64,000 nucleotides of DNA from Mucilaginibacter robiniae (GTDB taxonomy: Bacteria > Bacteroidota > Bacteroidia > Sphingobacteriales > Sphingobacteriaceae), in the NCBI RefSeq assembly GCF_012849215.1, contig NZ_CP051682.1, forward strand, positions 1,116,001-1,180,000, read 5' to 3'. Below are positions 1 to 64,000 of this stretch, piece after piece. The notes under the pieces are model-generated. The model was not told where the DNA came from. It searched no databases and saw only the letters and a list, made by a program, of their open reading frames with translations. Every line of letters starts with the position of its first letter. Within the stretch, counting starts at the first letter, position 1. The position numbers were made by a program, and so were the translations under genes.

Positions 1-718
1 CATCTGCCGTGTTTATCAATGCACCGCGCGAAGTATTCAGCAGCATAACGCAGTTCTTCATTTGCGCCAGGGTGTCTTTATTGATAATGTAACGAGTATC
101 AAGGGTTAAGGGAACATGCAATGATATAATATCAGACTGTGCCAGTAAAGTATCCAGACTTACCTGCTCAATATTTTGTGCTGACGATGGGAAAGCCACA
201 TCATGGGCAATTACTTTGCAGCCAAAACCATTAAAAATATTGGCTACAGCCTGCCCAATATGCCCTATACCAATCAGCCCAACTGTTTTTTGGTAAAAGT
301 TGAAGCCCATCAGCATATCATTTCTGAAATCAAAATGGTGGCTATGCTCATCGGCTTTGACCAAGCGGCGGTTCAAAGCCAAGGCTAAAGCTGCGGTATG
401 CTCGGCAATGGCTTGCGGTGAGTAAGAAGGTACATTAGCCAGTTTTATACCATGCGTACCCGCACACTCTCTGTCAATATGATCGGTACCGGTTGAGCGG
501 GTTACAATGTATTTAACCCCTAAGTTAGCCAAGCGGTTCACTACCGGCGCCGAAACATCATCGTTAGTAAATACAATTACTGCATCTTTCCCCTCTGCAT
601 AAGCGGCAGTTTCAAAACTTAATGGGTTTGATATAAGTGTAATATCATGCTTTTTCTGGTTGGCTTTGGCCAGAAATTCCTTTTCAAAAGGTTTAACACT
701 ATAAGCTACCGCTTTCAT
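1..718 (-). CDS. D-2-hydroxyacid dehydrogenase (D-lactate dehydrogenase type), 3' part outside window
   Basis: The reverse strand reads from an ATG at 718 to the window edge, giving 239 codons of a family of about 330 residues, so the C-terminus is missing. The protein begins MKAVAYSVKPFEKEF, has the substrate-domain segment RSTGTDHID (about 74-82), the NAD-binding motif GIGHIG (150-155) in a Rossmann fold, and NTSRGALINT (229-237), whose Arg is the family's substrate-binding residue; the Glu and His catalytic residues lie beyond the edge. The family reduces 2-keto acids such as pyruvate with NADH. The start so close to MKAVAYS and its fermentative-LDH character suggest D-lactate dehydrogenase, but the exact substrate cannot be read from this part. 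It is a single gene; the next gene on this strand starts 175 bp upstream. Confidence 0.85.
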   Translation of the reverse strand, partial: MKAVAYSVKPFEKEFLAKANQKKHDITLISNPLSFETAAYAEGKDAVIVFTNDDVSAPVVNRLANLGVKYIVTRSTGTDHIDRECAGTHGIKLANVPSYSPQAIAEHTAALALALNRRLVKADEHSHHFDFRNDMLMGFNFYQKTVGLIGIGHIGQAVANIFNGFGCKVIAHDVAFPSSAQNIEQVSLDTLLAQSDIISLHVPLTLDTRYIINKDTLAQMKNCVMLLNTSRGALINTAD

Positions 719-739
719 CCTCGTCGTAATTTATAATAA

Positions 740-747
740 CAAAATTA
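740..747 (-). promoter_or_regulatory. Possible -7 box of the dehydrogenase gene
   Basis: The minus strand reads TAATTTTG, an exact match to the Bacteroidota -7 consensus TAnnTTTG, 22 bp before the ATG at 718. I do not see a TTG at the usual -33 distance, so support is partial. Confidence 0.35.
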
Positions 748-893
748 CGGGAGTTGGCATGGGCCATACATGAGGTCAATCAGACGAAAAAGTGATATTA
801 ATCAGTTTTTCATCGGCAGCAGCAATGCTTAGCTATAACGGCAACTAACTACTGCTAAAATTCAGTTGTTAATCTATATTATCTTTAAACAAC

Positions 894-1676
894 TTAGCGT
901 TGTACGGAGATTTGCTTTTTCAGCCAACTGATAAAATCCTGAGCGGCTTTGTCGTTTTCAAACCCGATGGGTAAACGGCCATTTACATACTCGTTGTACA
1001 ACCAGGGGTCGGCTATGGTTACGGCAGTACCTTTGCCATATTTAGCAGCTGCAATAACTGTAAATCCTTTTTTGTTTTTCAGCAGTGCCTTGGCAGAGCC
1101 TGTTGTACTAATGGAACATACATCTTTCATAAACACCTTTTTGGTATTTGGAAAAACCGGGTTGTTGGTGATGTAGATTGCACCATCTTCAAAGTGTGCA
1201 TCATCAATAAAGTGATTCTGCAAATCATTGTTAAAGTGCATGCCGAAGGCACCTGCCAGCAGATTAAAATGCGGCAGTTCAACATTGGCACTATCATTAG
1301 CCAGCATCACCAGCACGCCACCTTGTTTAACCCAACCCGCAATAACAGTTACATCTTTTTGCTGAATGTAATTAGGCGCTGCACTTTCTTTTTTGCTATC
1401 AGGGTCAACAACAATATATACAGCAGCGCCTTTCAGGTTGGCAGCCGTAGGCGCTGTACCCAAAGTATCCAGGCTGAACCCTTGCTGCTTAAACCAGTTG
1501 CCCCATTTAGAATAACCAGGCTCATCAGTTTCTGTCCACAAATAATGAAAGCGTTCCGGCTGACTATTGGCTACCTTGCGGGTTTCATGATTAAAGTAAT
1601 AATCCAGTTTAACGGTTTGAGCTGTGCATGATAGGCCTGTCATACAAGCTGCTGCTATAACAAAATTTCGTAACAT
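894..1676 (-). CDS. Exported DUF4350/GATase-like domain protein
   Basis: 260 residues. A signal peptide (MLRNFVIAAACMTGLSCTAQ) precedes one domain. The segments AAVYIVVDPDS, VTVIAGWVKQGGVLVMLAND and especially IADPWLYNEYVNGRLP resemble the glutamine-amidotransferase-like C-terminal domain that in Bacteroidota is often fused behind GH88/GH105 unsaturated rhamnogalacturonyl hydrolases. Here the domain stands alone, with no hydrolase domain and no pectin gene next to it. LSC in the signal region could be a lipobox, so it may be a lipoprotein; otherwise it is periplasmic. The function of this domain is not established. The family call rests on motif memory, not a search. Confidence 0.6.
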   Translation of the reverse strand: MLRNFVIAAACMTGLSCTAQTVKLDYYFNHETRKVANSQPERFHYLWTETDEPGYSKWGNWFKQQGFSLDTLGTAPTAANLKGAAVYIVVDPDSKKESAAPNYIQQKDVTVIAGWVKQGGVLVMLANDSANVELPHFNLLAGAFGMHFNNDLQNHFIDDAHFEDGAIYITNNPVFPNTKKVFMKDVCSISTTGSAKALLKNKKGFTVIAAAKYGKGTAVTIADPWLYNEYVNGRLPIGFENDKAAQDFISWLKKQISVQR

Positions 1677-1702
1677 AGAATTATAGTATAATTAATTTGC
1701 TA

Positions 1703-2107
1703 CTAGTAATTAACCCTTGTGGGGATGACCACTGATATTTGCGAAGTATCTTTCACTTGTATTTGAAGCTTTCCCTGTTTAGATTCAATAATACCAGAAA
1801 TTGTAACTAACTTTTCATAATAATAAGTTTCAAGGGGTTGTTTGAACTTGCCCCTGTCTTTGTCTTTAATTACAACGGTTAACCCATGATTAGGAAATTC
1901 TGCGCCGATATACAAAAAAGTTTTTTTCTGTTGTGGAAGATGATTTCCATTAAACACCATTCCAAATACATTTACTTTGGATCCAACTGTTTTGACTAAG
2001 CTATCAGGAGCTGGCAACATTACATAACCGGGATACTTACTCTGTGCCGATGCGCTTACCGTAATGAATAAGCCTACCCATAATAAACAACATTTCAACG
2101 AGTTCAT
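1703..2107 (-). CDS. Small exported protein with OB-fold-like pattern, unknown function
   Basis: 134 residues with a clear signal peptide (MNSLKCCLLWVGLFITVSASAQ). The mature part is rich in beta-strand pattern: KVNVFGMVFNG, then KLVTISGIIESKQGKLQIQV near the C-terminus, which looks like an OB-fold 'tRNA_anti-like' strand arrangement. No catalytic motif is visible. It lies 26 bp upstream of the DUF4350-like gene on the same strand, so the two may be co-transcribed. I do not recognise a named family with confidence. Confidence 0.55.
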   Translation of the reverse strand: MNSLKCCLLWVGLFITVSASAQSKYPGYVMLPAPDSLVKTVGSKVNVFGMVFNGNHLPQQKKTFLYIGAEFPNHGLTVVIKDKDRGKFKQPLETYYYEKLVTISGIIESKQGKLQIQVKDTSQISVVIPTRVNY

Positions 2108-2251
2108 AAAGATTGTACAAAAGTTTTAACAACTATATCTGTGACTTGAGAGCTTTATTTTAATCGGTTATATATCAAATATAAGGTATAACTATTCTAT
2201 ACAATACTCTTTTTAAAACTATATAGATTGAAAACCCCCAATATCCACCTC

Positions 2252-4249
2252 TTACTTCAGCATAAAACTATTATTAGCCCGGTTAACATCTGGCAAAGCA
2301 GCATCTGGGTCTAATTGCACGGTTTTCACTTCTTGAGTTACGGGTATAGTAAAGGTAACTACTTTATTTTGTATCCATGTTTCAACCGGAAACTGCATAC
2401 GCTGCTGCGTTCCATCTTTTAAAGTTACGGCTACGGTAAACGGCATAGCCATACGCTCTTTATTAGCTATGGTAACGGCTAAGCCTTCTTTCAGATCGTT
2501 GTTTACACAGTGGGCATCAACTATAGCCATATCCAGCTTCCAGTTGTTGTAAAACCAGCTCTTCCAAAACCAGGAAAGGTCTTCGCCCCCACCGCTTTCC
2601 ATACTTCTGAAAAAATCTTCAGGTTGCGGATGCTTGTAAGCCCATTGATGAATGTAGTTGCGGAACGCATAATCAAAACGATCTTTACCCAATATCTGCT
2701 CGCGCAACAACACCATACCGAACGCGGCTTTGTAATATTCAATCGGGTGCCGGTAACGCTCACTCACGGCATCAGCTGCTGTCATGATGATGGGTGCATT
2801 AGGATCGGTAATCGTTGGGATAATTTCATCGGCCGGGTTGCCACCGTTGGGAGCGTATTCGCCATCGCGCTTAGGGGCATATTCGCCTTTGTTGAAAACA
2901 TCGTTGGCATAAATATCCACAAAGGTATTAAAGCCTTCATCCATAAAAGCAAAGCGGCGTTCATCAGAACCTACAATCATCGGGAACCAGTTGTGCCCAA
3001 TCTCATGCGCAGTAACCGAAAACAAATCTTTACCCTTATCGCCTATACCATCAAACAAAATACCGGGGTATTCCATACCACCTGCAGTACCGGCCTCGTT
3101 AATGGCTACCGGATAAGGGTACACAAACCATTTTTCAGAAAAATGTTCTACAGCACCTTTCAAATATTCGGTTGAACGGCCCCAAGCGTCATTACCGGCA
3201 CTTTCTTCCGGGTAAACCGACATGGACAAAGCTTTTTTGCCACCAGGCAAATTAATGCGGGCAGCATCCCAGATGTAAGCTTTGGAAGCACCAAATGCCA
3301 CATCGCGCGTATTCAACATTTTAAAATGCCAAGTCAGGTTACCTTTCTTCTGCGGATGCGCAACGGCTTCTTTTACTTCGGCCAGTGTACGAATCATGAT
3401 GGTTTTATCACTATTACGCGCTGCATTCAGGCGACTGATTTGCTGAGGCGATAGTACTTCAGTGGGGTTTACCAACTCGCCGCTGCCAGCTACAATCATG
3501 TTAGCCGGCAGGGTCACCGAATAATCCATATCACCGTACTCCAGGTAAAACTCACCACTACCTAAAAACGGCAAGGTATCCCAGCCATGAGTGTCATCAT
3601 ACACGCACATGCGCGGAAACCATTGGGCTATTTCGTATATCGCCCCATTTTTGGTGTACGAATAATCGGTACGGTTACCAAAGGTGCCTGGTATAGTGTA
3701 ATGGTACTTAATGGCAATACTAATTTTACCACCACCGGCACTTACCGCTTGTGGCAGGCGTATTTGCATGCGGGTATCGGTAACTATGTAATCGGCTTTA
3801 TAAGTTTTGCCGTTTTGTATAAGTTGCACCTCTTCTAACTGGTAGCCGGTAGTGTGTTGCGTGGCTGCCGTGCCTGTGTAAAAGTTAGAACGGGCATCTT
3901 TTTTATACGTGTTCTGGTCGAGATGCAACCATAGATAACCTAAAGCATCAGGGCTGTTGTTGGTATAAGTAATATTTTCGGTAGCGGTTAACGTTTTGCT
4001 CACAGTATCAATAGCAGCTTTCAGCACATAGTCGGCCCGGTTTTGCCAGTACTTAGGCCCGGGGTTACCGTTGGCTGAATGAAACTCGTTGCCTTTTTCC
4101 TGATAAAACAAAGGCGAAAACAGCTCTTGAGGCTGATAATTAGAAGTTATAGTATCGTTGGTATGGGTTTGGCGCTCACGGTGCTGGGCATACGCATTAC
4201 CCAATTCTGCACCCAAAAACAAAAATAAAAGTAGTGATTTAACCTTCAT
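2252..4249 (-). CDS. M1 family zinc metallopeptidase (aminopeptidase N-like)
   Basis: 665 residues from the ATG at 4249, chosen because it starts a good signal peptide (MKVKSLLLFLFLGAELGNAYAQ); an in-frame ATG at 4354 would add 35 residues lacking signal character and overlap the upstream terminator. The gluzincin zinc site is present: HEIGHNW followed 18 residues later by the third ligand in FMDEGFN. AGGMEYPG occupies the position of the family's GxMEN exopeptidase motif. M1 enzymes remove N-terminal residues from peptides; the signal peptide places this one in the periplasm or outside, where it would serve peptide scavenging. The C-terminal part (DGTQQRMQFPVETW) fits the beta-sandwich seen in Bacteroidota M1 members. 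Single gene, preceded by a terminator. Confidence 0.9.
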   Translation of the reverse strand: MKVKSLLLFLFLGAELGNAYAQHRERQTHTNDTITSNYQPQELFSPLFYQEKGNEFHSANGNPGPKYWQNRADYVLKAAIDTVSKTLTATENITYTNNSPDALGYLWLHLDQNTYKKDARSNFYTGTAATQHTTGYQLEEVQLIQNGKTYKADYIVTDTRMQIRLPQAVSAGGGKISIAIKYHYTIPGTFGNRTDYSYTKNGAIYEIAQWFPRMCVYDDTHGWDTLPFLGSGEFYLEYGDMDYSVTLPANMIVAGSGELVNPTEVLSPQQISRLNAARNSDKTIMIRTLAEVKEAVAHPQKKGNLTWHFKMLNTRDVAFGASKAYIWDAARINLPGGKKALSMSVYPEESAGNDAWGRSTEYLKGAVEHFSEKWFVYPYPVAINEAGTAGGMEYPGILFDGIGDKGKDLFSVTAHEIGHNWFPMIVGSDERRFAFMDEGFNTFVDIYANDVFNKGEYAPKRDGEYAPNGGNPADEIIPTITDPNAPIIMTAADAVSERYRHPIEYYKAAFGMVLLREQILGKDRFDYAFRNYIHQWAYKHPQPEDFFRSMESGGGEDLSWFWKSWFYNNWKLDMAIVDAHCVNNDLKEGLAVTIANKERMAMPFTVAVTLKDGTQQRMQFPVETWIQNKVVTFTIPVTQEVKTVQLDPDAALPDVNRANNSFMLK

Positions 4250-4343
4250 GAACTTATGTGGGTTGATGCGGGCAAGATACAAAATTGCAAGATTGACCAG
4301 CAGCTTGTATGAAAATGATACATAAGCTATAAGGCCCGATATT

Positions 4344-4375
4344 AAAAAAGGCAAGGTTGTTACCCTGCCTTTTTT
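4344..4375 (-). terminator. Rho-independent terminator of the TonB receptor/DUF4249 operon
   Basis: Inverted repeat AAAAAAGGCAAGG / CCCTGCCTTTTTT with a 6-nt loop. Read on the minus strand it is a GC-containing hairpin followed by a T run. It touches the DUF4249 stop codon and separates that gene from the peptidase. The A/T runs on both sides make it potentially bidirectional. Confidence 0.75.
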
Positions 4376-5165
4376 AATATTGCGTTAGTGTAAGCGCAAC
4401 CGTATCAGACTGCATGGCCGTAAAAATACCGAAGCCATTGGTAATGTTGGTTGGCGGGTTAGTTAAGCTTTGCGATGAACTATTGGCGTTACTGCTTAGT
4501 GCATTAATGTATTCTTTATTTACGCTATACAGTATTACCCGGTAGGTTCCAATATAGTTCAACGTTCGGTAATAAAGATTAAAAGAGGCATTTCGTTCAG
4601 CATTCAAAGTAAAATTCACCAAATCGTTAGCGCGCAAATTGATATTGTAAGGACTGGGATCATCGTTTTTGAAAACTAGCACGTGGTACAGCGAGTCGGG
4701 GTTGTTCCAGGTGTATGTTACAGCTATATCACTGTTGTATGATACGCTGTTCGTGGTTGGAATATTGGCACTGGTGCGACTGGCTTTATAACCCGTAGGC
4801 TTAGCCGGCATTAGTGTACTGGCTGATACGTTAGCTCCGTTATAGGCAAACTGTAGCGAATAGGTTTTACCCGCAACCAGGAACGAAAGATCACTGTAGG
4901 TATAAGTACCGGTAGCTGTCTCGGTTAACTGCACGGTTTTGCTACCATCAGATACAGTAAGCTTTAAGCCGCTGATTAATGCACCAAAGGTAGCAGTATC
5001 AGTAAGGCCTTTTTGCTGATAAACTTTAATGCTTACCGGCTGACCGGGCAATAAGTAACCAACCACAACGGGTTCATTAGCCACGGTTGAAGTGGACTCT
5101 TTTTTACAAGAGGCCATTACAGCCAAAGCCATCAGCCCAATAAAGAAATGTATATATTTACTCAT
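4374..5165 (-). CDS. DUF4249 domain lipoprotein
   Basis: 263 residues. MSKYIHFFIGLMALAVMASCKKES is a lipoprotein signal with the Cys of MASC as lipidation site. The body (VVVGYLLPGQPVSIKVYQQ near the start, then an Ig-like strand pattern with KTYSLQF and NVSASTLMP) matches the DUF4249 family, which in Bacteroidota nearly always follows a TonB-dependent receptor gene and is presumed to act at the outer membrane with it. It overlaps the receptor's last base (start 5165), so the two genes are translationally linked. The bound substrate is unknown. Confidence 0.85.
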   Translation of the reverse strand: MSKYIHFFIGLMALAVMASCKKESTSTVANEPVVVGYLLPGQPVSIKVYQQKGLTDTATFGALISGLKLTVSDGSKTVQLTETATGTYTYSDLSFLVAGKTYSLQFAYNGANVSASTLMPAKPTGYKASRTSANIPTTNSVSYNSDIAVTYTWNNPDSLYHVLVFKNDDPSPYNINLRANDLVNFTLNAERNASFNLYYRTLNYIGTYRVILYSVNKEYINALSSNANSSSQSLTNPPTNITNGFGIFTAMQSDTVALTLTQY

Positions 5166-7930
5166 TATTTTATTTTCAAGCTCAGTGTAATGTTAGGCGT
5201 AAAACCCAGATAGCGGATAGTTGAGGTAATTACCTGATTATTCTGAATATAATATTCATTGTACCAGGTATTCACGTGGTTGTATACATTGAAGAGGGAT
5301 ATACCTATACTGCCGTACTTGCGACCATCAATTTTAAGCAAATCGTAAGTTGCCGATAAATCCAGTCGGTGGTAATCAGGCAGGCGTTCACCATATTTAC
5401 CGCTAATGGTTAAGTAAGTGGTTTTATTACCATCAATGTTGGTAACGGTATAGCTGCCCAGCGGTGCCGTGTAAGGGTGCCCGGTACTGAATATAAATAC
5501 GGCGGCAAAGCTCCATCGCTGCCAATGGTACATGTTGATGGATTTAAACTCGTGCCTGATATCTTGCGGTGAGGCAAAATAACCATCCTGATAGGCCGGA
5601 AACTTATTGCGGGCTTGTGCCAAAGTATAACCAATCCAACCGGTGTACAGGCCAACTTTCTTTTGCACTAAAAACTCAACTCCTTTCGCATAGCCTGAAC
5701 CCGTGTAATAATTTTCAGTAATAGTTTGCGTACTGCCGGCGCTAAACGGCCCGCCTCCACCCTGCTGCCTGATGGAATATTCGGTTAAACCATCCAGCTT
5801 TTTGTAATAGCCTTCTACATCAAATAGCCAGTTATTTGTTTCATAACTAAAACCACCAATAAAATGGTTAGCTGAGCCTACCGGGGTGCTACTGTTATTA
5901 GCCAGCGTCCAGAAATAACGATCGCCGCCGGTAATATCCTCCCGTGTTACCCGATTGGTAAATTGATAGTAGCGGCCGGTGGCTGCTTTCAGTTTCCAAT
6001 TACTGGTTAAATCATATGTTGCCGAAAAGCGCGGCTCCGGATAAAATTTACCTGTAGGCGTATAATAGGTGGCGCGCAATCCTGGTTGCAAATGGAGTTT
6101 ACTATTCGGGTCTATTTCCAGTTCGCCGTAACCGCCGGTTATTACGCCGGTATTATGCTGGTCAATTAGTTTAGAAGTATCGTTTTGCGTGTATAAATAT
6201 TTAATGTTCAGGTAAGATGCATAACCACCAAACAGTAATTTCACTTTAGAACCAGTTTGCAATTCCCAATCTGATTTCAAGCTTACATCGTGCAAGCGGT
6301 TGGTTTCCACCATGCTGTTATTTATCGATTTTGTAACGCCGCTATCGGTAACGCTGCCAGTCATGCCCCGATTACGATCACTCCAGAACCCGGAGTAGCT
6401 CAGTATGGTATTACCAAACAGCTTACGCCCGGCAGTAGTTGACCATTTTAAACTTGAACCAATGTTGCCTGATTTCAGATAATCATTCACCGTAATGCTG
6501 TTACTGCTTGATGAACGGTTAGGAAAGTTTAAACCACGCGTATTATTTAAATCATCCGAACCACTATAAAACGTCCAGCTAAAGGTGTTTCTTGATGAAG
6601 GTGCGTAAGTGTATTTGGCGTTAAAGTCATAAAAATGCGAAGATGGCGTAAATAGGTTGGCAAAACCGCCACGTCCACCGGGACCGCCACCCGGAGCATT
6701 GTTAGTAGTGGTTGACGTATTGAACTGACCAAAAATTTTATCGTACAGCGGCCCTTGATACGATCGCCTAAAAGCTACCAATACCGATGATTTGCTCCCT
6801 ATGGGAGTTTCGGCGTAAATGTTGGTACTAAGCAAACTTAAATCGCCACCAATGTTGGCTTCATTTTTATTCCCATCCTTACCACGAATATCAGTAACGC
6901 TGGATAGGCGCCCGCCGTATTTAGCGGAAAAACCACCTTTATAAAGTTCCAAATCCCGAACAGCATTACTATTAAAGGCGCTAAAGAAGCCATACAAGTG
7001 ATCTACCTGATACACCGTAAAACCATCAAACTGTACCAGGTTCTGATCGGGTGTTCCGCCACGCACGTACGCACCAGATGAAGACTCGTTGGTGGCACTC
7101 ACGCCAGGCATCAACTGAAAAGCCCGCATTACGTCGCGTTCGCCAATGTTGGGCAGTTTATCAAGTGCAGCCGGGGTAAGCTGTAAAACACTCACTTTTT
7201 TACTATCGGTATTCAGTACGCCAGCTTTTTTGCCAGTTACGGTTACCTCATTCAGGGCATTCATGGTCGGGTACAAAGCCAGCACCAATGAGCCATCCAG
7301 TTTATCGCTGCTTAACCGAAATACATCAGGCTGATAGCCTACGTAAGATACTTCAATGGCTACCGTATCGCTCGGTACATTCAGTAAGGTAAAGTTACCA
7401 TTAGCATTGGTGAGGGTAGTTAAATCTATGTTCCTGACTTTAACACTGGCCCCGGGTAATGATTCGCCGGTATTCTGGTCGGTTACTTTACCGGTTAAGG
7501 CAAAGCTAAAGCGAGTAGGCGGTCCTTTGGGAGCCGGTAAGGCAACTGGTTTTATTTTAAATGCCGATTTTCTAAACGAGTACATTTTTCTTAACCTGGG
7601 CAAATCATCCGGGCGTTGCATGATGTATAGGGTACCATCATTTTCAATCCAGTATTGTAAATTATTAGCCCGGCAAACATGCTTCAATACCGACATCAGC
7701 GATTCATTAAAAAAGTGTTCGGCAATATCCATTTGATGCAACGAGTCGCGCTCAAATACAATGGGTATCCGATATTGTATCGACAAGGTGTCCATCATCT
7801 GGTCTAAAGGGCCAGTAAAAAAATGGTCAACCGTCGCTTTTTTCAATATTTGCTTGGTCTGCTGCGCTTGTGCAGCTACAGATAAAATAGTTAAAATTAA
7901 CAGCAGTGGAAGGAAAAGTTTCTTCATCAA
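5165..7930 (-). CDS. TonB-dependent receptor with STN domain
   Basis: 921 residues; MMKK allows a start at 7930 or 7927. Signal peptide to AQA (about 22); STN (secretin/TonB short N-terminal) domain about 35-105 (MDTLSIQYRIPIVFERD ... WIENDGTLYIMQR); carboxypeptidase regulatory-like domain about 145-225 (GKVTDQNTGESLPGASVKV); plug about 240-370 (RDVMRAFQLMPGV, YVRGGTPDQNLVQFDGF); beta-barrel to the end. Such receptors take up scarce substrates through the outer membrane using ExbBD-TonB energy. The STN domain often signals to FecI/FecR pairs, but none lies here; the next gene upstream is instead a LytTR response regulator, 103 bp away. With DUF4249 it forms the usual receptor/lipoprotein pair. 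Substrate unknown. Confidence 0.92.
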   Translation of the reverse strand: MMKKLFLPLLLILTILSVAAQAQQTKQILKKATVDHFFTGPLDQMMDTLSIQYRIPIVFERDSLHQMDIAEHFFNESLMSVLKHVCRANNLQYWIENDGTLYIMQRPDDLPRLRKMYSFRKSAFKIKPVALPAPKGPPTRFSFALTGKVTDQNTGESLPGASVKVRNIDLTTLTNANGNFTLLNVPSDTVAIEVSYVGYQPDVFRLSSDKLDGSLVLALYPTMNALNEVTVTGKKAGVLNTDSKKVSVLQLTPAALDKLPNIGERDVMRAFQLMPGVSATNESSSGAYVRGGTPDQNLVQFDGFTVYQVDHLYGFFSAFNSNAVRDLELYKGGFSAKYGGRLSSVTDIRGKDGNKNEANIGGDLSLLSTNIYAETPIGSKSSVLVAFRRSYQGPLYDKIFGQFNTSTTTNNAPGGGPGGRGGFANLFTPSSHFYDFNAKYTYAPSSRNTFSWTFYSGSDDLNNTRGLNFPNRSSSSNSITVNDYLKSGNIGSSLKWSTTAGRKLFGNTILSYSGFWSDRNRGMTGSVTDSGVTKSINNSMVETNRLHDVSLKSDWELQTGSKVKLLFGGYASYLNIKYLYTQNDTSKLIDQHNTGVITGGYGELEIDPNSKLHLQPGLRATYYTPTGKFYPEPRFSATYDLTSNWKLKAATGRYYQFTNRVTREDITGGDRYFWTLANNSSTPVGSANHFIGGFSYETNNWLFDVEGYYKKLDGLTEYSIRQQGGGGPFSAGSTQTITENYYTGSGYAKGVEFLVQKKVGLYTGWIGYTLAQARNKFPAYQDGYFASPQDIRHEFKSINMYHWQRWSFAAVFIFSTGHPYTAPLGSYTVTNIDGNKTTYLTISGKYGERLPDYHRLDLSATYDLLKIDGRKYGSIGISLFNVYNHVNTWYNEYYIQNNQVITSTIRYLGFTPNITLSLKIK

Positions 7931-8033
7931 CTCATCAGGGATTAGGTCGAAGTTGCATTAACTAGTCAGAGATGGGAAATAAATGAGATAAGACCAACAA
8001 TAATGTAGACCAAACCGCCGCTTGTGCCGCAGT

Positions 8034-8747
8034 TTAATGCAGCTTACCCGTCATGCGGCTGATAGCCTCCTTATAGTTATCGCTGAATGGCACTTCAGCA
8101 TTACCTATCTTAATTCGTCCTTTACGGATAGATACCACATGCTCCAGATTGACAATGTATGATTTATGCACCCGGTAAAACTGTTCGGAAGGTAACTGCT
8201 CTTCCAAGGCCTTAATGGTCATTCGGGATAGAATAGGTTTAGGCTGATTAATGAGATACAGCTTTACGTAATCTTTCAACCCTTCAATATGCGTAATATC
8301 AGCATGGCTGATTTTAATGAGGTTGTAATCGGCATACACAAAAAGGTGGTTGCGGTTTTTTACCACAGGCTCATCGGCTTGTTTTTTGTTTAGCTCGAAC
8401 AGGTTTGATGCTTTATTACAAGCTTTTAAAAAACGTTCAAAAGCTACGGGTTTCAACAAGTAGTCCACCACATCCAACTCAAAACCATCCAGCGCAAACT
8501 CCTGATAGGCCGTTACAAAAATAACCAGCGGCTTTTGGGTAAGGCTTTTTACCAGTTGCAACCCATTAATACCAGGCATCTGAATATCACAAAAAATCAA
8601 ATCAATGGGTTGCTGCTGCATAATTTGCATAGCCTGTGCGGCATTGCGGCAACTACCTGTTAGTTGCAGGTTAGCTACCTGGCTAATATTATCTTCCAGC
8701 AGTTCTAAAGCCAAAGGCTCATCATCTATTATCAGGCAACGCATCAT
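8034..8747 (-). CDS. LytTR-family DNA-binding response regulator
   Basis: 237 residues. Receiver domain 1-120: acidic pair D8/D9 (LIIDDEP), phospho-acceptor D54 (FCDIQMPG), T79 (FVTAY) and K99 (LLKP) are all present. LytTR DNA-binding domain about 135-232 (HITHIEGLKDYVKLYL-like segment, then FYRVHKSYIVNL). Such regulators are normally phosphorylated by a LytS-type kinase. The gene overlaps the start of the upstream gene by 4 bp (ATGA), and that gene encodes a kinase-like ATPase domain without catalytic motifs, so a complete kinase would have to come from elsewhere, for example the divergent gene at 9407. It lies upstream of the TonB receptor and may control it (inference). Confidence 0.92.
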   Translation of the reverse strand: MMRCLIIDDEPLALELLEDNISQVANLQLTGSCRNAAQAMQIMQQQPIDLIFCDIQMPGINGLQLVKSLTQKPLVIFVTAYQEFALDGFELDVVDYLLKPVAFERFLKACNKASNLFELNKKQADEPVVKNRNHLFVYADYNLIKISHADITHIEGLKDYVKLYLINQPKPILSRMTIKALEEQLPSEQFYRVHKSYIVNLEHVVSIRKGRIKIGNAEVPFSDNYKEAISRMTGKLH

Positions 8748-9169
8748 GTTAATTGTAATTGCAGTATTACGGAGTAGGTATCTTCATAATAATCTCTGCG
8801 CAAAATGTATTGCTCAGGATAATGAACTTTTAATTGATTTTCGGTTTTCATGAAGGCTACCCTAGTACGTTCATCATGAATAGCCGGATTAAAAACGTAC
8901 TGCACACCAAAGGTTAAATAGCATTCAGTCAATTTCAAATTAAAACAAAGGGCAGGTGCCTGAACATTGATTATGCCCGACCTGAATGCATCGTCAACAA
9001 GCGGCAGCAGTAAATCGTGTTTGATCCAGCAGCGGCACGGGTTAATTTCTGTACATAATTCAATCTGCGCTTTTCCGGTAAACAGCTCCCGGTATTGATT
9101 GATGTACAGATACACATAACTTGCCTCTTGCTCTGCCCTAAAATATTCTTTATGAATGGGAGATATCAT
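8744..9169 (-). CDS. Degenerate LytS-type histidine-kinase ATPase-domain protein
   Basis: 141 residues from ATG 9169. I align it by eye to the end of LytS-type kinases, including the intact one encoded at 9407. YVYLYINQYRELF matches the linker pattern before the ATPase domain; LLLPLVDDAFRSG stands where kinases have LLIPFVENAFKHG (N-box); LKVHYPEQYIL matches the RLxxLYPG region; YSVILQLQL matches the final strand. There is no histidine box, no transmembrane segment, the N-box Asn is lost and the glycine-rich GIGLxN box is absent. It should therefore neither bind ATP normally nor phosphorylate. The 4-bp overlap with the LytTR regulator shows co-translation and argues for a retained role, perhaps as a binding partner of the regulator (inference). 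Confidence 0.7.
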   Translation of the reverse strand: MISPIHKEYFRAEQEASYVYLYINQYRELFTGKAQIELCTEINPCRCWIKHDLLLPLVDDAFRSGIINVQAPALCFNLKLTECYLTFGVQYVFNPAIHDERTRVAFMKTENQLKVHYPEQYILRRDYYEDTYSVILQLQLT

Positions 9170-9406
9170 GAGTAAAAGATTTTACTTTTAACCCTATATA
9201 ACGGCATTTAGTACTAGCCGGCAAGAGTTTATAGACCAACACCTGTTTTGTGTAGATAATTAGCCTCTATAGCCATTAACATCACCTTTTTAATGACTGA
9301 TTGTGAAGTTCCATAACAGGCATACAACCGGGTTCGTCGTCGCAATCGGCAGGCTTATCTCATTCGTGTGGCATCCTGATAAATTCTGATTTTATTTGTA
9401 CAACGT

Positions 9407-10486
9407 ATGAAAAAACTTATTGGTAAACCTTGGCTTTACAACACGATTCCGGTAGTGATATGGTTTTTGCTGCTGGTACTGCCGTTTTTATCAGGGCCAG
9501 CCAACATACCAGCCGAAGCACACCGCCATTTTTTAATTACTACAGTTACCTCCAATTTTTTACTGTTGTGTATATTTTATGTTCATACCTATTTTATTTA
9601 TCCGTTACTCAGTAACAAAAGCACAGGCTGGTATATTGTATCCAACCTGGTTATTGTAGCCTTATACTTATTGTATTGGAAATTGCTAGTAGCCGTACCG
9701 CATCAAGCTTATGAATTTTCGCACCAAGCCGATTCGAGCCACATGGCACACCAACAATTTGGCCCTCCTCCAGGCGGACCGCGCTACTACATGCCGATAC
9801 TATCGGTATTTATTGCTTTACTATGCAGCTTCTGCTACCGTGTAATACTGGATGATGCCTCACGGCGCCAACTGTTGCAGGAACGCGAAACGGTGCATTT
9901 GCAAACCGAGCTAAACTTTTTGCGGTCGCAAATCAGTCCGCATTTTATGTTTAATATTTTAAACAACCTGGTGGCGCTTGCCCGCAAAAAATCTGATGAG
10001 CTGGAACCTGCCATTGTTAACCTATCGCAGCTTATGCGCTACATGCTTTATGAGAGCGACGATAACAAGGTGCAACTAACCAAAGAAATTGAATATTTGA
10101 AAAGCTACATCAAATTGCAAATGCTACGCTTTGGCAACGAGGTTAAAGTACACCTTAATGTATCAGGCAACCCCGACCTATACACCATTGAACCTATGCT
10201 GCTGATTCCGTTTGTGGAAAATGCTTTTAAACACGGCACCGGCATGATTGAGCAACCACTAATTCTGATTTCATTAAACATACAGGAAGATGAGAACCGA
10301 ACGCTTCAGTTTAAGGTAGTTAATGCCATTAGTACGCTGGATGTATCAAAGGATAAAAGCTCGGGCATTGGTTTAAGCAATGTACAACGTCGATTAGCTA
10401 TATTATACCCCGGCAGGCACAGCCTGAACATATCCAGCCAGAACAACTCTTTTACTACCGAACTTACCATTCACTTAGGCAGCTAA
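9407..10486 (+). CDS. LytS-type membrane sensor histidine kinase
   Basis: 359 residues. Four predicted transmembrane segments in the first 155 residues (about 12-30, 45-67, 78-98, 128-148) are followed by a coiled linker and the His_kinase domain. LRSQISPHFMFNIL carries phospho-acceptor H179; the N-box VENAFKHG has N272; SSGIGLSNVQRRLAILYPG is the G-box region. All catalytic motifs are intact. The gene points away from the LytTR/degenerate-kinase pair (238 bp between starts) and has no response regulator on its own strand, so the nearest candidate partner is the regulator at 8034-8747. The signal sensed by the membrane part is unknown. Confidence 0.9.
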   Translation: MKKLIGKPWLYNTIPVVIWFLLLVLPFLSGPANIPAEAHRHFLITTVTSNFLLLCIFYVHTYFIYPLLSNKSTGWYIVSNLVIVALYLLYWKLLVAVPHQAYEFSHQADSSHMAHQQFGPPPGGPRYYMPILSVFIALLCSFCYRVILDDASRRQLLQERETVHLQTELNFLRSQISPHFMFNILNNLVALARKKSDELEPAIVNLSQLMRYMLYESDDNKVQLTKEIEYLKSYIKLQMLRFGNEVKVHLNVSGNPDLYTIEPMLLIPFVENAFKHGTGMIEQPLILISLNIQEDENRTLQFKVVNAISTLDVSKDKSSGIGLSNVQRRLAILYPGRHSLNISSQNNSFTTELTIHLGS

Positions 10487-10710
10487 CCTGGCCTCATCTG
10501 GTTTTCCTGCAAAATGCTGTCGTGGTAAAAAGTGTAGTGGTCGCTACATTTTACCGGCTGGTATATTTTGTTTTTAGCGGTGTATGCTGATACCTATTCT
10601 TGTATCATTCTTTCACCTCAGCTCCGCGCCGTAACTGTTACCTACGCCACCGGGACCTCCCTAAATTAAGGTACGCAGTTACTGGCAAAGAGCATTTTAA
10701 TTACCAGGCC

Positions 10711-13560
10711 TTGAAGCAGCTATTGTTATTTATTACTCTCGTTTTTATCACGAAACTTTCTTTTGCACAAACCACGCGCGAAGTAACAGGCGTAGTTAAA
10801 GATTCAACCGGCATTACCCTGCCAGGATCAACCGTTAAACTAATTGCCGGCCATGATAGTGTTACTACAGTTACCAATGCCAATGGGGCTTTCAGCTTTC
10901 CGACAGTTAAAAACAATCAATTCATAATCCGGGTATCTTCCATCGGTTATATTGCTTACCAAAAGCAGTTTTCATTTGCAGCCGATAACAAATCGGTAAA
11001 TACAGGCACCATTATTTTAAAAACAGAATCTACCCTGCTTAAAAGTGTAACCATTACCGATGTTAACCCCATAAAGTTAAAAGAAGACACTACCGACTTT
11101 AATGCCAATGCTTATAAAGTAAGGGAAGGTGCACCTGTTCAGGATATGTTAAAAAAGCTGCCGGGTGTTGATGTAGATAAAGATGGCAATGTAACGGCAC
11201 AGGGTAAAAGCGTAACCAAAGTTCGTGTAAACGGCAAGGATTTTTTTGGCGGCGACCTAAAAACTGCCACCCAAAACTTACCGGCCGATGTGGTACAAAA
11301 TATACAGTTGATTGATGATTACGGCGACCAGGCTAACTTAACCGGCGTAAAAAGTGGAGAGCCCGAAAAAATATTGAACATCACCATTAAACAAGATAAA
11401 AATTACGGCTACTTTGGCCAGGCAACGGTGGGCGATGGTTCAGATGCCCAGAAAGCTATAGCCGGTAAAGATGAAGATAACCGCTACGTAGCATCAGCCA
11501 ACGTATTCAGCTTTAAAGGCGACCGCCAGCTGGCATTATTAGGCAGCTTTAACAACACCAATACCAACCTGTTTAGCTTTGGTTCGGGTGGGCCTCGCAG
11601 CGGCGGCCCTGGCGGGCCTCCACCAGGTGCAAGTTCCACTTCAAACACCAACGGTATTACCACTACACGCTCATTAGGTTTTAACTACCGCGACTCTTGG
11701 GGTAAAAAAATTACAACTTACGGTAGCTACAGTTTTTCAGATAATACTACCAATACTATCAGTTCCAGTATCCAGAAAAATAATTCGCTTACCTCGCCTA
11801 CTATCAATAACCAGAGTAATAATCAAACCGACGAAAAGATTAACCATCGCTTTAATTTCAACATAGAATACAAAATTGATTCGGTAAACTATTTGAAAAT
11901 AACGCCAACCGTTACTTATGCGGGTATCAACACCGATTTAACCCAAAGCAGTACATTGCTTCGCAACAGCCAAACCATTACTGATTACACTTTGGCTTCC
12001 AGCTTAAATTCATCAGCGCCTAACTTTGGGGGTAATGTATTATACAATCATCGTTTTAACTCACACGGGCGTAATTTCAGCATTAATGCCAGTGCGGGTT
12101 CCACCAAGCTTACACAAACCCAAAATCCTGTTTACAATTACTTAACGGGTACAGCTAATGCACCTACCAATCAGCTCATCAGCACCAATGTAAAACTGGA
12201 TAGTGTAAGTACCAACCTTTCTTACCTGGAACCACTCAGCAAACGATCATTCCTGGAACTTACGTATGCCTATCACTATGCTTATACTACTTCAGATAAA
12301 GAAACCGATACGCTTACCACTGCCAACACCCGTAACCGTTATGATTTGCTGAGCAACGATTACAATTATACCTTTATCACCAACCGCTTTGGCTTGAACT
12401 ATCGGTTTATTGAGAAGAAATATAATTATACGTTAGGTATAGCTGCCCAACCGGCTATACTTAATGGACATTCGGTAAATACAAGTACAAATACGCACGT
12501 TACTACCTTTAACATAGCTCCTACAGCTCGCTTTATTTATAATGTATCGCGCAGCCAATCGTTCAGCTTAAACTACAATGGCGCCAGCAACCAGCCTACT
12601 TATAATGAATTGCAGCCTGTTATCGATTTTTCAAACGCTTCCTATCCGGTGCAGGGTAACAGCTCTTTAAAGCCAGAATTTAATAATAACTTATCTATTC
12701 GCTATAACCAGTTTAATTTCCAATCAGGCAATGTGTTGTTTACTAACTTATCATTCACCAAAACAGATAATAAGATTGTAGCTAACAGTATCACTTACCC
12801 GCAGGTGTACACACCTAACCCCAAACTGGCCGGAACTATACTTACTCAGTACTTAAATGCTGATGGCTTTTATTCAGCTTCTGGTTTTTACATGTATGCC
12901 AAGCCTTGGGAAAAACGTAAATACACGTTATTTGTTAATGGTAACGTTACTTACAACAATAACATTTCATACATTAGTAATGTAGATTCGGCTACGTATG
13001 CGATGAACACGGCAAAAAACATTGCCAAAAACCTGATCCTTACACAAGGCACACGCTTCCGGGTAGATATAACTGATATTATTGATGCCGAAGCTAATGC
13101 CAGTTACAGCATTACCAAAACGAACAATTCGCTACCGCAAAATAACAGCAACAACAACTTCAGAACTATCAACCTGGGAGTAAGTGGTAAAAACTACTTC
13201 TGGAAAAACTGGGTACTGAGCTATGACTATACCAAAACCATTTACAAAGGCTACCAGGGTGCTACCAACCCCAACATTCTGAATGCTTATGTAGAGCGTC
13301 GTTTTCTGAAACAAAATGTGGGTACCCTACGGCTATCTGCTTATGATTTGTTTAACCAGAATACCGGATTTACTACCACCCAAACCGGTAGCTATGTTAC
13401 CCAAACACAAGCTAACCGCTTGGGCAGATATTATCTGCTATCGTTCACGCTAAGGTTGCAAAAGTTTGCCGGTAAACGCCCCGGCCCGGGTGATGGGCCA
13501 GGTGCAGGAGGTCCGCCGCCTGGAGGAGGCATGGGTGGCCCGCCGCCTGGTGGCGAATAA
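10711..13560 (+). CDS. Outer-membrane beta-barrel protein with carboxypeptidase-like regulatory domain
   Basis: 949 residues from a TTG at 10711. I chose it because it directly begins an ideal signal peptide (MKQLLLFITLVFITKLSFAQ); the open frame continues upstream to 10600 but has no ATG and no signal character. The domains are: CarboxypepD_reg-like about 22-105 (REVTGVVKDSTGITLPGS); plug-like about 130-215 (MLKKLPGVDVDKDGNV, VRVNGKDFFGGD); outer-membrane beta-barrel 3 family to the C-terminus. Two Gly/Pro-rich stretches occur, one mid-protein (GGPGGPPPG) and one at the extreme C-terminus. This family is related to TonB receptors, and its cargo is unknown. The gene follows the kinase by 224 bp on the same strand. 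Confidence 0.85.
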   Translation: MKQLLLFITLVFITKLSFAQTTREVTGVVKDSTGITLPGSTVKLIAGHDSVTTVTNANGAFSFPTVKNNQFIIRVSSIGYIAYQKQFSFAADNKSVNTGTIILKTESTLLKSVTITDVNPIKLKEDTTDFNANAYKVREGAPVQDMLKKLPGVDVDKDGNVTAQGKSVTKVRVNGKDFFGGDLKTATQNLPADVVQNIQLIDDYGDQANLTGVKSGEPEKILNITIKQDKNYGYFGQATVGDGSDAQKAIAGKDEDNRYVASANVFSFKGDRQLALLGSFNNTNTNLFSFGSGGPRSGGPGGPPPGASSTSNTNGITTTRSLGFNYRDSWGKKITTYGSYSFSDNTTNTISSSIQKNNSLTSPTINNQSNNQTDEKINHRFNFNIEYKIDSVNYLKITPTVTYAGINTDLTQSSTLLRNSQTITDYTLASSLNSSAPNFGGNVLYNHRFNSHGRNFSINASAGSTKLTQTQNPVYNYLTGTANAPTNQLISTNVKLDSVSTNLSYLEPLSKRSFLELTYAYHYAYTTSDKETDTLTTANTRNRYDLLSNDYNYTFITNRFGLNYRFIEKKYNYTLGIAAQPAILNGHSVNTSTNTHVTTFNIAPTARFIYNVSRSQSFSLNYNGASNQPTYNELQPVIDFSNASYPVQGNSSLKPEFNNNLSIRYNQFNFQSGNVLFTNLSFTKTDNKIVANSITYPQVYTPNPKLAGTILTQYLNADGFYSASGFYMYAKPWEKRKYTLFVNGNVTYNNNISYISNVDSATYAMNTAKNIAKNLILTQGTRFRVDITDIIDAEANASYSITKTNNSLPQNNSNNNFRTINLGVSGKNYFWKNWVLSYDYTKTIYKGYQGATNPNILNAYVERRFLKQNVGTLRLSAYDLFNQNTGFTTTQTGSYVTQTQANRLGRYYLLSFTLRLQKFAGKRPGPGDGPGAGGPPPGGGMGGPPPGGE

Positions 13561-13582
13561 TTGCGGGTTGTATTAAAACACT

Positions 13583-14041
13583 TTAGTAGTTCTCAATACC
13601 GCCATTATGCTGTTCATGAAACTTGATGAGTTTCTGCATTACATCAACAGCAATTTCATAGTTTTTAATACCTACCTGCTTTTTATATTGCTCTTCTAAC
13701 TCGAATACCTGCGAATGCAGGTATTCATATAATTTTTGCCCATTAGGCGTCATGTACAGCATAACGCTACGCGCATCGTTAGGGCTTTTTTCACTTCTCA
13801 CCAAACCATCGGCCTCCAGTGCTTTCATTATTTTACTGGCTGCCTGTTTGGTTACATTCAGCTTGCCTGCTAATTCGTTGTTAGATACACCTTCTGTACC
13901 AATGCTCATAAACATAGGCAAATGTGCATTGTTAAAACACTGGGCGCCACAGCACAATCGCTTATTAGCCCACTCCTCGGTGTGGCGCTTTAATAAGTAA
14001 ACCAGTTTAACAAGCACATCTTTGGGTTGCATGATTTTCAT
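13583..14041 (-). CDS. MarR-family transcriptional regulator
   Basis: 152 residues with a winged helix: LAGKLNVTKQAASKIMKALE is the helix-turn-helix and SEKSPNDARSVMLYMTPNG the wing. A CCGAQC motif near residue 27 puts three cysteines close to the N-terminal helix, which could be redox- or metal-responsive (inference). MarR proteins repress nearby genes by binding short palindromes. The gene is 97 bp downstream of the DUF5686 gene on the same strand; a palindrome of MarR-operator type (inner half-sites AGTTGAC/GTCAACT) lies in front of DUF5686 at 17017-17063 and is a candidate target. It converges with the barrel gene at 13560. Start may be 14041 or the ATG three codons later. Confidence 0.88.
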   Translation of the reverse strand: MKIMQPKDVLVKLVYLLKRHTEEWANKRLCCGAQCFNNAHLPMFMSIGTEGVSNNELAGKLNVTKQAASKIMKALEADGLVRSEKSPNDARSVMLYMTPNGQKLYEYLHSQVFELEEQYKKQVGIKNYEIAVDVMQKLIKFHEQHNGGIENY

Positions 14042-14138
14042 AATATACGTACTCCTGCTGGGAGGATACCCTCCTTGGGGTTTGTTGCCCTACTTAGGCT
14101 AAACGTTATAAAAGCCAGCTAAGTTTACGAACATACTA

Positions 14139-16997
14139 TTAAAAATCAAATTTAATCATGGTTCTGATGCCCCATGCAGGTGCGCCGGGGTTATCCAGGT
14201 AGGTAAAGCGGTGAACCAGGTCAACGCGCAACAGTTTGAGGATATTACCTACACCCACACTACCTTCTACATAAGGGCCATTATTTAGTGTATAAGTACC
14301 TGCCGAACCTGAACCATTTAATGGAAAGCGCAGCAATGATGCATTATTAGCCGGATTATTCTGGCTTCTTACTCCGCCCCATAAAGCTTTAACATCCACA
14401 ATTTCGCGCCATTTTAACTTTTTGAATAGTGGCACCTTGTTAAAGAAAAACCCGTTAAAGTTATGGTCGATGTTGATGCTGGCGTAATGATCGCTTACAA
14501 ACTCTAGGAAGTTCATGAGGTTATACGATTGTAGCTGAAAAGCATACGTTTGGTTGGCATGATGAATATCCAACAGCGGGAACGGTATGCCATTGCCAAA
14601 TATATAATTACCCTCGGCAGTTACATCAGTATAACCCAGTTGCGATAAGTAAAAGCGTTTATTGATGTTGGCTGTAACATTCTGGTAATTATAATTACCA
14701 CCCCATAAGCCGTTAATGCCCTGGTTATAGCGTAAAGTAAATATAGGATATCGGTCGATGATGGGCGTACGGTATAATTTACCTTGATAAAACCTTTCGT
14801 GAGGAGCATAACGTAACTCCAGCGATACTTCTGAAGTATGCACTTCATTTACATTACTTAGCTGGGCACCTACCAAATTTTTAAAGTACAAAGCTCCGGC
14901 AGGACTCTGATCCCATTTTTTGAAGCCTACATGGTATGAAAAATGGTTTTCAAACTCATGCACATAATCTAACCTGAAAATATTGTTGTATAGCCAAACA
15001 TCATTATTACCACGCTTAAAGGATAGCAAAAAGTTATCTTCCTCCACAAACTGCAACTCCTGACCCGGTATTTTAGTGTCATGCTGATAGCTGGCCCGAA
15101 CATAGCTTTGCGGAAAAGCGTAAATAGATTTATTGTTGAGCGAATAAGTAGAACTTAGAAAATATTTAAACTGCTGGTCGCGGGTACCGTAAGCACCGTA
15201 AGTTTCAAAATAATACCGCTTGCTGAACTCTGGCGTACTGCGGCCACCTAAACGCCCTCTGAAACCTTCCACCGGGTTAAAGCTGTAAAAAGTATTAACC
15301 GGTCCTACTTCAAACGGCCCCAGATTTTTATAACCAGCCACAAAAAGCGTTACCAAATCAGCCGTGCGTTTGAAGGACGGGATGGTTTGCAGGCTATCAA
15401 TATTTTTATAGATGCCGGCCTGTGCTGGCGGGATGGTATCAGGGCGGCTCATGGTCCAGTACTTATCATCTTTACTATCCGAGTTCATGGCATATACTTG
15501 TGCGGGGCCATCATACACTTGCTTAGCTTGCACTTTATTCACCATAAAGCTATCCAGAATCACTTTACGTTCGCCGTAAATACCGCCGCCTTTGTTTTTA
15601 TTGATACCAAACTCCATTTTCAAATCACTTTGGCTCAAGTGGTACTTGCCGTCGGCGTTTTTTTCAAAAGCCAGGGTGGTTTGCATCTGGCGCACAAAGT
15701 TTAGGTTGATGTTTTTGTTTACCGTAAGCAAAGCGCGCTCTACCGCATAGTTGCCATCCATAGTTACGTACAGCTTACCTTCAAACAGCAAATCGTTGGT
15801 GTTGCGTGGTGTAAAGCTTAGCTCAATCAACTGCGGCGACTGATCTTTCAGGGTATCGGTGATAAAAAACTTATAAAAATCCGGCGAATGATCGGCGATA
15901 GGACTTAACAGTTGATTGGTAACCAATGAAACGTTGTTATCGTAAATATTAATATCCTGGTACAAACGGTTGAAATAAGCCGATAAACCCTGGTTATCAA
16001 TAAACTTTTCATCGTACTTTACCTGCTTGGTGCCTTCAATAATTTGCTTTTTGGCATAAGGCGCCTTGCGGTAATAATTTTGCGATAATTTTTCTTCCAT
16101 ATAAATAGGCAGCAGGTTTTTACCCCCTATAGCGGTTGAATCCTGCTCCTGAAACATGAACTGATAATTTTTAAATAAGCGCTTGTTCTTGAACTTTTCT
16201 GATAGGTTGCTCAGGTAAAAGTTCATGCGCTCGTACTGGCGGTATTCGGCATAATTATAGTTTTCCAGTCGGTTCTGGTTTTTATGTGCAATTACTTTTC
16301 GAATTAACTCCACCGCGGGGTTACCTTTATTATGGTATTTGGATTTCTTGCCGGCTTTTACCACTACCTCGTTCAGTACTTGCTTATCTTCCCACAAGGC
16401 AATGTTCACCATTTGTTCTTTGCCTGCCTCAATAGTTTTCAATACCGTTTTATAACCTACAAACGATACTTTCAATTGCGTATAGTGGCTATCAGTAGCA
16501 GTTAGGGTGAATTTACCTTGGTCGTTAGTACTAGCAGCGCGCGTACTGCCGGCAAATGCAACCGTTACATAGCCTAAAGGCTCGTGTGTTTTAGCATCCG
16601 TAATGGTACCTTTTACTACGGTGTTTTGTGCAGTAGCTGCCAAGCTAAAACCCAGCAGCACCAACAGCATAGTACAACCTTTCAGCAAGCCCGAAGCATC
16701 ATGAAACTTAGTAGATACTGATTTGTGAAACAGATGAGAAAGGCTATGGCGCATTGCTACCAGTTTGCTGTTGCTCCAAAACTGCAATACTACAACCAGG
16801 GAAATGAAAAAGCTGGTGATAGCAAAAAAGTAATTTCGAATTAGTAGTAAAATAAAATCAGCACTGATGTTTTCAGCGCCAGGAAAGCTTTGTTTTACTA
16901 CTTCATTAGCTGCACCTTTAAACAAACCTGTAAGTGATGAACTAGAGGCGGCCTTAGAAACAATTAGAAAAATATAATTTAGGTTGAGTGCATTCAT
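14139..16997 (-). CDS. DUF5686 / carboxypeptidase-like regulatory domain outer-membrane protein
   Basis: The core has a signal segment (MLLVLLGFSLAATAQ), a carboxypeptidase regulatory-like domain (VVKGTITDAKTHEPLGYV) and a long DUF5686 barrel-like part ending in MIKFDF, a typical outer-membrane C-terminus. The start is uncertain. ATG 16754 gives MRHSLSHLFHK and a long signal n-region. The frame is open further to ATG 16997, only about 13 nt after the likely transcription start of the palindromic promoter, adding 81 residues with a strong hydrophobic segment (FFAITSFFISLVVVLQF). I give the longer form because it fits the promoter, but an extra membrane segment before a signal peptide is unusual for an outer-membrane protein. 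Function of DUF5686 is unknown. Confidence 0.75.
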   Translation of the reverse strand: MNALNLNYIFLIVSKAASSSSLTGLFKGAANEVVKQSFPGAENISADFILLLIRNYFFAITSFFISLVVVLQFWSNSKLVAMRHSLSHLFHKSVSTKFHDASGLLKGCTMLLVLLGFSLAATAQNTVVKGTITDAKTHEPLGYVTVAFAGSTRAASTNDQGKFTLTATDSHYTQLKVSFVGYKTVLKTIEAGKEQMVNIALWEDKQVLNEVVVKAGKKSKYHNKGNPAVELIRKVIAHKNQNRLENYNYAEYRQYERMNFYLSNLSEKFKNKRLFKNYQFMFQEQDSTAIGGKNLLPIYMEEKLSQNYYRKAPYAKKQIIEGTKQVKYDEKFIDNQGLSAYFNRLYQDINIYDNNVSLVTNQLLSPIADHSPDFYKFFITDTLKDQSPQLIELSFTPRNTNDLLFEGKLYVTMDGNYAVERALLTVNKNINLNFVRQMQTTLAFEKNADGKYHLSQSDLKMEFGINKNKGGGIYGERKVILDSFMVNKVQAKQVYDGPAQVYAMNSDSKDDKYWTMSRPDTIPPAQAGIYKNIDSLQTIPSFKRTADLVTLFVAGYKNLGPFEVGPVNTFYSFNPVEGFRGRLGGRSTPEFSKRYYFETYGAYGTRDQQFKYFLSSTYSLNNKSIYAFPQSYVRASYQHDTKIPGQELQFVEEDNFLLSFKRGNNDVWLYNNIFRLDYVHEFENHFSYHVGFKKWDQSPAGALYFKNLVGAQLSNVNEVHTSEVSLELRYAPHERFYQGKLYRTPIIDRYPIFTLRYNQGINGLWGGNYNYQNVTANINKRFYLSQLGYTDVTAEGNYIFGNGIPFPLLDIHHANQTYAFQLQSYNLMNFLEFVSDHYASINIDHNFNGFFFNKVPLFKKLKWREIVDVKALWGGVRSQNNPANNASLLRFPLNGSGSAGTYTLNNGPYVEGSVGVGNILKLLRVDLVHRFTYLDNPGAPAWGIRTMIKFDF

Positions 16998-17016
16998 AAA
17001 AATCAAATTAACGCAA

Positions 17017-17063
17017 CAAATGTAAACTAAGTTGACTATATTGGTCAACTTAGTTTACATTTG
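17017..17063. promoter_or_regulatory. Perfect 20-bp palindrome forming a divergent promoter/operator
   Basis: CAAATGTAAACTAAGTTGAC (17017-17036), spacer TATATTG, then its exact reverse complement (17044-17063). Each outer arm is a -7 box: TACATTTG at 17056-17063 on the plus strand and the same at 17024-17017 on the minus strand. Each inner arm supplies a TTG 21 bp before the opposite -7 box, the spacing expected for Bacteroidota promoters. So two outward-facing promoters overlap symmetrically: leftward to the DUF5686 gene, rightward toward the TetR/efflux region. A dimeric regulator such as the MarR or TetR protein encoded here could block both at once (inference). Confidence 0.7.
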
Positions 17064-17382
17064 CAACTAATTAATGACACACAGATTATACAAGCACCTC
17101 TTTCTTATGGAAACAAATTCAAACAATACCACTAATTTCTATCATTAGAAATATTTAATAATGAGTTAATTATATAATTATATAAGTTGATTAATTAGAA
17201 CAAATTTACCAACACACCCTTAAACACAATACACTATGCCAACAAATAGCGCAATTTATAAACAGCATAAAGCAACTATTCAGCAAATAGAATAATACAT
17301 AAAGATGAAGATTGTCTGACATTTGAATTTCAACATTTACCGTCTTTTGCCTGACGAAAATGTCAAACAAGAAAGTAAAACT
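17064..17382. other. AT-rich 319-bp leader region before the TetR gene
   Basis: No convincing gene. It contains a 24-codon frame from ATG 17074 just after the rightward palindromic promoter, with no recognisable motif, and the wide inverted repeat at 17312-17370. It is very AT-rich compared with flanking genes. If the rightward promoter is active it would produce a long leader for the TetR/efflux transcript. Confidence 0.5.
17312..17370. promoter_or_regulatory. Wide inverted repeat before tetR, possible autoregulatory operator
   Basis: TTGTCTGACATTT (17312-17324) and AAATGTCAAACAA (17358-17370) are inverted copies differing at one base, 33 bp apart and ending 12 bp before the TetR start codon. 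TetR regulators usually bind such repeats at their own promoter. Assignment is by position and symmetry only. Confidence 0.4.
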
Positions 17383-17973
17383 ATGGGCGTAAGAGATACC
17401 GGCGCCGAACAATTAATTAAAGATACTGCCAAACGCATATTTTTTTCCGAAGGCAAATTAAACGCCACCACGCAAGACATTGCGGATGCAGCAGGAGTAA
17501 CAAGAACATTGGTTAATTATTATTTCCGCTCGAAAGATGTGCTGTTTGAAAAGGTATTCCAGGAAGCTATAGGCGAAACTTGCCAGCGCATGGACGAGGT
17601 TTTAGCCTCTACGCTGCAGTTCAAAAAAAAGATTGAAAAGTTCATTGAGCTGTTTTATGCCGAATTAGTGGCTTACCCCTATAAAGAAGCATTTATGATT
17701 AGTGAAATTAACGCACACGGTTATGTAACACCCGAAAAAGAGCGTTCGCCGGTACTAGCGGGGTTTCTGAAAGAAATACAAATGGAGATGGATAAAGGCA
17801 CCGTAAAGAAAATGAAGCCTGTTAATTTCATGGTAAACCTGTTTTCGTTGATGGCTTACCCACTGCTTACCCGCACCCTGTTTCAATGGCTTTTTGAGTT
17901 AAGCGCCCAGCAGTATGAAAAGCTGCTTAACGAACGTAAAAAAATGATTATTGATATTCTATTTATTAACTAA
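17383..17973 (+). CDS. TetR/AcrR-family transcriptional regulator
   Basis: 196 residues from ATG 17383 (MGVRDTGAEQLIKDTAKRIF); an upstream in-frame ATG at 17323 would lie inside the inverted repeat and adds a non-family tail. The TetR N-terminal helix-turn-helix is clear: TTQDIADAAGVTRTLVNYYF. The rest is a helical ligand domain with no recognisable specificity. It is followed after 79 bp by the adaptor, pump and channel genes on the same strand, the usual arrangement for a repressor of an RND efflux operon. Confidence 0.9.
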   Translation: MGVRDTGAEQLIKDTAKRIFFSEGKLNATTQDIADAAGVTRTLVNYYFRSKDVLFEKVFQEAIGETCQRMDEVLASTLQFKKKIEKFIELFYAELVAYPYKEAFMISEINAHGYVTPEKERSPVLAGFLKEIQMEMDKGTVKKMKPVNFMVNLFSLMAYPLLTRTLFQWLFELSAQQYEKLLNERKKMIIDILFIN

Positions 17974-18052
17974 ACGGCTTTACTAAAAAATAACCCTTAC
18001 TCAGCAACTTAAATTATCAACATACATATTCATGAACTCCCCCTTAATAAAA

Positions 18053-19231
18053 ATGCAAAAGAGCAACCTTTTAACTTCAGTAACAGTTATAGCTACTCTC
18101 CTATTTTCATCGTGCGGCGGTAAGCAAGACCAAGCAGGCGGTGCGGGTCCTATGGGCGGTCCGCAGGCGCCGCAGAGCTACCAGGTATTTACCGTGTCTA
18201 ACCAGTCGGCCACTTTGAACTCCGATTATCCAGCCACCTTACAAGGTGAGCAAAACATTGAGATACGCCCTAAAGTGGATGGCTTTGTGGATAAAATTTA
18301 CATCGACGAAGGTTCGGTGGTTAAGAAAGGACAATTACTTTTCAGAATTAATGCACCACAGTACACGCAGGAAGTTAACACTGCCGCAGCAGCCATCAGC
18401 AGCGCGCAGGCCGATGTAAGTGCAGCCCAGTTACAGGTCAACAAAGCCAAACCACTGGTTGAAAAAGATATCATCAGCCATTATGAACTGGAATCGGCTC
18501 AATACACCTTACAGGCACGTAAGGCAGCCTTAACGCAAGCCAGAGCAGCTTTATCTAATGCCCGCACTAACCAGGGTTATACTACTATTACCAGCCCGGT
18601 TAATGGTGTGGTTGGTACCTTGCCTTATAAAACCGGAAGTTTGGTAAGCAGTACCAACGCACAGCCGCTTACTACTATATCAAACATCGGTAAAGTATAT
18701 GCTTACTTTTCATTGAACGAAAAGCAACTACTTGATTTTTCAAGAACGGTGAAAGGTCGTTCTCTCAACGAAAAACTAGCCAATACACCACCAGTAACCC
18801 TGATTTTGGCCGACGGCAGTACTTACCCAGACAAAGGCCGCGTTGAAACTATTGGTGGCTTAATTAGCACCGAAACTGGTTCGGCAAGCTTTCGGGCTAC
18901 CTTCCCTAACCCGGTTGGTTTGCTGCGCAGTGGTAGCAGTGCTTCGGTACGCATTCCGCAACAAGTTAAACAAGGCATTCTGGTTCCTCAAAAATCAACT
19001 TACGAGTTACAGGGTAAACACTTTGTATATGTAGTTGACCAGAGCAACGCCGTAAAAAGTGTAGAAATCGAGATTATGGATTTAGCAGCCGGCCAATACT
19101 ATGTGGTAACCAGCGGCTTAAAAAATGGCGACCGCGTGGTGTATGATGGCACCAGCTCGTTACAAGATGCGGTTAAAATAAAACCTGAACCGATGCAGGA
19201 CAGCCAGGTTTATCAAAACCTAAATCAATAA
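18053..19231 (+). CDS. RND efflux periplasmic adaptor (membrane fusion lipoprotein)
   Basis: 392 residues from ATG 18053, where a lipoprotein signal begins (MQKSNLLTSVTVIATLLFSSCGG; Cys of FSSC lipidated). A low-complexity Gly/Pro stretch (GPMGGPQAPQ) leads to the HlyD/AcrA core: lipoyl half-motif IEIRPKVDGFVDKIYIDEG, GSVVKKGQLLF, a helical hairpin (AAAAISSAQADVSAAQLQ to KAALTQARAAL), the second lipoyl half TTITSPVNGVVG, then the beta-barrel and membrane-proximal domains. It bridges pump and outer-membrane channel. First structural gene of the efflux operon, 69 bp before the pump gene. Confidence 0.93.
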   Translation: MQKSNLLTSVTVIATLLFSSCGGKQDQAGGAGPMGGPQAPQSYQVFTVSNQSATLNSDYPATLQGEQNIEIRPKVDGFVDKIYIDEGSVVKKGQLLFRINAPQYTQEVNTAAAAISSAQADVSAAQLQVNKAKPLVEKDIISHYELESAQYTLQARKAALTQARAALSNARTNQGYTTITSPVNGVVGTLPYKTGSLVSSTNAQPLTTISNIGKVYAYFSLNEKQLLDFSRTVKGRSLNEKLANTPPVTLILADGSTYPDKGRVETIGGLISTETGSASFRATFPNPVGLLRSGSSASVRIPQQVKQGILVPQKSTYELQGKHFVYVVDQSNAVKSVEIEIMDLAAGQYYVVTSGLKNGDRVVYDGTSSLQDAVKIKPEPMQDSQVYQNLNQ

Positions 19232-19300
19232 CCGATACCTAATTACCAGCGGTTATTGCTATAAGCATCCGCTTTAAACTATTCAGCTTAAACAACTCGT

Positions 19301-22300
19301 ATGTTACGCAAATTTATTGAAAGGCCGGTATTATCTACCGTTATATCGGTCATTATCGTTATACTGGGTATATTGGGGCTTACCTCGCTTCCCATATCTG
19401 AATACCCCGAAATTGCACCGCCAACGGTGCAGGTTTCTGCATCATACACTGGTGCCAACGCCGATGTAGTAATGAACAGCGTTATTGTTCCGTTGGAGGA
19501 ACAGATAAATGGTGTGGAGAACATGACCTACATGACCTCGACCGCCAGTAATGATGGTACAGCCAACATTACCGTTTACTTTAAACTGGGTACCAACCCC
19601 GATTTGGCGGCGGTTAACGTACAAAACCGGGTATCAAAAGCTACGCCTTTGCTGCCTGCCGAGGTAACCAAAGCGGGTGTGACTACTGCTAAACAACAAA
19701 GCAGTATGGTGATGGTGTTTGCCATTTCCAGTTCAAATAAATCTTACGACCAGACTTTCTTACAGAATTATGCCAACATCAACTTGCTTCCGCAATTAAA
19801 ACGTATTAATGGTGTAGGTGATGCCAGCGTATTTGGCCAGCAGGATTACTCGATGCGTATTTGGCTGAAGCCTGATGTCATGGCCACTTATGGTTTGGTA
19901 CCTGATGATGTTAATGCCGCCTTAGCTGAACAAAATATTGAGGCTGCTCCAGGTAAAATTGGTGAAAACAGCAATCAATCATTCCAGTATGTATTAAAAT
20001 ACAAGGGCCGTTTAAAAACACCTGCGGAGTTTTCCAACATTGTAATCCGATCAGGCACTAACGGGCAATTGTTACGCTTAAAAGACGTGGCACGTGTTGA
20101 ACTTGGTTCTTTAAGTTATGCGAGCAACTCTCAAACTAATGGTAATCCTTCTATTGCCGTTGCCGTTTACCAAACTGCAGGTTCCAACGCGCACGAGATG
20201 ATTAAGCAGTGCGAAGAAACTATTGCCAATGCTTCAAAAAGCTTCCCGGCTGGTGTTAAAGCTATTCCAATTTTTAGTGCAAACGAATTCCTGGACGTAT
20301 CTATCGAAAAGGTAATTCATACACTGATTGAAGCTTTCGTATTGGTATTTATTGTAGTATTCGTTTTCCTGCAAGATTTCCGTTCTACTTTAATTCCGGC
20401 TATTGCAGTACCGGTAGCTATTGTGGGTACCTTCTTCTTCCTGCAACTATTCGGCTTTACCATCAACTTATTAACCTTGTTCGCCTTGGTACTGGCTATT
20501 GGTATCGTAGTGGATGATGCTATTGTGGTTGTGGAAGCGGTACACGCCAAACTTGACCATGGCGCACAATCAGCCAGAGCGGCAACTACAGAAGCCATGA
20601 GCGAGATTAGCGGCGCTATTATTTCCATTACGCTGGTTATGGCATCCGTGTTTATTCCGGTTTCTTTTATTACCGGTTCTAGCGGTGTGTTTTATAAACA
20701 GTTTGGTTTAACGCTGGCCATATCAATCTTGATTTCGGCAGTTAACGCGCTAACCTTAAGTCCGGCACTTTGCGCATTGTTATTAAAGCCACATGCCGAA
20801 GGCGAGCATCATAACACCAGCTTTTTACACCGTTTTTATACTGCTTTCAACACCGGCTTCGATGCCATGACTGAAAAATACAGACGTTCAGTTAAATTCC
20901 TGTCTGCTAAAAAATGGATTGCTGTAGGTGCTATTGCCGTATTTGGCGTGTTGTTCTGGTTCTTGTTAAAAATTACACCAAGCGCATTCGTGCCTAACGA
21001 AGATCAAGGCTTTATTATCGGTGATATCTCTTTACCACCATCCTCTTCTTTAGAGCGCACCACTGAGGTAGCTAACCAAGTAGCCAACATTGCAAGCAGC
21101 TTGCCTGAGGTTGAATCGGCTACACGTATTGCTGGTCAGGGCATCTTAAGTGGCGCGGGTGGTTCTTACGGCGTAATCTTCATCAAGCTTAAACCGTGGG
21201 ATCAGCGTAAAGGTAAAGAACACGATGTGAATGCCGTAACGGGCAAACTATTCGGCATGACCGCAAGCATTAAAGCGGCTCGTATTTTGTTCCTGGTGCC
21301 ACCATCATTGCAAGGTTTTGGTAACAGCAGTGGTTTTGAGTTCCAGTTGCAGGATAAAACCGGCGGCGATATCTCTCACTTTGTGGAAGTAAACGGCAAG
21401 TTCCTGGCTGCGTTAAACAAACGCCCGGAAATACAATATGCTACTACCTTCTTCAATACTAACTTCCCGCAGTACCAGGTTGATGTTAATGTGCCAAAAT
21501 GTAAAGATGCCAATATCCCGGTAAGTTCGGTACTAAGTACCCTGCAAGGATATTACGGTGGTTTATATGCTTCAAACTTTAACGAGTTTGGTAAGCAGTA
21601 CCGTGTAATGATTCAGGCTGATGCTGCTTATCGTGGTACTCCCGAAAGCTTGAACAACATATATGTTCGCACTAATAATGGTGTGATGGCTCCGATATCA
21701 GAGTTTGTAACCTTGAAAAGAGTTTACGGTCCGGAATCTATAAAACGCTTTAACCTTTACACTTCCATCTCTATTACTGGTGCGCCTAAACCGGGCTACA
21801 GCTCGGGTGATGCTATTAAGGCAATACAGGAAGTTGCCGCGCAAACCTTGCCTGCAGGTTATGGTTACGAGTTCTCGGGCCTGACTCGGGAAGAAATATC
21901 AGGCGGCAGTCAAACTATCTTCATCTTTATGCTGTGCTTGGTATTCGTATACTTCCTGCTTAGTGCACAGTACGAAAGCTACATTCTGCCGTTTGCCGTA
22001 TTGTTATCACTCCCAATTGGTTTGGCCGGAGCGTTCCTGTTTGCAAAAATATTTGGTGTTGAAAACAACATCTATTTGCAAATTACACTCATCATGCTGA
22101 TCGGCTTGCTTGCCAAAAATGCCATCCTGATTGTAGAGTTTGCTGTAATGCGCCGCAAAAATGGTTTAAGCATAACGCAGGCCGCCATTGATGGTGCGGT
22201 AGCTCGTTTACGCCCTATCCTGATGACCTCTTTCGCTTTCATCTTCGGCCTTGTTCCGCTGATGCTGGCATCAGGTGCGGGTGCAGAAGGTAACCGTTCT

Positions 22301-22453
22301 ATTGGTACCGGTGCGGTAGGCGGTATGCTTATCGGTACCATATTCGGTGTATTTGTAATTCCGGCGCTGTTCATCATCTTCCAGACCCTACAAGAGCGTA
22401 TAGGTAGAAAACCTGAAGCTGTAGTTGCTCATGAACATGCCGAAGCATTATAA
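19301..22453 (+). CDS. RND efflux pump, hydrophobe/amphiphile (AcrB/HAE1) family
   Basis: 1050 residues, full length for the family. The N-terminus (RPVLSTVISVIIVILGILGL), the porter-domain start ISEYPEIAPPTVQVSASYTG, the TM4 proton-relay acidic pair in GIVVDDAIVVVEAV and the TM10 Lys segment MLIGLLAKNAILIVEFAV are all present. Two repeats of six transmembrane helices flank large periplasmic loops. HAE1 pumps export drugs, dyes, bile salts or similar amphiphiles using the proton gradient. It sits between adaptor and outer-membrane channel genes, controlled presumably by the upstream TetR protein. Substrate cannot be told. Confidence 0.95.
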   Translation: MLRKFIERPVLSTVISVIIVILGILGLTSLPISEYPEIAPPTVQVSASYTGANADVVMNSVIVPLEEQINGVENMTYMTSTASNDGTANITVYFKLGTNPDLAAVNVQNRVSKATPLLPAEVTKAGVTTAKQQSSMVMVFAISSSNKSYDQTFLQNYANINLLPQLKRINGVGDASVFGQQDYSMRIWLKPDVMATYGLVPDDVNAALAEQNIEAAPGKIGENSNQSFQYVLKYKGRLKTPAEFSNIVIRSGTNGQLLRLKDVARVELGSLSYASNSQTNGNPSIAVAVYQTAGSNAHEMIKQCEETIANASKSFPAGVKAIPIFSANEFLDVSIEKVIHTLIEAFVLVFIVVFVFLQDFRSTLIPAIAVPVAIVGTFFFLQLFGFTINLLTLFALVLAIGIVVDDAIVVVEAVHAKLDHGAQSARAATTEAMSEISGAIISITLVMASVFIPVSFITGSSGVFYKQFGLTLAISILISAVNALTLSPALCALLLKPHAEGEHHNTSFLHRFYTAFNTGFDAMTEKYRRSVKFLSAKKWIAVGAIAVFGVLFWFLLKITPSAFVPNEDQGFIIGDISLPPSSSLERTTEVANQVANIASSLPEVESATRIAGQGILSGAGGSYGVIFIKLKPWDQRKGKEHDVNAVTGKLFGMTASIKAARILFLVPPSLQGFGNSSGFEFQLQDKTGGDISHFVEVNGKFLAALNKRPEIQYATTFFNTNFPQYQVDVNVPKCKDANIPVSSVLSTLQGYYGGLYASNFNEFGKQYRVMIQADAAYRGTPESLNNIYVRTNNGVMAPISEFVTLKRVYGPESIKRFNLYTSISITGAPKPGYSSGDAIKAIQEVAAQTLPAGYGYEFSGLTREEISGGSQTIFIFMLCLVFVYFLLSAQYESYILPFAVLLSLPIGLAGAFLFAKIFGVENNIYLQITLIMLIGLLAKNAILIVEFAVMRRKNGLSITQAAIDGAVARLRPILMTSFAFIFGLVPLMLASGAGAEGNRSIGTGAVGGMLIGTIFGVFVIPALFIIFQTLQERIGRKPEAVVAHEHAEAL

Positions 22454-22494
22454 TAAGATAACAGGATTTCAACCATTTGATAAGAACACAAGAA

Positions 22495-23904
22495 ATGATT
22501 CATTCCTATAAAAAGCAAATATTTACAGCGCTATCCGTAGCGATGGTATTTGCTTCCTGCGTCACCAAGAAATACCAACAACCTGCACTTAAAACGGTTA
22601 ATGTGTTTCGGGACACAACAATTACTGATAGCACAAGCATAGCTGACCTACCGGTCAATCAACTGTTTACCGATACGGTATTACAAAACCTGATTGCAGA
22701 AGGCATCAGAGAAAACCTCAACCTAAAAACGGCCATACAACGCATTAACGAGGCTGAAGCTAACTTAATACAGGCCAGAGCGGCTTATCTTCCAAGTGTA
22801 TCTGGCTTTGCCCAGGCTACCCGGGCAAAACAATCGGCAGCCGGTTTAAACTTTCCACCTGAATTTGCCAGTTCTTTCAACCTAACCACTACTACCTACC
22901 AATTAGGGTTAAGTGCAAGTTGGGAAGCAGACATTTGGGGTAAGTTCAGCAGTACCAAACGTGCAGCGCTGGCTACGTTCCTGCAAAATGACGCCGCTAA
23001 AAGAGCAGTACAAACCCAATTGATTGCAGACATTGCCAACAATTATTATAACCTGCTTGCCTTAGATAAGCAACTTGCTATTACCGAAGAAACGCTTAAA
23101 AATCGTATCAGTGAGGTAGAAACCATGAAAGCGCTAAAAGAAAGCGCAGTGGTTAACGGTGCAGCTGTGGTACAAAGCGAAGCCAACCGTTATGCTGCAG
23201 AGGTTACTATACCAGATTTGAAAAGAAGTATTCGCGAAACCGAAAACGCCTTGTCTATTTTATTGGCAAGAGCGCCGGGCAGAATCAATCGCGCATCTTT
23301 AGCTGACCAAAAACCTTACGAGAACCTTTTGATTGGCGTTCCTTCTCAGCTGTTAAGAAACCGTCCGGATGTACAGGAGTCAGAATATGCTTTCAGAAGT
23401 GCATTTGAAAACACCAATTTGGCTCGTACCTACTTCTACCCTTCGTTAACTATCAGCGGTCAGGGTGGTGTATCTGCTTTAAAGATTAAGGATCTTTTTG
23501 AACACTCTTTATTTTACAACGTAGTAGGCGGACTAACTCAGCCTATATTTAACCGTGGCATCAACAAGGCCCGTTTACGTGTAGCGCAGGCTCAGCAACA
23601 GGAAGCTTACTACAGCTTCCAGCAATCTTTACTCACTGCAGGGCAAGAAGTATCAAACGCTTTATATGCTTACCAAACTGCGGTAGAAAAGCAAACGTCA
23701 AGATCAAACCAATTAAAGGCGCTTGAAAAATCGGTTGATTTTACCAAAGAGTTGTTGCGTTACAGCTCAGCAACCAACTATACCGATGTATTAACCTCAG
23801 AACAAAGTTTACTTTCGGCTCAATTAAGCAGCATAAACGACCGTTTGCAACAGCTTCAGGCGGTTGTAAACCTGTACCGTGCTTTAGGCGGCGGCTGGAA
23901 ATAA
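22495..23904 (+). CDS. TolC-family outer-membrane efflux lipoprotein (NodT type)
   Basis: 469 residues from ATG 22495; the frame extends to a TTG at 22477, but the ATG starts a lipoprotein signal (MIHSYKKQIFTALSVAMVFASC, lipidated Cys in FASC). Two repeated OEP domains: INEAEANLIQARAAYLPSV in the first and RLRVAQAQQQEAYYSFQQ / ALRYSSA-type segments in the second. LLRNRPDVQESEYAFR is a typical NodT-family motif. It completes the tripartite pump. The gene lies 41 bp after the pump gene and is followed by a terminator. Confidence 0.93.
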   Translation: MIHSYKKQIFTALSVAMVFASCVTKKYQQPALKTVNVFRDTTITDSTSIADLPVNQLFTDTVLQNLIAEGIRENLNLKTAIQRINEAEANLIQARAAYLPSVSGFAQATRAKQSAAGLNFPPEFASSFNLTTTTYQLGLSASWEADIWGKFSSTKRAALATFLQNDAAKRAVQTQLIADIANNYYNLLALDKQLAITEETLKNRISEVETMKALKESAVVNGAAVVQSEANRYAAEVTIPDLKRSIRETENALSILLARAPGRINRASLADQKPYENLLIGVPSQLLRNRPDVQESEYAFRSAFENTNLARTYFYPSLTISGQGGVSALKIKDLFEHSLFYNVVGGLTQPIFNRGINKARLRVAQAQQQEAYYSFQQSLLTAGQEVSNALYAYQTAVEKQTSRSNQLKALEKSVDFTKELLRYSSATNYTDVLTSEQSLLSAQLSSINDRLQQLQAVVNLYRALGGGWK

Positions 23905-23929
23905 TTCATTTTATTTTACTGATGATAAC

Positions 23930-23965
23930 AAAAAGGGAGGTCCTGCTAGCAGGCCTCCCTTTTTT
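23930..23965 (+). terminator. Terminator of the RND efflux operon
   Basis: AAAAAGGGAGG ... CCTCCCTTTTT stem, with an inner CTGCTAGCAG palindrome, ending in T6. It starts 26 bp after the channel stop codon. Confidence 0.85.
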
Positions 23966-24093
23966 CTTGTATTAACTGCTAAACTGTTAATATAAAGGCT
24001 AATTGCTGTAAAACATTATTAGATAAAATCGTTTTTTTTGCAATCCCTGATTAATGTATTTATGCGCATTCCGATATCATAGCTAGTTAAATA

Positions 24094-24564
24094 GTGTCTA
24101 CCGTTTATAAGTTTCTTGAAGGAGGCGGACAGATGGGTGAACTGATCCGCAACACCAATTGGTCGTCTACCACGCTAGGTAATCCTGATACCTAGCCCGA
24201 TAGCCTCACTTATGCTGTCAGTATAGGGCTGATGTAGATAAAATTGGACCGGTAATTACCAACTTGCTCAGCAACGCAGTAAAATATTCACCCAAAGTAA
24301 AAAATGTGGCGGTAAGTTGCCAGCAAGACGGTAGCATGGTAAAAATTAGCGTAAATGATGAAGGTATGGGGGTTTTACTCACAAGATTTAGATAAGCTTT
24401 TTTAGCGCTATTACCGGGTAGAAAGCAAGCATGCTCAACACATTTCAGGCTTTGGTATTGGCTTATATTTATGTGCCGAAATTATTCAGCACCACCATGG
24501 TGAAATTGGGATAGAAAGCCAGGTGAGCAAAGGCAGTACTTTTTGGTTTACCTTACCTTTATAA
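24094..24564 (+). pseudogene. Collapsed PAS/GAF-type sensor histidine kinase
   Basis: Translating three frames recovers both ends of one kinase. The first frame (from GTG 24094) gives FLEGGGQMGELIRNTNW, then SSTTLGNPDT and stop; this is the typical N-terminus (GGGEMG..DWS.TPLG.P..WP) of large PAS kinases. About 25 codons on, another frame gives VDKIGPVITNLLSNAVKYSP (N-box) and VNDEGMG (G1), then a frameshift to DLDKLF-stop-RYYRVESK and GFGIGLYLCAEIIQ (G2) up to the natural end FTLPL. The sensor and His-box regions are missing and there are at least two stops and one shift. It cannot make a kinase. The response regulator gene 178 bp downstream was probably its partner. Confidence 0.8.
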
Positions 24565-24741
24565 AAAAGCCAAAGTTTCATTTCTAATGCTTCTTACAAG
24601 CGCTGCAATACGTTTTAAAACTGCAGCGCTTCTATATCAACATATGCTGATAAGCTCTAATTAACTTCTAATAACATTTATTTAGTAATTATTTATATTT
24701 GCCACCGCATTTCCCTGATTAATTTAAACTGTATTGATGGC

Positions 24742-25125
24742 GTGAAAAAGAGAATCTTAATTATTGAGGATGATTCCAGCATTCTGGATATTGTCACCTT
24801 TATCTTAACGGAAGAAGGGTATGATGTTATAGCAGCTGCTCCCTGGCCTGCCGATCAGCTACATCATTATTCTGCCGATTTAATTTTACTGGATGAATGG
24901 ATTAATGAACGTGAAGGACATTTATTGTGCACCGAATTAAAGGATATGCACGAAACCCAGCACATTCCTGTAATTATTCTTTCCACCGCACTCAATATTG
25001 AAGACATTGCCGTAAAATGCAAAGCAGAAGGCTACATACGCAAGCCTTTTGATATTGATGATTTAGTGCAGGAAGTAGAAAACTGCTTTTCAGGCCATTA
25101 CCGTGAGTCTGCCGTTATCCGGTAA
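24742..25125 (+). CDS. Single-domain response regulator (CheY-like receiver)
   Basis: 127 residues starting with GTG at 24742 (GTG AAA AAG AGA). It holds only a receiver domain: acidic pair in IIEDDSS, phospho-acceptor Asp in LILLDEWI, the switch Ser/Thr in VIILSTA and Lys in YIRKPF. No output domain is present. Such regulators act through protein contacts or as phosphorelay intermediates. Its likely kinase, immediately upstream, is a pseudogene, so this regulator may be orphaned or served by another kinase. It converges with batE. Confidence 0.88.
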   Translation: MKKRILIIEDDSSILDIVTFILTEEGYDVIAAAPWPADQLHHYSADLILLDEWINEREGHLLCTELKDMHETQHIPVIILSTALNIEDIAVKCKAEGYIRKPFDIDDLVQEVENCFSGHYRESAVIR

Positions 25126-25184
25126 TATCAGCAATCTAACACATCTCAAGTAGGTTATAATACACTGTTTACAGTATAGCTTTA

Positions 25185-25973
25185 CTATATCTGCTTAACA
25201 TTGTTGTAGGCTACCCAGCCTTCGTTACCATTAGGCAGCTTTATTTTCATCCAGCCGTTCTGGTTGTTCAGCACCCCTACTTTGGTACCATCATGCAATA
25301 CTAACAAGCTTTTAGCGGCAGTAGCAGGTGTGCTTTTTACGGCCACTGCTCCACCAAAAATTATAGCTTCATGATGATGGTTAAAATAGTGCAACTGCCG
25401 GTTAGCTATAAAAATACTGATAAAGCCCAAGCCTATTAAAACCAAGCCGCTGTAAAATGATGCTTTTTTAAGCAACACCGTACCAGCAAACAAATAATAG
25501 CTCAGCAAGGCAAAGCCCAACAGCACATACACAATACTCAATACTGCTAAAGCATGTAATGAGAAAGCGAGAATAAAAGCATGCCACCAGCGAGTAATAA
25601 AAAACTCAGGTTCCGGATCTAACTTATCGGCTGTTTTTTGCCGGGCAAATTGCAGGTTCACTTTGATAGCTTCATCACCGGGCGATAGTTTATACGCTTT
25701 TTCATAATAAAGCATAGCCCAAGCTATATCTCCGTTTCTGTAGTAAGCATTACCCAAATTATAATAAACGGCTACTGATTGGTATCCTTCATCAACGATT
25801 TGTTTATAAAAGCTGATAGCCTCATTATAATGCTTCTTAGCATAAGCGCTATTACCTTTGGCAAAGGCTGCTTCTGTAGCAGGGTTAGCAGCTAATGATA
25901 GTAAGGGCAAAACCATAAACCCCAACAGGCACCAAACAAGCCGATGTTTTTTACAAGCTATCTTCAATATCAT
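25185..25973 (-). CDS. batE: BatE: TPR and SH3-domain membrane protein of the Bat operon
   Basis: 262 residues: signal/anchor at the N-terminus, two TPR units about 30-105 (GNSAYAKKHYNEAISFYKQI; YYNLGNAYYRNGDIAWAMLY), two transmembrane helices about 130-185 and a C-terminal bacterial SH3 domain (GTKVGVLNNQNGWMKIKLPN, GNEGWVAYNNVK). This order is that of BatE. The TPR part would be periplasmic. Last gene of the moxR-bat operon, overlapping batD by 23 bp. Bat proteins are linked to aerotolerance and envelope stress in Bacteroidota, but the molecular function is not settled. Confidence 0.85.
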   Translation of the reverse strand: MILKIACKKHRLVWCLLGFMVLPLLSLAANPATEAAFAKGNSAYAKKHYNEAISFYKQIVDEGYQSVAVYYNLGNAYYRNGDIAWAMLYYEKAYKLSPGDEAIKVNLQFARQKTADKLDPEPEFFITRWWHAFILAFSLHALAVLSIVYVLLGFALLSYYLFAGTVLLKKASFYSGLVLIGLGFISIFIANRQLHYFNHHHEAIIFGGAVAVKSTPATAAKSLLVLHDGTKVGVLNNQNGWMKIKLPNGNEGWVAYNNVKQI

Positions 25974-27768
25974 GAATTATGGTTTTAGATTGATTAAAAA
26001 CCTCATTTTCTGCTATGCCCGAAACTGGTGCATAACGCGCCATCTCACATAAATCAAGTGTATGCACCAGCTGATTAATCAGTGGTTCCTGTACCTGCCG
26101 GGCGCGCAAGCCAGCAACTATATTTTCTCTATTTAAATCAGCTACCGGGATGTTCAGCTTATTGCTTAAATAACCATATAACCCACGGAAAACTGCTTCA
26201 TAAAATGCTTTTGAGTTGCCTGCATTTAATTGTTTTTGTGCATTTACCAGGTGCTTAGCTGCTATTCTGCTTGCTTTGCGGCTTTTCACTTTTACTATAT
26301 CACTATTATATTGTTCATACCATTTTCGGTAGGCATAGGCAGCACCAAACAGCAACGGCCCCAATAGCAACAACACGTAATACCAAATTGAACCGAAAAA
26401 GCCCTGCCCCACTTTACTTAAATCTACATCATCAGTTTTAATGTTACGTATATCTTTTTCGGTACGGGTAATATCCTGCTCATCGTCGGCATAGGCAGTC
26501 ACATTATTTTCGGTCGGTCCTTTGTTTACCTTCACCGAAAAGCTTGGTGTAGCAATGGTTTGATACCTGCCGGTTTCCGGATTAAAATAAGAAAACTTGA
26601 CAGGCTCAATAGTAGGATTACCTTGATGCCGGGGAATGAGCAAATAGCTATACGTACGGTACCCGGATACACCATTAGCATTTTCAGACAGGCTATCCGT
26701 TACTTTCGGATCAAACTTTTCAAAATCGGCAGGGAATATGGCATTAGGCGCTTGCATAAGCATTAAGTTGCCGGCTCCGCTAACCGTAACTTTATAGTTC
26801 AGCTGCTCGCTGGATTTCAGCTCCTTTTTATCTAAGGAGGCATTAACGGTAAAGTGCCCCACTGCTCCGCCAAAATCAGCTGGCTTACCGACCTCTGGCA
26901 ATGGTTTTACATGCAGCGTTACTTTATTACTTTTAGCCTGATATTTTACTTCGCGCACGTTGTTGCCAAAAAACTGCTCCATAAAATCTTCGGTAGGCAC
27001 AGGTTGCTGTACTACAAAAGTCATGGCCATTGGCTCAATGCTAATATCGCCGCTGTGTTCGGGAAATAAAATTACCTGCTTAATATCAGCTACGCGGTAA
27101 GCCTGCCCTTTGTAAACCTCGGTGCGCCATTGTACATAAGGCGTTTTTGATTTGATATCCTCATTCCAGAACCCGTTAAAGTCAGGCATTTTATCCAACT
27201 GATTAGCCTCAATACCCAAGCGGGTGTACAAACGGTAAGTTAACGTAAGCTGCTCACCTTGGTAAACTGATGGCTTGCTCACAATAGCCTTGATGAATAA
27301 AGATTTGCCAATATCACCCGAACTTACCTGTTGCAAATCGTCAGCACCACTCCCTTGGCTACTGCCCGAACGAGCATTTTGCTGCACAGGTGCGCCCTTT
27401 ACTACCTTTATTTTAATAGGCGCTGTGGTGTATCTTTTGCCACCTACCACTATACTGGCGGGTTCAATTACAAACTCGCCTGTTTGAGGGGCCACCAAAT
27501 CATAACTGTAAGCAGTGCTTGTGCTCGAATTACCATTAATAGAGGTCATGCTGGTAGATACATTAGGGCCAGCTACTACTTCAAAGCCACGCAATGGTGG
27601 CGGCACAAAGCTGGCACCTTCGGCATTTACCGAGAAGGTGATTTCAAAAGGCTCGCCGGTACCTACCTGCGTTTTACTTACTGACGCTGTAAATCGCACA
27701 TTTTGGGAAAAGGCTACCTGGCTCAGCAACCCTAAAAATAGCACTATATAATAGCGGATCCGCATCAT
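25951..27768 (-). CDS. batD: BatD: oxygen-tolerance membrane protein
   Basis: 605 residues from ATG 27768 (MMRIRYYIVLFLGLLSQVAFSQ signal peptide); an upstream TTG would overlap batC and is less likely. Large periplasmic region of repeated Ig-like domains (VRFTASVSKTQVGTGEPFEI; IVSKPSVYQGEQLTLTYRLY; HFTVNASLDKKELKSSEQ), one transmembrane helix about 460-485 (IWYYVLLLLGPLLFGAAYAY) and a cytoplasmic helical tail. This matches BatD. It lies between batC and batE with short or overlapping junctions. Confidence 0.88.
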   Translation of the reverse strand: MMRIRYYIVLFLGLLSQVAFSQNVRFTASVSKTQVGTGEPFEITFSVNAEGASFVPPPLRGFEVVAGPNVSTSMTSINGNSSTSTAYSYDLVAPQTGEFVIEPASIVVGGKRYTTAPIKIKVVKGAPVQQNARSGSSQGSGADDLQQVSSGDIGKSLFIKAIVSKPSVYQGEQLTLTYRLYTRLGIEANQLDKMPDFNGFWNEDIKSKTPYVQWRTEVYKGQAYRVADIKQVILFPEHSGDISIEPMAMTFVVQQPVPTEDFMEQFFGNNVREVKYQAKSNKVTLHVKPLPEVGKPADFGGAVGHFTVNASLDKKELKSSEQLNYKVTVSGAGNLMLMQAPNAIFPADFEKFDPKVTDSLSENANGVSGYRTYSYLLIPRHQGNPTIEPVKFSYFNPETGRYQTIATPSFSVKVNKGPTENNVTAYADDEQDITRTEKDIRNIKTDDVDLSKVGQGFFGSIWYYVLLLLGPLLFGAAYAYRKWYEQYNSDIVKVKSRKASRIAAKHLVNAQKQLNAGNSKAFYEAVFRGLYGYLSNKLNIPVADLNRENIVAGLRARQVQEPLINQLVHTLDLCEMARYAPVSGIAENEVFNQSKTIIHDIEDSL

Positions 27769-27779
27769 TCTATTTATAC

Positions 27780-28553
27780 CTACCAATCTTTTGAAATCTG
27801 TACTTTTTGGCCTTTCAGCTTTTGGTTCTTCAGCTTATCCTGCGTTTGCCTTTCATTGTTGTTCAACGCGTTCAGCATACGCTCGGCATCTTCTTTAGAT
27901 AGCTGTTGCTTTTGTTGCTGTTGCTTCTGCTGATCTTGATTTTGCTTATCCGGCTGGTTCTTGTTCTGATCCTGCTTATCCTGGTTGTTGTTGTTATTTT
28001 GCTGATTCTGGTTTTGCTTCTGCTTGTCTTTATCCTTTTTGTTCTGGTCTTTATTGTCTTTATCCTTTTTGTTCTGGTCTTTATTGTCTTTATCCTGGTT
28101 CTGGTTGTTCTTATTTTGCTGTTGCTGCTTTTTCAACATTTCCTGCGCATAAGCCAGGTTATAGCGTGTTTGCTCATCATTAGGATTGTTCAGCAACGAT
28201 TTTTTGTAAGCATTAATGCTTTCCTCATATTTTTTCTGCTCCATTAAGGAGTTGCCTAAATTATGCCAGGCACCGGCAGCTAGGTTTTTGTTATTGGCGG
28301 ACGAGGCAATTTGATTGAACTGCTGTCCGGCTTTTTCAAAATCTTTTTGCTTGTACAAGGCATCGCCTAAATTAAAGCTACCTTCAACACTTTGCTGCTT
28401 TTTGCGCAAAGCTTGCTGATAGCTGGCTTGGGCTTCTTTATATTTTTTTTGCCCATATAGTTTATTGCCCTTATAAATATCGCTTTTTTCCTGTTGTGCA
28501 AACAGCAGCGAACTAGATAACAGGAATATAAAGCTGATAACTAACTGCTTCAT
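27780..28553 (-). CDS. batC: BatC: TPR protein with Lys/Asn/Gln-rich tail
   Basis: 257 residues. Signal peptide MKQLVISFIFLLSSSLLFAQ, then about three TPR units (GNKLYGQKKYKEAQASYQQAL; AAGAWHNLGNSLMEQKKYEE; NPNDEQTRYNLAYAQEML) to residue 130. A low-complexity region rich in Lys, Asn, Gln and Asp follows (about 130-220, encoded by the tandem repeat listed separately), then the conserved BatC ending LSKEDAERMLNALNNNE. It starts inside batB (4-bp overlap) and is 11 bp from batD. Confidence 0.88.
   Translation of the reverse strand: MKQLVISFIFLLSSSLLFAQQEKSDIYKGNKLYGQKKYKEAQASYQQALRKKQQSVEGSFNLGDALYKQKDFEKAGQQFNQIASSANNKNLAAGAWHNLGNSLMEQKKYEESINAYKKSLLNNPNDEQTRYNLAYAQEMLKKQQQQNKNNQNQDKDNKDQNKKDKDNKDQNKKDKDKQKQNQNQQNNNNNQDKQDQNKNQPDKQNQDQQKQQQQKQQLSKEDAERMLNALNNNERQTQDKLKNQKLKGQKVQISKDW
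28024..28095 (-). repeat. 30-bp tandem repeat inside batC
   Basis: Two identical 30-bp units (28024-28053 and 28054-28083) plus 12 bp of a third. On the coding strand they encode the decapeptide DNKDQNKKDK twice. Being a multiple of three, copy-number change would lengthen or shorten the charged linker without breaking the frame. Confidence 0.85.
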
Positions 28554-29596
28554 GTGTTTTTCACCTCAAATAATTTTATTCTGCTCAAGCGTTTGCTTTT
28601 ACGGTTACTGATAAAGAACTCAGCAGCCAGCAAAACCAAGGCAATACCCAAAAAGAACTGAAAACGGTCTTCAAAATCTTTGTATAGCTTGCTGCCGTAT
28701 AGCTTGCGCTGCACTTTAGCTACCTGGTTCATCACCATATCCAAACCACTGTTGGCATTGGTAGCTCTGGTGTACACGCCGCCACCAGCTATGGCTATTT
28801 CTTTACAAGCGTTCTCATCCATTTTACTGATTACGGTTTTACCATCATTATCTAAATGGTAGCCGGCTTTTTGTCCCCTGGCATCATACATCGGTATGGG
28901 TGCTCCCTGCTGTGATCCCATGCCGATGACATTCACCATAACCTCTTTGCTGTGTGCAGCTTTAGCAGCAGCCACAGCATCATCTTCGTGGTTTTCACCA
29001 TCGGTAATAATAATCATGGCTTTGCCGGTACCATCTTTAAAATCAAACGATTTCATGCCCAAATCTATTGCTGAACCAATGGCGGTACCCTGCACCGGCA
29101 CGATACCTGTGTTGATGGTATTTAGAAAAAGCTTGGCTGCCGAGTAATCGGTAGTTACCGGCATTTGTACATAAGCCTGCCCGGCAAACACAATCAGGCC
29201 AATACGATCATTCTCGTTCAAATTATCAATAAGCTGTGCAATGGCTCGTTTGGCATTCTCTAAACGATTAGGTGCCATGTCTTCGGCCAGCATACTGTTT
29301 GATACATCCAGCAGGATCATTAAATCGGCGCCACGGCGTTTTACCTCTTCTGTTTTTGATCCCATTTGCGGATCGGCCATACCTATAATCAGCAAGGTTA
29401 AAGCCGCTATAAACAAGCCGAACTTTAGCCAGGGCCGGGAAAAAGAAACTTCAGGCATCATTTGCCTGACTATAGGCTTATTGCCCAAGCGGCCAATGGC
29501 CTTTTGCTTCCAGCGGGTAACTATCAAAAACAGGAGAGCCAGTACGGGTATCAAAACCAATGCCCACAAAACAGCAGGATGTGCAAAACGTAACAT
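28550..29596 (-). CDS. batB: BatB: von Willebrand factor A membrane protein
   Basis: 348 residues. Two N-terminal transmembrane helices (about 8-27, 58-76), a VWA domain about 88-290 with a complete MIDAS metal site (DVSNSM; Thr in VQMPVTTDYS; Asp in IIITDGENHEDD) and a C-terminal transmembrane helix (FQFFLGIALVLLAAEFFI). The family pairs with BatA. Its start shares one base with the batA stop and its end overlaps batC by 4 bp, indicating translational coupling. Confidence 0.9.
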   Translation of the reverse strand: MLRFAHPAVLWALVLIPVLALLFLIVTRWKQKAIGRLGNKPIVRQMMPEVSFSRPWLKFGLFIAALTLLIIGMADPQMGSKTEEVKRRGADLMILLDVSNSMLAEDMAPNRLENAKRAIAQLIDNLNENDRIGLIVFAGQAYVQMPVTTDYSAAKLFLNTINTGIVPVQGTAIGSAIDLGMKSFDFKDGTGKAMIIITDGENHEDDAVAAAKAAHSKEVMVNVIGMGSQQGAPIPMYDARGQKAGYHLDNDGKTVISKMDENACKEIAIAGGGVYTRATNANSGLDMVMNQVAKVQRKLYGSKLYKDFEDRFQFFLGIALVLLAAEFFISNRKSKRLSRIKLFEVKNT

Positions 29597-30600
29597 CAGG
29601 TTAAAGCTCCTTTCAACAAGGTATTTCTCAACAAAAATTCAAATACTAAAAGCAACAGCGCTATTATGGCGAAAGGCAAAAACAACTCTGTTTTTTTATG
29701 ATACTGGGTTACATCAATTTTAGCCTTTTCCAGTCTATCAATCTGCTCGTAAATTCCGGCCAAAGCTTTATTGTTGGTTGCCCTGAAATAGCGACCGCCT
29801 GTAGTGCGGGCTATTTGACTCAACGTACCCTCATCAATATCTACCGGCATGTTTTGGTACTGCACGCCGAATGATGTTTGTACCGGATAGGGTGCATACC
29901 CTTTGGTACCTACACCAATGGTGTACACCCGCACGTTAAACTGTTTGGCAATTTCGGCAGCAGTAAGCGGTGGTATAGAACCGGCGTTGTTGGAACCATC
30001 AGTTAATAAAATGACCACTTTACTTTTAGCCTGGCTATCTTTAATGCGGTTTACGGCAGTAGCCAACCCCATACCAATGGCGGTGCCATCCTCAATCATG
30101 CCGTTATGTACATCCTGAAAAAGATTGACCAGCACATCATGATCAATAGTAAGCGGGCATTGTGTAAAGCTTTCACCACTAAATATAACCAGTCCGATAC
30201 GATCATCAGGACGATTTTTGATAAAATCAATAGCTATATTCTTGCCAGCCTCCAGGCGGTTAGGTTTAAAATCTTCGGCCAGCATACTGCCCGATATATC
30301 GGAAGCAATAACAATATCAATCCCCTCGGTAGTACTGTTTTGCCAGCTTAATGATGATTGCGGCCGAGCTAGCGCCACAATCAATGCAATTACACTTAGT
30401 AAACGCAATACAATACCCAAGTGCCGCATACGCGGGATAAGTTGGTTACGGGGTATCTGAAAGCCTTTCAACGCGGGCATGTTGAGCGTACCCTGCAATT
30501 GCTGCTGCTTCCATATATACCAACCTGCCATTAATGGCACCAGTAAAAACAGCCAGAAAAAGCCAGGATGGGCAAACTCTACGCCTTTAAACCATGCCAT
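29596..30600 (-). CDS. batA: BatA: von Willebrand factor A membrane protein
   Basis: 334 residues from ATG 30600 (MAWFKGVEFAHPGFFWLFLL); a GTG three codons upstream is an alternative. Layout as in BatB: two N-terminal transmembrane helices, a VWA domain about 90-280 with MIDAS residues (ASDISGSM; CPLTIDHD; ILLTDGSNNAG) and a C-terminal helix. It overlaps the end of the gene encoding the BatD-like protein by 14 bp. BatA and BatB are thought to form a periplasm-facing complex. Confidence 0.9.
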   Translation of the reverse strand: MAWFKGVEFAHPGFFWLFLLVPLMAGWYIWKQQQLQGTLNMPALKGFQIPRNQLIPRMRHLGIVLRLLSVIALIVALARPQSSLSWQNSTTEGIDIVIASDISGSMLAEDFKPNRLEAGKNIAIDFIKNRPDDRIGLVIFSGESFTQCPLTIDHDVLVNLFQDVHNGMIEDGTAIGMGLATAVNRIKDSQAKSKVVILLTDGSNNAGSIPPLTAAEIAKQFNVRVYTIGVGTKGYAPYPVQTSFGVQYQNMPVDIDEGTLSQIARTTGGRYFRATNNKALAGIYEQIDRLEKAKIDVTQYHKKTELFLPFAIIALLLLVFEFLLRNTLLKGALT

Positions 30601-31564
30601 GAGCAGCACCTCCTTTCCTGCCGGAGTTAGCTACAGCCTGCGTGCTTTGCACAAAAGCAATAGCATTATCCATGCTTTCCTCATTTTCGGTAGGTAGCGG
30701 CTGGGCTTTGGCAAACTTTACCAAATCAGCCAGCGTAAGTATTTGCTGCAAGCGGTTGCGGTTAACGGGTTCCATATCCACGTTGCGTAAACCAGCAAAA
30801 ATCTCGTCGGTAGTTTTTTCGTTCGTTTTTACGTTGTAGCGTAACTCAATATACTCCCGAATAATGTCGGTTAGTTCAATGTAATAAGGCTTTACCTGCT
30901 CGGTTTGCCATAATTTTTTATTCCGCAGTTCTTCCAGTTTGCTCAAGGCGATAAGGTGAGCCGGTACCTGCGGCTTTACTTCAGGAATTACAATAGCCTC
31001 TGGTTTAGGTCGTTTTTTATAGTACCAGATGATACCGGCTATGATACCTATACCTAACAGTACAAGCACTACACTCAGCCAATGGTCGCGCAACCAATCC
31101 CAAAACGAATAAGATACGCCAATGGGTTGCTTAATGTCGAACACACCTTTTGTGGTATCTACTTTTACACTAGTTACCTGCAAGGTAAGCGGTTCAGTTT
31201 TCACGCTATCCTTACCTATCTTGAATGTAAATGAAGGTACGGTGTAAGTACCAGCATCAAACGAAGTAATCAGGTAATTTCTGCGGATGGTTTGCATACC
31301 TGAATGGTCTTTATCAGGCAAAGTATCGGTTTTTACCATACCTACTACCTGCAACTTAGGAGCAACACTATCGGCAATTACTGGAAAGCCTACTACCTGC
31401 TTTTTAGATACGTGTACAAAAAAGCGCAGCATCGTTTGCTGCCCTATGGGTATAGCTGTGCTATCCAGTTGTGCAGTAACGTTCGGTGTTTGAGCGTAAG
31501 CCATTTGCCACAGGCTCAAAAATAATAGTAGTAAACAGCAAGGGTATTTTAAGGTTCTCCTCAT
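30587..31564 (-). CDS. Bat-operon membrane protein with N-terminal Ig-like domain (DUF4381-like)
   Basis: 325 residues from ATG 31564 (MRRTLKYPCCLLLLFLSLWQMAYAQ signal peptide), 1 bp after the DUF58 stop codon. A periplasmic beta-rich domain (VTAQLDSTAIPIGQQTMLRF) resembles the first BatD domain; one transmembrane helix about 164-184 (LSVVLVLLGIGIIAGIIWYY) leads to a cytoplasmic helical region (KLEELRNKKLWQTEQVKPYY) like DUF4381. This gene is standard between DUF58 and batA in Bacteroidota. Role unknown beyond co-occurrence. Confidence 0.75.
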   Translation of the reverse strand: MRRTLKYPCCLLLLFLSLWQMAYAQTPNVTAQLDSTAIPIGQQTMLRFFVHVSKKQVVGFPVIADSVAPKLQVVGMVKTDTLPDKDHSGMQTIRRNYLITSFDAGTYTVPSFTFKIGKDSVKTEPLTLQVTSVKVDTTKGVFDIKQPIGVSYSFWDWLRDHWLSVVLVLLGIGIIAGIIWYYKKRPKPEAIVIPEVKPQVPAHLIALSKLEELRNKKLWQTEQVKPYYIELTDIIREYIELRYNVKTNEKTTDEIFAGLRNVDMEPVNRNRLQQILTLADLVKFAKAQPLPTENEESMDNAIAFVQSTQAVANSGRKGGAAHGMV

Positions 31565-31565
31565 A

Positions 31566-32447
31566 TTAGGGCCTGCGTTCACGCTTTTTAAATAAGGTCA
31601 TTAAAGGTTTTACGTATGATTCGTGCGTACCAATGCTGGCATAGTCCACACCTGTGCGCTTGAACACCTCAGCCAGTTGCTCATTGCGACGTTTGGCATC
31701 AGTACTAAAGGCTGCCCGAACTTCTTTATCGCTGGTATTTACCCATAGCAACTCGCCGGTTTCCTCATCCTGAACCGGGATGAGGCCCAGGTCTGGGAAC
31801 TCTTCCTCATGCTTGTCATAAAGCTTGAGTGCCACTATGTCGTGCTTCTTGTTCGCTATTTTTAATTCATCCTCAAACGCCGGACTGATGAAATCGGAGA
31901 TCACGAAAGCGGTACAGCGCTTTTTGATGGAACCTGTAAAGTAACGCAAAGCCTCAGCTAAATTGGTTCCTTTATTTTCGGGCTTAAAATCAATCAGTTC
32001 ACGAATAATCATCAGGATATGGCTCCGACCTTTTTTGGGCGGGATAAATTTTTCAATCTTATCACTGAAAAAGATTACGCCTACTTTATCATTATTCTGG
32101 ATAGCCGAAAAAGCCAGTACTGCGCAAAGCTCGGTAGCTAAATCCTGCTTTTGCTGTTGCTGCGTACCAAACTTTTCCGAACCGCTTACGTCCATCAGCA
32201 ACATAAAGGTCAGCTCGCGTTCTTCATCAAACACCTTAACGTAAGGATGGTTAAAACGGGCGGTTACGTTCCAGTCAATAGTCCGAATTTCATCGCCTAT
32301 CTGGTATTCACGCACCTCACTAAAGGCCATACCTCTCCCCTTAAAAGCCGAATGATACTCGCCCGAAAAGAGATGGCTGCTCAAGCCGCGCGTCTTGATC
32401 TCAATCTTTCTTACCTTGGCCAGCAGTGCTTGGGTGTCTTTCGCCAT
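31566..32447 (-). CDS. DUF58 domain protein of the Bat operon
   Basis: 293 residues, soluble. The DUF58 signature (FKGRGMAFSEVREYQIGDE, then IRTIDWNVTARFNHPYVKVF) is complete and is followed by a VWA-like region (LLMDVSGSEKFG) with an atypical MIDAS. DUF58 proteins are almost always encoded beside MoxR ATPases and are proposed partners or clients. 20 bp after moxR and 1 bp before the next gene. Confidence 0.92.
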   Translation of the reverse strand: MAKDTQALLAKVRKIEIKTRGLSSHLFSGEYHSAFKGRGMAFSEVREYQIGDEIRTIDWNVTARFNHPYVKVFDEERELTFMLLMDVSGSEKFGTQQQQKQDLATELCAVLAFSAIQNNDKVGVIFFSDKIEKFIPPKKGRSHILMIIRELIDFKPENKGTNLAEALRYFTGSIKKRCTAFVISDFISPAFEDELKIANKKHDIVALKLYDKHEEEFPDLGLIPVQDEETGELLWVNTSDKEVRAAFSTDAKRRNEQLAEVFKRTGVDYASIGTHESYVKPLMTLFKKRERRP

Positions 32448-32467
32448 TGTGTTGCTATGCTAACGGT

Positions 32468-33493
32468 TTACGGAACGTCAATAGTGTTTAGAATTCCGGT
32501 AATAATATCTTCGGAGGTAATATTTTCGGCTTCGGCTTCGTAACTCAGGCCAATGCGGTGGCGCATTACATCATGTGCTACGGCGCGTACATCTTCCGGT
32601 ATCACATAGCCTCGGCGTTTGATAAAGGCATAAGCTTTAGCCGCCAAAGCCAGATTAATACTGGCTCGCGGCGAACCGCCGTAGGTAATCAGGTTTTTGT
32701 ACTTAGCCAGTTTGTATTGGTCAGGAAAGCGGGTAGCAAATACAATATCAATAATGTATTGCTCAATCTTCTCATCCATGTACACTTCACGCACTACCTT
32801 ACGGGCACGAATAATATCTTCCGGACGAATGATGGCGTTAGGCTTCCGCATACCTTGCGGTGATATATTAGCACGAATAATTTGCTTTTCTTCTTCCTTG
32901 TTCGGATAGCCAATTACTACCTTCAACATAAAGCGGTCAACCTGAGCTTCGGGCAACAGGTAGGTACCCTCCTGCTCAATAGGGTTTTGAGTAGCCAAAA
33001 CCAGAAAAGGTTGCGGCAACGGGAAAGTATTGTCACTGATAGTTACCTGACGTTCCTGCATAGCTTCCAGCAAGGCGCTTTGCACTTTAGCCGGGGCACG
33101 GTTTATTTCATCGGCCAGAATAAAGTTGGCAAACAGTGGACCCTTGCGCACAATGAACTCTTCCTTTTTCTGGTTATAAATCATGGTGCCCAGCAAATCG
33201 GCCGGTAGCAAGTCGGGGGTGAACTGAATACGGCTAAAATCGGCTTGTATGGCTTTCGAAAGGGTATTAATTGCTAAGGTTTTGGCCAATCCCGGAACAC
33301 CTTCCAGCAAAATATGCCCATCGGCCAGTAAGCCAATCAGCAGGCGGTCAACCATATTTTTTTGGCCTACAATTACTTTATCCATCTCTATTTTCAGCAA
33401 ATCAATAAATTCGCTTTCACGCTGAATCATTTCATTCAGCGCCCGGATGTCGGTTGAATAGGAAACCGGTACATTACTTTTCAACTCTTCCAT
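32468..33493 (-). CDS. MoxR-family AAA+ ATPase
   Basis: 341 residues. Walker A EGVPGLAKT (about 59-67), Walker B FILADEINRAP (about 127-137), sensor and arginine-finger region around TQNPIEQEGTYLLPEAQVDR, and the C-terminal lid with GGSPRASINLALAAKAYA. MoxR ATPases act as chaperones for VWA-domain partners, here presumably BatA and BatB. First gene of the operon, with a promoter about 20 bp upstream. Confidence 0.93.
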   Translation of the reverse strand: MEELKSNVPVSYSTDIRALNEMIQRESEFIDLLKIEMDKVIVGQKNMVDRLLIGLLADGHILLEGVPGLAKTLAINTLSKAIQADFSRIQFTPDLLPADLLGTMIYNQKKEEFIVRKGPLFANFILADEINRAPAKVQSALLEAMQERQVTISDNTFPLPQPFLVLATQNPIEQEGTYLLPEAQVDRFMLKVVIGYPNKEEEKQIIRANISPQGMRKPNAIIRPEDIIRARKVVREVYMDEKIEQYIIDIVFATRFPDQYKLAKYKNLITYGGSPRASINLALAAKAYAFIKRRGYVIPEDVRAVAHDVMRHRIGLSYEAEAENITSEDIITGILNTIDVP

Positions 33494-33841
33494 TTGATTT
33501 CATTTGAACAGGCAAACTTAATCACCCGATAATTCTTTTGCCAAAGATAATTGTTCATTAAAGATGTTAAAATTTGTTAAATAATACTTTCAAGTTATAG
33601 CCTTTACAAAAATGGGGGGTTGCGATCCCTCCCTCACCTATCAATACAAGCAAGTGTTCATTTCTTGGGCGGGAACGTTCATGAATAATGTAAGCATTAA
33701 CAACGTAGTGTCAGCACTATACCGACTAACATAGTTCATAACTACGCTAATCCGCAGTATTTTATAATGAACCAAATACGATTTGTTCCGTATATACGTA
33801 TTATAACAAAACCATTACAATAAGTATCGTAAATTTGCATC
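33494..33841. other. Divergent intergenic region between moxR and the FeoB-associated gene
   Basis: 348 bp without a gene. It carries the moxR promoter at its left end (33513-33545) and a TAAATTTG box at 33830-33837 facing right. The middle contains a short ATACG palindrome-rich stretch (about 33775-33805) but nothing I can assign. Confidence 0.6.
33513..33545 (-). promoter_or_regulatory. Promoter of the moxR-bat operon
   Basis: On the minus strand, CTTTGG at about 33546-33541 holds a -33 TTTG and TAAGTTTG at 33520-33513 is an exact -7 box, with about 21 bp between. The -7 box lies 20 bp before the moxR start codon. A second TAnnTTTG match (TATCTTTG, 33549-33542) overlaps the -33 element. 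Confidence 0.55.
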
Positions 33842-34003
33842 ATGAACTTTCAAACGGTTATTATTCTACTCGTTTTTGCTGCAGCAGTTTTTTACGTAGG
33901 CCGTATGATTTACAAAAGTTTGGTTACTAAAAAAGGATGTGGCACCAACTGCAAGTGCGGTGTCGATTTTTCCAATATCGAGCCAGACCAAACAGCCCGT
34001 TAA
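33842..34003 (+). CDS. FeoB-associated Cys-rich membrane protein
   Basis: 53 residues. A transmembrane helix (TVIILLVFAAAVFYVGRMIY) is followed by a short basic stretch and a cysteine cluster CGTNCKCG, then an acidic tail. This matches the small FeoB-associated Cys-rich membrane protein family of Bacteroidota, often encoded beside the ferrous-iron transporter genes feoAB. No feo gene is in this window, so it stands alone here. A TAAATTTG box ends only 4 bp before the ATG, so the transcript may have almost no leader. Confidence 0.75.
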   Translation: MNFQTVIILLVFAAAVFYVGRMIYKSLVTKKGCGTNCKCGVDFSNIEPDQTAR

Positions 34004-34054
34004 GCAGCGGCATACCGGTTCTGGCTTCTTCTTCTGCACTGGCAACTCAATTAG

Positions 34055-34062
34055 TACTTTTG
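34055..34062 (+). promoter_or_regulatory. -7 box of the GH18/deacetylase/GT2 gene
   Basis: TACTTTTG, an exact TAnnTTTG match, 23 bp before the ATG at 34086. No good TTG is seen at -33. Confidence 0.4.
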
Positions 34063-34085
34063 CCTTCAATATCTGAATATTTTTA

Positions 34086-37000
34086 ATGGCTCATAAACAA
34101 ATTTTCCAGGCCGATACTCCTAATCGCTGGAATCGCTTTAAATGGCTTAGCCGTGTTCTGTTGATATTGCTGCTTAGTGGCGTAGTAGCTGCTGCGGTGA
34201 CGGTTACCTCCAAACAATATCCATCACTGCCTAATTTGGATTTAGCGCCCCAAAAGTTCTCAAAATCTGAGGTTGAAAATTTAAAAAAGTCAACTCGTTA
34301 TGAGAAGTTTAAACTGCAAAAAGCCCAGATTCAAAAGCTAGCCCATGACCGCCGGTTACACCAGTTAAAGCAGCCGAACAACAAAGACCGCATTAACGTA
34401 GGTTTTTACCGTGCCTGGGAGCCGCAGGCTTATAACTCGTTGGTTGAACACATGGCTCGGCTAGACATGATTGTAACTGAAGGCTTTGGCTTAATAGCTG
34501 GCGCTGATACCATTTCAGTGCGCCTCGATACAGGTTTAGTTAACTTGAACCGCACCTACCGCAAGCCTATTGTAGTTTCATTAACCAATTACATAAACAC
34601 CAGCAGTATAAGCGGCGATTTTGACCGGAAAGATGTAGAACGCATTATCAGTAATCCGCAAAGCCGTACTAACTTCATTAACAACATTGCGGCTAATTTG
34701 GCCCGTTACAAACTACGTGGTGTTAGTTTAGAATTTGATGTAACTAACCGCAACAGCAAAAACTATGTTGCTTTTGAGCAGGAGTTATATACCAACCTGC
34801 ACGCCAAAGGCTTTTTAGTAACACAGAACGTATGGCCTGATGATGATTCGTACAACATCAACCAGCTACAGCATGTTAATGATTACTTGTTTGTAATGGC
34901 CATTGACCAGCACAACGATAACAGTAATGATGGCGATGTATCTAACCAGCACTGGGTAGAACAAATTCTGGATCGTGTGTGTGACCAGGTACCCAGCAAC
35001 AAAATCATCCTGACTATTGCTGGTGGTGGTTATGATTGGCCCGAAGGCAGTGTAGGCAAACCAATGGGGTATCAGCAAGCCGTTAGTACAGCAAAAGAAA
35101 ACCATAGTCAGATTAAATACAACCCAGAATCGGCTAACCTGAACTATCATTATTACGATAAAGACAGCTTACAACATAGCGTTTACTTTACGGATGCGGC
35201 TACCAACTTTAATGTGATCCGCATGGCTGATGATTGGGCTACTGGCGGTGTAGCTTTATGGCGGCTAGGCTTTGAAGACCCTCGTTTATGGACATTTTTC
35301 CAAAAGAACTTATCTATTGATTCACTCAAAAAAACAGGTATAGATCTAAAACGGCTCACTACCGTAGGACTGAACAACCATATTGATTATGATGGAACCG
35401 GCGAAGTACTGGATTTAGTAACCACGCCTGATACCGGCACCATTAAGTTGAAAATGGATCCGTCCACGTTTACCATTACCGATCAACAGTATATTAAACT
35501 GCCTACCAAATACGTAATCAGGCGGTACGGGTACAAGCCCAAAAAGGTAGTACTTACGTTTGATGATGGTCCTGACCCGGACTACACCCCACGTATTCTG
35601 GATATTTTGAAGCGTGAAAAAGTACCGGCTGCCTTTTTCGTGGTGGGTTCAATGGTAGAAAAAAACATTCCATTGTTACGCCGTGAGTTTGATGAAGGCT
35701 ATGAAATTGGTAACCATACCTTTTTCCACCCAGATATTTCCACTATCAGCATTCCGCGGGTTAACCTAGAATTGAATGCTACCCGCAAACTCATTGAATC
35801 TATTACCGGACGTAGCACCATTTTGTTCAGGCCGCCGTTTAATGCCGATGCAGAACCGCAAACCGTTGCCGAGGTGATACCAGTAGCAGAAAGCCGCAAA
35901 CAGAATTATATCAACATTGGTGAATCTATAGACCCTTGGGACTGGCAGCCGGGCGTTACAGCTGATAGTATTGTGGCGCGTGCCATACGCGAATCCAAAC
36001 GGGTGGATGGCAGCATGATTTTGCTGCATGATGCCGGAGGTGACACCCGTGAAGAAACGGTAAAAGCATTACCTGCCATTATTCACTATTTCAAATCGCA
36101 AGGGTACCAGTTCACCACTATTGCCGATTTGATTGATAAGAAGAAGGATGATTTAATGCCACCTATTCATGATGATGCCGATAGCGGTGTTACCGGCACT
36201 TTGTATGATTTATTCGTGAATGGCTTTTTCTACAGCAACTTATTTTTGATTTACTTGTTCCTGTCGGCTATATTCTTAGCGGTAGGTCGCATTATACTAA
36301 TTGGTATTCTGGCTATGCGGCAGTATCTTGCTGAGAAGAAAGAAGTAGAGCCAATTGATTTGAGTACACTGCCACCGGTTAGCATTATTGTGCCCGCTTA
36401 CAATGAAGAAATCACTGCGGTAAAAACCATCCAAAGCTTAATTAAGCTGGAGTATCCGCAAATGGAAATCATTTTTGTGGACGACGGCTCAAAAGATAAA
36501 ACCTTTGAGGTGGTAAGTTTAGCTTACAGTCACCACCCTGCCGTGCAGGTACTCACCAAGCCTAATGGCGGTAAAGCATCAGCCCTGAACTTTGGCATTA
36601 GCCATGCCCGGTATGATTATGTGGTATGTATTGATGCCGATACCTTATTGAAGAATGACGCCATATTGCAGTTGATGGCCTATTTTACTGATGAAGAAAT
36701 TGGTGCAATAGCCGGTACGGTTAAAGTAGGTAACGAAACTAATATTATTACCCGCTGGCAATCTATCGAGTACATTACGGCACAAAACATGGACCGCCGT
36801 GCATTCGATTTACTAAATAGCATTACCGTAGTACCCGGTGCAATCGGCGCTTTCCGTAAGGAAGCTATTTTCAAAGCTGGCGGTTTTACTACCGACACCC
36901 TGGCCGAAGATTGCGATTTAACCATGCGTATTTTAAAGCAAGGCTACATCATCCGTAATGCCAGCGAGGCTATTGCTTATACCGAAGCCCCCGAAACCAT

Positions 37001-37454
37001 TAACGCTCTGCTAAAACAGCGTTTCCGCTGGAGCTTTGGCGTGATGCAAAGCTTCTGGAAAAATAAGGATGCGCTGTTTAACCGCAAGTACAAGTTTTTC
37101 GGCATGGTGGGTATGCCTAATATCCTGATTTTTCAAATCGTACTACCCCTGTTTTCGCCATTGGCCGATTTAATGATGATATTGGGCATCTTCAGTGCAC
37201 ACCCCTGGAAGGTATTTGGCTACTACCTGGCTTTCATCCTGATTGATTTTGTGGTAGCTATTCTGGCTTTCCGCATGGAGCGGGAGAAATACAGCAAACT
37301 GATTTACATCATACCGCAGCGTTTTGTATGGCGGCAACTGATGTATTATATTTTGTTTAAATCTATCCGCAGGGCGGTAAAAGGAGAGCTAAGCGGCTGG
37401 GGCAACCTGAAACGTACCGGTAACGTGAAACTAAAAGATTCTGTAACTTCTTGA
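34086..37454 (+). CDS. Three-enzyme fusion: GH18-like, polysaccharide deacetylase, GT2 glycosyltransferase
   Basis: 1122 residues. N-terminal transmembrane anchor (about 25-42). GH18-like domain about 100-425 (INVGFYRAWEP; LFVMAIDQHND; ILTIAGGGYDWPEG); its catalytic-strand motif reads GVSLEFD (E216, D218) where active enzymes have GxxxDFE. NodB/CE4 deacetylase about 485-680 with TFDDGPD (D493, D494), HTFFH (H544, H548) and RPPFN. Two hydrophobic stretches, then GT2 about 760-1010: VSIIVPAYNEE, VDDGSKDKT, CIDADT (DxD), AEDCDLT and KQRFRW, as in PgaC/hyaluronan-synthase-like processive enzymes, with more C-terminal membrane helices. Likely makes, deacetylates and trims a beta-linked amino-sugar exopolysaccharide at the inner membrane. 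Single gene; similar fusions are known. Confidence 0.9.
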   Translation: MAHKQIFQADTPNRWNRFKWLSRVLLILLLSGVVAAAVTVTSKQYPSLPNLDLAPQKFSKSEVENLKKSTRYEKFKLQKAQIQKLAHDRRLHQLKQPNNKDRINVGFYRAWEPQAYNSLVEHMARLDMIVTEGFGLIAGADTISVRLDTGLVNLNRTYRKPIVVSLTNYINTSSISGDFDRKDVERIISNPQSRTNFINNIAANLARYKLRGVSLEFDVTNRNSKNYVAFEQELYTNLHAKGFLVTQNVWPDDDSYNINQLQHVNDYLFVMAIDQHNDNSNDGDVSNQHWVEQILDRVCDQVPSNKIILTIAGGGYDWPEGSVGKPMGYQQAVSTAKENHSQIKYNPESANLNYHYYDKDSLQHSVYFTDAATNFNVIRMADDWATGGVALWRLGFEDPRLWTFFQKNLSIDSLKKTGIDLKRLTTVGLNNHIDYDGTGEVLDLVTTPDTGTIKLKMDPSTFTITDQQYIKLPTKYVIRRYGYKPKKVVLTFDDGPDPDYTPRILDILKREKVPAAFFVVGSMVEKNIPLLRREFDEGYEIGNHTFFHPDISTISIPRVNLELNATRKLIESITGRSTILFRPPFNADAEPQTVAEVIPVAESRKQNYINIGESIDPWDWQPGVTADSIVARAIRESKRVDGSMILLHDAGGDTREETVKALPAIIHYFKSQGYQFTTIADLIDKKKDDLMPPIHDDADSGVTGTLYDLFVNGFFYSNLFLIYLFLSAIFLAVGRIILIGILAMRQYLAEKKEVEPIDLSTLPPVSIIVPAYNEEITAVKTIQSLIKLEYPQMEIIFVDDGSKDKTFEVVSLAYSHHPAVQVLTKPNGGKASALNFGISHARYDYVVCIDADTLLKNDAILQLMAYFTDEEIGAIAGTVKVGNETNIITRWQSIEYITAQNMDRRAFDLLNSITVVPGAIGAFRKEAIFKAGGFTTDTLAEDCDLTMRILKQGYIIRNASEAIAYTEAPETINALLKQRFRWSFGVMQSFWKNKDALFNRKYKFFGMVGMPNILIFQIVLPLFSPLADLMMILGIFSAHPWKVFGYYLAFILIDFVVAILAFRMEREKYSKLIYIIPQRFVWRQLMYYILFKSIRRAVKGELSGWGNLKRTGNVKLKDSVTS

Positions 37455-37505
37455 TAAGAAGTAATCTATTATATTATAGCAGGTTACCAAGTTAGCCAAA
37501 GTTAT

Positions 37506-37542
37506 CTCATCAATGTCAAAGTGTTAATTTGGCATTGATGAG
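37506..37542. terminator. Hairpin between convergent genes
   Basis: CTCATCAATGTCAAA and TTTGGCATTGATGAG form a 15-bp stem with one T-G wobble and a 7-nt loop. It lies between the ends of the fusion gene and the hydrolase gene. It lacks a clear T run, so it may be an RNA 3'-end structure rather than a classical terminator. Confidence 0.5.
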
Positions 37543-37573
37543 CTTAAAAAGCCATCTAACATACTGACGAATA

Positions 37574-38953
37574 CTATCTGCTTACTACAGGAGGTTTCAA
37601 GTATTGCTTAAAAAATTGATAAAGCCGGTTTAAAGATGCAGCTGTTTGAGGTATAGCATGACCTTTACCATAATTAACAAGCGTTGACGTAGGAACCTGC
37701 AATGAATCTAGCTTAGCTTTCAAATGTGCAATCTGATCCTGGTAGTAATGGTCATCATCCGTGTTGTAAAAGAAGATAACTGGCGCAGTCGCTGACGATT
37801 GCACTAGGTAAGCCGAACCCATAGTCTGCCATTTGGCATAATTTTCACTCAACTTGCCCCAAGCCCACTCGCAGCGAGTTTCCAGGTTAGCATCCCCATC
37901 ATTCAGACTATTGTATATCTGGGTATAATCAAAAACACCCGGACCAAGCGCTGCGGCTTGTACCTTATCTGAAACACCAATGTTAAAACCTGCCTTTTCA
38001 ATATCCGGTATTTTCCTATCGCCTATAGCCATTGATCCGGCTGTTGAACCACGGGAAAACCCGAAGATTCCTATTTTATCCGCTAGCCCTAATTTACCTC
38101 CCAATTTATGTAAGGTACGCACCGCTGATTTTACTTTGCGTGCAGCATCAGGGTTGGTTTCGTAAGATTTATAGGTATCAGGCTGTCCATTTACAGGTTT
38201 ACCCTTTGCCCAAGGGCAATATTTAGGATGATCAGCTATAGCCCACGCTATACCGTTGGCAGGCGCACCTTCTAAAAAAGAATCGTTAAATGCAGCTAGC
38301 GTATATTCCTCCTTTAATCTTTGATTTCTATTCTCATCCGTAAGCACCTTTTTCACGGCATCGTAAGTAGCATAGCTATTGCTGTAAGAAAAAGATAATA
38401 TTACGGGAACCGCTTTAGCAGGATTGGCCGGATAAATAATATCCATATTCAGGTTATCGCCTACGGTATATTCTTCGGGAGTGTTATATACCGTCGGGTC
38501 ATCTTTAAAATAAGGCACATTAAGTGCTATACGGTAACCTTCAAACAGTACGTAAGATTGGTAATGAGAACAATCTTTATATCCGCAAAAGTTTCCTTTT
38601 GCAATAGAATCATTGATAGCAATAATATCTGCATTAATGATGGGCGAAACCGTGTGTTGGTTACCAGCATAATTAAGTTCAATAACCCGAAAACCCTGCG
38701 CCAACAGCCAAGCTACATCTTGTGCATTACTGTTCCGCCCGATTTTTTTAATGTTCAGATTTTCCAGGTATACTATCGTTGCATAATTATCGGCGAAATC
38801 TTTCACTGCCCTTTTGGCTTCAGTTACGGTATAGCTAATACTGCTGCCTGTAACTTTACTTTCCCACTTGCCGGTAGCGGCAAAGCCATTAAATGCGCAA
38901 ACCGTTAAGAATAAAACTATGATATATCGCACTATTAAATATTTAGAGTTCAT
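37574..38953 (-). CDS. Secreted alpha/beta hydrolase
   Basis: 459 residues from ATG 38953, where a signal peptide starts (MNSKYLIVRYIIVLFLTVCAFNGFAA); the frame extends 96 bp further but that part lacks signal character. Alpha/beta-hydrolase features: oxyanion/strand region VPVILSFSYSNSY, nucleophile elbow GFSRGS (Ser), acid region VIFFYNTDDDHYY, catalytic His in NYGKGHAIP near the end. It resembles prolyl-oligopeptidase/acetyl-xylan-esterase-like enzymes in general shape, but I cannot name a substrate. No obvious operon partner. Confidence 0.75.
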   Translation of the reverse strand: MNSKYLIVRYIIVLFLTVCAFNGFAATGKWESKVTGSSISYTVTEAKRAVKDFADNYATIVYLENLNIKKIGRNSNAQDVAWLLAQGFRVIELNYAGNQHTVSPIINADIIAINDSIAKGNFCGYKDCSHYQSYVLFEGYRIALNVPYFKDDPTVYNTPEEYTVGDNLNMDIIYPANPAKAVPVILSFSYSNSYATYDAVKKVLTDENRNQRLKEEYTLAAFNDSFLEGAPANGIAWAIADHPKYCPWAKGKPVNGQPDTYKSYETNPDAARKVKSAVRTLHKLGGKLGLADKIGIFGFSRGSTAGSMAIGDRKIPDIEKAGFNIGVSDKVQAAALGPGVFDYTQIYNSLNDGDANLETRCEWAWGKLSENYAKWQTMGSAYLVQSSATAPVIFFYNTDDDHYYQDQIAHLKAKLDSLQVPTSTLVNYGKGHAIPQTAASLNRLYQFFKQYLKPPVVSR

Positions 38954-39159
38954 GAATAAAATGATGGCGCCTAGGTTTATACCTTTAAAATACAACGCCC
39001 AGGTACATCCAAATTTAATTGAAAATACGAATTCAATTAGAATGGGCAATGTAAATAACCAAGTGCTAAGTTTACGGTCAAATTAAGCTAAAATAATAAC
39101 TTATAGATAAGGTTACTGGTTATCATGTATATTGCACTACATTCCATTAAACATTCTTT

Positions 39160-39315
39160 GTGAATAAAAGACGATCATACTTTTTACCGCTGTGTGTGCT
39201 ATTAGGCTTTGCACTAGGCATAGCCAGTCGGCATCTGGCTGCAGGTGTAGGTATAGGCACCGCTGTAGGTTTGCTGGTAAGCCGCAACGGCAACAACCGG
39301 AATGATTTGCTGTAA
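39160..39315 (+). CDS. Small glycine-rich membrane protein, unknown function
   Basis: 51 residues starting with GTG at 39160 (alternative TTG one base upstream in another frame is not used). Basic N-terminus MNKRRSYF, then one or two hydrophobic stretches with small-residue spacing: LLGFALGIAS and AAGVGIGTAVGLLVS, a glycine-zipper-like pattern, and an Asn-rich tail. Similar short glycine-zipper proteins are common and uncharacterised in Bacteroidota. Support is composition and intact frame only. Confidence 0.45.
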   Translation: MNKRRSYFLPLCVLLGFALGIASRHLAAGVGIGTAVGLLVSRNGNNRNDLL

Positions 39316-39336
39316 AAACTTAAATAAGATTAGCCG

Positions 39337-39595
39337 ATGAATGATTTAAATTACAACAACCCGCATCTGGAAATAGGGTGTTATTTATTATAATCCTGGC
39401 GATAGTAGCGTAATAAATACCCAAACGCAATCAATTTTAGGTTGGACTTTTAACTACGCACACGCATTGACTTATGTATAGACAGGCGGTATTTTGCTAG
39501 ACGGTTTTATAGATCGCCGATAGCGTTCATTACCTTTAGGCAGCTATTAAATAATTTTACAAGGGCATAAACTTTAAACCCCTGTAAAATTACTT
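39337..39595 (+). pseudogene. Possible decayed coding segment before ispF
   Basis: This stretch starts ATG AAT GAT TTA but stops after 18 codons. In another frame it reads YYNPGDSSVINTQTQSILGW and continues TFNYAHALTYV before a stop, then LLDGFIDRR in a later frame. The amphipathic, beta-strand-like character suggests a fragment of an outer-membrane protein, but I recognise no family. It may be chance. Confidence 0.25.
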
Positions 39596-40078
39596 TTAAA
39601 CTTTTTCAATTAAGCATACAGTGTAGGCCACTACCCCTTCTTCACGGCCAATAAAGCCCATCTGTTCGTTAGTGGTGGCTTTGATAGAAATATCTTCTTC
39701 GCTGATGCCAGCAGCTTGAGCAATATGGGTTTTCATATCCGGAATATGCGGATTAATTTTAGGCGCTTCCAGGCAAATCATGGCGTCAATATTGCCTATG
39801 CTCCATCCGTTATCTTTCAGCAACTGCACCACATGCTGCAATAAAATCAAGCTGCTAATACCACGCCAGCGTTCATCTTTGTTAGAGAAATGATAACCAA
39901 TATCACGCAGATTGGCAGCGCCCAGCAGGGCATCGCAAATAGCATGTACCAGCACATCGGCATCCGAATGCCCATAAGCGCCTGAATGGTGTTGGAGCGT
40001 TACACCGCCCATAACAAAAGGGTGCTGTGCCTTTAACTGATGCACATCAAACCCAAATCCTACCCGTATTTTACTCAT
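39596..40078 (-). CDS. ispF: 2-C-methyl-D-erythritol 2,4-cyclodiphosphate synthase
   Basis: 160 residues, normal length. GFGFDVHQL carries the zinc ligands Asp and His; GAYGHSDADVLVHAICDALLGA is near the family signature and has the third ligand His; the C-terminal KATTNEQMGFIGREEG is the conserved substrate loop. It converts CDP-ME-2-phosphate to MEcPP, step five of the MEP isoprenoid pathway, in the cytoplasm. It overlaps the end of porV by 4 bp, so it is translated from the porV transcript. Confidence 0.96.
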   Translation of the reverse strand: MSKIRVGFGFDVHQLKAQHPFVMGGVTLQHHSGAYGHSDADVLVHAICDALLGAANLRDIGYHFSNKDERWRGISSLILLQHVVQLLKDNGWSIGNIDAMICLEAPKINPHIPDMKTHIAQAAGISEEDISIKATTNEQMGFIGREEGVVAYTVCLIEKV

Positions 40079-41256
40079 CTTTTAGTTTGACCGCCAAAGT
40101 TAACACTTATCGTGAAACGCAACGTATTGGCTAGCGGACTATGCGCCTGTGTAGCCGCTAAGTATGATAAATCGAGATTGTAAATATCGTACTTAAAGCC
40201 GGTACCCAGTGTAGCATACTGCCGGTTACCTTTATCAGGGTTTTCATAAAAATAACCCGCTCTTAAAAAGAACTGCTTATTATATCCGTACTCAATACCT
40301 GGTGCGTAGCTGATTTCTTTTAGTTCTTCCTTAAAACCACCGGGTGCATCACTAAAGGATTGCAGCACACCGGCAGCTACCGAACGGTCATCATCTTTAC
40401 CCGATATGATGTTACCTTCCATATCGCGGATGGGTGGCGTAGGTACCAGCAGCTTATTTAAATCTAGTGTTAACGTAAACTGATTATAATCATCCAGATA
40501 CCAAGTATTAGCGGCTCCAATGCGCAGGTTAGCCGGCAAAAAATACTGCTGCCCAGCATTGGTATAGCTAATTTTTGTACCTAAGTTAGAAATATCAGCT
40601 CCGAAAGCCAACAATGCATCTTTATCGAACATGCGGGTAGGTATACGGTAATAAGCCGAAACATCGGCTGCAAAAGCATTACCTGCTTTGGTTTGCTGCC
40701 CGGCTACAAAGGCACCATTAGCTAGGTTAGAATGTATGTAACGTGCTGTTAGCCCCAACGAAAAATTTTGCCCGAACTTACGCGCCCATGAGCCATCTAT
40801 CGAAAACTCGTTAGGCCGGTATATACCTTGGTCGCTCTGGTTGGCATCTACCAGCTGAATAGCACCCAGATTGAAATAACGTAAAGAAAGGCCAATGGTA
40901 TTACGGTCGTCCAGCCGACGAGCATAACTCAGATAAGCTAAGTTCACATCCGACACTAAACGACGAAGCCAGGGGCTGTAAGATGCCGACAGGTTATCAC
41001 GTCCTTCAATAAAAGCTAGTTTGGAGGGATTCCAGTACGTGGCATTTACATCGGGGCTTAAGGCTACCCCGGCATCCCCCATTCCGCCCGAGCGTGAGTC
41101 TGGGCCAATAGTTAAAAAGGGAACGGCTGTGGTTAAAGCATTGGTGCTACTGCCGTTGGTAGTGGTGCCACCGTTACTTACGGTACCTTGTGCCCATAGT
41201 TTACCTGGCAACATCAAACCGAATATCCCTAAAACACAGCAAGTAAAAATTCTCAT
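40075..41256 (-). CDS. porV: PorV: type IX secretion outer-membrane shuttle protein
   Basis: 393 residues. Signal peptide MRIFTCCVLGIFGLMLPGKLWAQ. The PorV/PorQ signature follows: AVPFLTIGPDSRSGGMGDAG and ALSPDVNATYWNPSKLAF, then a FadL-like beta-barrel ending LRFTISVNFGG. PorV picks up proteins with type IX C-terminal signals at the translocon and passes them to the attachment complex. It is divergent from gldJ and overlaps ispF downstream. PorU, often next to porV, is not in the window. Confidence 0.92.
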   Translation of the reverse strand: MRIFTCCVLGIFGLMLPGKLWAQGTVSNGGTTTNGSSTNALTTAVPFLTIGPDSRSGGMGDAGVALSPDVNATYWNPSKLAFIEGRDNLSASYSPWLRRLVSDVNLAYLSYARRLDDRNTIGLSLRYFNLGAIQLVDANQSDQGIYRPNEFSIDGSWARKFGQNFSLGLTARYIHSNLANGAFVAGQQTKAGNAFAADVSAYYRIPTRMFDKDALLAFGADISNLGTKISYTNAGQQYFLPANLRIGAANTWYLDDYNQFTLTLDLNKLLVPTPPIRDMEGNIISGKDDDRSVAAGVLQSFSDAPGGFKEELKEISYAPGIEYGYNKQFFLRAGYFYENPDKGNRQYATLGTGFKYDIYNLDLSYLAATQAHSPLANTLRFTISVNFGGQTKR

Positions 41257-41482
41257 TGGTAAAAATCAGTCGTAATTTTAGTAATTTATCTGCGCAATTA
41301 ACAGAGGCTTCAACGTAAAATTAAAACTTATCGTTTCATTAACACGCTTTATCGATACACATGTAACTTACAGCGATAATTTACGTTTAATTGCGTTATC
41401 AAGTATTTGATAAATTGTCAGCCTGAAATAAATTATCGCTTAGAGAATTTTTGTATTTTTAATGACTATTTTTTTAACAAAC

Positions 41483-43111
41483 ATGAGGAAACACTTTACG
41501 CAAACTGCTTTGGTATTATTGGGCGTGGGGGCTTTGTTAAGCAGCTGTAGTAAACCTGTCAGATCGCAAAAAACCGGTGTTGTTTATAACAATAAAAACA
41601 ACGGTGGCTATATGCGTTTCCGGAAAACGCACCCAACGCCAGGCCCGGGCATGATTCCGATTGAGGGTGGTACCTTTGTAATGGGTGGCAGCGCCGATCA
41701 GGATGTTACCTACGAGTACAATAATATTCCAAAACGCAAAACCATTGCCTCGTTTTACATGGATGAAACAGAGATATCTAATCAGGACTGGCTGGATTAT
41801 CTGCACTGGATCAGCATCAATTTCCCGAACGATCGCCAACTATACTACAATGCCACACCTGATACCCTGGTATGGCGCAGGCCGCTTTCGTACAACGAAC
41901 CCTATGTAGATAATTACATGCGCCACCCGGCTTATCAAGATTATCCGGTAGTAGGTGTTACCTGGGAACAAGCGCAAGATTATTGTGAATACCGCACCAG
42001 CGCTGCCAACGAAAGTATTTTGCGTGAAACCGGCAAACTGGCCAGCTGGAAAGAAACTTCAGCTCAAGGTGGCAAAGGCACCGACCAAGCTTTCAATACC
42101 GACATTTACCTGAACGGCCAGTACCCTGGTAAAGAAGGTAAAAACGCCATGCGCAATTTAAACCCGAATGCCAAAGCCGGTGCTAACGGTAAAGCTACCC
42201 GGGCCGTACGTATGGAAGATGGTATTTTATTACCAGCCTATCGCTTACCTACAGAAGCGGAATGGGAATATGCAGCTTTAGGCTTAGCAGGAAATACCCA
42301 GTATGAAAACGTGGAAGACGGCAAAATGTACCCTTGGAACGGCATGGGTGTACGCTCGCCTAAGCGCAGAACCCGTGGTATGATGCTAGCCAACTTTAAA
42401 CGTGGCGAAGGTGACAACATGGGTGTGGCTGGATACCTGAACGATAAAGCCGATATTACCGCACCAGTACGTTCATACGAACCTAATGATTTTGGCTTGT
42501 ACAATATGGCAGGTAACGTTAACGAATGGACCGGCGATACTTACCGTCAGACATCCTTTGATGATGTAGAAGACTTTAACCCTTTCCGTGGTAACCAGTT
42601 TACCAACAAACGTTTGGCTAACCCAGAAAAAGGTATTTACGCTAAAGATAAATATGGTCGCCCAATTAAGGATCCGGCTAAATCGAACAAAAAGTTATCA
42701 TGGGATGAGTTTGTTGCCCAGCAGCAAGGTGCTAACGGAACCAGTGTAGTCCCACCGGCATCTGGCAATCCGGCTAACCCTCAGGCTGGAACTGCTAATC
42801 CGGCTATTGCAGGCAAGCCTTATAACTATGATCAACGTGGCTTTGCGGATACGGTAAATACTAGTTTATATGGGGTAACTACTTTAGTAAACGACCATTC
42901 GAAAGTATATAAAGGCGGTTCATGGAATGACCGTGCTATGTGGATGAATCCGGCAACCCGCCGTTTCATGGACCAGGATGATGCCAGCGCTGAAGTAGGT
43001 TTCCGTTGTGCCATGACCATGATTGGTGCTGCCGAAATTAATCCAAGTGGAAAACCGCACTTCCGCGTAAAAAAACCGAAAGACTTTAAGCCACAAGCTA
43101 AAGGCAGATAA
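41483..43111 (+). CDS. gldJ: GldJ: gliding-motility/type IX secretion lipoprotein
   Basis: 542 residues from ATG 41483 (MRKHFTQTALVLLGVGALLSSCSK, lipidated Cys); an ATG 7 codons upstream is possible. One large formylglycine-generating-enzyme (SUMF1)-like domain: MIPIEGGTFVMGGS, SFYMDETEISNQDWLDYL, YPVVGVTWEQAQDYCEYRT, YRLPTEAEWEYAALG, MAGNVNEWTGD, then an insertion and KGGSWNDRAMW to VGFRCAM. The pattern, including ATPDTLVWR and RHPAYQDYPVVGV, is that of GldJ, which lies at the outer membrane with GldK and is needed for gliding and type IX secretion. It is divergent from porV and followed by a terminator. Confidence 0.9.
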   Translation: MRKHFTQTALVLLGVGALLSSCSKPVRSQKTGVVYNNKNNGGYMRFRKTHPTPGPGMIPIEGGTFVMGGSADQDVTYEYNNIPKRKTIASFYMDETEISNQDWLDYLHWISINFPNDRQLYYNATPDTLVWRRPLSYNEPYVDNYMRHPAYQDYPVVGVTWEQAQDYCEYRTSAANESILRETGKLASWKETSAQGGKGTDQAFNTDIYLNGQYPGKEGKNAMRNLNPNAKAGANGKATRAVRMEDGILLPAYRLPTEAEWEYAALGLAGNTQYENVEDGKMYPWNGMGVRSPKRRTRGMMLANFKRGEGDNMGVAGYLNDKADITAPVRSYEPNDFGLYNMAGNVNEWTGDTYRQTSFDDVEDFNPFRGNQFTNKRLANPEKGIYAKDKYGRPIKDPAKSNKKLSWDEFVAQQQGANGTSVVPPASGNPANPQAGTANPAIAGKPYNYDQRGFADTVNTSLYGVTTLVNDHSKVYKGGSWNDRAMWMNPATRRFMDQDDASAEVGFRCAMTMIGAAEINPSGKPHFRVKKPKDFKPQAKGR

Positions 43112-43134
43112 GATTATCCTCATTAATAAATAGC

Positions 43135-43168
43135 AAAGCCGGTTACTGCATAGTAACCGGCTTTTTTT
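43135..43168 (+). terminator. Terminator of gldJ
   Basis: AAAGCCGGTTACT-GCAT-AGTAACCGGCTTT, a 13-bp perfect stem with 4-nt loop followed by a T run, 24 bp after the gldJ stop codon. Confidence 0.9.
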
Positions 43169-43558
43169 GTGTATTTGTATAAGGTAGTCTGATAAAATTT
43201 AGTTTTCTTCATTATGGAATTACATCTCATGTATGTTGAGCAGTATTAATCCAGCTTATACCAAGATATTTCCATGATATAAAGGCATTTTCATTTTATG
43301 AGAGATAAAGAGTTAAATGATAAAGTAAACGATAAATAACTTGCCAGTAAAGGCTTAGGTAATTCCATCGGTCCAAAGAAAGTCAGGACAATGATCTATT
43401 GTGCTTACAAGCATTGTTAAGCTTGCACGATACTGTGAAATTAGTTCTTGCTTCATGGTCAATTGGTCAACTACCTGACGAAGCAAGTATAATCACATTA
43501 CATCTTAACTCCTTAAATTGCTAACAACTCAGTATATTATTGCTTTCCCTACTCCCTA
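43169..43558. other. 390-bp gene-free spacer
   Basis: AT-rich sequence between convergent gldJ and the CotH-like gene. Frames are short (longest ATG frame I followed is 13 codons at about 43298). I see no RNA gene or repeat. Confidence 0.5.
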
Positions 43559-45163
43559 TCACCAAGCCGCCATATTAGCATTCATCCAACTGATGCGTTG
43601 GGTAAGAAAAGATTTTAGATAAGCCACTTCGCTGTCGTAATTGCCTAGCACTACGGCATTAGGATAAACATAAGTACTCAGAATAGGCCACTTGGCAAAG
43701 TTTTGTTGCTGCGATAATTTCAGATAGGCTGCATTTTGGTCGATATCTGTAAAAATCTGTTTTATTTCATTATCCTTAATGGCAGCCCAGCGGGTTTTAA
43801 CTTTAGCCATAAAAGCTGGATCCTGTGCTAAACGCAGCATCCAGGTAGCATCTCTGATATACCATATCCCCGTCGGGTTTTTAGAATCGGCATAATCTAC
43901 ATTACCGGAACTAGTATCAAAATCCCAGATAGGTCCCATGCCTAACTTACCGTTCCGGTCTTTGTAATAAAAAATACTACTAAAATCGCGCGCATCGGTA
44001 GTTTCAAAAATTTCTTCTGTAAAGTACCAGTTCATGAACGAGTCTGGATTGATGTACTTGGCGTAACCATTTACCGGATCGGTAAAGTTTGAAGCAAATA
44101 AGGCATCTTCCGTACTTTGTATATAGCCGGATATATACTTTAATTGAGCAGGTGTTATGGCGCTCGGGTCTTTAATGCTAAAAGGTAACCCTTTCTTAGT
44201 TTTAAACCAGTAATCAGCATCCATCTTCTGGTCCAGCTCCAGCAAATATCCCCCTGTAATGGTACTGGCAGCAGTATCGGTGGTTTTCATGGAGGTAATA
44301 TTCACTCGGTTAGCATCTACCTCTACTTGCGCCGTCAGCAGATAATTACCCAGAAACTCACCATTCATAAATACTTCAACAAAGCGGCTATCAGAGGTAT
44401 AATCGGCACCTAAACGTTTACCCAGCAATAAAGCCAAACGGTTTCGCATCAGAGTTTTATCATTATAGTTAGCCAGCAGTACCCAGTTTTTGGCAGCCGG
44501 CATACCCAACATTGCTGTTTTGGAATCGAACTTTAAACGGTAAGGCTTTTTAGGGTATAGCACCCAGGTAGAATTACCACGCCCTTTAATTTGCATAGTA
44601 ATCTTAGTTTGCGCCTGCTCATACTCTACATTTGGGTTCACAACCAAGCTGCCTTTTACATAATCATCTTTGGATCCTACAGGGCCGCTGGTAGTAATAT
44701 CCAGGATGGGCAAGCCAGTAAAAACTTTAATTAGTACCTGGTAGGTTTTGGTAGTACCATCGGGTGAGGTTACGTTGTAAGTAACAGCTTTTGAGTAATC
44801 GGTAATGGTTGTGCCACTTACCTGTAATGTATCCTTCACTTTTACCACGGCTCCTGTAGTTTTGGTAGTAAAGGTTAGAGCTAACTTTTTGGTGGCATTC
44901 ACATCCGGTATAACGGCAATAATCTGGTCGTTGCTATTGATGGTACAGGCCACATCAGCCGTAATTTTACCAATATTATTTTTAAGTTCGAGCTTAGCTG
45001 ATGTGATAGCTGCCGCACTAGTCGCAATTACCGAAGTAGTAGTGGTTGAATCTTTTTTATTGGAAGTAACCGCGTTATCGTATTTTCTGCAACCCGATAT
45101 ACTTACCATAATATACAACACCAGAATATTCATTCCGGCACATAAAAAGCTCCTTGCGTACAT
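43559..45163 (-). CDS. CotH-family kinase-like lipoprotein
   Basis: 534 residues; start ATG 45163, or ATG 45133 which leaves a shorter lipoprotein signal (MNILVLYIMVSISGC). An Ig-like/DUF5018-type domain about 50-150 (YNVTSPDGTTKTYQVLI) precedes the CotH domain: MQIKGRGNSTW, KPYRLKF, NYNDKTLMRNRLALLLG, VFMNGEFLGNYLL, GYLLELDQ and the metal-binding GPIWDFDTS. CotH proteins are atypical kinases that phosphorylate spore-coat proteins in Bacillus; bacterial surface homologues are uncharacterised. Here it would be attached to the envelope. Single gene. Confidence 0.88.
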   Translation of the reverse strand: MYARSFLCAGMNILVLYIMVSISGCRKYDNAVTSNKKDSTTTTSVIATSAAAITSAKLELKNNIGKITADVACTINSNDQIIAVIPDVNATKKLALTFTTKTTGAVVKVKDTLQVSGTTITDYSKAVTYNVTSPDGTTKTYQVLIKVFTGLPILDITTSGPVGSKDDYVKGSLVVNPNVEYEQAQTKITMQIKGRGNSTWVLYPKKPYRLKFDSKTAMLGMPAAKNWVLLANYNDKTLMRNRLALLLGKRLGADYTSDSRFVEVFMNGEFLGNYLLTAQVEVDANRVNITSMKTTDTAASTITGGYLLELDQKMDADYWFKTKKGLPFSIKDPSAITPAQLKYISGYIQSTEDALFASNFTDPVNGYAKYINPDSFMNWYFTEEIFETTDARDFSSIFYYKDRNGKLGMGPIWDFDTSSGNVDYADSKNPTGIWYIRDATWMLRLAQDPAFMAKVKTRWAAIKDNEIKQIFTDIDQNAAYLKLSQQQNFAKWPILSTYVYPNAVVLGNYDSEVAYLKSFLTQRISWMNANMAAW

Positions 45164-45273
45164 AGCTATCCATCAAAAAGGTTGCTAAAGGTAGTTAATA
45201 AGCAAGACTTTTGTACAACAAAATATCACATTTATTCACATAATTTCACAATTATAATTAACCTAGTAGGTAG

Positions 45274-45936
45274 CTATTGTGTTAATGCATACTGCACCAA
45301 GTTTGCACCCATTTTAAGAGCTTTTAAACGCACATCCTGACTATCGCCGGCATAGGTGCCGTAATCTTCCCAGCCATTTCCTAAATCGCATTGGTAGTCG
45401 TAAAAGCAAACTAGGCGGCCTTTATAAATGAGTCCGAAACCTTGCGGACGTTTACCATCATGCTCGTGCACTTTGGGCAACCCATTCGGGAAATCATATT
45501 TCTGGTGATAAATGGGATAATTAAGCGGAAGTTCTACAAAACTGAGTTCCGGAAAAACACGCTTCATTTGCGGACGGATAAATTGATCCAACCCGTAATT
45601 ATCACAGATATGCAAAAAGCCGCCACCGGTTAAATATTTGCGCAGGTTACGTACTTCCAGGTCAGAAAAAATCACATTACCATGTCCCGTCATGAAAATG
45701 AATGCATAATTAAATAGTTCGGCACTACTGGCTTCTACCGTTTCATCTTCAGCCCTGAAATTGGTTTTCAGGTTTTGATTGCAAAATTTAATCAGATTAG
45801 GTAAAGCTGTACGGTCGCCGTACCAATCGCCACCACCATTATATTTGAGCCGGGCCAAAGTATAAGTAGGTGGCACATAATAACTGCTAAGCAGAAAAAA
45901 ACAAAGTATGAGCAGTACGTTATAGCTGATTTTCAT
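45274..45936 (-). CDS. DUF4159 domain protein
   Basis: 220 residues with a signal peptide (MKISYNVLLILCFFLLSSYY). DUF4159 features: LARLKYNGGGDWYGD at the start, FIFMTGHGNVIFSD, then LRKYLTGGGFLHICDNYG and FELPLNYPIYH-type segment with HDGKRPQGFG. The fold is GATase-like; function unknown. In Bacteroidota it often accompanies MoxR/DUF58 genes, but here it is separate from that operon and lies 48 bp before rsmE on the same strand. Confidence 0.85.
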   Translation of the reverse strand: MKISYNVLLILCFFLLSSYYVPPTYTLARLKYNGGGDWYGDRTALPNLIKFCNQNLKTNFRAEDETVEASSAELFNYAFIFMTGHGNVIFSDLEVRNLRKYLTGGGFLHICDNYGLDQFIRPQMKRVFPELSFVELPLNYPIYHQKYDFPNGLPKVHEHDGKRPQGFGLIYKGRLVCFYDYQCDLGNGWEDYGTYAGDSQDVRLKALKMGANLVQYALTQ

Positions 45937-45941
45937 AACAA

Positions 45942-45975
45942 CACATCATGACCTGAGGAACGAAGCAATGATGTG
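45942..45975. repeat. REP-like hairpin with GAGGAACGAAGCAAT core
   Basis: CACATCAT (45942-45949) and ATGATGTG (45968-45975) form an 8-bp stem whose loop holds GAGGAACGAAGCA. The 15-bp GAGGAACGAAGCAAT core recurs at 62325-62339. Extragenic palindromes with this core are widespread in bacterial genomes, usually between genes. Confidence 0.6.
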
Positions 45976-45984
45976 GCCAATCTA

Positions 45985-46701
45985 TTACTTACCCCTGTTG
46001 AACAAATTTACTTCAAAGCAAGCAGCTAGTGCAGCAGTTTCGGTACGCAGGCGGCTTTCACCTAAAGTTATGGGTTTAAATCCATTTTGCAAAGCCTCTG
46101 TAACTTCTTTTTCCGTGAAATCGCCTTCTGGGCCAATTAAAATTAAGCATTGCCCGTGCAGGGTAAGTTGTGATGATAGCGTATGCTTAGCGGCATCATC
46201 AATACAATGCGCTATAAACTTTTGTCCGGTAAATGGTTGAGCTACCAGTTTACTGAACGGTGTTACCGGGTTAAGTTGCGGATGATAAGCTTTAATGGAT
46301 TGCTTTACAGCTGAAGTGACAATTTTATCCAAACGATCAGCCTTGGCCTCTTTCCGCTCTGACCGCTGACAAAGCAACAACGTTACTTCATCAATGCCCA
46401 TTTCGGTAGCTTTTTCCAAAAACCACTCCAAGCGCTCAATATTCTTGGTAGGTGCTACAGCTACATGCAGATAGTGGTTGCGTTTACCATATTCCTGACG
46501 GGCAGCAACAATTTGCAGCTGTGTTTTTTTAGGATGCGCATCAGTAATGCGGGCTTCATAAAAGCCTCCTCTCCCATCTACCAGTTGTATTACATCGCCT
46601 ACTTGCAGGCGCAGTACGCGTATGCAATGCTTGCTTTCTTCTTCGTTCAAGATATAGGCCGAACTAGCCGGCTGTAAATCAGGCGTATAAAAAATCTGCA
46701 T
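45985..46701 (-). CDS. rsmE: 16S rRNA (uracil-1498-N3)-methyltransferase
   Basis: 238 residues. N-terminal PUA-like domain (HCIRVLRLQVGDVIQLVDG) and C-terminal SPOUT methyltransferase with LIGPEGDFTEKE and the knot motif TLGESRLRTETAA. The enzyme methylates U1498 of 16S rRNA using SAM. It is 10 bp after the CNNM gene, so probably co-transcribed with it. Confidence 0.95.
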   Translation of the reverse strand: MQIFYTPDLQPASSAYILNEEESKHCIRVLRLQVGDVIQLVDGRGGFYEARITDAHPKKTQLQIVAARQEYGKRNHYLHVAVAPTKNIERLEWFLEKATEMGIDEVTLLLCQRSERKEAKADRLDKIVTSAVKQSIKAYHPQLNPVTPFSKLVAQPFTGQKFIAHCIDDAAKHTLSSQLTLHGQCLILIGPEGDFTEKEVTEALQNGFKPITLGESRLRTETAALAACFEVNLFNRGK

Positions 46702-46711
46702 CTAGAGCAGC

Positions 46712-48052
46712 TTAGTGTAAATCTGTAGTATCTTCTTCGTTCAGCAGCAGTTCCAGCTTCACCGATTCTACATTCTGGTCAGTTTTCCGCAGTACGGTAA
46801 CGTTGTAACCATCAGCTTCCCGTTGTTCGCCTACATCCGGTATTTTACCAAATATCTCGCTTACCCAACCCGATACGGTATCAAAGTCCCGATCTTCAGG
46901 TAAATCATGTGGTAAGTGACTGTTGGCATCATAAATAGTAGCAGCAGCACTCACAATAAATTCCCTGTCGTTTACTTTATCAACAATCGGTTTTTCTTCG
47001 TCAAACTCATCCTGTATCTCACCTACCAGTTCTTCCACAATATCTTCCAGGGTAACCATACCAGCTGTTCCGCCAAACTCATCGAGTACAATGGCTATCT
47101 GCATACGCTTTTGCTGCAGTTCAGCCATTAAATCATTGATTTTCTTGGTTTCAGGAATGAAGTAAGGTGTACGGATAATATCTTTAAGTTCAAACGTGGT
47201 TTTGCGAGCAACCAATGGCAATATATCTTTTGCATGCACAATGCCCACAATTTTATCAATAGTATCATCATACACCGGCATACGCGAGTAGCCTTCGGTA
47301 ACCAGGCATTCCAGCAGTTCATCAGGATCAGTCGTAATGTCGATACCTGATATTTTGGTGCGGGGCACCATAATGTTTTTTACTACGCGCTCATTAAAAT
47401 CGAACACGTTTTTAATCAGTTCATGCTCGTTTGAATCGAGCGCACCGCTTTCTTTGCCTTGTTCCAACAAATACTGCAGCTCTTCAGAACTATGATGTGT
47501 TTCGTCGCCGTGTACAGCAGCTACACCAAACAAGCTTAAAATAAAGTTGGCAAAGGTATTCAGCACCCATATAGCGGGCCTGAAAAACACAAAGAAAAAG
47601 CGTAGCGGTAAAGCTACGGCTAAAGCTGTACGTGTAGAACGCTGAATGGCCAGCGTTTTAGGAGCCAGCTCACCAAAAACAATATGTAATATCGTGATGG
47701 TAATAAAAGCCACCACATGCGTAGTACTTACTACCCAACCGGAGTTAATAACTACACCAAACAATAAAAAAAGCTTAAGCACCAAAGCGGTTACTACCCG
47801 TTCGCCTATAACACCCAGTGCCAGCGAAGCAATAGTAATACCCAGCTGCGTAGCAGCCAGGTATCCATCTAAGTTGTGCATTATGCCACGAGCCACTTTA
47901 GCCATGCGGCTACCGGCTTTAGCCTGAATTTCAATTTGTGAACCCCGAACGCGTACTATAGCGAACTCAGCAGCCACAAAAAAGCCATTCAGTAAAACCA
48001 GGAATATGGTAAGAAATATTTGTAAACCGTTTATGTCTAAATCAGGGCCCAT
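46712..48052 (-). CDS. CNNM/CorC-type (DUF21 plus CBS) membrane transporter
   Basis: 446 residues from ATG 48052 (MGPDLDINGLQIFLTIFLV); a longer frame to 48106 would overlap the pyrophosphatase gene. DUF21 membrane domain about 1-180 (LNGFFVAAEFAIVRVRGSQI; YLAATQLGITIASLALG), two CBS domains about 200-330 (NIMVPRTKI; VIVLDEFGGTAGMVTLEDI) and a CorC_HlyC domain at the C-terminus (IVSAAATIYDANSHL). The family is tied to magnesium/cobalt export and has been annotated as 'hemolysin'. It follows the pyrophosphatase gene by 7 bp. Confidence 0.92.
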   Translation of the reverse strand: MGPDLDINGLQIFLTIFLVLLNGFFVAAEFAIVRVRGSQIEIQAKAGSRMAKVARGIMHNLDGYLAATQLGITIASLALGVIGERVVTALVLKLFLLFGVVINSGWVVSTTHVVAFITITILHIVFGELAPKTLAIQRSTRTALAVALPLRFFFVFFRPAIWVLNTFANFILSLFGVAAVHGDETHHSSEELQYLLEQGKESGALDSNEHELIKNVFDFNERVVKNIMVPRTKISGIDITTDPDELLECLVTEGYSRMPVYDDTIDKIVGIVHAKDILPLVARKTTFELKDIIRTPYFIPETKKINDLMAELQQKRMQIAIVLDEFGGTAGMVTLEDIVEELVGEIQDEFDEEKPIVDKVNDREFIVSAAATIYDANSHLPHDLPEDRDFDTVSGWVSEIFGKIPDVGEQREADGYNVTVLRKTDQNVESVKLELLLNEEDTTDLH

Positions 48053-48059
48053 GTAGTGG

Positions 48060-48605
48060 TTATTGGTATGCAGGGAAAGTGGACTGGTACAGTTCCAAAC
48101 CTTCATTAATTACCTTTAGCGCGTAAGACTTGCCTAGTAACTGTTCAATGGTTACGTTTTTACCTTCCAGTTTTTTGTAGTCTTCAAAGAAACCTACAAT
48201 CTCTTTCATGGCATGCGGTGGTAATTCATCTAAATCATTAATATAATTTACCGACATATCGTTTTTGGCAACAGCAATTATTTTATCATCTTGCTCGCCA
48301 TTATCAACCATGTGCATCACGCCTACTACTTTGGCTTCAATCAGCGACATTGGAAATACGTCAACTGAGCATAAAACCAAAATATCCAGCGGATCTTGAT
48401 CGTCACAGTAAGTTTGTGGAATAAAGCCATAGTTGGCCGGGTACATTACCGATGAAAACAGTACGCGATCCAGTTTCAGCAAACCAGACTCTTTATCGAT
48501 TTCATATTTAGCTTTTGAACCTTTTGGAATTTCAATAATGGCATTTACCACTTCAGGTAATTTTTCACCAGGTGAAACCTGGTGCCACGGATGTTGTGTA
48601 CTCAT
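48060..48605 (-). CDS. ppa: Soluble inorganic pyrophosphatase, family I
   Basis: 181 residues. The family I metal-binding signature is present as [14 protein letters not shown], with further active-site segments [16 protein letters not shown] and [13 protein letters not shown] and acidic residues in [12 protein letters not shown]. It splits pyrophosphate and pulls biosynthesis forward. The gene lies between dedA (29 bp) and the CNNM gene (7 bp) on one strand. Confidence 0.95.
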
Positions 48606-48634
48606 TTAATAAAATTGTATGAATATTTAATAAA

Positions 48635-49285
48635 TTAATGTTCGTCAGTTTTGTTTTTGTTTGTAGCAGTACCTTTTCTGAAAAATGCAAATAGCAATGG
48701 CACTGTGGTTACTGCTATTAAAGCAAACACAATGTATTGCAAATAATTTTTCAGCTGCGGATACTCTTTGCCTAAGTAATAACCCGTAAAGGTTAGAGTA
48801 GCTACCCAAGCAATACTACCGGCAAAGTTATATAAAGTAAATTTATTAAACTTCACCTTTACTACACCTGCAAAGATAGGTGCAAAAGTTCTGATTATAG
48901 GGAAAAATCTGCCTAAAACTAAAGCCATACCACCATATTTGGCATAAAACTCTTCCGCCATAGTAATATATCGCTTCTTGAAGAAGATAGAATCTTTTTG
49001 TACCAGTATCATGGGCCCGGTACGGTAGCCAAACCAATAACCGGTATAGTTACCCAGTACGCCCGCCGCTATGAGTGATAATACCAATGTATAAATAGGC
49101 ACATCCAGCAAACCGGTAGCACAAAGCAGCCCTGCCATAAACAGCAGATAGTCGCCTGGCAGGAAAAACCCAAAAAACAGCCCGGTTTCGGCGTACACTA
49201 CTATCAAAAGCAGATAAAAGCCTCCCTCACTGATTATGGTTTGTGCATCGGTTAATTTATGCAGATGTTCCCAGAAGTTTTCCAT
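48635..49285 (-). CDS. DedA-family membrane protein
   Basis: 216 residues with about five hydrophobic helices. DedA motifs: FFGFFLPGDYLLFMAG, YWFGYRTGP, and GRFFPIIRTFAPIFAG. DedA/VTT proteins include undecaprenyl-phosphate and phospholipid flippases; the substrate here is not determinable. First gene of the dedA-ppa-CNNM-rsmE run. An inverted repeat sits just before its start. Confidence 0.93.
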   Translation of the reverse strand: MENFWEHLHKLTDAQTIISEGGFYLLLIVVYAETGLFFGFFLPGDYLLFMAGLLCATGLLDVPIYTLVLSLIAAGVLGNYTGYWFGYRTGPMILVQKDSIFFKKRYITMAEEFYAKYGGMALVLGRFFPIIRTFAPIFAGVVKVKFNKFTLYNFAGSIAWVATLTFTGYYLGKEYPQLKNYLQYIVFALIAVTTVPLLFAFFRKGTATNKNKTDEH

Positions 49286-49289
49286 TCAC

Positions 49290-49313
49290 AATATTTGTAA
49301 AGCTACAAATATT
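49290..49313. promoter_or_regulatory. Inverted repeat just before dedA
   Basis: AATATTTGTA-AAGC-TACAAATATT, perfect 10-bp arms with a 4-nt spacer, ending 5 bp upstream of the dedA ATG. It contains ATTTG, but no exact TAnnTTTG box in the leftward direction. It could be an operator or a 5'-UTR hairpin. Confidence 0.4.
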
Positions 49314-49340
49314 AATATAATTTGCTGTATGCGATACACT

Positions 49341-50726
49341 TTATATACTATACGTGAAATCAAGCAGTATAGTTGGATATATTCCTATTGCTATAATAAC
49401 CAGTGCAGCAAAGCCTAATACCCACTGATTGTAAGCCGAAATAGCTATATCAGCGCGCTCGGCACTACGCAGATACATGGCGGCTATAACCTTAAAATAG
49501 TAATAAATACCTACGGCACTACTCAAAACTGCTGTAACAACCAACCCGAACTGATCACGTGATAAAGCGCCCGAAAACATCAAAAACTTCCCCATAAAGC
49601 CTGCGGTGAGCGGAATGCCCGCCAACGAAAACAAAGCAACTGAAAGGACCATAGCCAAAAACGGATTTCTGCGTCCTAACCCGTTAAAGCTTTCTATAAG
49701 GCTTATTCCACCTGATTGTTGTAGCAATAATCCTGTTCCAACGGCAATCAGTGAAGCCATTACATAGGCAGTAACATACAGGAAAACAGCACTACCCGAC
49801 CCACTGCCGAGAGCAGCTATACCCAAAAGCAGGTAACCAGTATGTGTAACGCCAGAAAAAATTAACATACGAGGAAAATCGGATTGGTACCAAGCGCCCC
49901 AATTACCTGCAATCAGTATGACTATAATAATTACGGATAGTACAGGTATCCAGAACTCGGTAATTAGTGCGAAGCTTATTGAAAATAAACGCAAAAAAGC
50001 TATCACGCTACTTACTTTAATCAATAGCGATACAAAAAAGAGTGTGATGTTGCTGAGCTGAGTTCTATCGTTTTTCGTTTTGAATAACTGCCAGGGAGTT
50101 ACACTAATTAAACTTAAAGCTATCATCAGCAATATCACACCAGCATGAAATGAAAAGCTGTTATCGTGCGGATGTGCAATACTCCAATCGCGAATACCTG
50201 TTAATGCCCACGAACCGGTAGTGACATATATGAGCAAACCGCCACCTACCAATAAAACACCAACTACAGCTATACTGGCTGGCCCGTATTTTATTATTGT
50301 ATTATCAGCTTTTTCACTACTACGTGCAAGCTGAAGATACAACCCTAACAACACGATGAACAAACCTGCAAAAAGGGTAATTACACTATAAAAAGACACC
50401 AGCACTACGTTACCAGCTAGCACCAGCAGTATAGAAAGATACTGTTGATTAGTGGAGCATTCTGCTTTGTCGATATATGTTCTGATTAAAACTAGTACTA
50501 GTACAGTAGTAACTATAGCCAACCCTGAAAAGGCTATGGAGAAGTTATCAAAATATATAGCGTTGTGGTAAATAGGTTCGGCTGACTTATTCCATCCGCA
50601 TATAGCAGTACACAAGGCCAGTAACAATCCGGCTGTAGTAAACGGCATCAGCAAATGAGTTAAGTTGAACTTTCCTAACGCCCATACTATGCCGGGCAAA
50701 AGGGCTATGATAATCAGGGTAATCAT
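49341..50726 (-). CDS. NuoN-like complex I membrane subunit, diverged
   Basis: 461 residues, nearly all transmembrane helices, of the proton-conducting antiporter-like family. HTGYLLLG, AGIPLTAGFMGKFLMF (TM12 Lys kept) and LLIKVSS (TM8 Lys kept) mark it as NuoN. It differs from functional NuoN: the TM5 segment LFAGLFIVLLGLYL has Phe where LxLGxE has the conserved Glu, and the loop PFHxWxPDVYEGAPT reads TPWQLFKTKNDRTQLSN. It is 85 bp after the NuoM-like gene. No other complex I gene is nearby. It may complete a complex I encoded elsewhere or do something else. Confidence 0.75.
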   Translation of the reverse strand: MITLIIIALLPGIVWALGKFNLTHLLMPFTTAGLLLALCTAICGWNKSAEPIYHNAIYFDNFSIAFSGLAIVTTVLVLVLIRTYIDKAECSTNQQYLSILLVLAGNVVLVSFYSVITLFAGLFIVLLGLYLQLARSSEKADNTIIKYGPASIAVVGVLLVGGGLLIYVTTGSWALTGIRDWSIAHPHDNSFSFHAGVILLMIALSLISVTPWQLFKTKNDRTQLSNITLFFVSLLIKVSSVIAFLRLFSISFALITEFWIPVLSVIIIVILIAGNWGAWYQSDFPRMLIFSGVTHTGYLLLGIAALGSGSGSAVFLYVTAYVMASLIAVGTGLLLQQSGGISLIESFNGLGRRNPFLAMVLSVALFSLAGIPLTAGFMGKFLMFSGALSRDQFGLVVTAVLSSAVGIYYYFKVIAAMYLRSAERADIAISAYNQWVLGFAALVIIAIGIYPTILLDFTYSI

Positions 50727-50811
50727 TAATTAAGCTATTGCGGTTGTGAAAGTAATTATCCATTTTGCATTGTACAGGAGTAACTACGACATTTTAACAT
50801 TTAATTCAATA

Positions 50812-52263
50812 CTATATAGTGGTGCCTACTTTCAGGCTCACTAATGTAATTAACCGGTTAATTGCGGCATGAGATAAATGCACCAGTAGCTGTGGAAAAA
50901 CACCAATAGCAACTATCAATACGCTGATAATACCCAACGTAAGTTTTTCAGACATCGTTATCTTATCAAATATTGTTAAGAGCAAACTCGTTTTACCGCC
51001 TGCTATCTGGTACAACCGGAACAAGTGTACAGCACTGGCCACTAAAGCAAAAGAGGCCATAAGTGCCAGCCATACATTATATTGATGCGATGATGAAAAC
51101 TCAGCCATATACCTGCTGGTTAAAGGCAAGGCTATCGTACCCACTCCAATTATCAAAAACACAATAATAAAACTTGGCAATGCTTTGCCAGCAATACCTA
51201 AATGATTAAGATTATTGCTTTTAAGCTGCTGGTTAATAATGCTGATTATTATGGTTAAACCCGTAATGGCAACTCCATAATTAAACATCAGCACCAAAGT
51301 ATCTTGCAGTACGTCTTCTTTCCAAACTAATACACCAGTTGCCATTAATGAAGTAAACAGCATTGCCATATAGGCCAGCAATCTTTTATTATCCGTTTGC
51401 CTGAAGGCCATCATGGCAGCGTAAACTGTACTAATAACAGCCAGCACCAACAGCATTTTCTGCCAAGCCATAAAACCTGTTGGCACTATCGGAATCATCC
51501 AGCGTATTGCACCGTAAATACCAGTTTGCAGCATTAGGCCTGACAGCAACAAAACACTTGATGTCGGAGCTTCTGCATACCAATCAGATAACCAACCTTG
51601 TAAAGGCAACAAAGGCATCCTGACAGCAAAGGCCAGCAAGAAACAGCACAACATCCATTGCTGCTGATTAGCGGATAAGTTTAAATTATAGAAAACAGAC
51701 AGATCGTAACTATGGTCGGGCGCTTGTAGATGCAGATAGATAATTGCCAACAACATAAACAACGATCCGGTAAACGTGTAAATGAAAAACTTTAGCGTTA
51801 CTGAAATGCGCTTTTCATTCCCCCATATTGCGTTGATGAAGTAAATAGGGATTAGCGTCATCTCCCATCCTACATAAAACAGAAAGCCATCGATAGCTGT
51901 AAACGCCATTAACAAACCGCTTTGCATTAGCAGAACAAAGGCGTAGAATGCAGGTGCGCTGGAGTGCTTCTGTTTATCGCTGTTTACCACGATTAATGGC
52001 ACTAGTACCAATGTAAGCAGTACGGGTATCAGGCTGATACCATCTATACCGGCTTTGAAATGGATACCTGTTTTAGCTACCCAATCAAAATCGGTTACCA
52101 TTTGGTAAGAAGCATCAGGTACAAACTTGATCAGCATGATTACACCTAAAGCCAGTTCAATTAACGAAGCAACAAGCGCTGCATTTTTAACAACATGGCT
52201 TTTTGTAAACAACAATGCCAAAGCGGCAAGTAGCGGAAAGAAAAGTAATATACCTACAGTCAT
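50812..52263 (-). CDS. NuoM-like complex I membrane subunit, diverged
   Basis: 483 residues with about 14 membrane helices. NuoM features include LFYVGWEMTLIPIYF (TM5 Glu kept) and FFIYTFTGSLFMLLAI. The central half-channel is altered: canonical PFHTWLPDAHVEAPT reads PLQGWLSDWYAEAPT, the TM8 Lys of LLKMG is Gln (LMLQTG), and the TM9-loop AYSSxxHxG reads AYMAMLFTS. So several charged residues of the proton path are missing. The family signature elsewhere supports homology to NuoM rather than to Na/H antiporters. Co-directional with the NuoN-like gene. A TACCTTTG box lies at 52421-52414, about 150 bp upstream, without a clear -33 partner. Confidence 0.78.
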   Translation of the reverse strand: MTVGILLFFPLLAALALLFTKSHVVKNAALVASLIELALGVIMLIKFVPDASYQMVTDFDWVAKTGIHFKAGIDGISLIPVLLTLVLVPLIVVNSDKQKHSSAPAFYAFVLLMQSGLLMAFTAIDGFLFYVGWEMTLIPIYFINAIWGNEKRISVTLKFFIYTFTGSLFMLLAIIYLHLQAPDHSYDLSVFYNLNLSANQQQWMLCCFLLAFAVRMPLLPLQGWLSDWYAEAPTSSVLLLSGLMLQTGIYGAIRWMIPIVPTGFMAWQKMLLVLAVISTVYAAMMAFRQTDNKRLLAYMAMLFTSLMATGVLVWKEDVLQDTLVLMFNYGVAITGLTIIISIINQQLKSNNLNHLGIAGKALPSFIIVFLIIGVGTIALPLTSRYMAEFSSSHQYNVWLALMASFALVASAVHLFRLYQIAGGKTSLLLTIFDKITMSEKLTLGIISVLIVAIGVFPQLLVHLSHAAINRLITLVSLKVGTTI

Positions 52264-52524
52264 GTAATAATGTGCAGAGAACGCTTATGCCCAACAGCAA
52301 ATAGATTTAGAGTATCTATGACGTTGCTGTTAAACTAAGGTTCATGAATAAACTGGCTTATACAAAAATGCAGGTCAATATCACAGCCTTTCTATTTGCA
52401 GCACCAATATTGCCAAAGGTATAATTCTTTTTGCATTGCTTTAAAGGCTGATATGATACTTGCACAAGCTCCATCCTACTCCATGTAATAGAATGCTGTA
52501 TTTGATAATCGATTAAGGGACAAT

Positions 52525-52833
52525 CTACAATGTGTATTCTTTTAGTATTTGTACACTACCATCATCAGCAAGCTGCTGTAATTCTACTTTGCTACCTTGC
52601 AAAATGCGTGAATCTAGCAAAATGGGTTTCAAGTTCTTATACAAAAGCTCGGCATCGGCTGTTGTAATATAAAACTCGCCTCGGGTACCATCTTCATTTA
52701 ATTCATAGCCATCATAAACACCTAAATTATGGTAACCCGTTGTAGTTTCTAAACTATCTTCCAGTTCATCCAACAAGTCAAAATCTTGGGTATTGAAATT
52801 AAATTTAATTACGAAAGCTTGTTCTGCTGCCAT
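52525..52833 (-). CDS. Small acidic protein, unknown function
   Basis: 102 residues, soluble, no signal peptide. Alternating strands and helices: FVIKFNFNTQDFDLLDELED, a Gly-Tyr segment (TGYHNLGVYDGYELNED), GEFYITTADAELLYKNLKPI and a charged C-terminus. It is strongly acidic. I do not recognise the family; the layout resembles short ferredoxin-like two-layer proteins. It is isolated, with 262 bp to the NuoM-like gene and a terminator upstream. Confidence 0.6.
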   Translation of the reverse strand: MAAEQAFVIKFNFNTQDFDLLDELEDSLETTTGYHNLGVYDGYELNEDGTRGEFYITTADAELLYKNLKPILLDSRILQGSKVELQQLADDGSVQILKEYTL

Positions 52834-52907
52834 AAAAATAATTTTGTAATGAGTATATGCACGTAAAACCCACAGCTAAGCTATAGGTTTTATTTACCTT
52901 CAACAAC

Positions 52908-52937
52908 AAAAAAGCCCTGATTAATCAGGGCTTTTTT
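52908..52937 (-). terminator. Terminator of the exb-ton-TPR operon
   Basis: AAAAAAGCCCTGATTAATCAGGGCTTTTTT is a perfect palindrome with A and T tracts, 20 bp after the TPR gene's stop on the minus strand; it would act in both directions. Confidence 0.9.
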
Positions 52938-52957
52938 ATCAAATATTGATGAGTAAG

Positions 52958-54670
52958 TTATTTGCCTTTACCGGCAGCAGGTTTACCTTTCTTAGTAAAG
53001 TAATACTGCACTTGTGCGTTGGTTGGGTCATTATCCCTCGCTTTGGTAAAGTACTCTGTAGCTTTAGCGGTATCTTTATCCTTATACTCGGCATAATTAC
53101 CCAAGTATGCATAAGCTTCAGCCAAACCTTTTTTATCAGCATCGGTTAATGAGCTTTTTCCACTTACTTCAGTTACAAACTTTTCGTAAAATGGCTTAGC
53201 ATAGCCTACTATGTTGTTACGATCTTTTTCTTTTAAATCATACAACCGGGCACGATATTGTGTTACTGTTGAGTTAGGCGTTGTTCCTAATTTAGATTGT
53301 ATGTGCGCAAACGCTGAATCTGCTTTAACTAGCAAAGTAGTATCAGGCGTTGGTTTTGGTGTTGCTTTGCTTGATAACTGAGCACCATAAGCAAAGTAAT
53401 AACTAAAACCTTCTTTGAAGTAATCATTCAAGGTAGCCTTGTTTGATTTTGTTGCATATTGTTGGTAAGCGTCACCAGCTTGCTCGTACTTACGTTGTGC
53501 ATAGTACACACCAGCAATATCACCATATACACCGCTCAACGCGCCTGTAGTATCAGCTTGCACAGCTTTTTGTAATTCCTGAATAGCAGCAGCAGTATCT
53601 TTACCCGCTTTCAATGTGTTACGACCTTGGTAATAATAATCATAAGGAATAACACGCTTAGGATCGGCTTTGCTGAACCAGGTATTTAAAGCAGTGTTAC
53701 TGGTAGCATAATCGCCATTTTCGTAAGCTGAATAGCCCAAGTAACGGTACACTTTCAAGTTTACACCTGGATATTTGGTTAAGCTGTTAGCTACATCCTG
53801 TAATTCTTTGAAACGACCAGCTGAATACAAGAAGTCGGCATAACGAACTTGTGATTCAACTGACATATCAGTTAAGCTCAAGAACTTTTTGTAATGATCA
53901 ACCGCTTCTTGAATTTTGGCAGAGGCCATTTTAGGGTCTTTGTTAGCCCAACGAATATCGGTTTCTGCCCACTCACGGTAAGCCGGACCGAAGTTCGGGT
54001 CGATAGCTATAGCTGCTTGGAATTCTTTTTCAGAATCTTCCCAGTTGTTAGCAAAACGCCACAACACACCGGTTGATACTTTAGGTGATGGTGATTTTGG
54101 ATTTAAATCAAGCGCAGTACTGTAAGCTTTGTAAGCCTCAGAACTTTTCATTTGTGCACGATAAGCATCACCTAATGCAATAAACAGGTTAGGATCTTTT
54201 GCATTTACGCCAATCTCCTTATTTAATACTGTAATTGCGGCATCAGCATTCGGGTTTGGATCCAATAAATATCCTTTAGCAATGTACACGTAAGGCTCTG
54301 GCGATTTACCAGCTAGTGTAGCAGCTTGGTTAAAATTGCTTTGTGCACCTGCTGCATCTTTGTTATAATGTGCTACCGCACCTAAACCAGCATAGTTAAT
54401 GGCTGATTTAGCATTAGCTGCGATACCTTTATTGAAAGCCGCTTTTGCGGAATCCGGATAATCTTGCTGTAGATATACCCAACCCAGGTAAAAGAAGTTT
54501 TCGTCTTTAGTAGGTTGTGTGGTAGTCAGGTTTTTCAACATTGACTTGGCTTTCTGATATTGTTCGGCGTCAATTGCTTTTTTGGCGTCGTCAAGACTTT
54601 GAGCAAAAACTGATGAACCTATAAATACCAGCCCTAGTGTAGTCCCCACTATCTCTTTAGTTAATTTCAT
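52958..54670 (-). CDS. Exported TPR-repeat protein of the exb-ton operon
   Basis: 570 residues. Signal peptide MKLTKEIVGTTLGLVFIGSSVFAQ, then many TPR units across the whole length (AKKAIDAEQYQKAKSMLKNL; NFFYLGWVYLQQDYPDSAKA; LFIALGDAYRAQMKSSEAYK; YGDIAGVYYAQRKYEQAGDA) and a basic Lys/Gly tail (KKGKPAAGKGK). Periplasmic scaffold protein by inference. It follows the PstS-like gene by 30 bp. Its steady presence at the end of exbBD-tonB operons in Bacteroidota suggests a link to TonB energisation, unproven. Confidence 0.85.
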   Translation of the reverse strand: MKLTKEIVGTTLGLVFIGSSVFAQSLDDAKKAIDAEQYQKAKSMLKNLTTTQPTKDENFFYLGWVYLQQDYPDSAKAAFNKGIAANAKSAINYAGLGAVAHYNKDAAGAQSNFNQAATLAGKSPEPYVYIAKGYLLDPNPNADAAITVLNKEIGVNAKDPNLFIALGDAYRAQMKSSEAYKAYSTALDLNPKSPSPKVSTGVLWRFANNWEDSEKEFQAAIAIDPNFGPAYREWAETDIRWANKDPKMASAKIQEAVDHYKKFLSLTDMSVESQVRYADFLYSAGRFKELQDVANSLTKYPGVNLKVYRYLGYSAYENGDYATSNTALNTWFSKADPKRVIPYDYYYQGRNTLKAGKDTAAAIQELQKAVQADTTGALSGVYGDIAGVYYAQRKYEQAGDAYQQYATKSNKATLNDYFKEGFSYYFAYGAQLSSKATPKPTPDTTLLVKADSAFAHIQSKLGTTPNSTVTQYRARLYDLKEKDRNNIVGYAKPFYEKFVTEVSGKSSLTDADKKGLAEAYAYLGNYAEYKDKDTAKATEYFTKARDNDPTNAQVQYYFTKKGKPAAGKGK

Positions 54671-54700
54671 GGCTTAATTTTATAGTTGTTAGATGTTAAG

Positions 54701-55627
54701 TTACTTTTTAATATTTATTTGACGTTGCGGTATCGAATCGGGCAACAAGCCTGACTTCAATATAATCCGCTGGCCACGTTCGCTGGCTAAAAAAGTAGCA
54801 AAGCCAGTGCCGAGCCCCATTTTACCAGAGCTGTTAATCATGTACAGCCGCCGGCTTAATGGATATTGTTTTAGCGCCAAGGTTTCTTGTGATGGTTTGA
54901 AATACTCGTTTGGCGCCTTTTTGTTACTTTCATCTTTTACCCCTACAATCTTCACTTTGGCTACTGCCGCTGCATAATCTTCGTCGGGGTCATCCAGCCA
55001 ACTGAAACCTACAATGCCAATGGCTTGTGGATGTTGGCTAACATAAGCAATTACGTCCTTATTGGATTTCAAAGCATAAATATTTCTTGCATTTAAATCC
55101 TTACTTCCTGATAATTCTTTCAAATACCTTACCAAACTAGAGTTTGGATTGTCAAATACAATGCTTTTGTCAGTCATTCCTTTGCCATTTAAAGCGGCTT
55201 TAAGCTGATTGACAGATATGGTTGTATCGGCTGATTGCTGATTAACAATCAATGTAACAGCATCAATAGCAAAGCAATTAATTTCAGGTGCTAAAGTACG
55301 GTCACTTAAAATTTTCACCTCAGCAGGCTTCAATTCTCGCGACAAAATGGCTACTCGTATACTGTCATTCAAAAACAAACGCAATGCATCGTTTTCAGAT
55401 TTGTATACCACCTGAGGCTTAGCTTCAGGAAACATGGCTTTATATACAAACAGTTCCTCGTCCAATATAGGTTGGAAAGATTCATCGGCTACAAACTGAG
55501 CTACACCACTGGTAAAATCATCTGTACCTTTTGGTTTAGCTTGTTGATGCACCTCTTTCTGGCGGCACATTTCAAATCCAACCAGTACTAAAATGCAGCC
55601 TATAATAACAACAATACTATTCTTCAT
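54701..55627 (-). CDS. PstS-like phosphate-binding superfamily protein
   Basis: 308 residues with an N-terminal hydrophobic signal (SIVVIIGCILVLVGFEMC); the Cys may be lipidated but the lipobox is weak. Two-lobe substrate-binding pattern of the PstS type: ESFQPILDEELFVYKAMFPE, RVAILSRELKPAEVKIL, VTLIVNQQ, KGMTDKSIVFDNPNSSLVRY, AIGIVGFSWLDD, then YPLSRRLYMIN and FATFLASERGQRIIL. No Pst permease genes are nearby. It overlaps the small membrane protein gene by 11 bp. Confidence 0.82.
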   Translation of the reverse strand: MKNSIVVIIGCILVLVGFEMCRQKEVHQQAKPKGTDDFTSGVAQFVADESFQPILDEELFVYKAMFPEAKPQVVYKSENDALRLFLNDSIRVAILSRELKPAEVKILSDRTLAPEINCFAIDAVTLIVNQQSADTTISVNQLKAALNGKGMTDKSIVFDNPNSSLVRYLKELSGSKDLNARNIYALKSNKDVIAYVSQHPQAIGIVGFSWLDDPDEDYAAAVAKVKIVGVKDESNKKAPNEYFKPSQETLALKQYPLSRRLYMINSSGKMGLGTGFATFLASERGQRIILKSGLLPDSIPQRQINIKK

Positions 55628-55847
55628 AAATCTTTGTCCGGACTACTCTTATAAAGCGCAATATACCATAAACGATAAAAAAGGCACCAAAAGTATAACG
55701 TTGGGTTTGTGTTATAGGCAAATGGAGCTGTTTCCAGAACATAATCATTAATCCTATAATTGCTATACCAATAAATAGGGCTGCTCCTAAAATAAACAAA
55801 AACCGCCTTTCGGGCGATTTTTGTTTATTATTCAAAGAATTTTGCAT
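55617..55847 (-). CDS. Small two-helix membrane protein in the exb-ton operon
   Basis: 76 residues: basic N-terminus (NNKQKSPERR), helix LFILGAALFIGIAIIGLMIM, short loop KQLHLPITQTQ, second helix FGAFFIVYGILRFI and a basic tail. No known domain. It is 9 bp after tonB and overlaps the PstS-like gene, so it is a fixed operon member. Role unknown. Confidence 0.7.
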   Translation of the reverse strand: MQNSLNNKQKSPERRFLFILGAALFIGIAIIGLMIMFWKQLHLPITQTQRYTFGAFFIVYGILRFIRVVRTKIYEE

Positions 55848-55856
55848 TCAGTATTC

Positions 55857-56705
55857 TTATTGTTCATCCTGCAAAGTAAATACTACCGGAACCGTGTATT
55901 GTACACGAACATCGCGGCCGTTTTGTTTACCTGGTCTCCATTTAGGTGATGATTTTACGGCACGAACCGCTTCTTCATCTAAACCTGAACCTGGACCACG
56001 CAGGGCTTTTACGTCTGTTAAGCTACCGTCACGTTCCACAACGAAGGTTACGATAACACGACCTTGTACGTTGTTTTCGCGAGCTACTGCTGGGTAACGG
56101 ATAGCTTTACCTAAAAATTGATAAAACTTATCCATACCACCCGGAAACTCCGGAGTAACTTCCACCGAAGTGAAAATTTCGTTGCTTGCAGGAGCTTCAG
56201 TTACTTGTTGAGTAACTGGTGCGTTACCTACCGGCTCATCAATACGTACAGTTTGACTAGGGTCGCCCTGAACGCTTTTCTGACCTGGGTCTTTTACTTC
56301 CAACTCTTTTTGAGTTGGTGGGTCTTTCTCAGGTACCTGCTCATCAGGTTTTACAACAGGAGGCGGGAAACGCACCTGCGATACTTTTGGCCTTTGCGGT
56401 TCGGCAGAAGGCGGCGGTGGTGGAGGTGTTTTCTGCGCTTGCAGTGGCGGAGGTGGTTTTAAAATTACCTCTTCAATTTTTACCTTTTCTGGAGCTTTAG
56501 GAATAAACCCGTTTATGATGTTGATGATAGTAGGCAGTGATACAGCAATAGCGAATAACGTTACAGTTACTACTAAAGCGATGGTAGTATTGCGTGCATT
56601 ATTTTTACGCAACTCATACGCACCGTAAGATTTATTTCTGTCTGCAAATACAACATCAAGCCATTCAGGTTTCAATAAGTCCAGTTTTGATCCTAATAAT
56701 GCCAT
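55857..56705 (-). CDS. tonB: TonB energy-transducing protein
   Basis: 282 residues. Cytoplasmic N-terminus with the Bacteroidota motif DRNKSYGAYELRKNNARN, one transmembrane helix (about 43-65), a Pro-rich periplasmic spacer (about 82-130, for example KTPPPPPPSAEPQRP), and the TonB C-terminal domain from about 190 (FPGGMDKFYQFL; YPAVARENNVQGRVIVTFVV; SSPKWRPGKQNGR). It transmits proton-motive force from ExbBD to outer-membrane receptors such as those at 5165 and possibly 10711. Located between exbD and the small membrane protein gene. Confidence 0.95.
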   Translation of the reverse strand: MALLGSKLDLLKPEWLDVVFADRNKSYGAYELRKNNARNTTIALVVTVTLFAIAVSLPTIINIINGFIPKAPEKVKIEEVILKPPPPLQAQKTPPPPPPSAEPQRPKVSQVRFPPPVVKPDEQVPEKDPPTQKELEVKDPGQKSVQGDPSQTVRIDEPVGNAPVTQQVTEAPASNEIFTSVEVTPEFPGGMDKFYQFLGKAIRYPAVARENNVQGRVIVTFVVERDGSLTDVKALRGPGSGLDEEAVRAVKSSPKWRPGKQNGRDVRVQYTVPVVFTLQDEQ

Positions 56706-56747
56706 GATATTTTTGTTTAAATAACCGTTACTACAGTTAAATTGTTG

Positions 56748-57286
56748 TTAATAAATATGATCCCGTTTAAGCAGATCTACTTCTACCGGAGTAATATCTA
56801 CAATAGCATACAACTGTATGTTGGCAATGTGCATTTCATCCAAAGCATCAACCATGTTTTTATAAACTGATTTATCGCTTGGCTTAATAATCACGAACAT
56901 ATCTTTACCGGTTTGGCCTTTTATTTTTTGCTGTTGCTCAATCAATACCTTACGTAAATCATTTTTACCGTAACCACTTACAGTTGGCGGTGTTAATGAT
57001 TCGCCGGGTACACCTATAAACCATTCTAAACGGTTGTTGTCGCCCAATAATAAGGTCATGGTTCTCGAAGCAGCAATAGGCTCCTGCTCATGTGTTTGCT
57101 CGTTTTTATCCGGCATAGCCAAATCCATGGCTTTTGGTTTGTTCAGGGTGGTAGTCAGCATGAAGAAGGTTACCAACAAGAAAGCTAAATCCACCATGGC
57201 AGTTAAATCCACCCGTGTAGATTGTTTCTTACTTCTTACCTTCCCGCCTTTCTTCCCCCCCCGCCGGAGGTATCTAATTCTGCCAT
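56748..57286 (-). CDS. exbD: ExbD biopolymer transport protein, apparent frameshift in a G8 run
   Basis: The ExbD body is intact: VDLTAMVDLAFLLVTFFML with the conserved membrane Asp, then a periplasmic domain to KRDHIY. The natural start is ATG 57286 (MAELDTSGGGG), but the frame breaks in the run of eight G (C8 at 57255-57262 on the plus strand) and stops at 17 codons. Beyond the run the correct frame resumes as KKGGKVRSKKQSTR, exactly the basic N-tail expected. Nine G would restore it. Without it only a GTG at 57212, at the edge of the membrane helix, could start translation. Either a sequencing error, phase variation or a recent mutation. Two bases separate it from the second exbD. Confidence 0.85.
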
Positions 57287-57287
57287 T

Positions 57288-57896
57288 TTATTGTTTTCTT
57301 AATGAAGTGATTAAACTAAATTTATTTACTTCTTGCTTTTGCATGATGGCAATGATACGTTGCAAGGTTGGGTACTCTTCTTTACTATCGCCTTTAATGG
57401 TAAAACGCAATTCCTGGTTGTCCAGGTTTTTGGTTACTATACGGGCTTCATGTATCCAGTTGTACAACTCACTGGTACCAGTGGTGTCGCTTGGTATGCC
57501 AGGTTGTGCTACAGCTTTACGTTGCTCTGGGTCCATGTTCAGATATTGCTTTATCTGTTGTACAGGCACACCAATGGTATTCATATTGGCAAACTCTTTT
57601 AATTCATTTGCAGTGAAGCCAATATTATACTTTGTTCCCATCTGCTGTAACAGCTCTTTGCGTATTTCAAAGCCCTCAACACCAAAAAACACTTTTCCTT
57701 TACCTACGGTAAGGGTAGCCAGATCTTTTTCAGGAAGCGGTGCTTCTGATATTGATCCCGGGGTATCAACCGGAACCGGATCTTCAGACTTTGGCTTGGC
57801 TGTTAATATAAAGAAAGTAAGCAGCAGGAAAGCCACGTCGCACATAGCGGTCATGTCAATAGCAGTGCTCTTTCTTGGAATTTTTACTCTTGGCAT
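57288..57896 (-). CDS. exbD: Second ExbD biopolymer transport protein
   Basis: 202 residues, intact. Short basic N-tail MPRVKIPRKS, the ExbD membrane helix TAIDMTAMCDVAFLLLTFFI with the conserved Asp, and a periplasmic domain longer than average (typical ExbD about 140). Bacteroidota often have two ExbD genes in one operon. It lies between exbB (97 bp) and the frameshifted exbD (1 bp), so the two products may assemble together or replace each other. Confidence 0.93.
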   Translation of the reverse strand: MPRVKIPRKSTAIDMTAMCDVAFLLLTFFILTAKPKSEDPVPVDTPGSISEAPLPEKDLATLTVGKGKVFFGVEGFEIRKELLQQMGTKYNIGFTANELKEFANMNTIGVPVQQIKQYLNMDPEQRKAVAQPGIPSDTTGTSELYNWIHEARIVTKNLDNQELRFTIKGDSKEEYPTLQRIIAIMQKQEVNKFSLITSLRKQ

Positions 57897-57993
57897 TTTG
57901 TTAATGTAATTTTAAAAGATGATGAAAGTATGTTATGAAGCTACTCCGCTTTTTTTCGCATCAGCGGAGCAGCTCTTTATCACAAAGCAATAC

Positions 57994-58845
57994 TTAGTAT
58001 CCTCTTTCTCTGTTTTTGTGTGAAGCAGCAAATGTTTGTACAATGCTGAAACCAGTTTCATCAATAGCGTAAGTCAGTTTATCAATTTTTGATGTAAAGA
58101 TGTTGTACATGATAATTGATAAAGCTGAAGTTAAGATACCTAAAGCGGTATTGATCAACGCTTCAGAAATACCAGTTGCCAGTTCGGTTGAGCTTGATGA
58201 ACCAGAAGCAGCCAGTGACTTAAACGCTTTAATCATACCTGTTACTGTACCTAACAGACCGCACAGTGTACCGATAGATACTAAAGTAGCGATGATAGTT
58301 AAGTTTTGCTCCAGCATAGGCATTTCTAAAGCAGTAGCTTCTTCGATATCTTTTTGGATAGCTAATGTTTTTTGATCAACATCCAGGTTTGGCTCTAATT
58401 CCATTTCACGGTATTTTTTCAAACCTGATTTAATAACGTTAGCTACAGAACCTTTTTGTTTGTCGCATTCTGCGCTTGCAGCGTCAATGTTACCGGTGTT
58501 TAAGAAACCATTCACTTTACGTACAAAGGCATCAACATTACCTGTACCAGAAGCTTTACCGATAACTACCAAACGCTCGATTGAGAAAACAATCAGCATC
58601 AGGAACATAGTCATCAGAACAGGTACAATAACACCACCTTTGTGTACAGTGCCAAAATAATCAACCGGGGTGCCTTTTTCAACATCACCACCTTTATAAT
58701 GGCTGGCATCACCTAAAATGAAAATGAAAATTAATAATGCAATAACAAAGCAAATTGGAATAACAAGCGATGCGAAGGCGCCTGAATTGCCAGAGCTTTC
58801 TTTTTTAACGGGAGCAGTAGTCGGTTTTGATGGTGCGGTTGCCAT
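57994..58845 (-). CDS. exbB: ExbB/TolQ/MotA-family proton channel protein
   Basis: 283 residues. Three membrane helices: about 25-45 (SLVIPICFVIALLIFIFILG), about 72-92 (VIVPVLMTMFLMLIVFSIER) and the long pair in LTIIATLVSIGTLCGLLGTVTGMI and ALINTALGILTSALSIIMYN, which is the family core. It makes the pentameric motor with ExbD and drives TonB. First gene of the operon; a promoter is visible 68 bp upstream. Confidence 0.95.
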   Translation of the reverse strand: MATAPSKPTTAPVKKESSGNSGAFASLVIPICFVIALLIFIFILGDASHYKGGDVEKGTPVDYFGTVHKGGVIVPVLMTMFLMLIVFSIERLVVIGKASGTGNVDAFVRKVNGFLNTGNIDAASAECDKQKGSVANVIKSGLKKYREMELEPNLDVDQKTLAIQKDIEEATALEMPMLEQNLTIIATLVSIGTLCGLLGTVTGMIKAFKSLAASGSSSSTELATGISEALINTALGILTSALSIIMYNIFTSKIDKLTYAIDETGFSIVQTFAASHKNRERGY

Positions 58846-59317
58846 TACTTTAATTTTAGTTAGTTTTTGTTTATAGTACTTAGTTAATTAAATATGCTTA
58901 TAGTCCGAATAACAAATTTATAATTTTTAAATATAAAATTACGCAAAATCTTATTCTTTACATTTTTTTAATATCAAGCTTTTATTTACTTAACTGGTTA
59001 GTTAATGCAATAACGTATTGATATGCCAAAATTGTGTTGGCTAAAACAATTTTTTGCAATGAAAACCATTTTTTTTAAAAATAGCAAGCATTGAACCTTA
59101 AAAATAGTGTAACTAAAATGATATTTTAGGTTAAATGTTTTGAATGAAGGCTTACTCTAAAGGGAAAAGGCTTAAGTAATAGTGTGAATTTTACACGTAT
59201 ATTTTACCTTTTTACACATAAATGGTAAGTTAATACACTTAATCACAGCAACTTTGAACAATATAAATTAAAGTGTAATTATGGTAAAATAAAATTGGGT
59301 TAAAGGCTACTTTTTTT
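58846..59317. other. Very AT-rich 472-bp spacer
   Basis: Between the divergent... same-strand genes exbB and SUI1. It holds the exbB promoter at its left end. The rest is A/T runs (for example around 59050-59080) with no frame or palindrome I can support. It is the most AT-rich spacer in the window. Confidence 0.5.
58913..58948 (-). promoter_or_regulatory. Promoter of the exbB-exbD-tonB operon
   Basis: On the minus strand TTTTGC (58948-58943) supplies a -33 TTG-like element and TAAATTTG (58920-58913) an exact -7 box, 23 bp apart. The -7 box lies 68 bp before the exbB ATG. Confidence 0.5.
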
Positions 59318-59659
59318 TCAACCACCTGCTTTTTTAGCTTTATAACCATCGGCTAATAATAAAGTCACTATTTTATCTCTGAAATCGCCTTGAATCAAGA
59401 TTTCTCCATCTTTGGCAGAACCACCAACGCCACATTTCGATTTTAGCTTTTTTCCCAAGTCTTCTAAATCCTGGTCGGTACCTATAAAACCAGCTATACG
59501 GGTAACTACTTTCCCCCCACCCTTTCGGTCTAAGTGCACTTTTAAGTTTTGCTGCTGGGGCGGCAACGTAGCTGCGGTTTCATCAGCATCCGGTTGGTAC
59601 ACAAACTCCGGATCGGTTGAATACATGATGCCTGAGGTGTTTTTGCTTTTTTTGGCCAT
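59318..59659 (-). CDS. SUI1/eIF1-family translation factor (YciH-like)
   Basis: 113 residues. A variable N-terminus leads to the SUI1 fold: [40 protein letters not shown] and [18 protein letters not shown] are all characteristic. Bacterial homologues (YciH) bind the ribosome and influence initiation fidelity; the precise role is uncertain. It is 6 bp after the lipid kinase gene on the same strand. Confidence 0.93.
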
Positions 59660-59665
59660 AACTAT

Positions 59666-60553
59666 TTACTTTTTATACGAATCGCCAGCTACAATCTTTA
59701 AGGCTGCCGGCATTACCTGTATATTGGCCGTTGTACCTAAGGTTTGTGGTTCACCATCCAAATGAGCAGGCCCAGCGCTGCGTCGGGTAACCTTAATATG
59801 CTTACCGCGAATAATTTCAACATATTTAGAGGTGTCAGCCGTTTTGGCAAACATACGTAAGCCCATTTCCGGAAAGCGGTATAGTGGAAATGGTTTAATA
59901 ATGCATACATCCAGTAAACCATCCTGTACTGAGGCATGAGGCGATACATGCGCATTATTACCGTACTGCGAAGAGTTAGCGAAGCTGAGCATAAAAGCTT
60001 CACGTGAGTAAGCGCGTCCGTCAATTTCCAACTCGTACTGCTCCGAACGATAACTAATAATTTCGCGCACGGCCGATTTGAAGTAAGTAGTAAAGCCTCG
60101 GGTATGTTGTTGTGAAAACACTAAACTAATATGAGCATCAAACCCCATACCTGCCATATTAAAAAACCAATGCCCGTTAACTTGACCAGCATCAATTTGC
60201 TCCAGGCGGTTAGCGTTAATGGCATGAATGGCTTTAGTGGTATCCATCGGTATGCTTAAAAACCGGGAGAGCCCGTTGCCCGAACCAAAGGGTAAAATAC
60301 CCAAAGCCGCCGAGCTACCTGCCACAGCCGAAGCTACCTCATTCACGGTACCATCGCCGCCTACAGCTACTACCATGTTATAAGTACTGCACGCTTCTTT
60401 AGCCAGCCAATGGGCATGGCCTGCTTCTTCCGTAAAAACAATAGTGGGTTGTATAGCCTCTTTATTTAGGTGATGTTGTATGAGTTGCGGAACGTGGTCT
60501 TTCTTTTTACCACCGGCTACCGGGTTAATAATAAATAAAGCTTTGCTTTTCAA
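59666..60553 (-). CDS. Diacylglycerol kinase-type lipid kinase (YegS/DagK family)
   Basis: 295 residues from TTG 60553, which begins MKSKALFIINPVAGGKKK, the usual family N-terminus. A TTG seven codons further upstream (60574) lies inside the -7 box TACTTTTG (60579-60572), so it cannot be in a transcript from that promoter. ATP-site motifs: VVAVGGDGTVNEVAS and PFGSGNGLSRFLSI; C-terminal domain with SQYGNNAHVSPHASVQDGLLD and HLDGEP. The family phosphorylates diacylglycerol or related lipids. Neighbour SUI1 is 6 bp downstream; divergent from metK. Confidence 0.9.
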   Translation of the reverse strand: MKSKALFIINPVAGGKKKDHVPQLIQHHLNKEAIQPTIVFTEEAGHAHWLAKEACSTYNMVVAVGGDGTVNEVASAVAGSSAALGILPFGSGNGLSRFLSIPMDTTKAIHAINANRLEQIDAGQVNGHWFFNMAGMGFDAHISLVFSQQHTRGFTTYFKSAVREIISYRSEQYELEIDGRAYSREAFMLSFANSSQYGNNAHVSPHASVQDGLLDVCIIKPFPLYRFPEMGLRMFAKTADTSKYVEIIRGKHIKVTRRSAGPAHLDGEPQTLGTTANIQVMPAALKIVAGDSYKK

Positions 60554-60588
60554 CTCTACAAATTTAGCCTTCAAAAGTAACTGTATTT

Positions 60589-60617
60589 TTGGCTTTTATA
60601 AAATTGTTTTACTTTTG
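60589..60617 (+). promoter_or_regulatory. metK promoter
   Basis: TTG (60589-60591) then 18 bp then TACTTTTG (60610-60617), an exact Bacteroidota -33/-7 pair. Transcription would begin at about 60623, at the first nucleotides of the SAM-II-like element. Confidence 0.65.
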
Positions 60618-60622
60618 CTACC

Positions 60623-60699
60623 CGAAAGTGGATTGATTTGATTTAGCCTGCCTACGGCAGACATCCGGATTGCAACCACGTAAAAAAGTGCTAAAACCA
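60623..60699 (+). promoter_or_regulatory. SAM-II-like riboswitch in the metK leader
   Basis: The leader matches the SAM-II core in order: GTGG (60628-60631) pairing with CCAC (60676-60679) as P1, GATTTAGCC (60640-60648), ATTGCAA (60669-60675), then GTAAAAAAGT and GCTAAAACC (60690-60698), the conserved 3' segment that folds back as a pseudoknot. A small extra hairpin CTGCC-TAC-GGCAG (60648-60660) is inserted in the loop. SAM-II elements bind S-adenosylmethionine and lower expression, usually by hiding the ribosome site. Placement right at the predicted transcript start and before the SAM synthetase gene fits feedback control. Call is by eye. Confidence 0.7.
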
Positions 60700-60769
60700 A
60701 AACCCTTCTTTTTTACTTAATCCGTTTAATCGTTCTGGTTTCTATTAACATTAGTTTGATTTTAAAATT

Positions 60770-62020
60770 ATGCCTTATTTATTTACTTCCGAATCGGTAT
60801 CAGAAGGTCATCCGGATAAAGTTGCCGATCAAATATCTGATGCTTTAATCGACCAGTTTTTGGCCTTTGACCCCGATTCCAAAGTAGCTTGCGAAACGCT
60901 GGTTACTACAGGTCAGGTTATATTGGCCGGCGAGGTGAAATCCAAAGCTTACCTGGACGTACAAAAAATTGCTCGCGATGTCATTAACCGTATTGGTTAT
61001 ACCAAGGGCGACTATATGTTTGATGGTAACTCATGTGGTGTATTATCGGCCATCCACGAGCAATCGCCTGATATTAACCAAGGGGTTGAGCGTCAGGAGA
61101 AACAAGAACAAGGTGCTGGCGACCAAGGTATGATGTTTGGCTACGCTACCGTTGAAACTGACAACTACATGCCGTTGGCTTTGGATATTGCCCATGCCTT
61201 GTTAATTGAGCTGGCTGCTATTCGCCGTGAAGGCACTGAGATCAAATACCTGCGCCCGGATGCTAAATCGCAAGTAACGCTGGAATATGATGACAATAAC
61301 CAGCCACAACGTATTGATGCCATTGTAATTTCAACGCAGCATGATGATTTTGACGAAGATGAAGCCATGCTGGCCAAAATTCGTGAAGATATTATTGGCA
61401 TTCTAATTCCACGTGTAAAAGCACGTTATGAAAAATATGCGCACTTCTTTAACAACGAAATCAAATACCACATCAATCCTACCGGCAAATTCGTAATTGG
61501 TGGTCCGCATGGGGATACTGGTTTAACTGGTCGTAAAATTATTGTAGATACCTACGGTGGTAAAGGTGCACACGGTGGTGGCGCTTTTTCAGGTAAAGAC
61601 CCTTCAAAAGTTGACCGTTCGGCTGCTTACGCTACCCGCCACATTGCTAAAAATTTGGTAGCTGCCGGTGTATGCAGCGAAGTGTTGGTACAAGTATCAT
61701 ACGCTATTGGTGTAGCTCAACCTATGGGTATTTATGTAAACACCTATGGCACCGGCAAAGTAGGTTTACATGATGGTGAGATTGCTCAAAAAGTAGAGCA
61801 GATTTTTGATATGCGTCCTTACGCTATTGAAACCCGCTTCAAATTGCGTAATCCTATTTACAGCGAAACTGCAGCTTATGGTCACTTTGGCAAACCAAGC
61901 CAAACCGTTACTAAAACCTTTGTAAGTCCTGAAGGTCGCGAAGTAAAAGCCGAAGTGGAATTGTTTACCTGGGAAAAATTAGATTATGTAGATCAGGTAA
62001 AGCAAGCTTTTGGTTTGTAA
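60770..62020 (+). CDS. metK: S-adenosylmethionine synthetase
   Basis: 416 residues, full length. Signature motifs: [19 protein letters not shown] near the N-terminus, [12 protein letters not shown] and [19 protein letters not shown]. It makes SAM from methionine and ATP in the cytoplasm. Preceded by a promoter and SAM-II-like leader, followed by a terminator 20 bp after the stop; single-gene transcript. Confidence 0.98.
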
Positions 62021-62038
62021 ATAACAATCTACTTTAAT

Positions 62039-62074
62039 AAAAAGAGCGGCCAGCTGATGTTGGCCGCTTTTTTT
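62039..62074 (+). terminator. metK terminator
   Basis: GAGCGGCCA...TTGGCCGCT stem (inner AGCGGCCA/TGGCCGCT) with a 7-nt loop and a following T7 run, 19 bp after the stop codon. Confidence 0.9.
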
Positions 62075-62147
62075 ATTATGATTTTAATGTTGTTTATGTG
62101 TAGTCCTTCGTGAGGGTGGGTCAAGTGTTTTATTTACGTTAATGGAT

Positions 62148-62179
62148 GTACTTTCTTTTTTATCCAAAAAGAAAGGTAC
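62148..62179. repeat. GTACTTTCTTTTT hairpin, likely dispersed repeat
   Basis: GTACTTTCTTTTT and AAAAAGAAAGGTAC pair around TATCC with one bulged base. This form (CTTTCTTTTT...AAAAAGAAAG-TACCAAAG) is familiar from Bacteroidota intergenic regions, but only one copy is in the window. Confidence 0.45.
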
Positions 62180-62316
62180 CAAAGAAAAGCTTGTGGCTAC
62201 GTTATGTTGCTTTGTAAGACATTGCTAAAGCTACTTGGTGCTACTCGCAACATTCCTGATGCCGCAGAAGATATGGTATTTGTGGTTCTGTAGTTTGATA
62301 CGCTGTCCACTTATAC

Positions 62317-62340
62317 GTCATTGCGAGGAACGAAGCAATC
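62317..62340. repeat. REP-like palindrome, second copy
   Basis: GTCATTGCGAGGAACGAAGCAATC: ATTGC and GCAAT arms flank GAGGAACGAA. It shares GAGGAACGAAGCAAT with 45955-45969. This is a typical extragenic palindrome sequence. Confidence 0.6.
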
Positions 62341-62532
62341 TCTACACTGATAGGTATATAATAAAGATAGCCATCAATGAAGCAATAACATCATTGTGCT
62401 CATTACTCAATAACCAGGTTGCCACGCCAACATTTGCAGTAACATTGCTCCTAACTTTCCCCAAACAGCTATCAAGACAATTCAAACAGTTGCCATTAGC
62501 ACTATATGCCGCATAAGCAAAACACTACCCAT

Positions 62533-64000
62533 CTATTTCATTTTATACAAATCCATCAATCTTAACAACACCCCATTCGTCCATCCAAAACCATCTTGCA
62601 AAGGGTACTCGCCGCCACCGGCTTTGGCTTGCAGGTTTTGGGTGTCGTATTTTTCTAATAGCTTACCGGTTTGATTAAAAGTTTGCAAGTTTACTTTCAT
62701 CCAACGCTGGGCAATAAGCTGGGATAAGCTATCTTGATGATAGTTTTGCAGCCCCACAATAGCCAGGTATTGTAATGGCGCCCATCCGTTAGGTTCATCC
62801 CATTGTTGTCCGGTTTTACGCAACGTGGTAGCTACTCCTCCCGGCTGTACAAATCGCTTTTGCACCAAAGTTGCAATTTGTTGCGCCTGCTGCTGGGTAG
62901 CCAAATTGAAAAACAATGGATAAGCAGTAGCTATGCTTAACTGTGTTGATTGCTTTTGTTGCACCCAATTATAATCGGTATAACATCCGGCTTTAACGTT
63001 CCAGCAATATTTTTGCAACGCGGCTTTTCGCAAAGCTGCTTTGTGATAATACAATGCCTCGAGCTTGGTTTGCTTACTCAGCTGGTATGATTTAGCAATC
63101 ACAGTTTCCAGATGATAAAGTAAACTATTCAAATCAATCGGTACAAAATCAATAGTTTGTATGGTTTGCAGGTGTTGTCCATCAGCCAGCCATCGGCTAC
63201 TAAAATCCCATCCTGATTCGGCTGCTGCTCTAAGATTTCGATAAAAATCAGGTAATTGTTTACCCAAATCACGTCCGGCTAATACATCCTCACGATAAGA
63301 TTCCTCCCGCGGCTGATTACTGGCATCCCAGTACCGGTTCAGCAAGCTAGCATCCGGCATACGCACTACGTGGTCAACTGCTTTTCCAAGCTTTAGCTTA
63401 GTACTACCTGCCATCCAATAATTGTATTCTTTTATTAGTTCAGGCCTATATTTTACCAATGCGGCATTTCCCTGATGCTTGGCTAGTATTTCAACCATCA
63501 ACGCAAAAAATGGAGGTTGTGAACGGCTTAGGTAATACGTACGGTTACCGTTAGGGATATGCCCGTATGTATCAATCAGGTAAGCAAAATTTTGAATGAT
63601 ATGTTCAATCAGCTTGTAACGGTGGCTATCTTCCAAGCCCAGCATAGTAAAATAAGAATCCCAATAATATACCTCCCTAAAACGACCACCAGGCACAATG
63701 TATGGGTGCGGCAATGGAATAAGGGAAGTGCCTTTTACAGTGTCGGCTACATGTTGCAAAACCGTCCAGAGTGTATCAATATGCTTGCGGATACCAGCGG
63801 ACACGTTGCTGCGGTAAGGTGTACTATTTTCGGCAGGAGCTTTGAAATTATCTTTTACGAATGCCGATATATTAAAGCTAGCTTTATCTTTCTGCTGCTG
63901 ATAAGCAGCCAATACTTCCTTAGCACTTCTTTTGGGCGATGCATCTACAAAAGTTTTACCATCGGGATAAACCTGTTGCATCTGCACAGCTTCAAACAAG
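62533..64000 (-). CDS. Trehalase, GH37 (5' part outside window)
   Basis: 489 codons are visible; the frame runs through the window edge. The visible start LFEAVQMQQVYPDGKTFVDA is an internal family segment, so a signal peptide and some residues are missing. Signatures: PGGRFREVYYWDSYF (trehalase signature 1) and QWDEPNGWAPLQ (signature 2); the catalytic acid lies in ESGWDFSSRW and the base in GGGEYPLQDGFGW. It splits trehalose into two glucose molecules, probably in the periplasm. Convergent with metK. Confidence 0.94.
   Translation of the reverse strand, partial: LFEAVQMQQVYPDGKTFVDASPKRSAKEVLAAYQQQKDKASFNISAFVKDNFKAPAENSTPYRSNVSAGIRKHIDTLWTVLQHVADTVKGTSLIPLPHPYIVPGGRFREVYYWDSYFTMLGLEDSHRYKLIEHIIQNFAYLIDTYGHIPNGNRTYYLSRSQPPFFALMVEILAKHQGNAALVKYRPELIKEYNYWMAGSTKLKLGKAVDHVVRMPDASLLNRYWDASNQPREESYREDVLAGRDLGKQLPDFYRNLRAAAESGWDFSSRWLADGQHLQTIQTIDFVPIDLNSLLYHLETVIAKSYQLSKQTKLEALYYHKAALRKAALQKYCWNVKAGCYTDYNWVQQKQSTQLSIATAYPLFFNLATQQQAQQIATLVQKRFVQPGGVATTLRKTGQQWDEPNGWAPLQYLAIVGLQNYHQDSLSQLIAQRWMKVNLQTFNQTGKLLEKYDTQNLQAKAGGGEYPLQDGFGWTNGVLLRLMDLYKMK

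Follow-up and report, generated by a model that had tools for sequence, protein, structure and literature searches.

LytS-type kinases are encoded upstream of LytTR regulators, as in LytS/LytR, BtsS/BtsR, and YpdA/YpdB. This raises the question of what a much shorter protein does in the same position at a locus of Mucilaginibacter robiniae where an intact LytS is encoded divergently next to it. The window, i.e., the whole stretch of 64,000 nucleotides that was analyzed, encodes this protein at 8744..9169 on the minus strand (hereafter, the short gene and the short protein). It has 141 amino acids counted from its ATG and corresponds to the catalytic/ATP-binding (CA) domain of LytS without the DHp/His-box and the membrane part. 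The neighboring response regulator gene (8034..8747, minus strand) encodes 237 residues with a receiver and a LytTR DNA-binding domain (PF00072, 8e-22, and PF04397, 5e-17, both above the cut-off). Residues D8, D9, D54, T79, and K99, which we take to be the phospho-aspartate and its partner residues in the receiver, are invariant in the regulators of all six loci carrying a short gene. The divergent kinase (9407..10486, plus strand) is intact: it matches His_kinase in Pfam (PF06580) and has the phospho-His, the ENAFKHG N-box, and the GIGL motif. After the regulator gene come a TonB-dependent receptor gene (5165..7930, minus strand), which is its probable target, and, directly downstream of the latter, a gene for a DUF4249 protein (4374..5165, minus strand).

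A sequence-only reading of this DNA had placed the short frame and the regulator correctly and had described them as fused, which is wrong, since they are two separate genes that overlap. The overlap of 4 bases that it gave (8744-8747) holds for a regulator start at the first of two tandem ATGs (8747); a start at the second (8744) leaves an overlap of 1 base, and it is the second that matches the ATG from which the five orthologous regulators were called. In the six loci with a short gene, the junction is an overlap of 1 base (4 in the window when counted from the first ATG), except for a 2-base gap in locus L089 and a 20-base overlap in locus L110. A gene fusion or a sequencing frameshift was ruled out as the origin of the short frame, which is the same in five other genomes.

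At the level of the sequence, the likeness of the short protein to LytS exceeds chance. It matched full kinases of its own genome with an E value of 6e-6 (residues 13-140) and the full kinases of relatives with an E value of 1e-12 (residues 14-140), bearing out the resemblance proposed from the sequence alone. Searches with the window's protein at E values up to 1 gave no match in Pfam, NCBIfam, or the PDB sequences, and, among the five orthologues, two had no Pfam match and three had only unrelated ones below the curated cut-offs. We aligned the short protein with 30 kinases of the genus, comprising 13 of the 14 operon kinases (full LytS proteins encoded co-directionally before the regulator) and 17 divergent ones (6 from loci with the short gene and 11 from the 21 loci without it). 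In this alignment, it spans nearly the entire CA domain, with few gaps, through to the end of the kinase, and not just the final part of LytS as had been supposed. It begins just past the phospho-acceptor helices, and the whole N-terminal and membrane part is absent.

The loss of the His box, the N-box Asn, and the G-box glycines, all reported earlier from the sequence, was confirmed column by column against 28 kinases (11 operon and 17 divergent; the operon kinases L123 and L125 were omitted from these counts and from the profiles described below). In all six short proteins, the N-box Asn is replaced by Asp, the Asn of column 91 by Tyr, and that of column 108 by Lys or Arg, and the GIGL glycines Gly103 and Gly105 are lost, whereas none of the 28 kinases departs from the kinase residue at any of these positions. 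The phospho-His column is absent from the six proteins, and PF06580 is missing from the window's (no Pfam match). By these motifs, the short protein is a conserved pseudokinase fragment devoid of the ATP-binding motifs and of the phospho-acceptor. Histidine pseudokinases are already known as a kind, of which the CA-only form is a variant.

The structure of the short protein was predicted twice. AlphaFold2, given an alignment of 14 rows made of short proteins and kinases, modeled the window's protein as a CA fold with a pLDDT of 89.6. Since the kinase rows might impose this fold, the orthologue of Mucilaginibacter straminoryzae (L166) was refolded without them, from three short proteins only, giving a model (pLDDT of 84.7) with the same order of elements as the window's apart from two short strands. 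The best structural matches of both models were histidine-kinase CA domains: the top PDB match was AgrC for the window's model (6e52; Z of 12.7, 4.0 Å over 130 residues) and the kinase part of a bacteriophytochrome for the L166 model (9eut; Z of 12.2, 4.3 Å over 139 residues). The lists also included the GHKL pyruvate and branched-chain ketoacid dehydrogenase kinases, as well as the RetS-GacS DHp complex 7n0e. The HATPase-type fold to be expected from the sequence-only reading was found in both predictions, and the short protein is confidently predicted to have the fold of a histidine-kinase CA domain.

The short gene is known from a small part of one genus. Among 149 Mucilaginibacter genomes, six, including that of the window, encode such a protein of 140 to 145 amino acids adjoining the same regulator. 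A profile of the six proteins scored them at 212.6 to 226.8 bits in these genomes, while the next match, at 83.2 bits, was a full kinase. Draws at the family level (399 genomes, E values up to 1e-21) and at the order level (400 genomes, E values up to 1e-22) recovered five of the same six genes and no further short frame above these cut-offs; both draws overlap the genus set, genome G403 is among the matches of neither, and remoter short proteins below the cut-offs would escape them. A first scan of contigs that used only the short protein produced 72 pattern matches, of which none was confirmed. The other short proteins are 35 to 44% identical to the window's, with 23 invariant columns, and the regulators of the same loci are 67 to 82% identical to the window's. 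The sequence-only reading had called for a search for orthologues sharing both the lesions and the overlap with the regulator gene: the lesions recur in all six proteins, beside the same regulator, but the overlap is not uniform (L089 and L110).

The surroundings of the regulator were compared in 41 loci, namely, the window and 40 loci hand-picked from a ranked list of the genus (its top and some lower ranks), so that the counts of the following classes are not frequencies. Class A, in which a divergent LytS, the short gene, and the regulator occur together, comprises 6 loci; class B, with a divergent LytS and the regulator but no short gene, comprises 21; and in the 14 loci of class C, a full LytS is co-directional with the regulator and ends within 10 bases of its start. 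A divergent LytS was found at E values up to 1e-100 in 26 of the 149 genomes of the genus. In the regulator tree, 11 of the 14 C loci, with the other three serving as outgroup, split from A and B with a support of 99/99; the order within A and B is not resolved by the tree, and a single clade of short-bearing loci was not rejected (p-AU of 0.33). At least two close relatives of the regulator are present in each of the genomes G389, G342, and G386, and G389 has one copy with a divergent kinase (class B) and another with an operon kinase (class C). Since some genomes have several copies, the compared loci are partly paralogues. In the incomplete metagenome-assembled genome of L158, the divergent LytS is split into open reading frames of 120 and 250 amino acids, and that of L094 has 250 amino acids; these are either broken genes or assembly errors.

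Several features tie the short gene to the operon kinases of class C. The kinase and regulator genes overlap by 4 bases (ATGA) at 11 named C loci, several of which lie in the same genomes as the 41 loci, and 9 of these 11 have ATGATG as in the window. For all six short proteins, a profile of 11 operon kinases outscored a profile of 17 divergent ones by 10 to 29 bits, which disfavors a descent from the divergent kinase. The best tree also places the short proteins with the operon kinases (support of 91/84), without a significant preference over a grouping with the divergent kinases (p-AU of 0.17). Moreover, the full kinases that best match the short protein adjoin related regulators in the C position. 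Given that these best relatives hold the same slot before related regulators, the short protein is most likely the remainder of the original operon kinase, a point that the tree alone does not settle. A C-type operon would have gained a second, divergent LytS, its first kinase would have shrunk to the CA domain, and the short gene would later have been lost altogether in the B loci. A blast of the 21 B loci for remnants of the short gene gave a best E value of 0.085 and nothing credible. The short protein is therefore dispensable in many species, 21 of the 41 loci having a divergent kinase and neither a short gene nor a detectable remnant of it.

A DHp remnant hidden upstream of the short frame was looked for by blast with the operon kinases and was rejected, since the best 20 rows, which came from the window, L087, L088, and L110 (L086 and L089 were not among them), all fell within the short frame. 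One row of L087 runs up to 11 codons upstream of the conserved start, inside an alternative frame of 152 amino acids.

The circuit of the regulator can be approached through its putative DNA sites. A conserved LytTR-like site, GTCTACA-N12-TTATCTCAT (7983..8010, minus strand), lies upstream of the TonB receptor gene, in the intergenic region between the latter and the regulator, and a second, less perfect copy (9336..9363, plus strand) faces the divergent LytS gene. Written in full, the former is TGGTCTACA-N12-TTATCTCAT, i.e., two 9-mers at a spacing of 12 bases, which fits the repeats of 9 to 11 bases with spacers of 11 to 13 bases given for LytTR regulators in PMC4847170. We built a weight matrix from 13 training sites, two of them from short-bearing loci (L088 and L110) and none from the window. 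In the 64-kb window, its best match was at 7984-8012 on the minus strand (28.5 of 28.7 possible bits) and its second at 9334-9362, facing the divergent LytS (20.4 bits), while the third reached 10.2 bits. In each of the six A loci, one site precedes the TonB receptor (25 to 28.5 bits) and another faces LytS (15 to 28.5 bits).

A TonB-receptor family gene directly follows the regulator in 26 of the 41 loci and lies beyond the kinase in 3 more; in L103, L108, and L109, where it is on the other side of the kinase, the site moves along with it. A site of at least 17 bits precedes the receptor gene in 24 of the 29 loci where this gene is next to the regulator or the kinase, 14 of the 24 having trained the matrix (13 distinct sites), which leaves an independent count of 10 of 15. 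Of the 12 loci without an adjacent TonB receptor, L123 is the only one with a site above 17 bits, which lies before its operon kinase. L086 and L087 have a weaker related repeat (12.5 bits) before the short gene. In the whole genome (5.0 Mb), the degenerate pattern had two perfect matches, both at this locus, a uniqueness that is partly built in because the degenerate positions were chosen after both sites were known. With up to 2 mismatches, the pattern had 9 matches and its reversed control 25, the mismatch levels of the latter not being given. The loose pattern with 3 mismatches was uninformative, as its 133+138 matches in the genome were fewer than those of the reversed control (205+204), and a scan for consensus promoters revealed nothing above chance.

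Since a conserved LytTR-like site stands before both genes, the divergent LytS very probably belongs to the circuit of this regulator, which probably controls the TonB receptor gene. The sequence-only reading had suggested that the intact kinase at 9407 serves the regulator, and the conserved neighborhood together with the shared site makes this probable. In genome G226, an inserted peptidase gene that has a site of its own parts the divergent kinase from the operon, and the short gene stays with the regulator. In L110 and L166 (M. straminoryzae), the gene between the divergent LytS and the short gene encodes an S41 peptidase (the Pfam match was made on L166). A LytTR-like site of 21.6 bits faces it, and to judge from this site the regulator may have gained the peptidase gene as a target. 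In L087 (genome G205), about 820 to 1,210 bases after the regulator start, the TonB receptor is reduced to a fragment of 129 amino acids, with the site intact.

Is the short protein still of use to the cells that keep it? For the closest pair (L086 and L087), the short gene has a dN/dS of 0.20 and the regulator one of 0.02; in 13 of the 15 pairs, the short gene is saturated at synonymous sites, and no ratio is given for these. Pair by pair, the short protein has a dN 2 to 9 times as high as the regulator's. In simulations of neutral evolution, so few amino acid changes were found in none of 1,000 runs for the closest pair and in none of 500 runs for the window versus L088. This ratio and these simulations establish that the short protein is under purifying selection and, with the same lesions in six species, uphold the earlier view of a reduced kinase gene, one that selection keeps. 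A functionless, decaying pseudogene of the old operon kinase would account for the lost catalytic residues and for relatives having either a full kinase or nothing in that slot, but it is scarcely credible beside an intact frame of 140 to 145 amino acids in six species despite the synonymous saturation, a ratio of 0.20 in the closest pair, and simulated drift that stayed free of stops in only 2 of 500 runs for the window and L088 (though in 53 of 1,000 for the closest pair). The sequence-only reading had taken full kinases in close relatives as a sign of merely recent decay: relatives do encode the full kinase in this slot, but the remnant is old and selected, and recent decay was ruled out by the orthologues with the same lesions and by the tests of selection. 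It is improbable, too, that the frame is a leader for the translational coupling of the regulator with a functionless peptide. In all six loci, the stop and the start are overlapping or almost adjacent, as in the full operon kinases, but selection acts at the level of amino acids, 23 residues are invariant, the fold is kept, and the junction itself is not conserved, as seen in the gap of L089 and the long overlap of L110.

Because selection preserves it, the remnant is probably still at work, tuning either the regulator or the new kinase. A CA domain normally contacts two partners, the DHp domain and the receiver, and in the most likely reading, to which we give about even chances, the short protein binds the regulator or the new kinase's DHp domain non-catalytically. 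The sequence-only reading had proposed that it could sequester or tune the regulator; the DHp domain of the divergent kinase, or some other ligand, could equally be what it binds. We infer a descent from the operon kinase, a takeover by the divergent kinase, a coupled translation, and a binding function with a given sign, which would unfold as follows. The operon's original kinase would have left its CA domain as the 141-residue protein while the divergently encoded, intact LytS took over the kinase role. The old kinase would have lost its membrane, DHp, and ATP-binding functions and kept the CA fold in a small soluble protein whose synthesis overlapping translation would keep in step with that of the regulator. 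In the way of a CA domain, this protein would occupy either the regulator's receiver or the new kinase's DHp domain and thereby lower or buffer the phosphorylation of the regulator and its output at the promoter of the TonB receptor gene. As to the partner, genetic linkage favors the regulator, with G226 as the one case. A co-evolution scan including 26 divergent kinases (one split kinase was dropped) found two regulator columns (G31 and N35) specific to short-bearing loci and no such kinase column; column 30 of the regulator and columns 209 and 355 of the kinase are conserved in loci lacking the short gene and more relaxed where it is present. This signal names no convincing partner. If the short protein does act by binding, there is a sizable minority chance that the divergent LytS is the partner and that the dead CA domain docks on its DHp helices, displacing the CA domain of that kinase, and blocks autophosphorylation in the manner of RetS on GacS. 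The operon and divergent kinases closely resemble each other in their DHp sequences, the RetS-GacS DHp complex is among the structural matches, and heterodimerization with RetS inhibits the autophosphorylation of GacS according to PMC12189002. Nevertheless, the short gene abuts the regulator gene and not that of the kinase, from which it is separated in G226, and no column of the divergent kinase is specific to short-bearing loci. A reuse of the pocket, with the short protein binding a small molecule other than ATP and serving the regulator as a soluble sensor, seems unlikely. The residues His51, Asp60, Tyr91, and Glu100-Arg101, invariant in the six proteins, would line or flank the former nucleotide site, all 28 kinases have Pro for His51 and Asn for Asp60 and Tyr91 (positions 100 and 101 are variable), and the predicted fold is well kept; the placement of these residues in the pocket comes from the alignment. 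Returning to a partner-binding CA domain, the fullest form of this reading holds that the displaced kinase, reduced to a soluble CA domain without DHp and dead for ATP, became a dedicated third component that sets the gain of the system by binding the regulator or the incoming kinase. We advance it tentatively, as a possibility somewhat short of even chances. If true, the locus would be a frozen intermediate of kinase replacement and would point to a class of CA-only accessory proteins.

Among known systems, the closest are the LytS-type operon kinases, with which the short gene shares the slot, the 4-base overlap with the regulator (11 named loci), and a homologous CA domain. Unlike them, the short protein has no membrane part and neither DHp nor phospho-His, and its N-box Asn and G-box glycines are replaced in all six species. 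Small degenerate or stand-alone GHKL folds acting on signaling partners are found in phosphotransferases of the ChpT/Spo0B type and in single GHKL domains of the SpoIIAB/RsbW type; ChpT keeps the DHp and the phospho-His, and SpoIIAB and RsbW still bind ATP and act as Ser kinases. With pseudokinases of the DivL and RetS kind, the short protein has in common the kinase homology, the loss of catalytic residues, and the conservation by selection, but it has no DHp for docking. As a large hybrid kinase, RetS also includes DHp, receiver, and membrane parts, whereas the short protein is CA only; the kinase region of RetS is matched by the short-protein model in the structural search. According to PMC12189002, RetS is a kinase relative that lowers GacS activity through heterodimerization. 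DivL, a pseudo-histidine kinase of Caulobacter, is presented in PMC4211667 as having a catalytic region repurposed into a phospho-specific binder of a response regulator, with PAS, DHp, and CA domains and a crystallized kinase region that looks conventional apart from Tyr550, which takes the place of the phospho-His. The short protein differs from DivL in lacking the DHp, and for it the binding of a regulator is proposed here by analogy. Judging by titles and abstract openings, none of the open-access papers listed by full-text searches deals with a dead CA domain that stands alone and shares its locus with a LytTR regulator, which is weak evidence of absence, as subscription papers mostly fall outside this scope.

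To our knowledge, two-component systems can rewire by swapping their kinase, and intermediates are rarely caught. Here, one genus presents three states among related regulator loci, i.e., a full operon kinase, a remnant with a divergent kinase, and a divergent kinase alone, which makes kinase replacement directly testable. The minimal CA-only module also poses the question of whether the CA domain of a kinase can control a response regulator by itself. Another truncated LytS was observed upstream of a LytTR regulator in L233, from a metagenome-assembled genome of Candidatus Symbiothrix. Its open reading frame of 154 amino acids stops some 9 bases short of the regulator match at 5001 and keeps ENAFKHG and a glycine motif; it is perhaps a recent truncation or a matter of a different start, and it contrasts with the long-dead version of the window.
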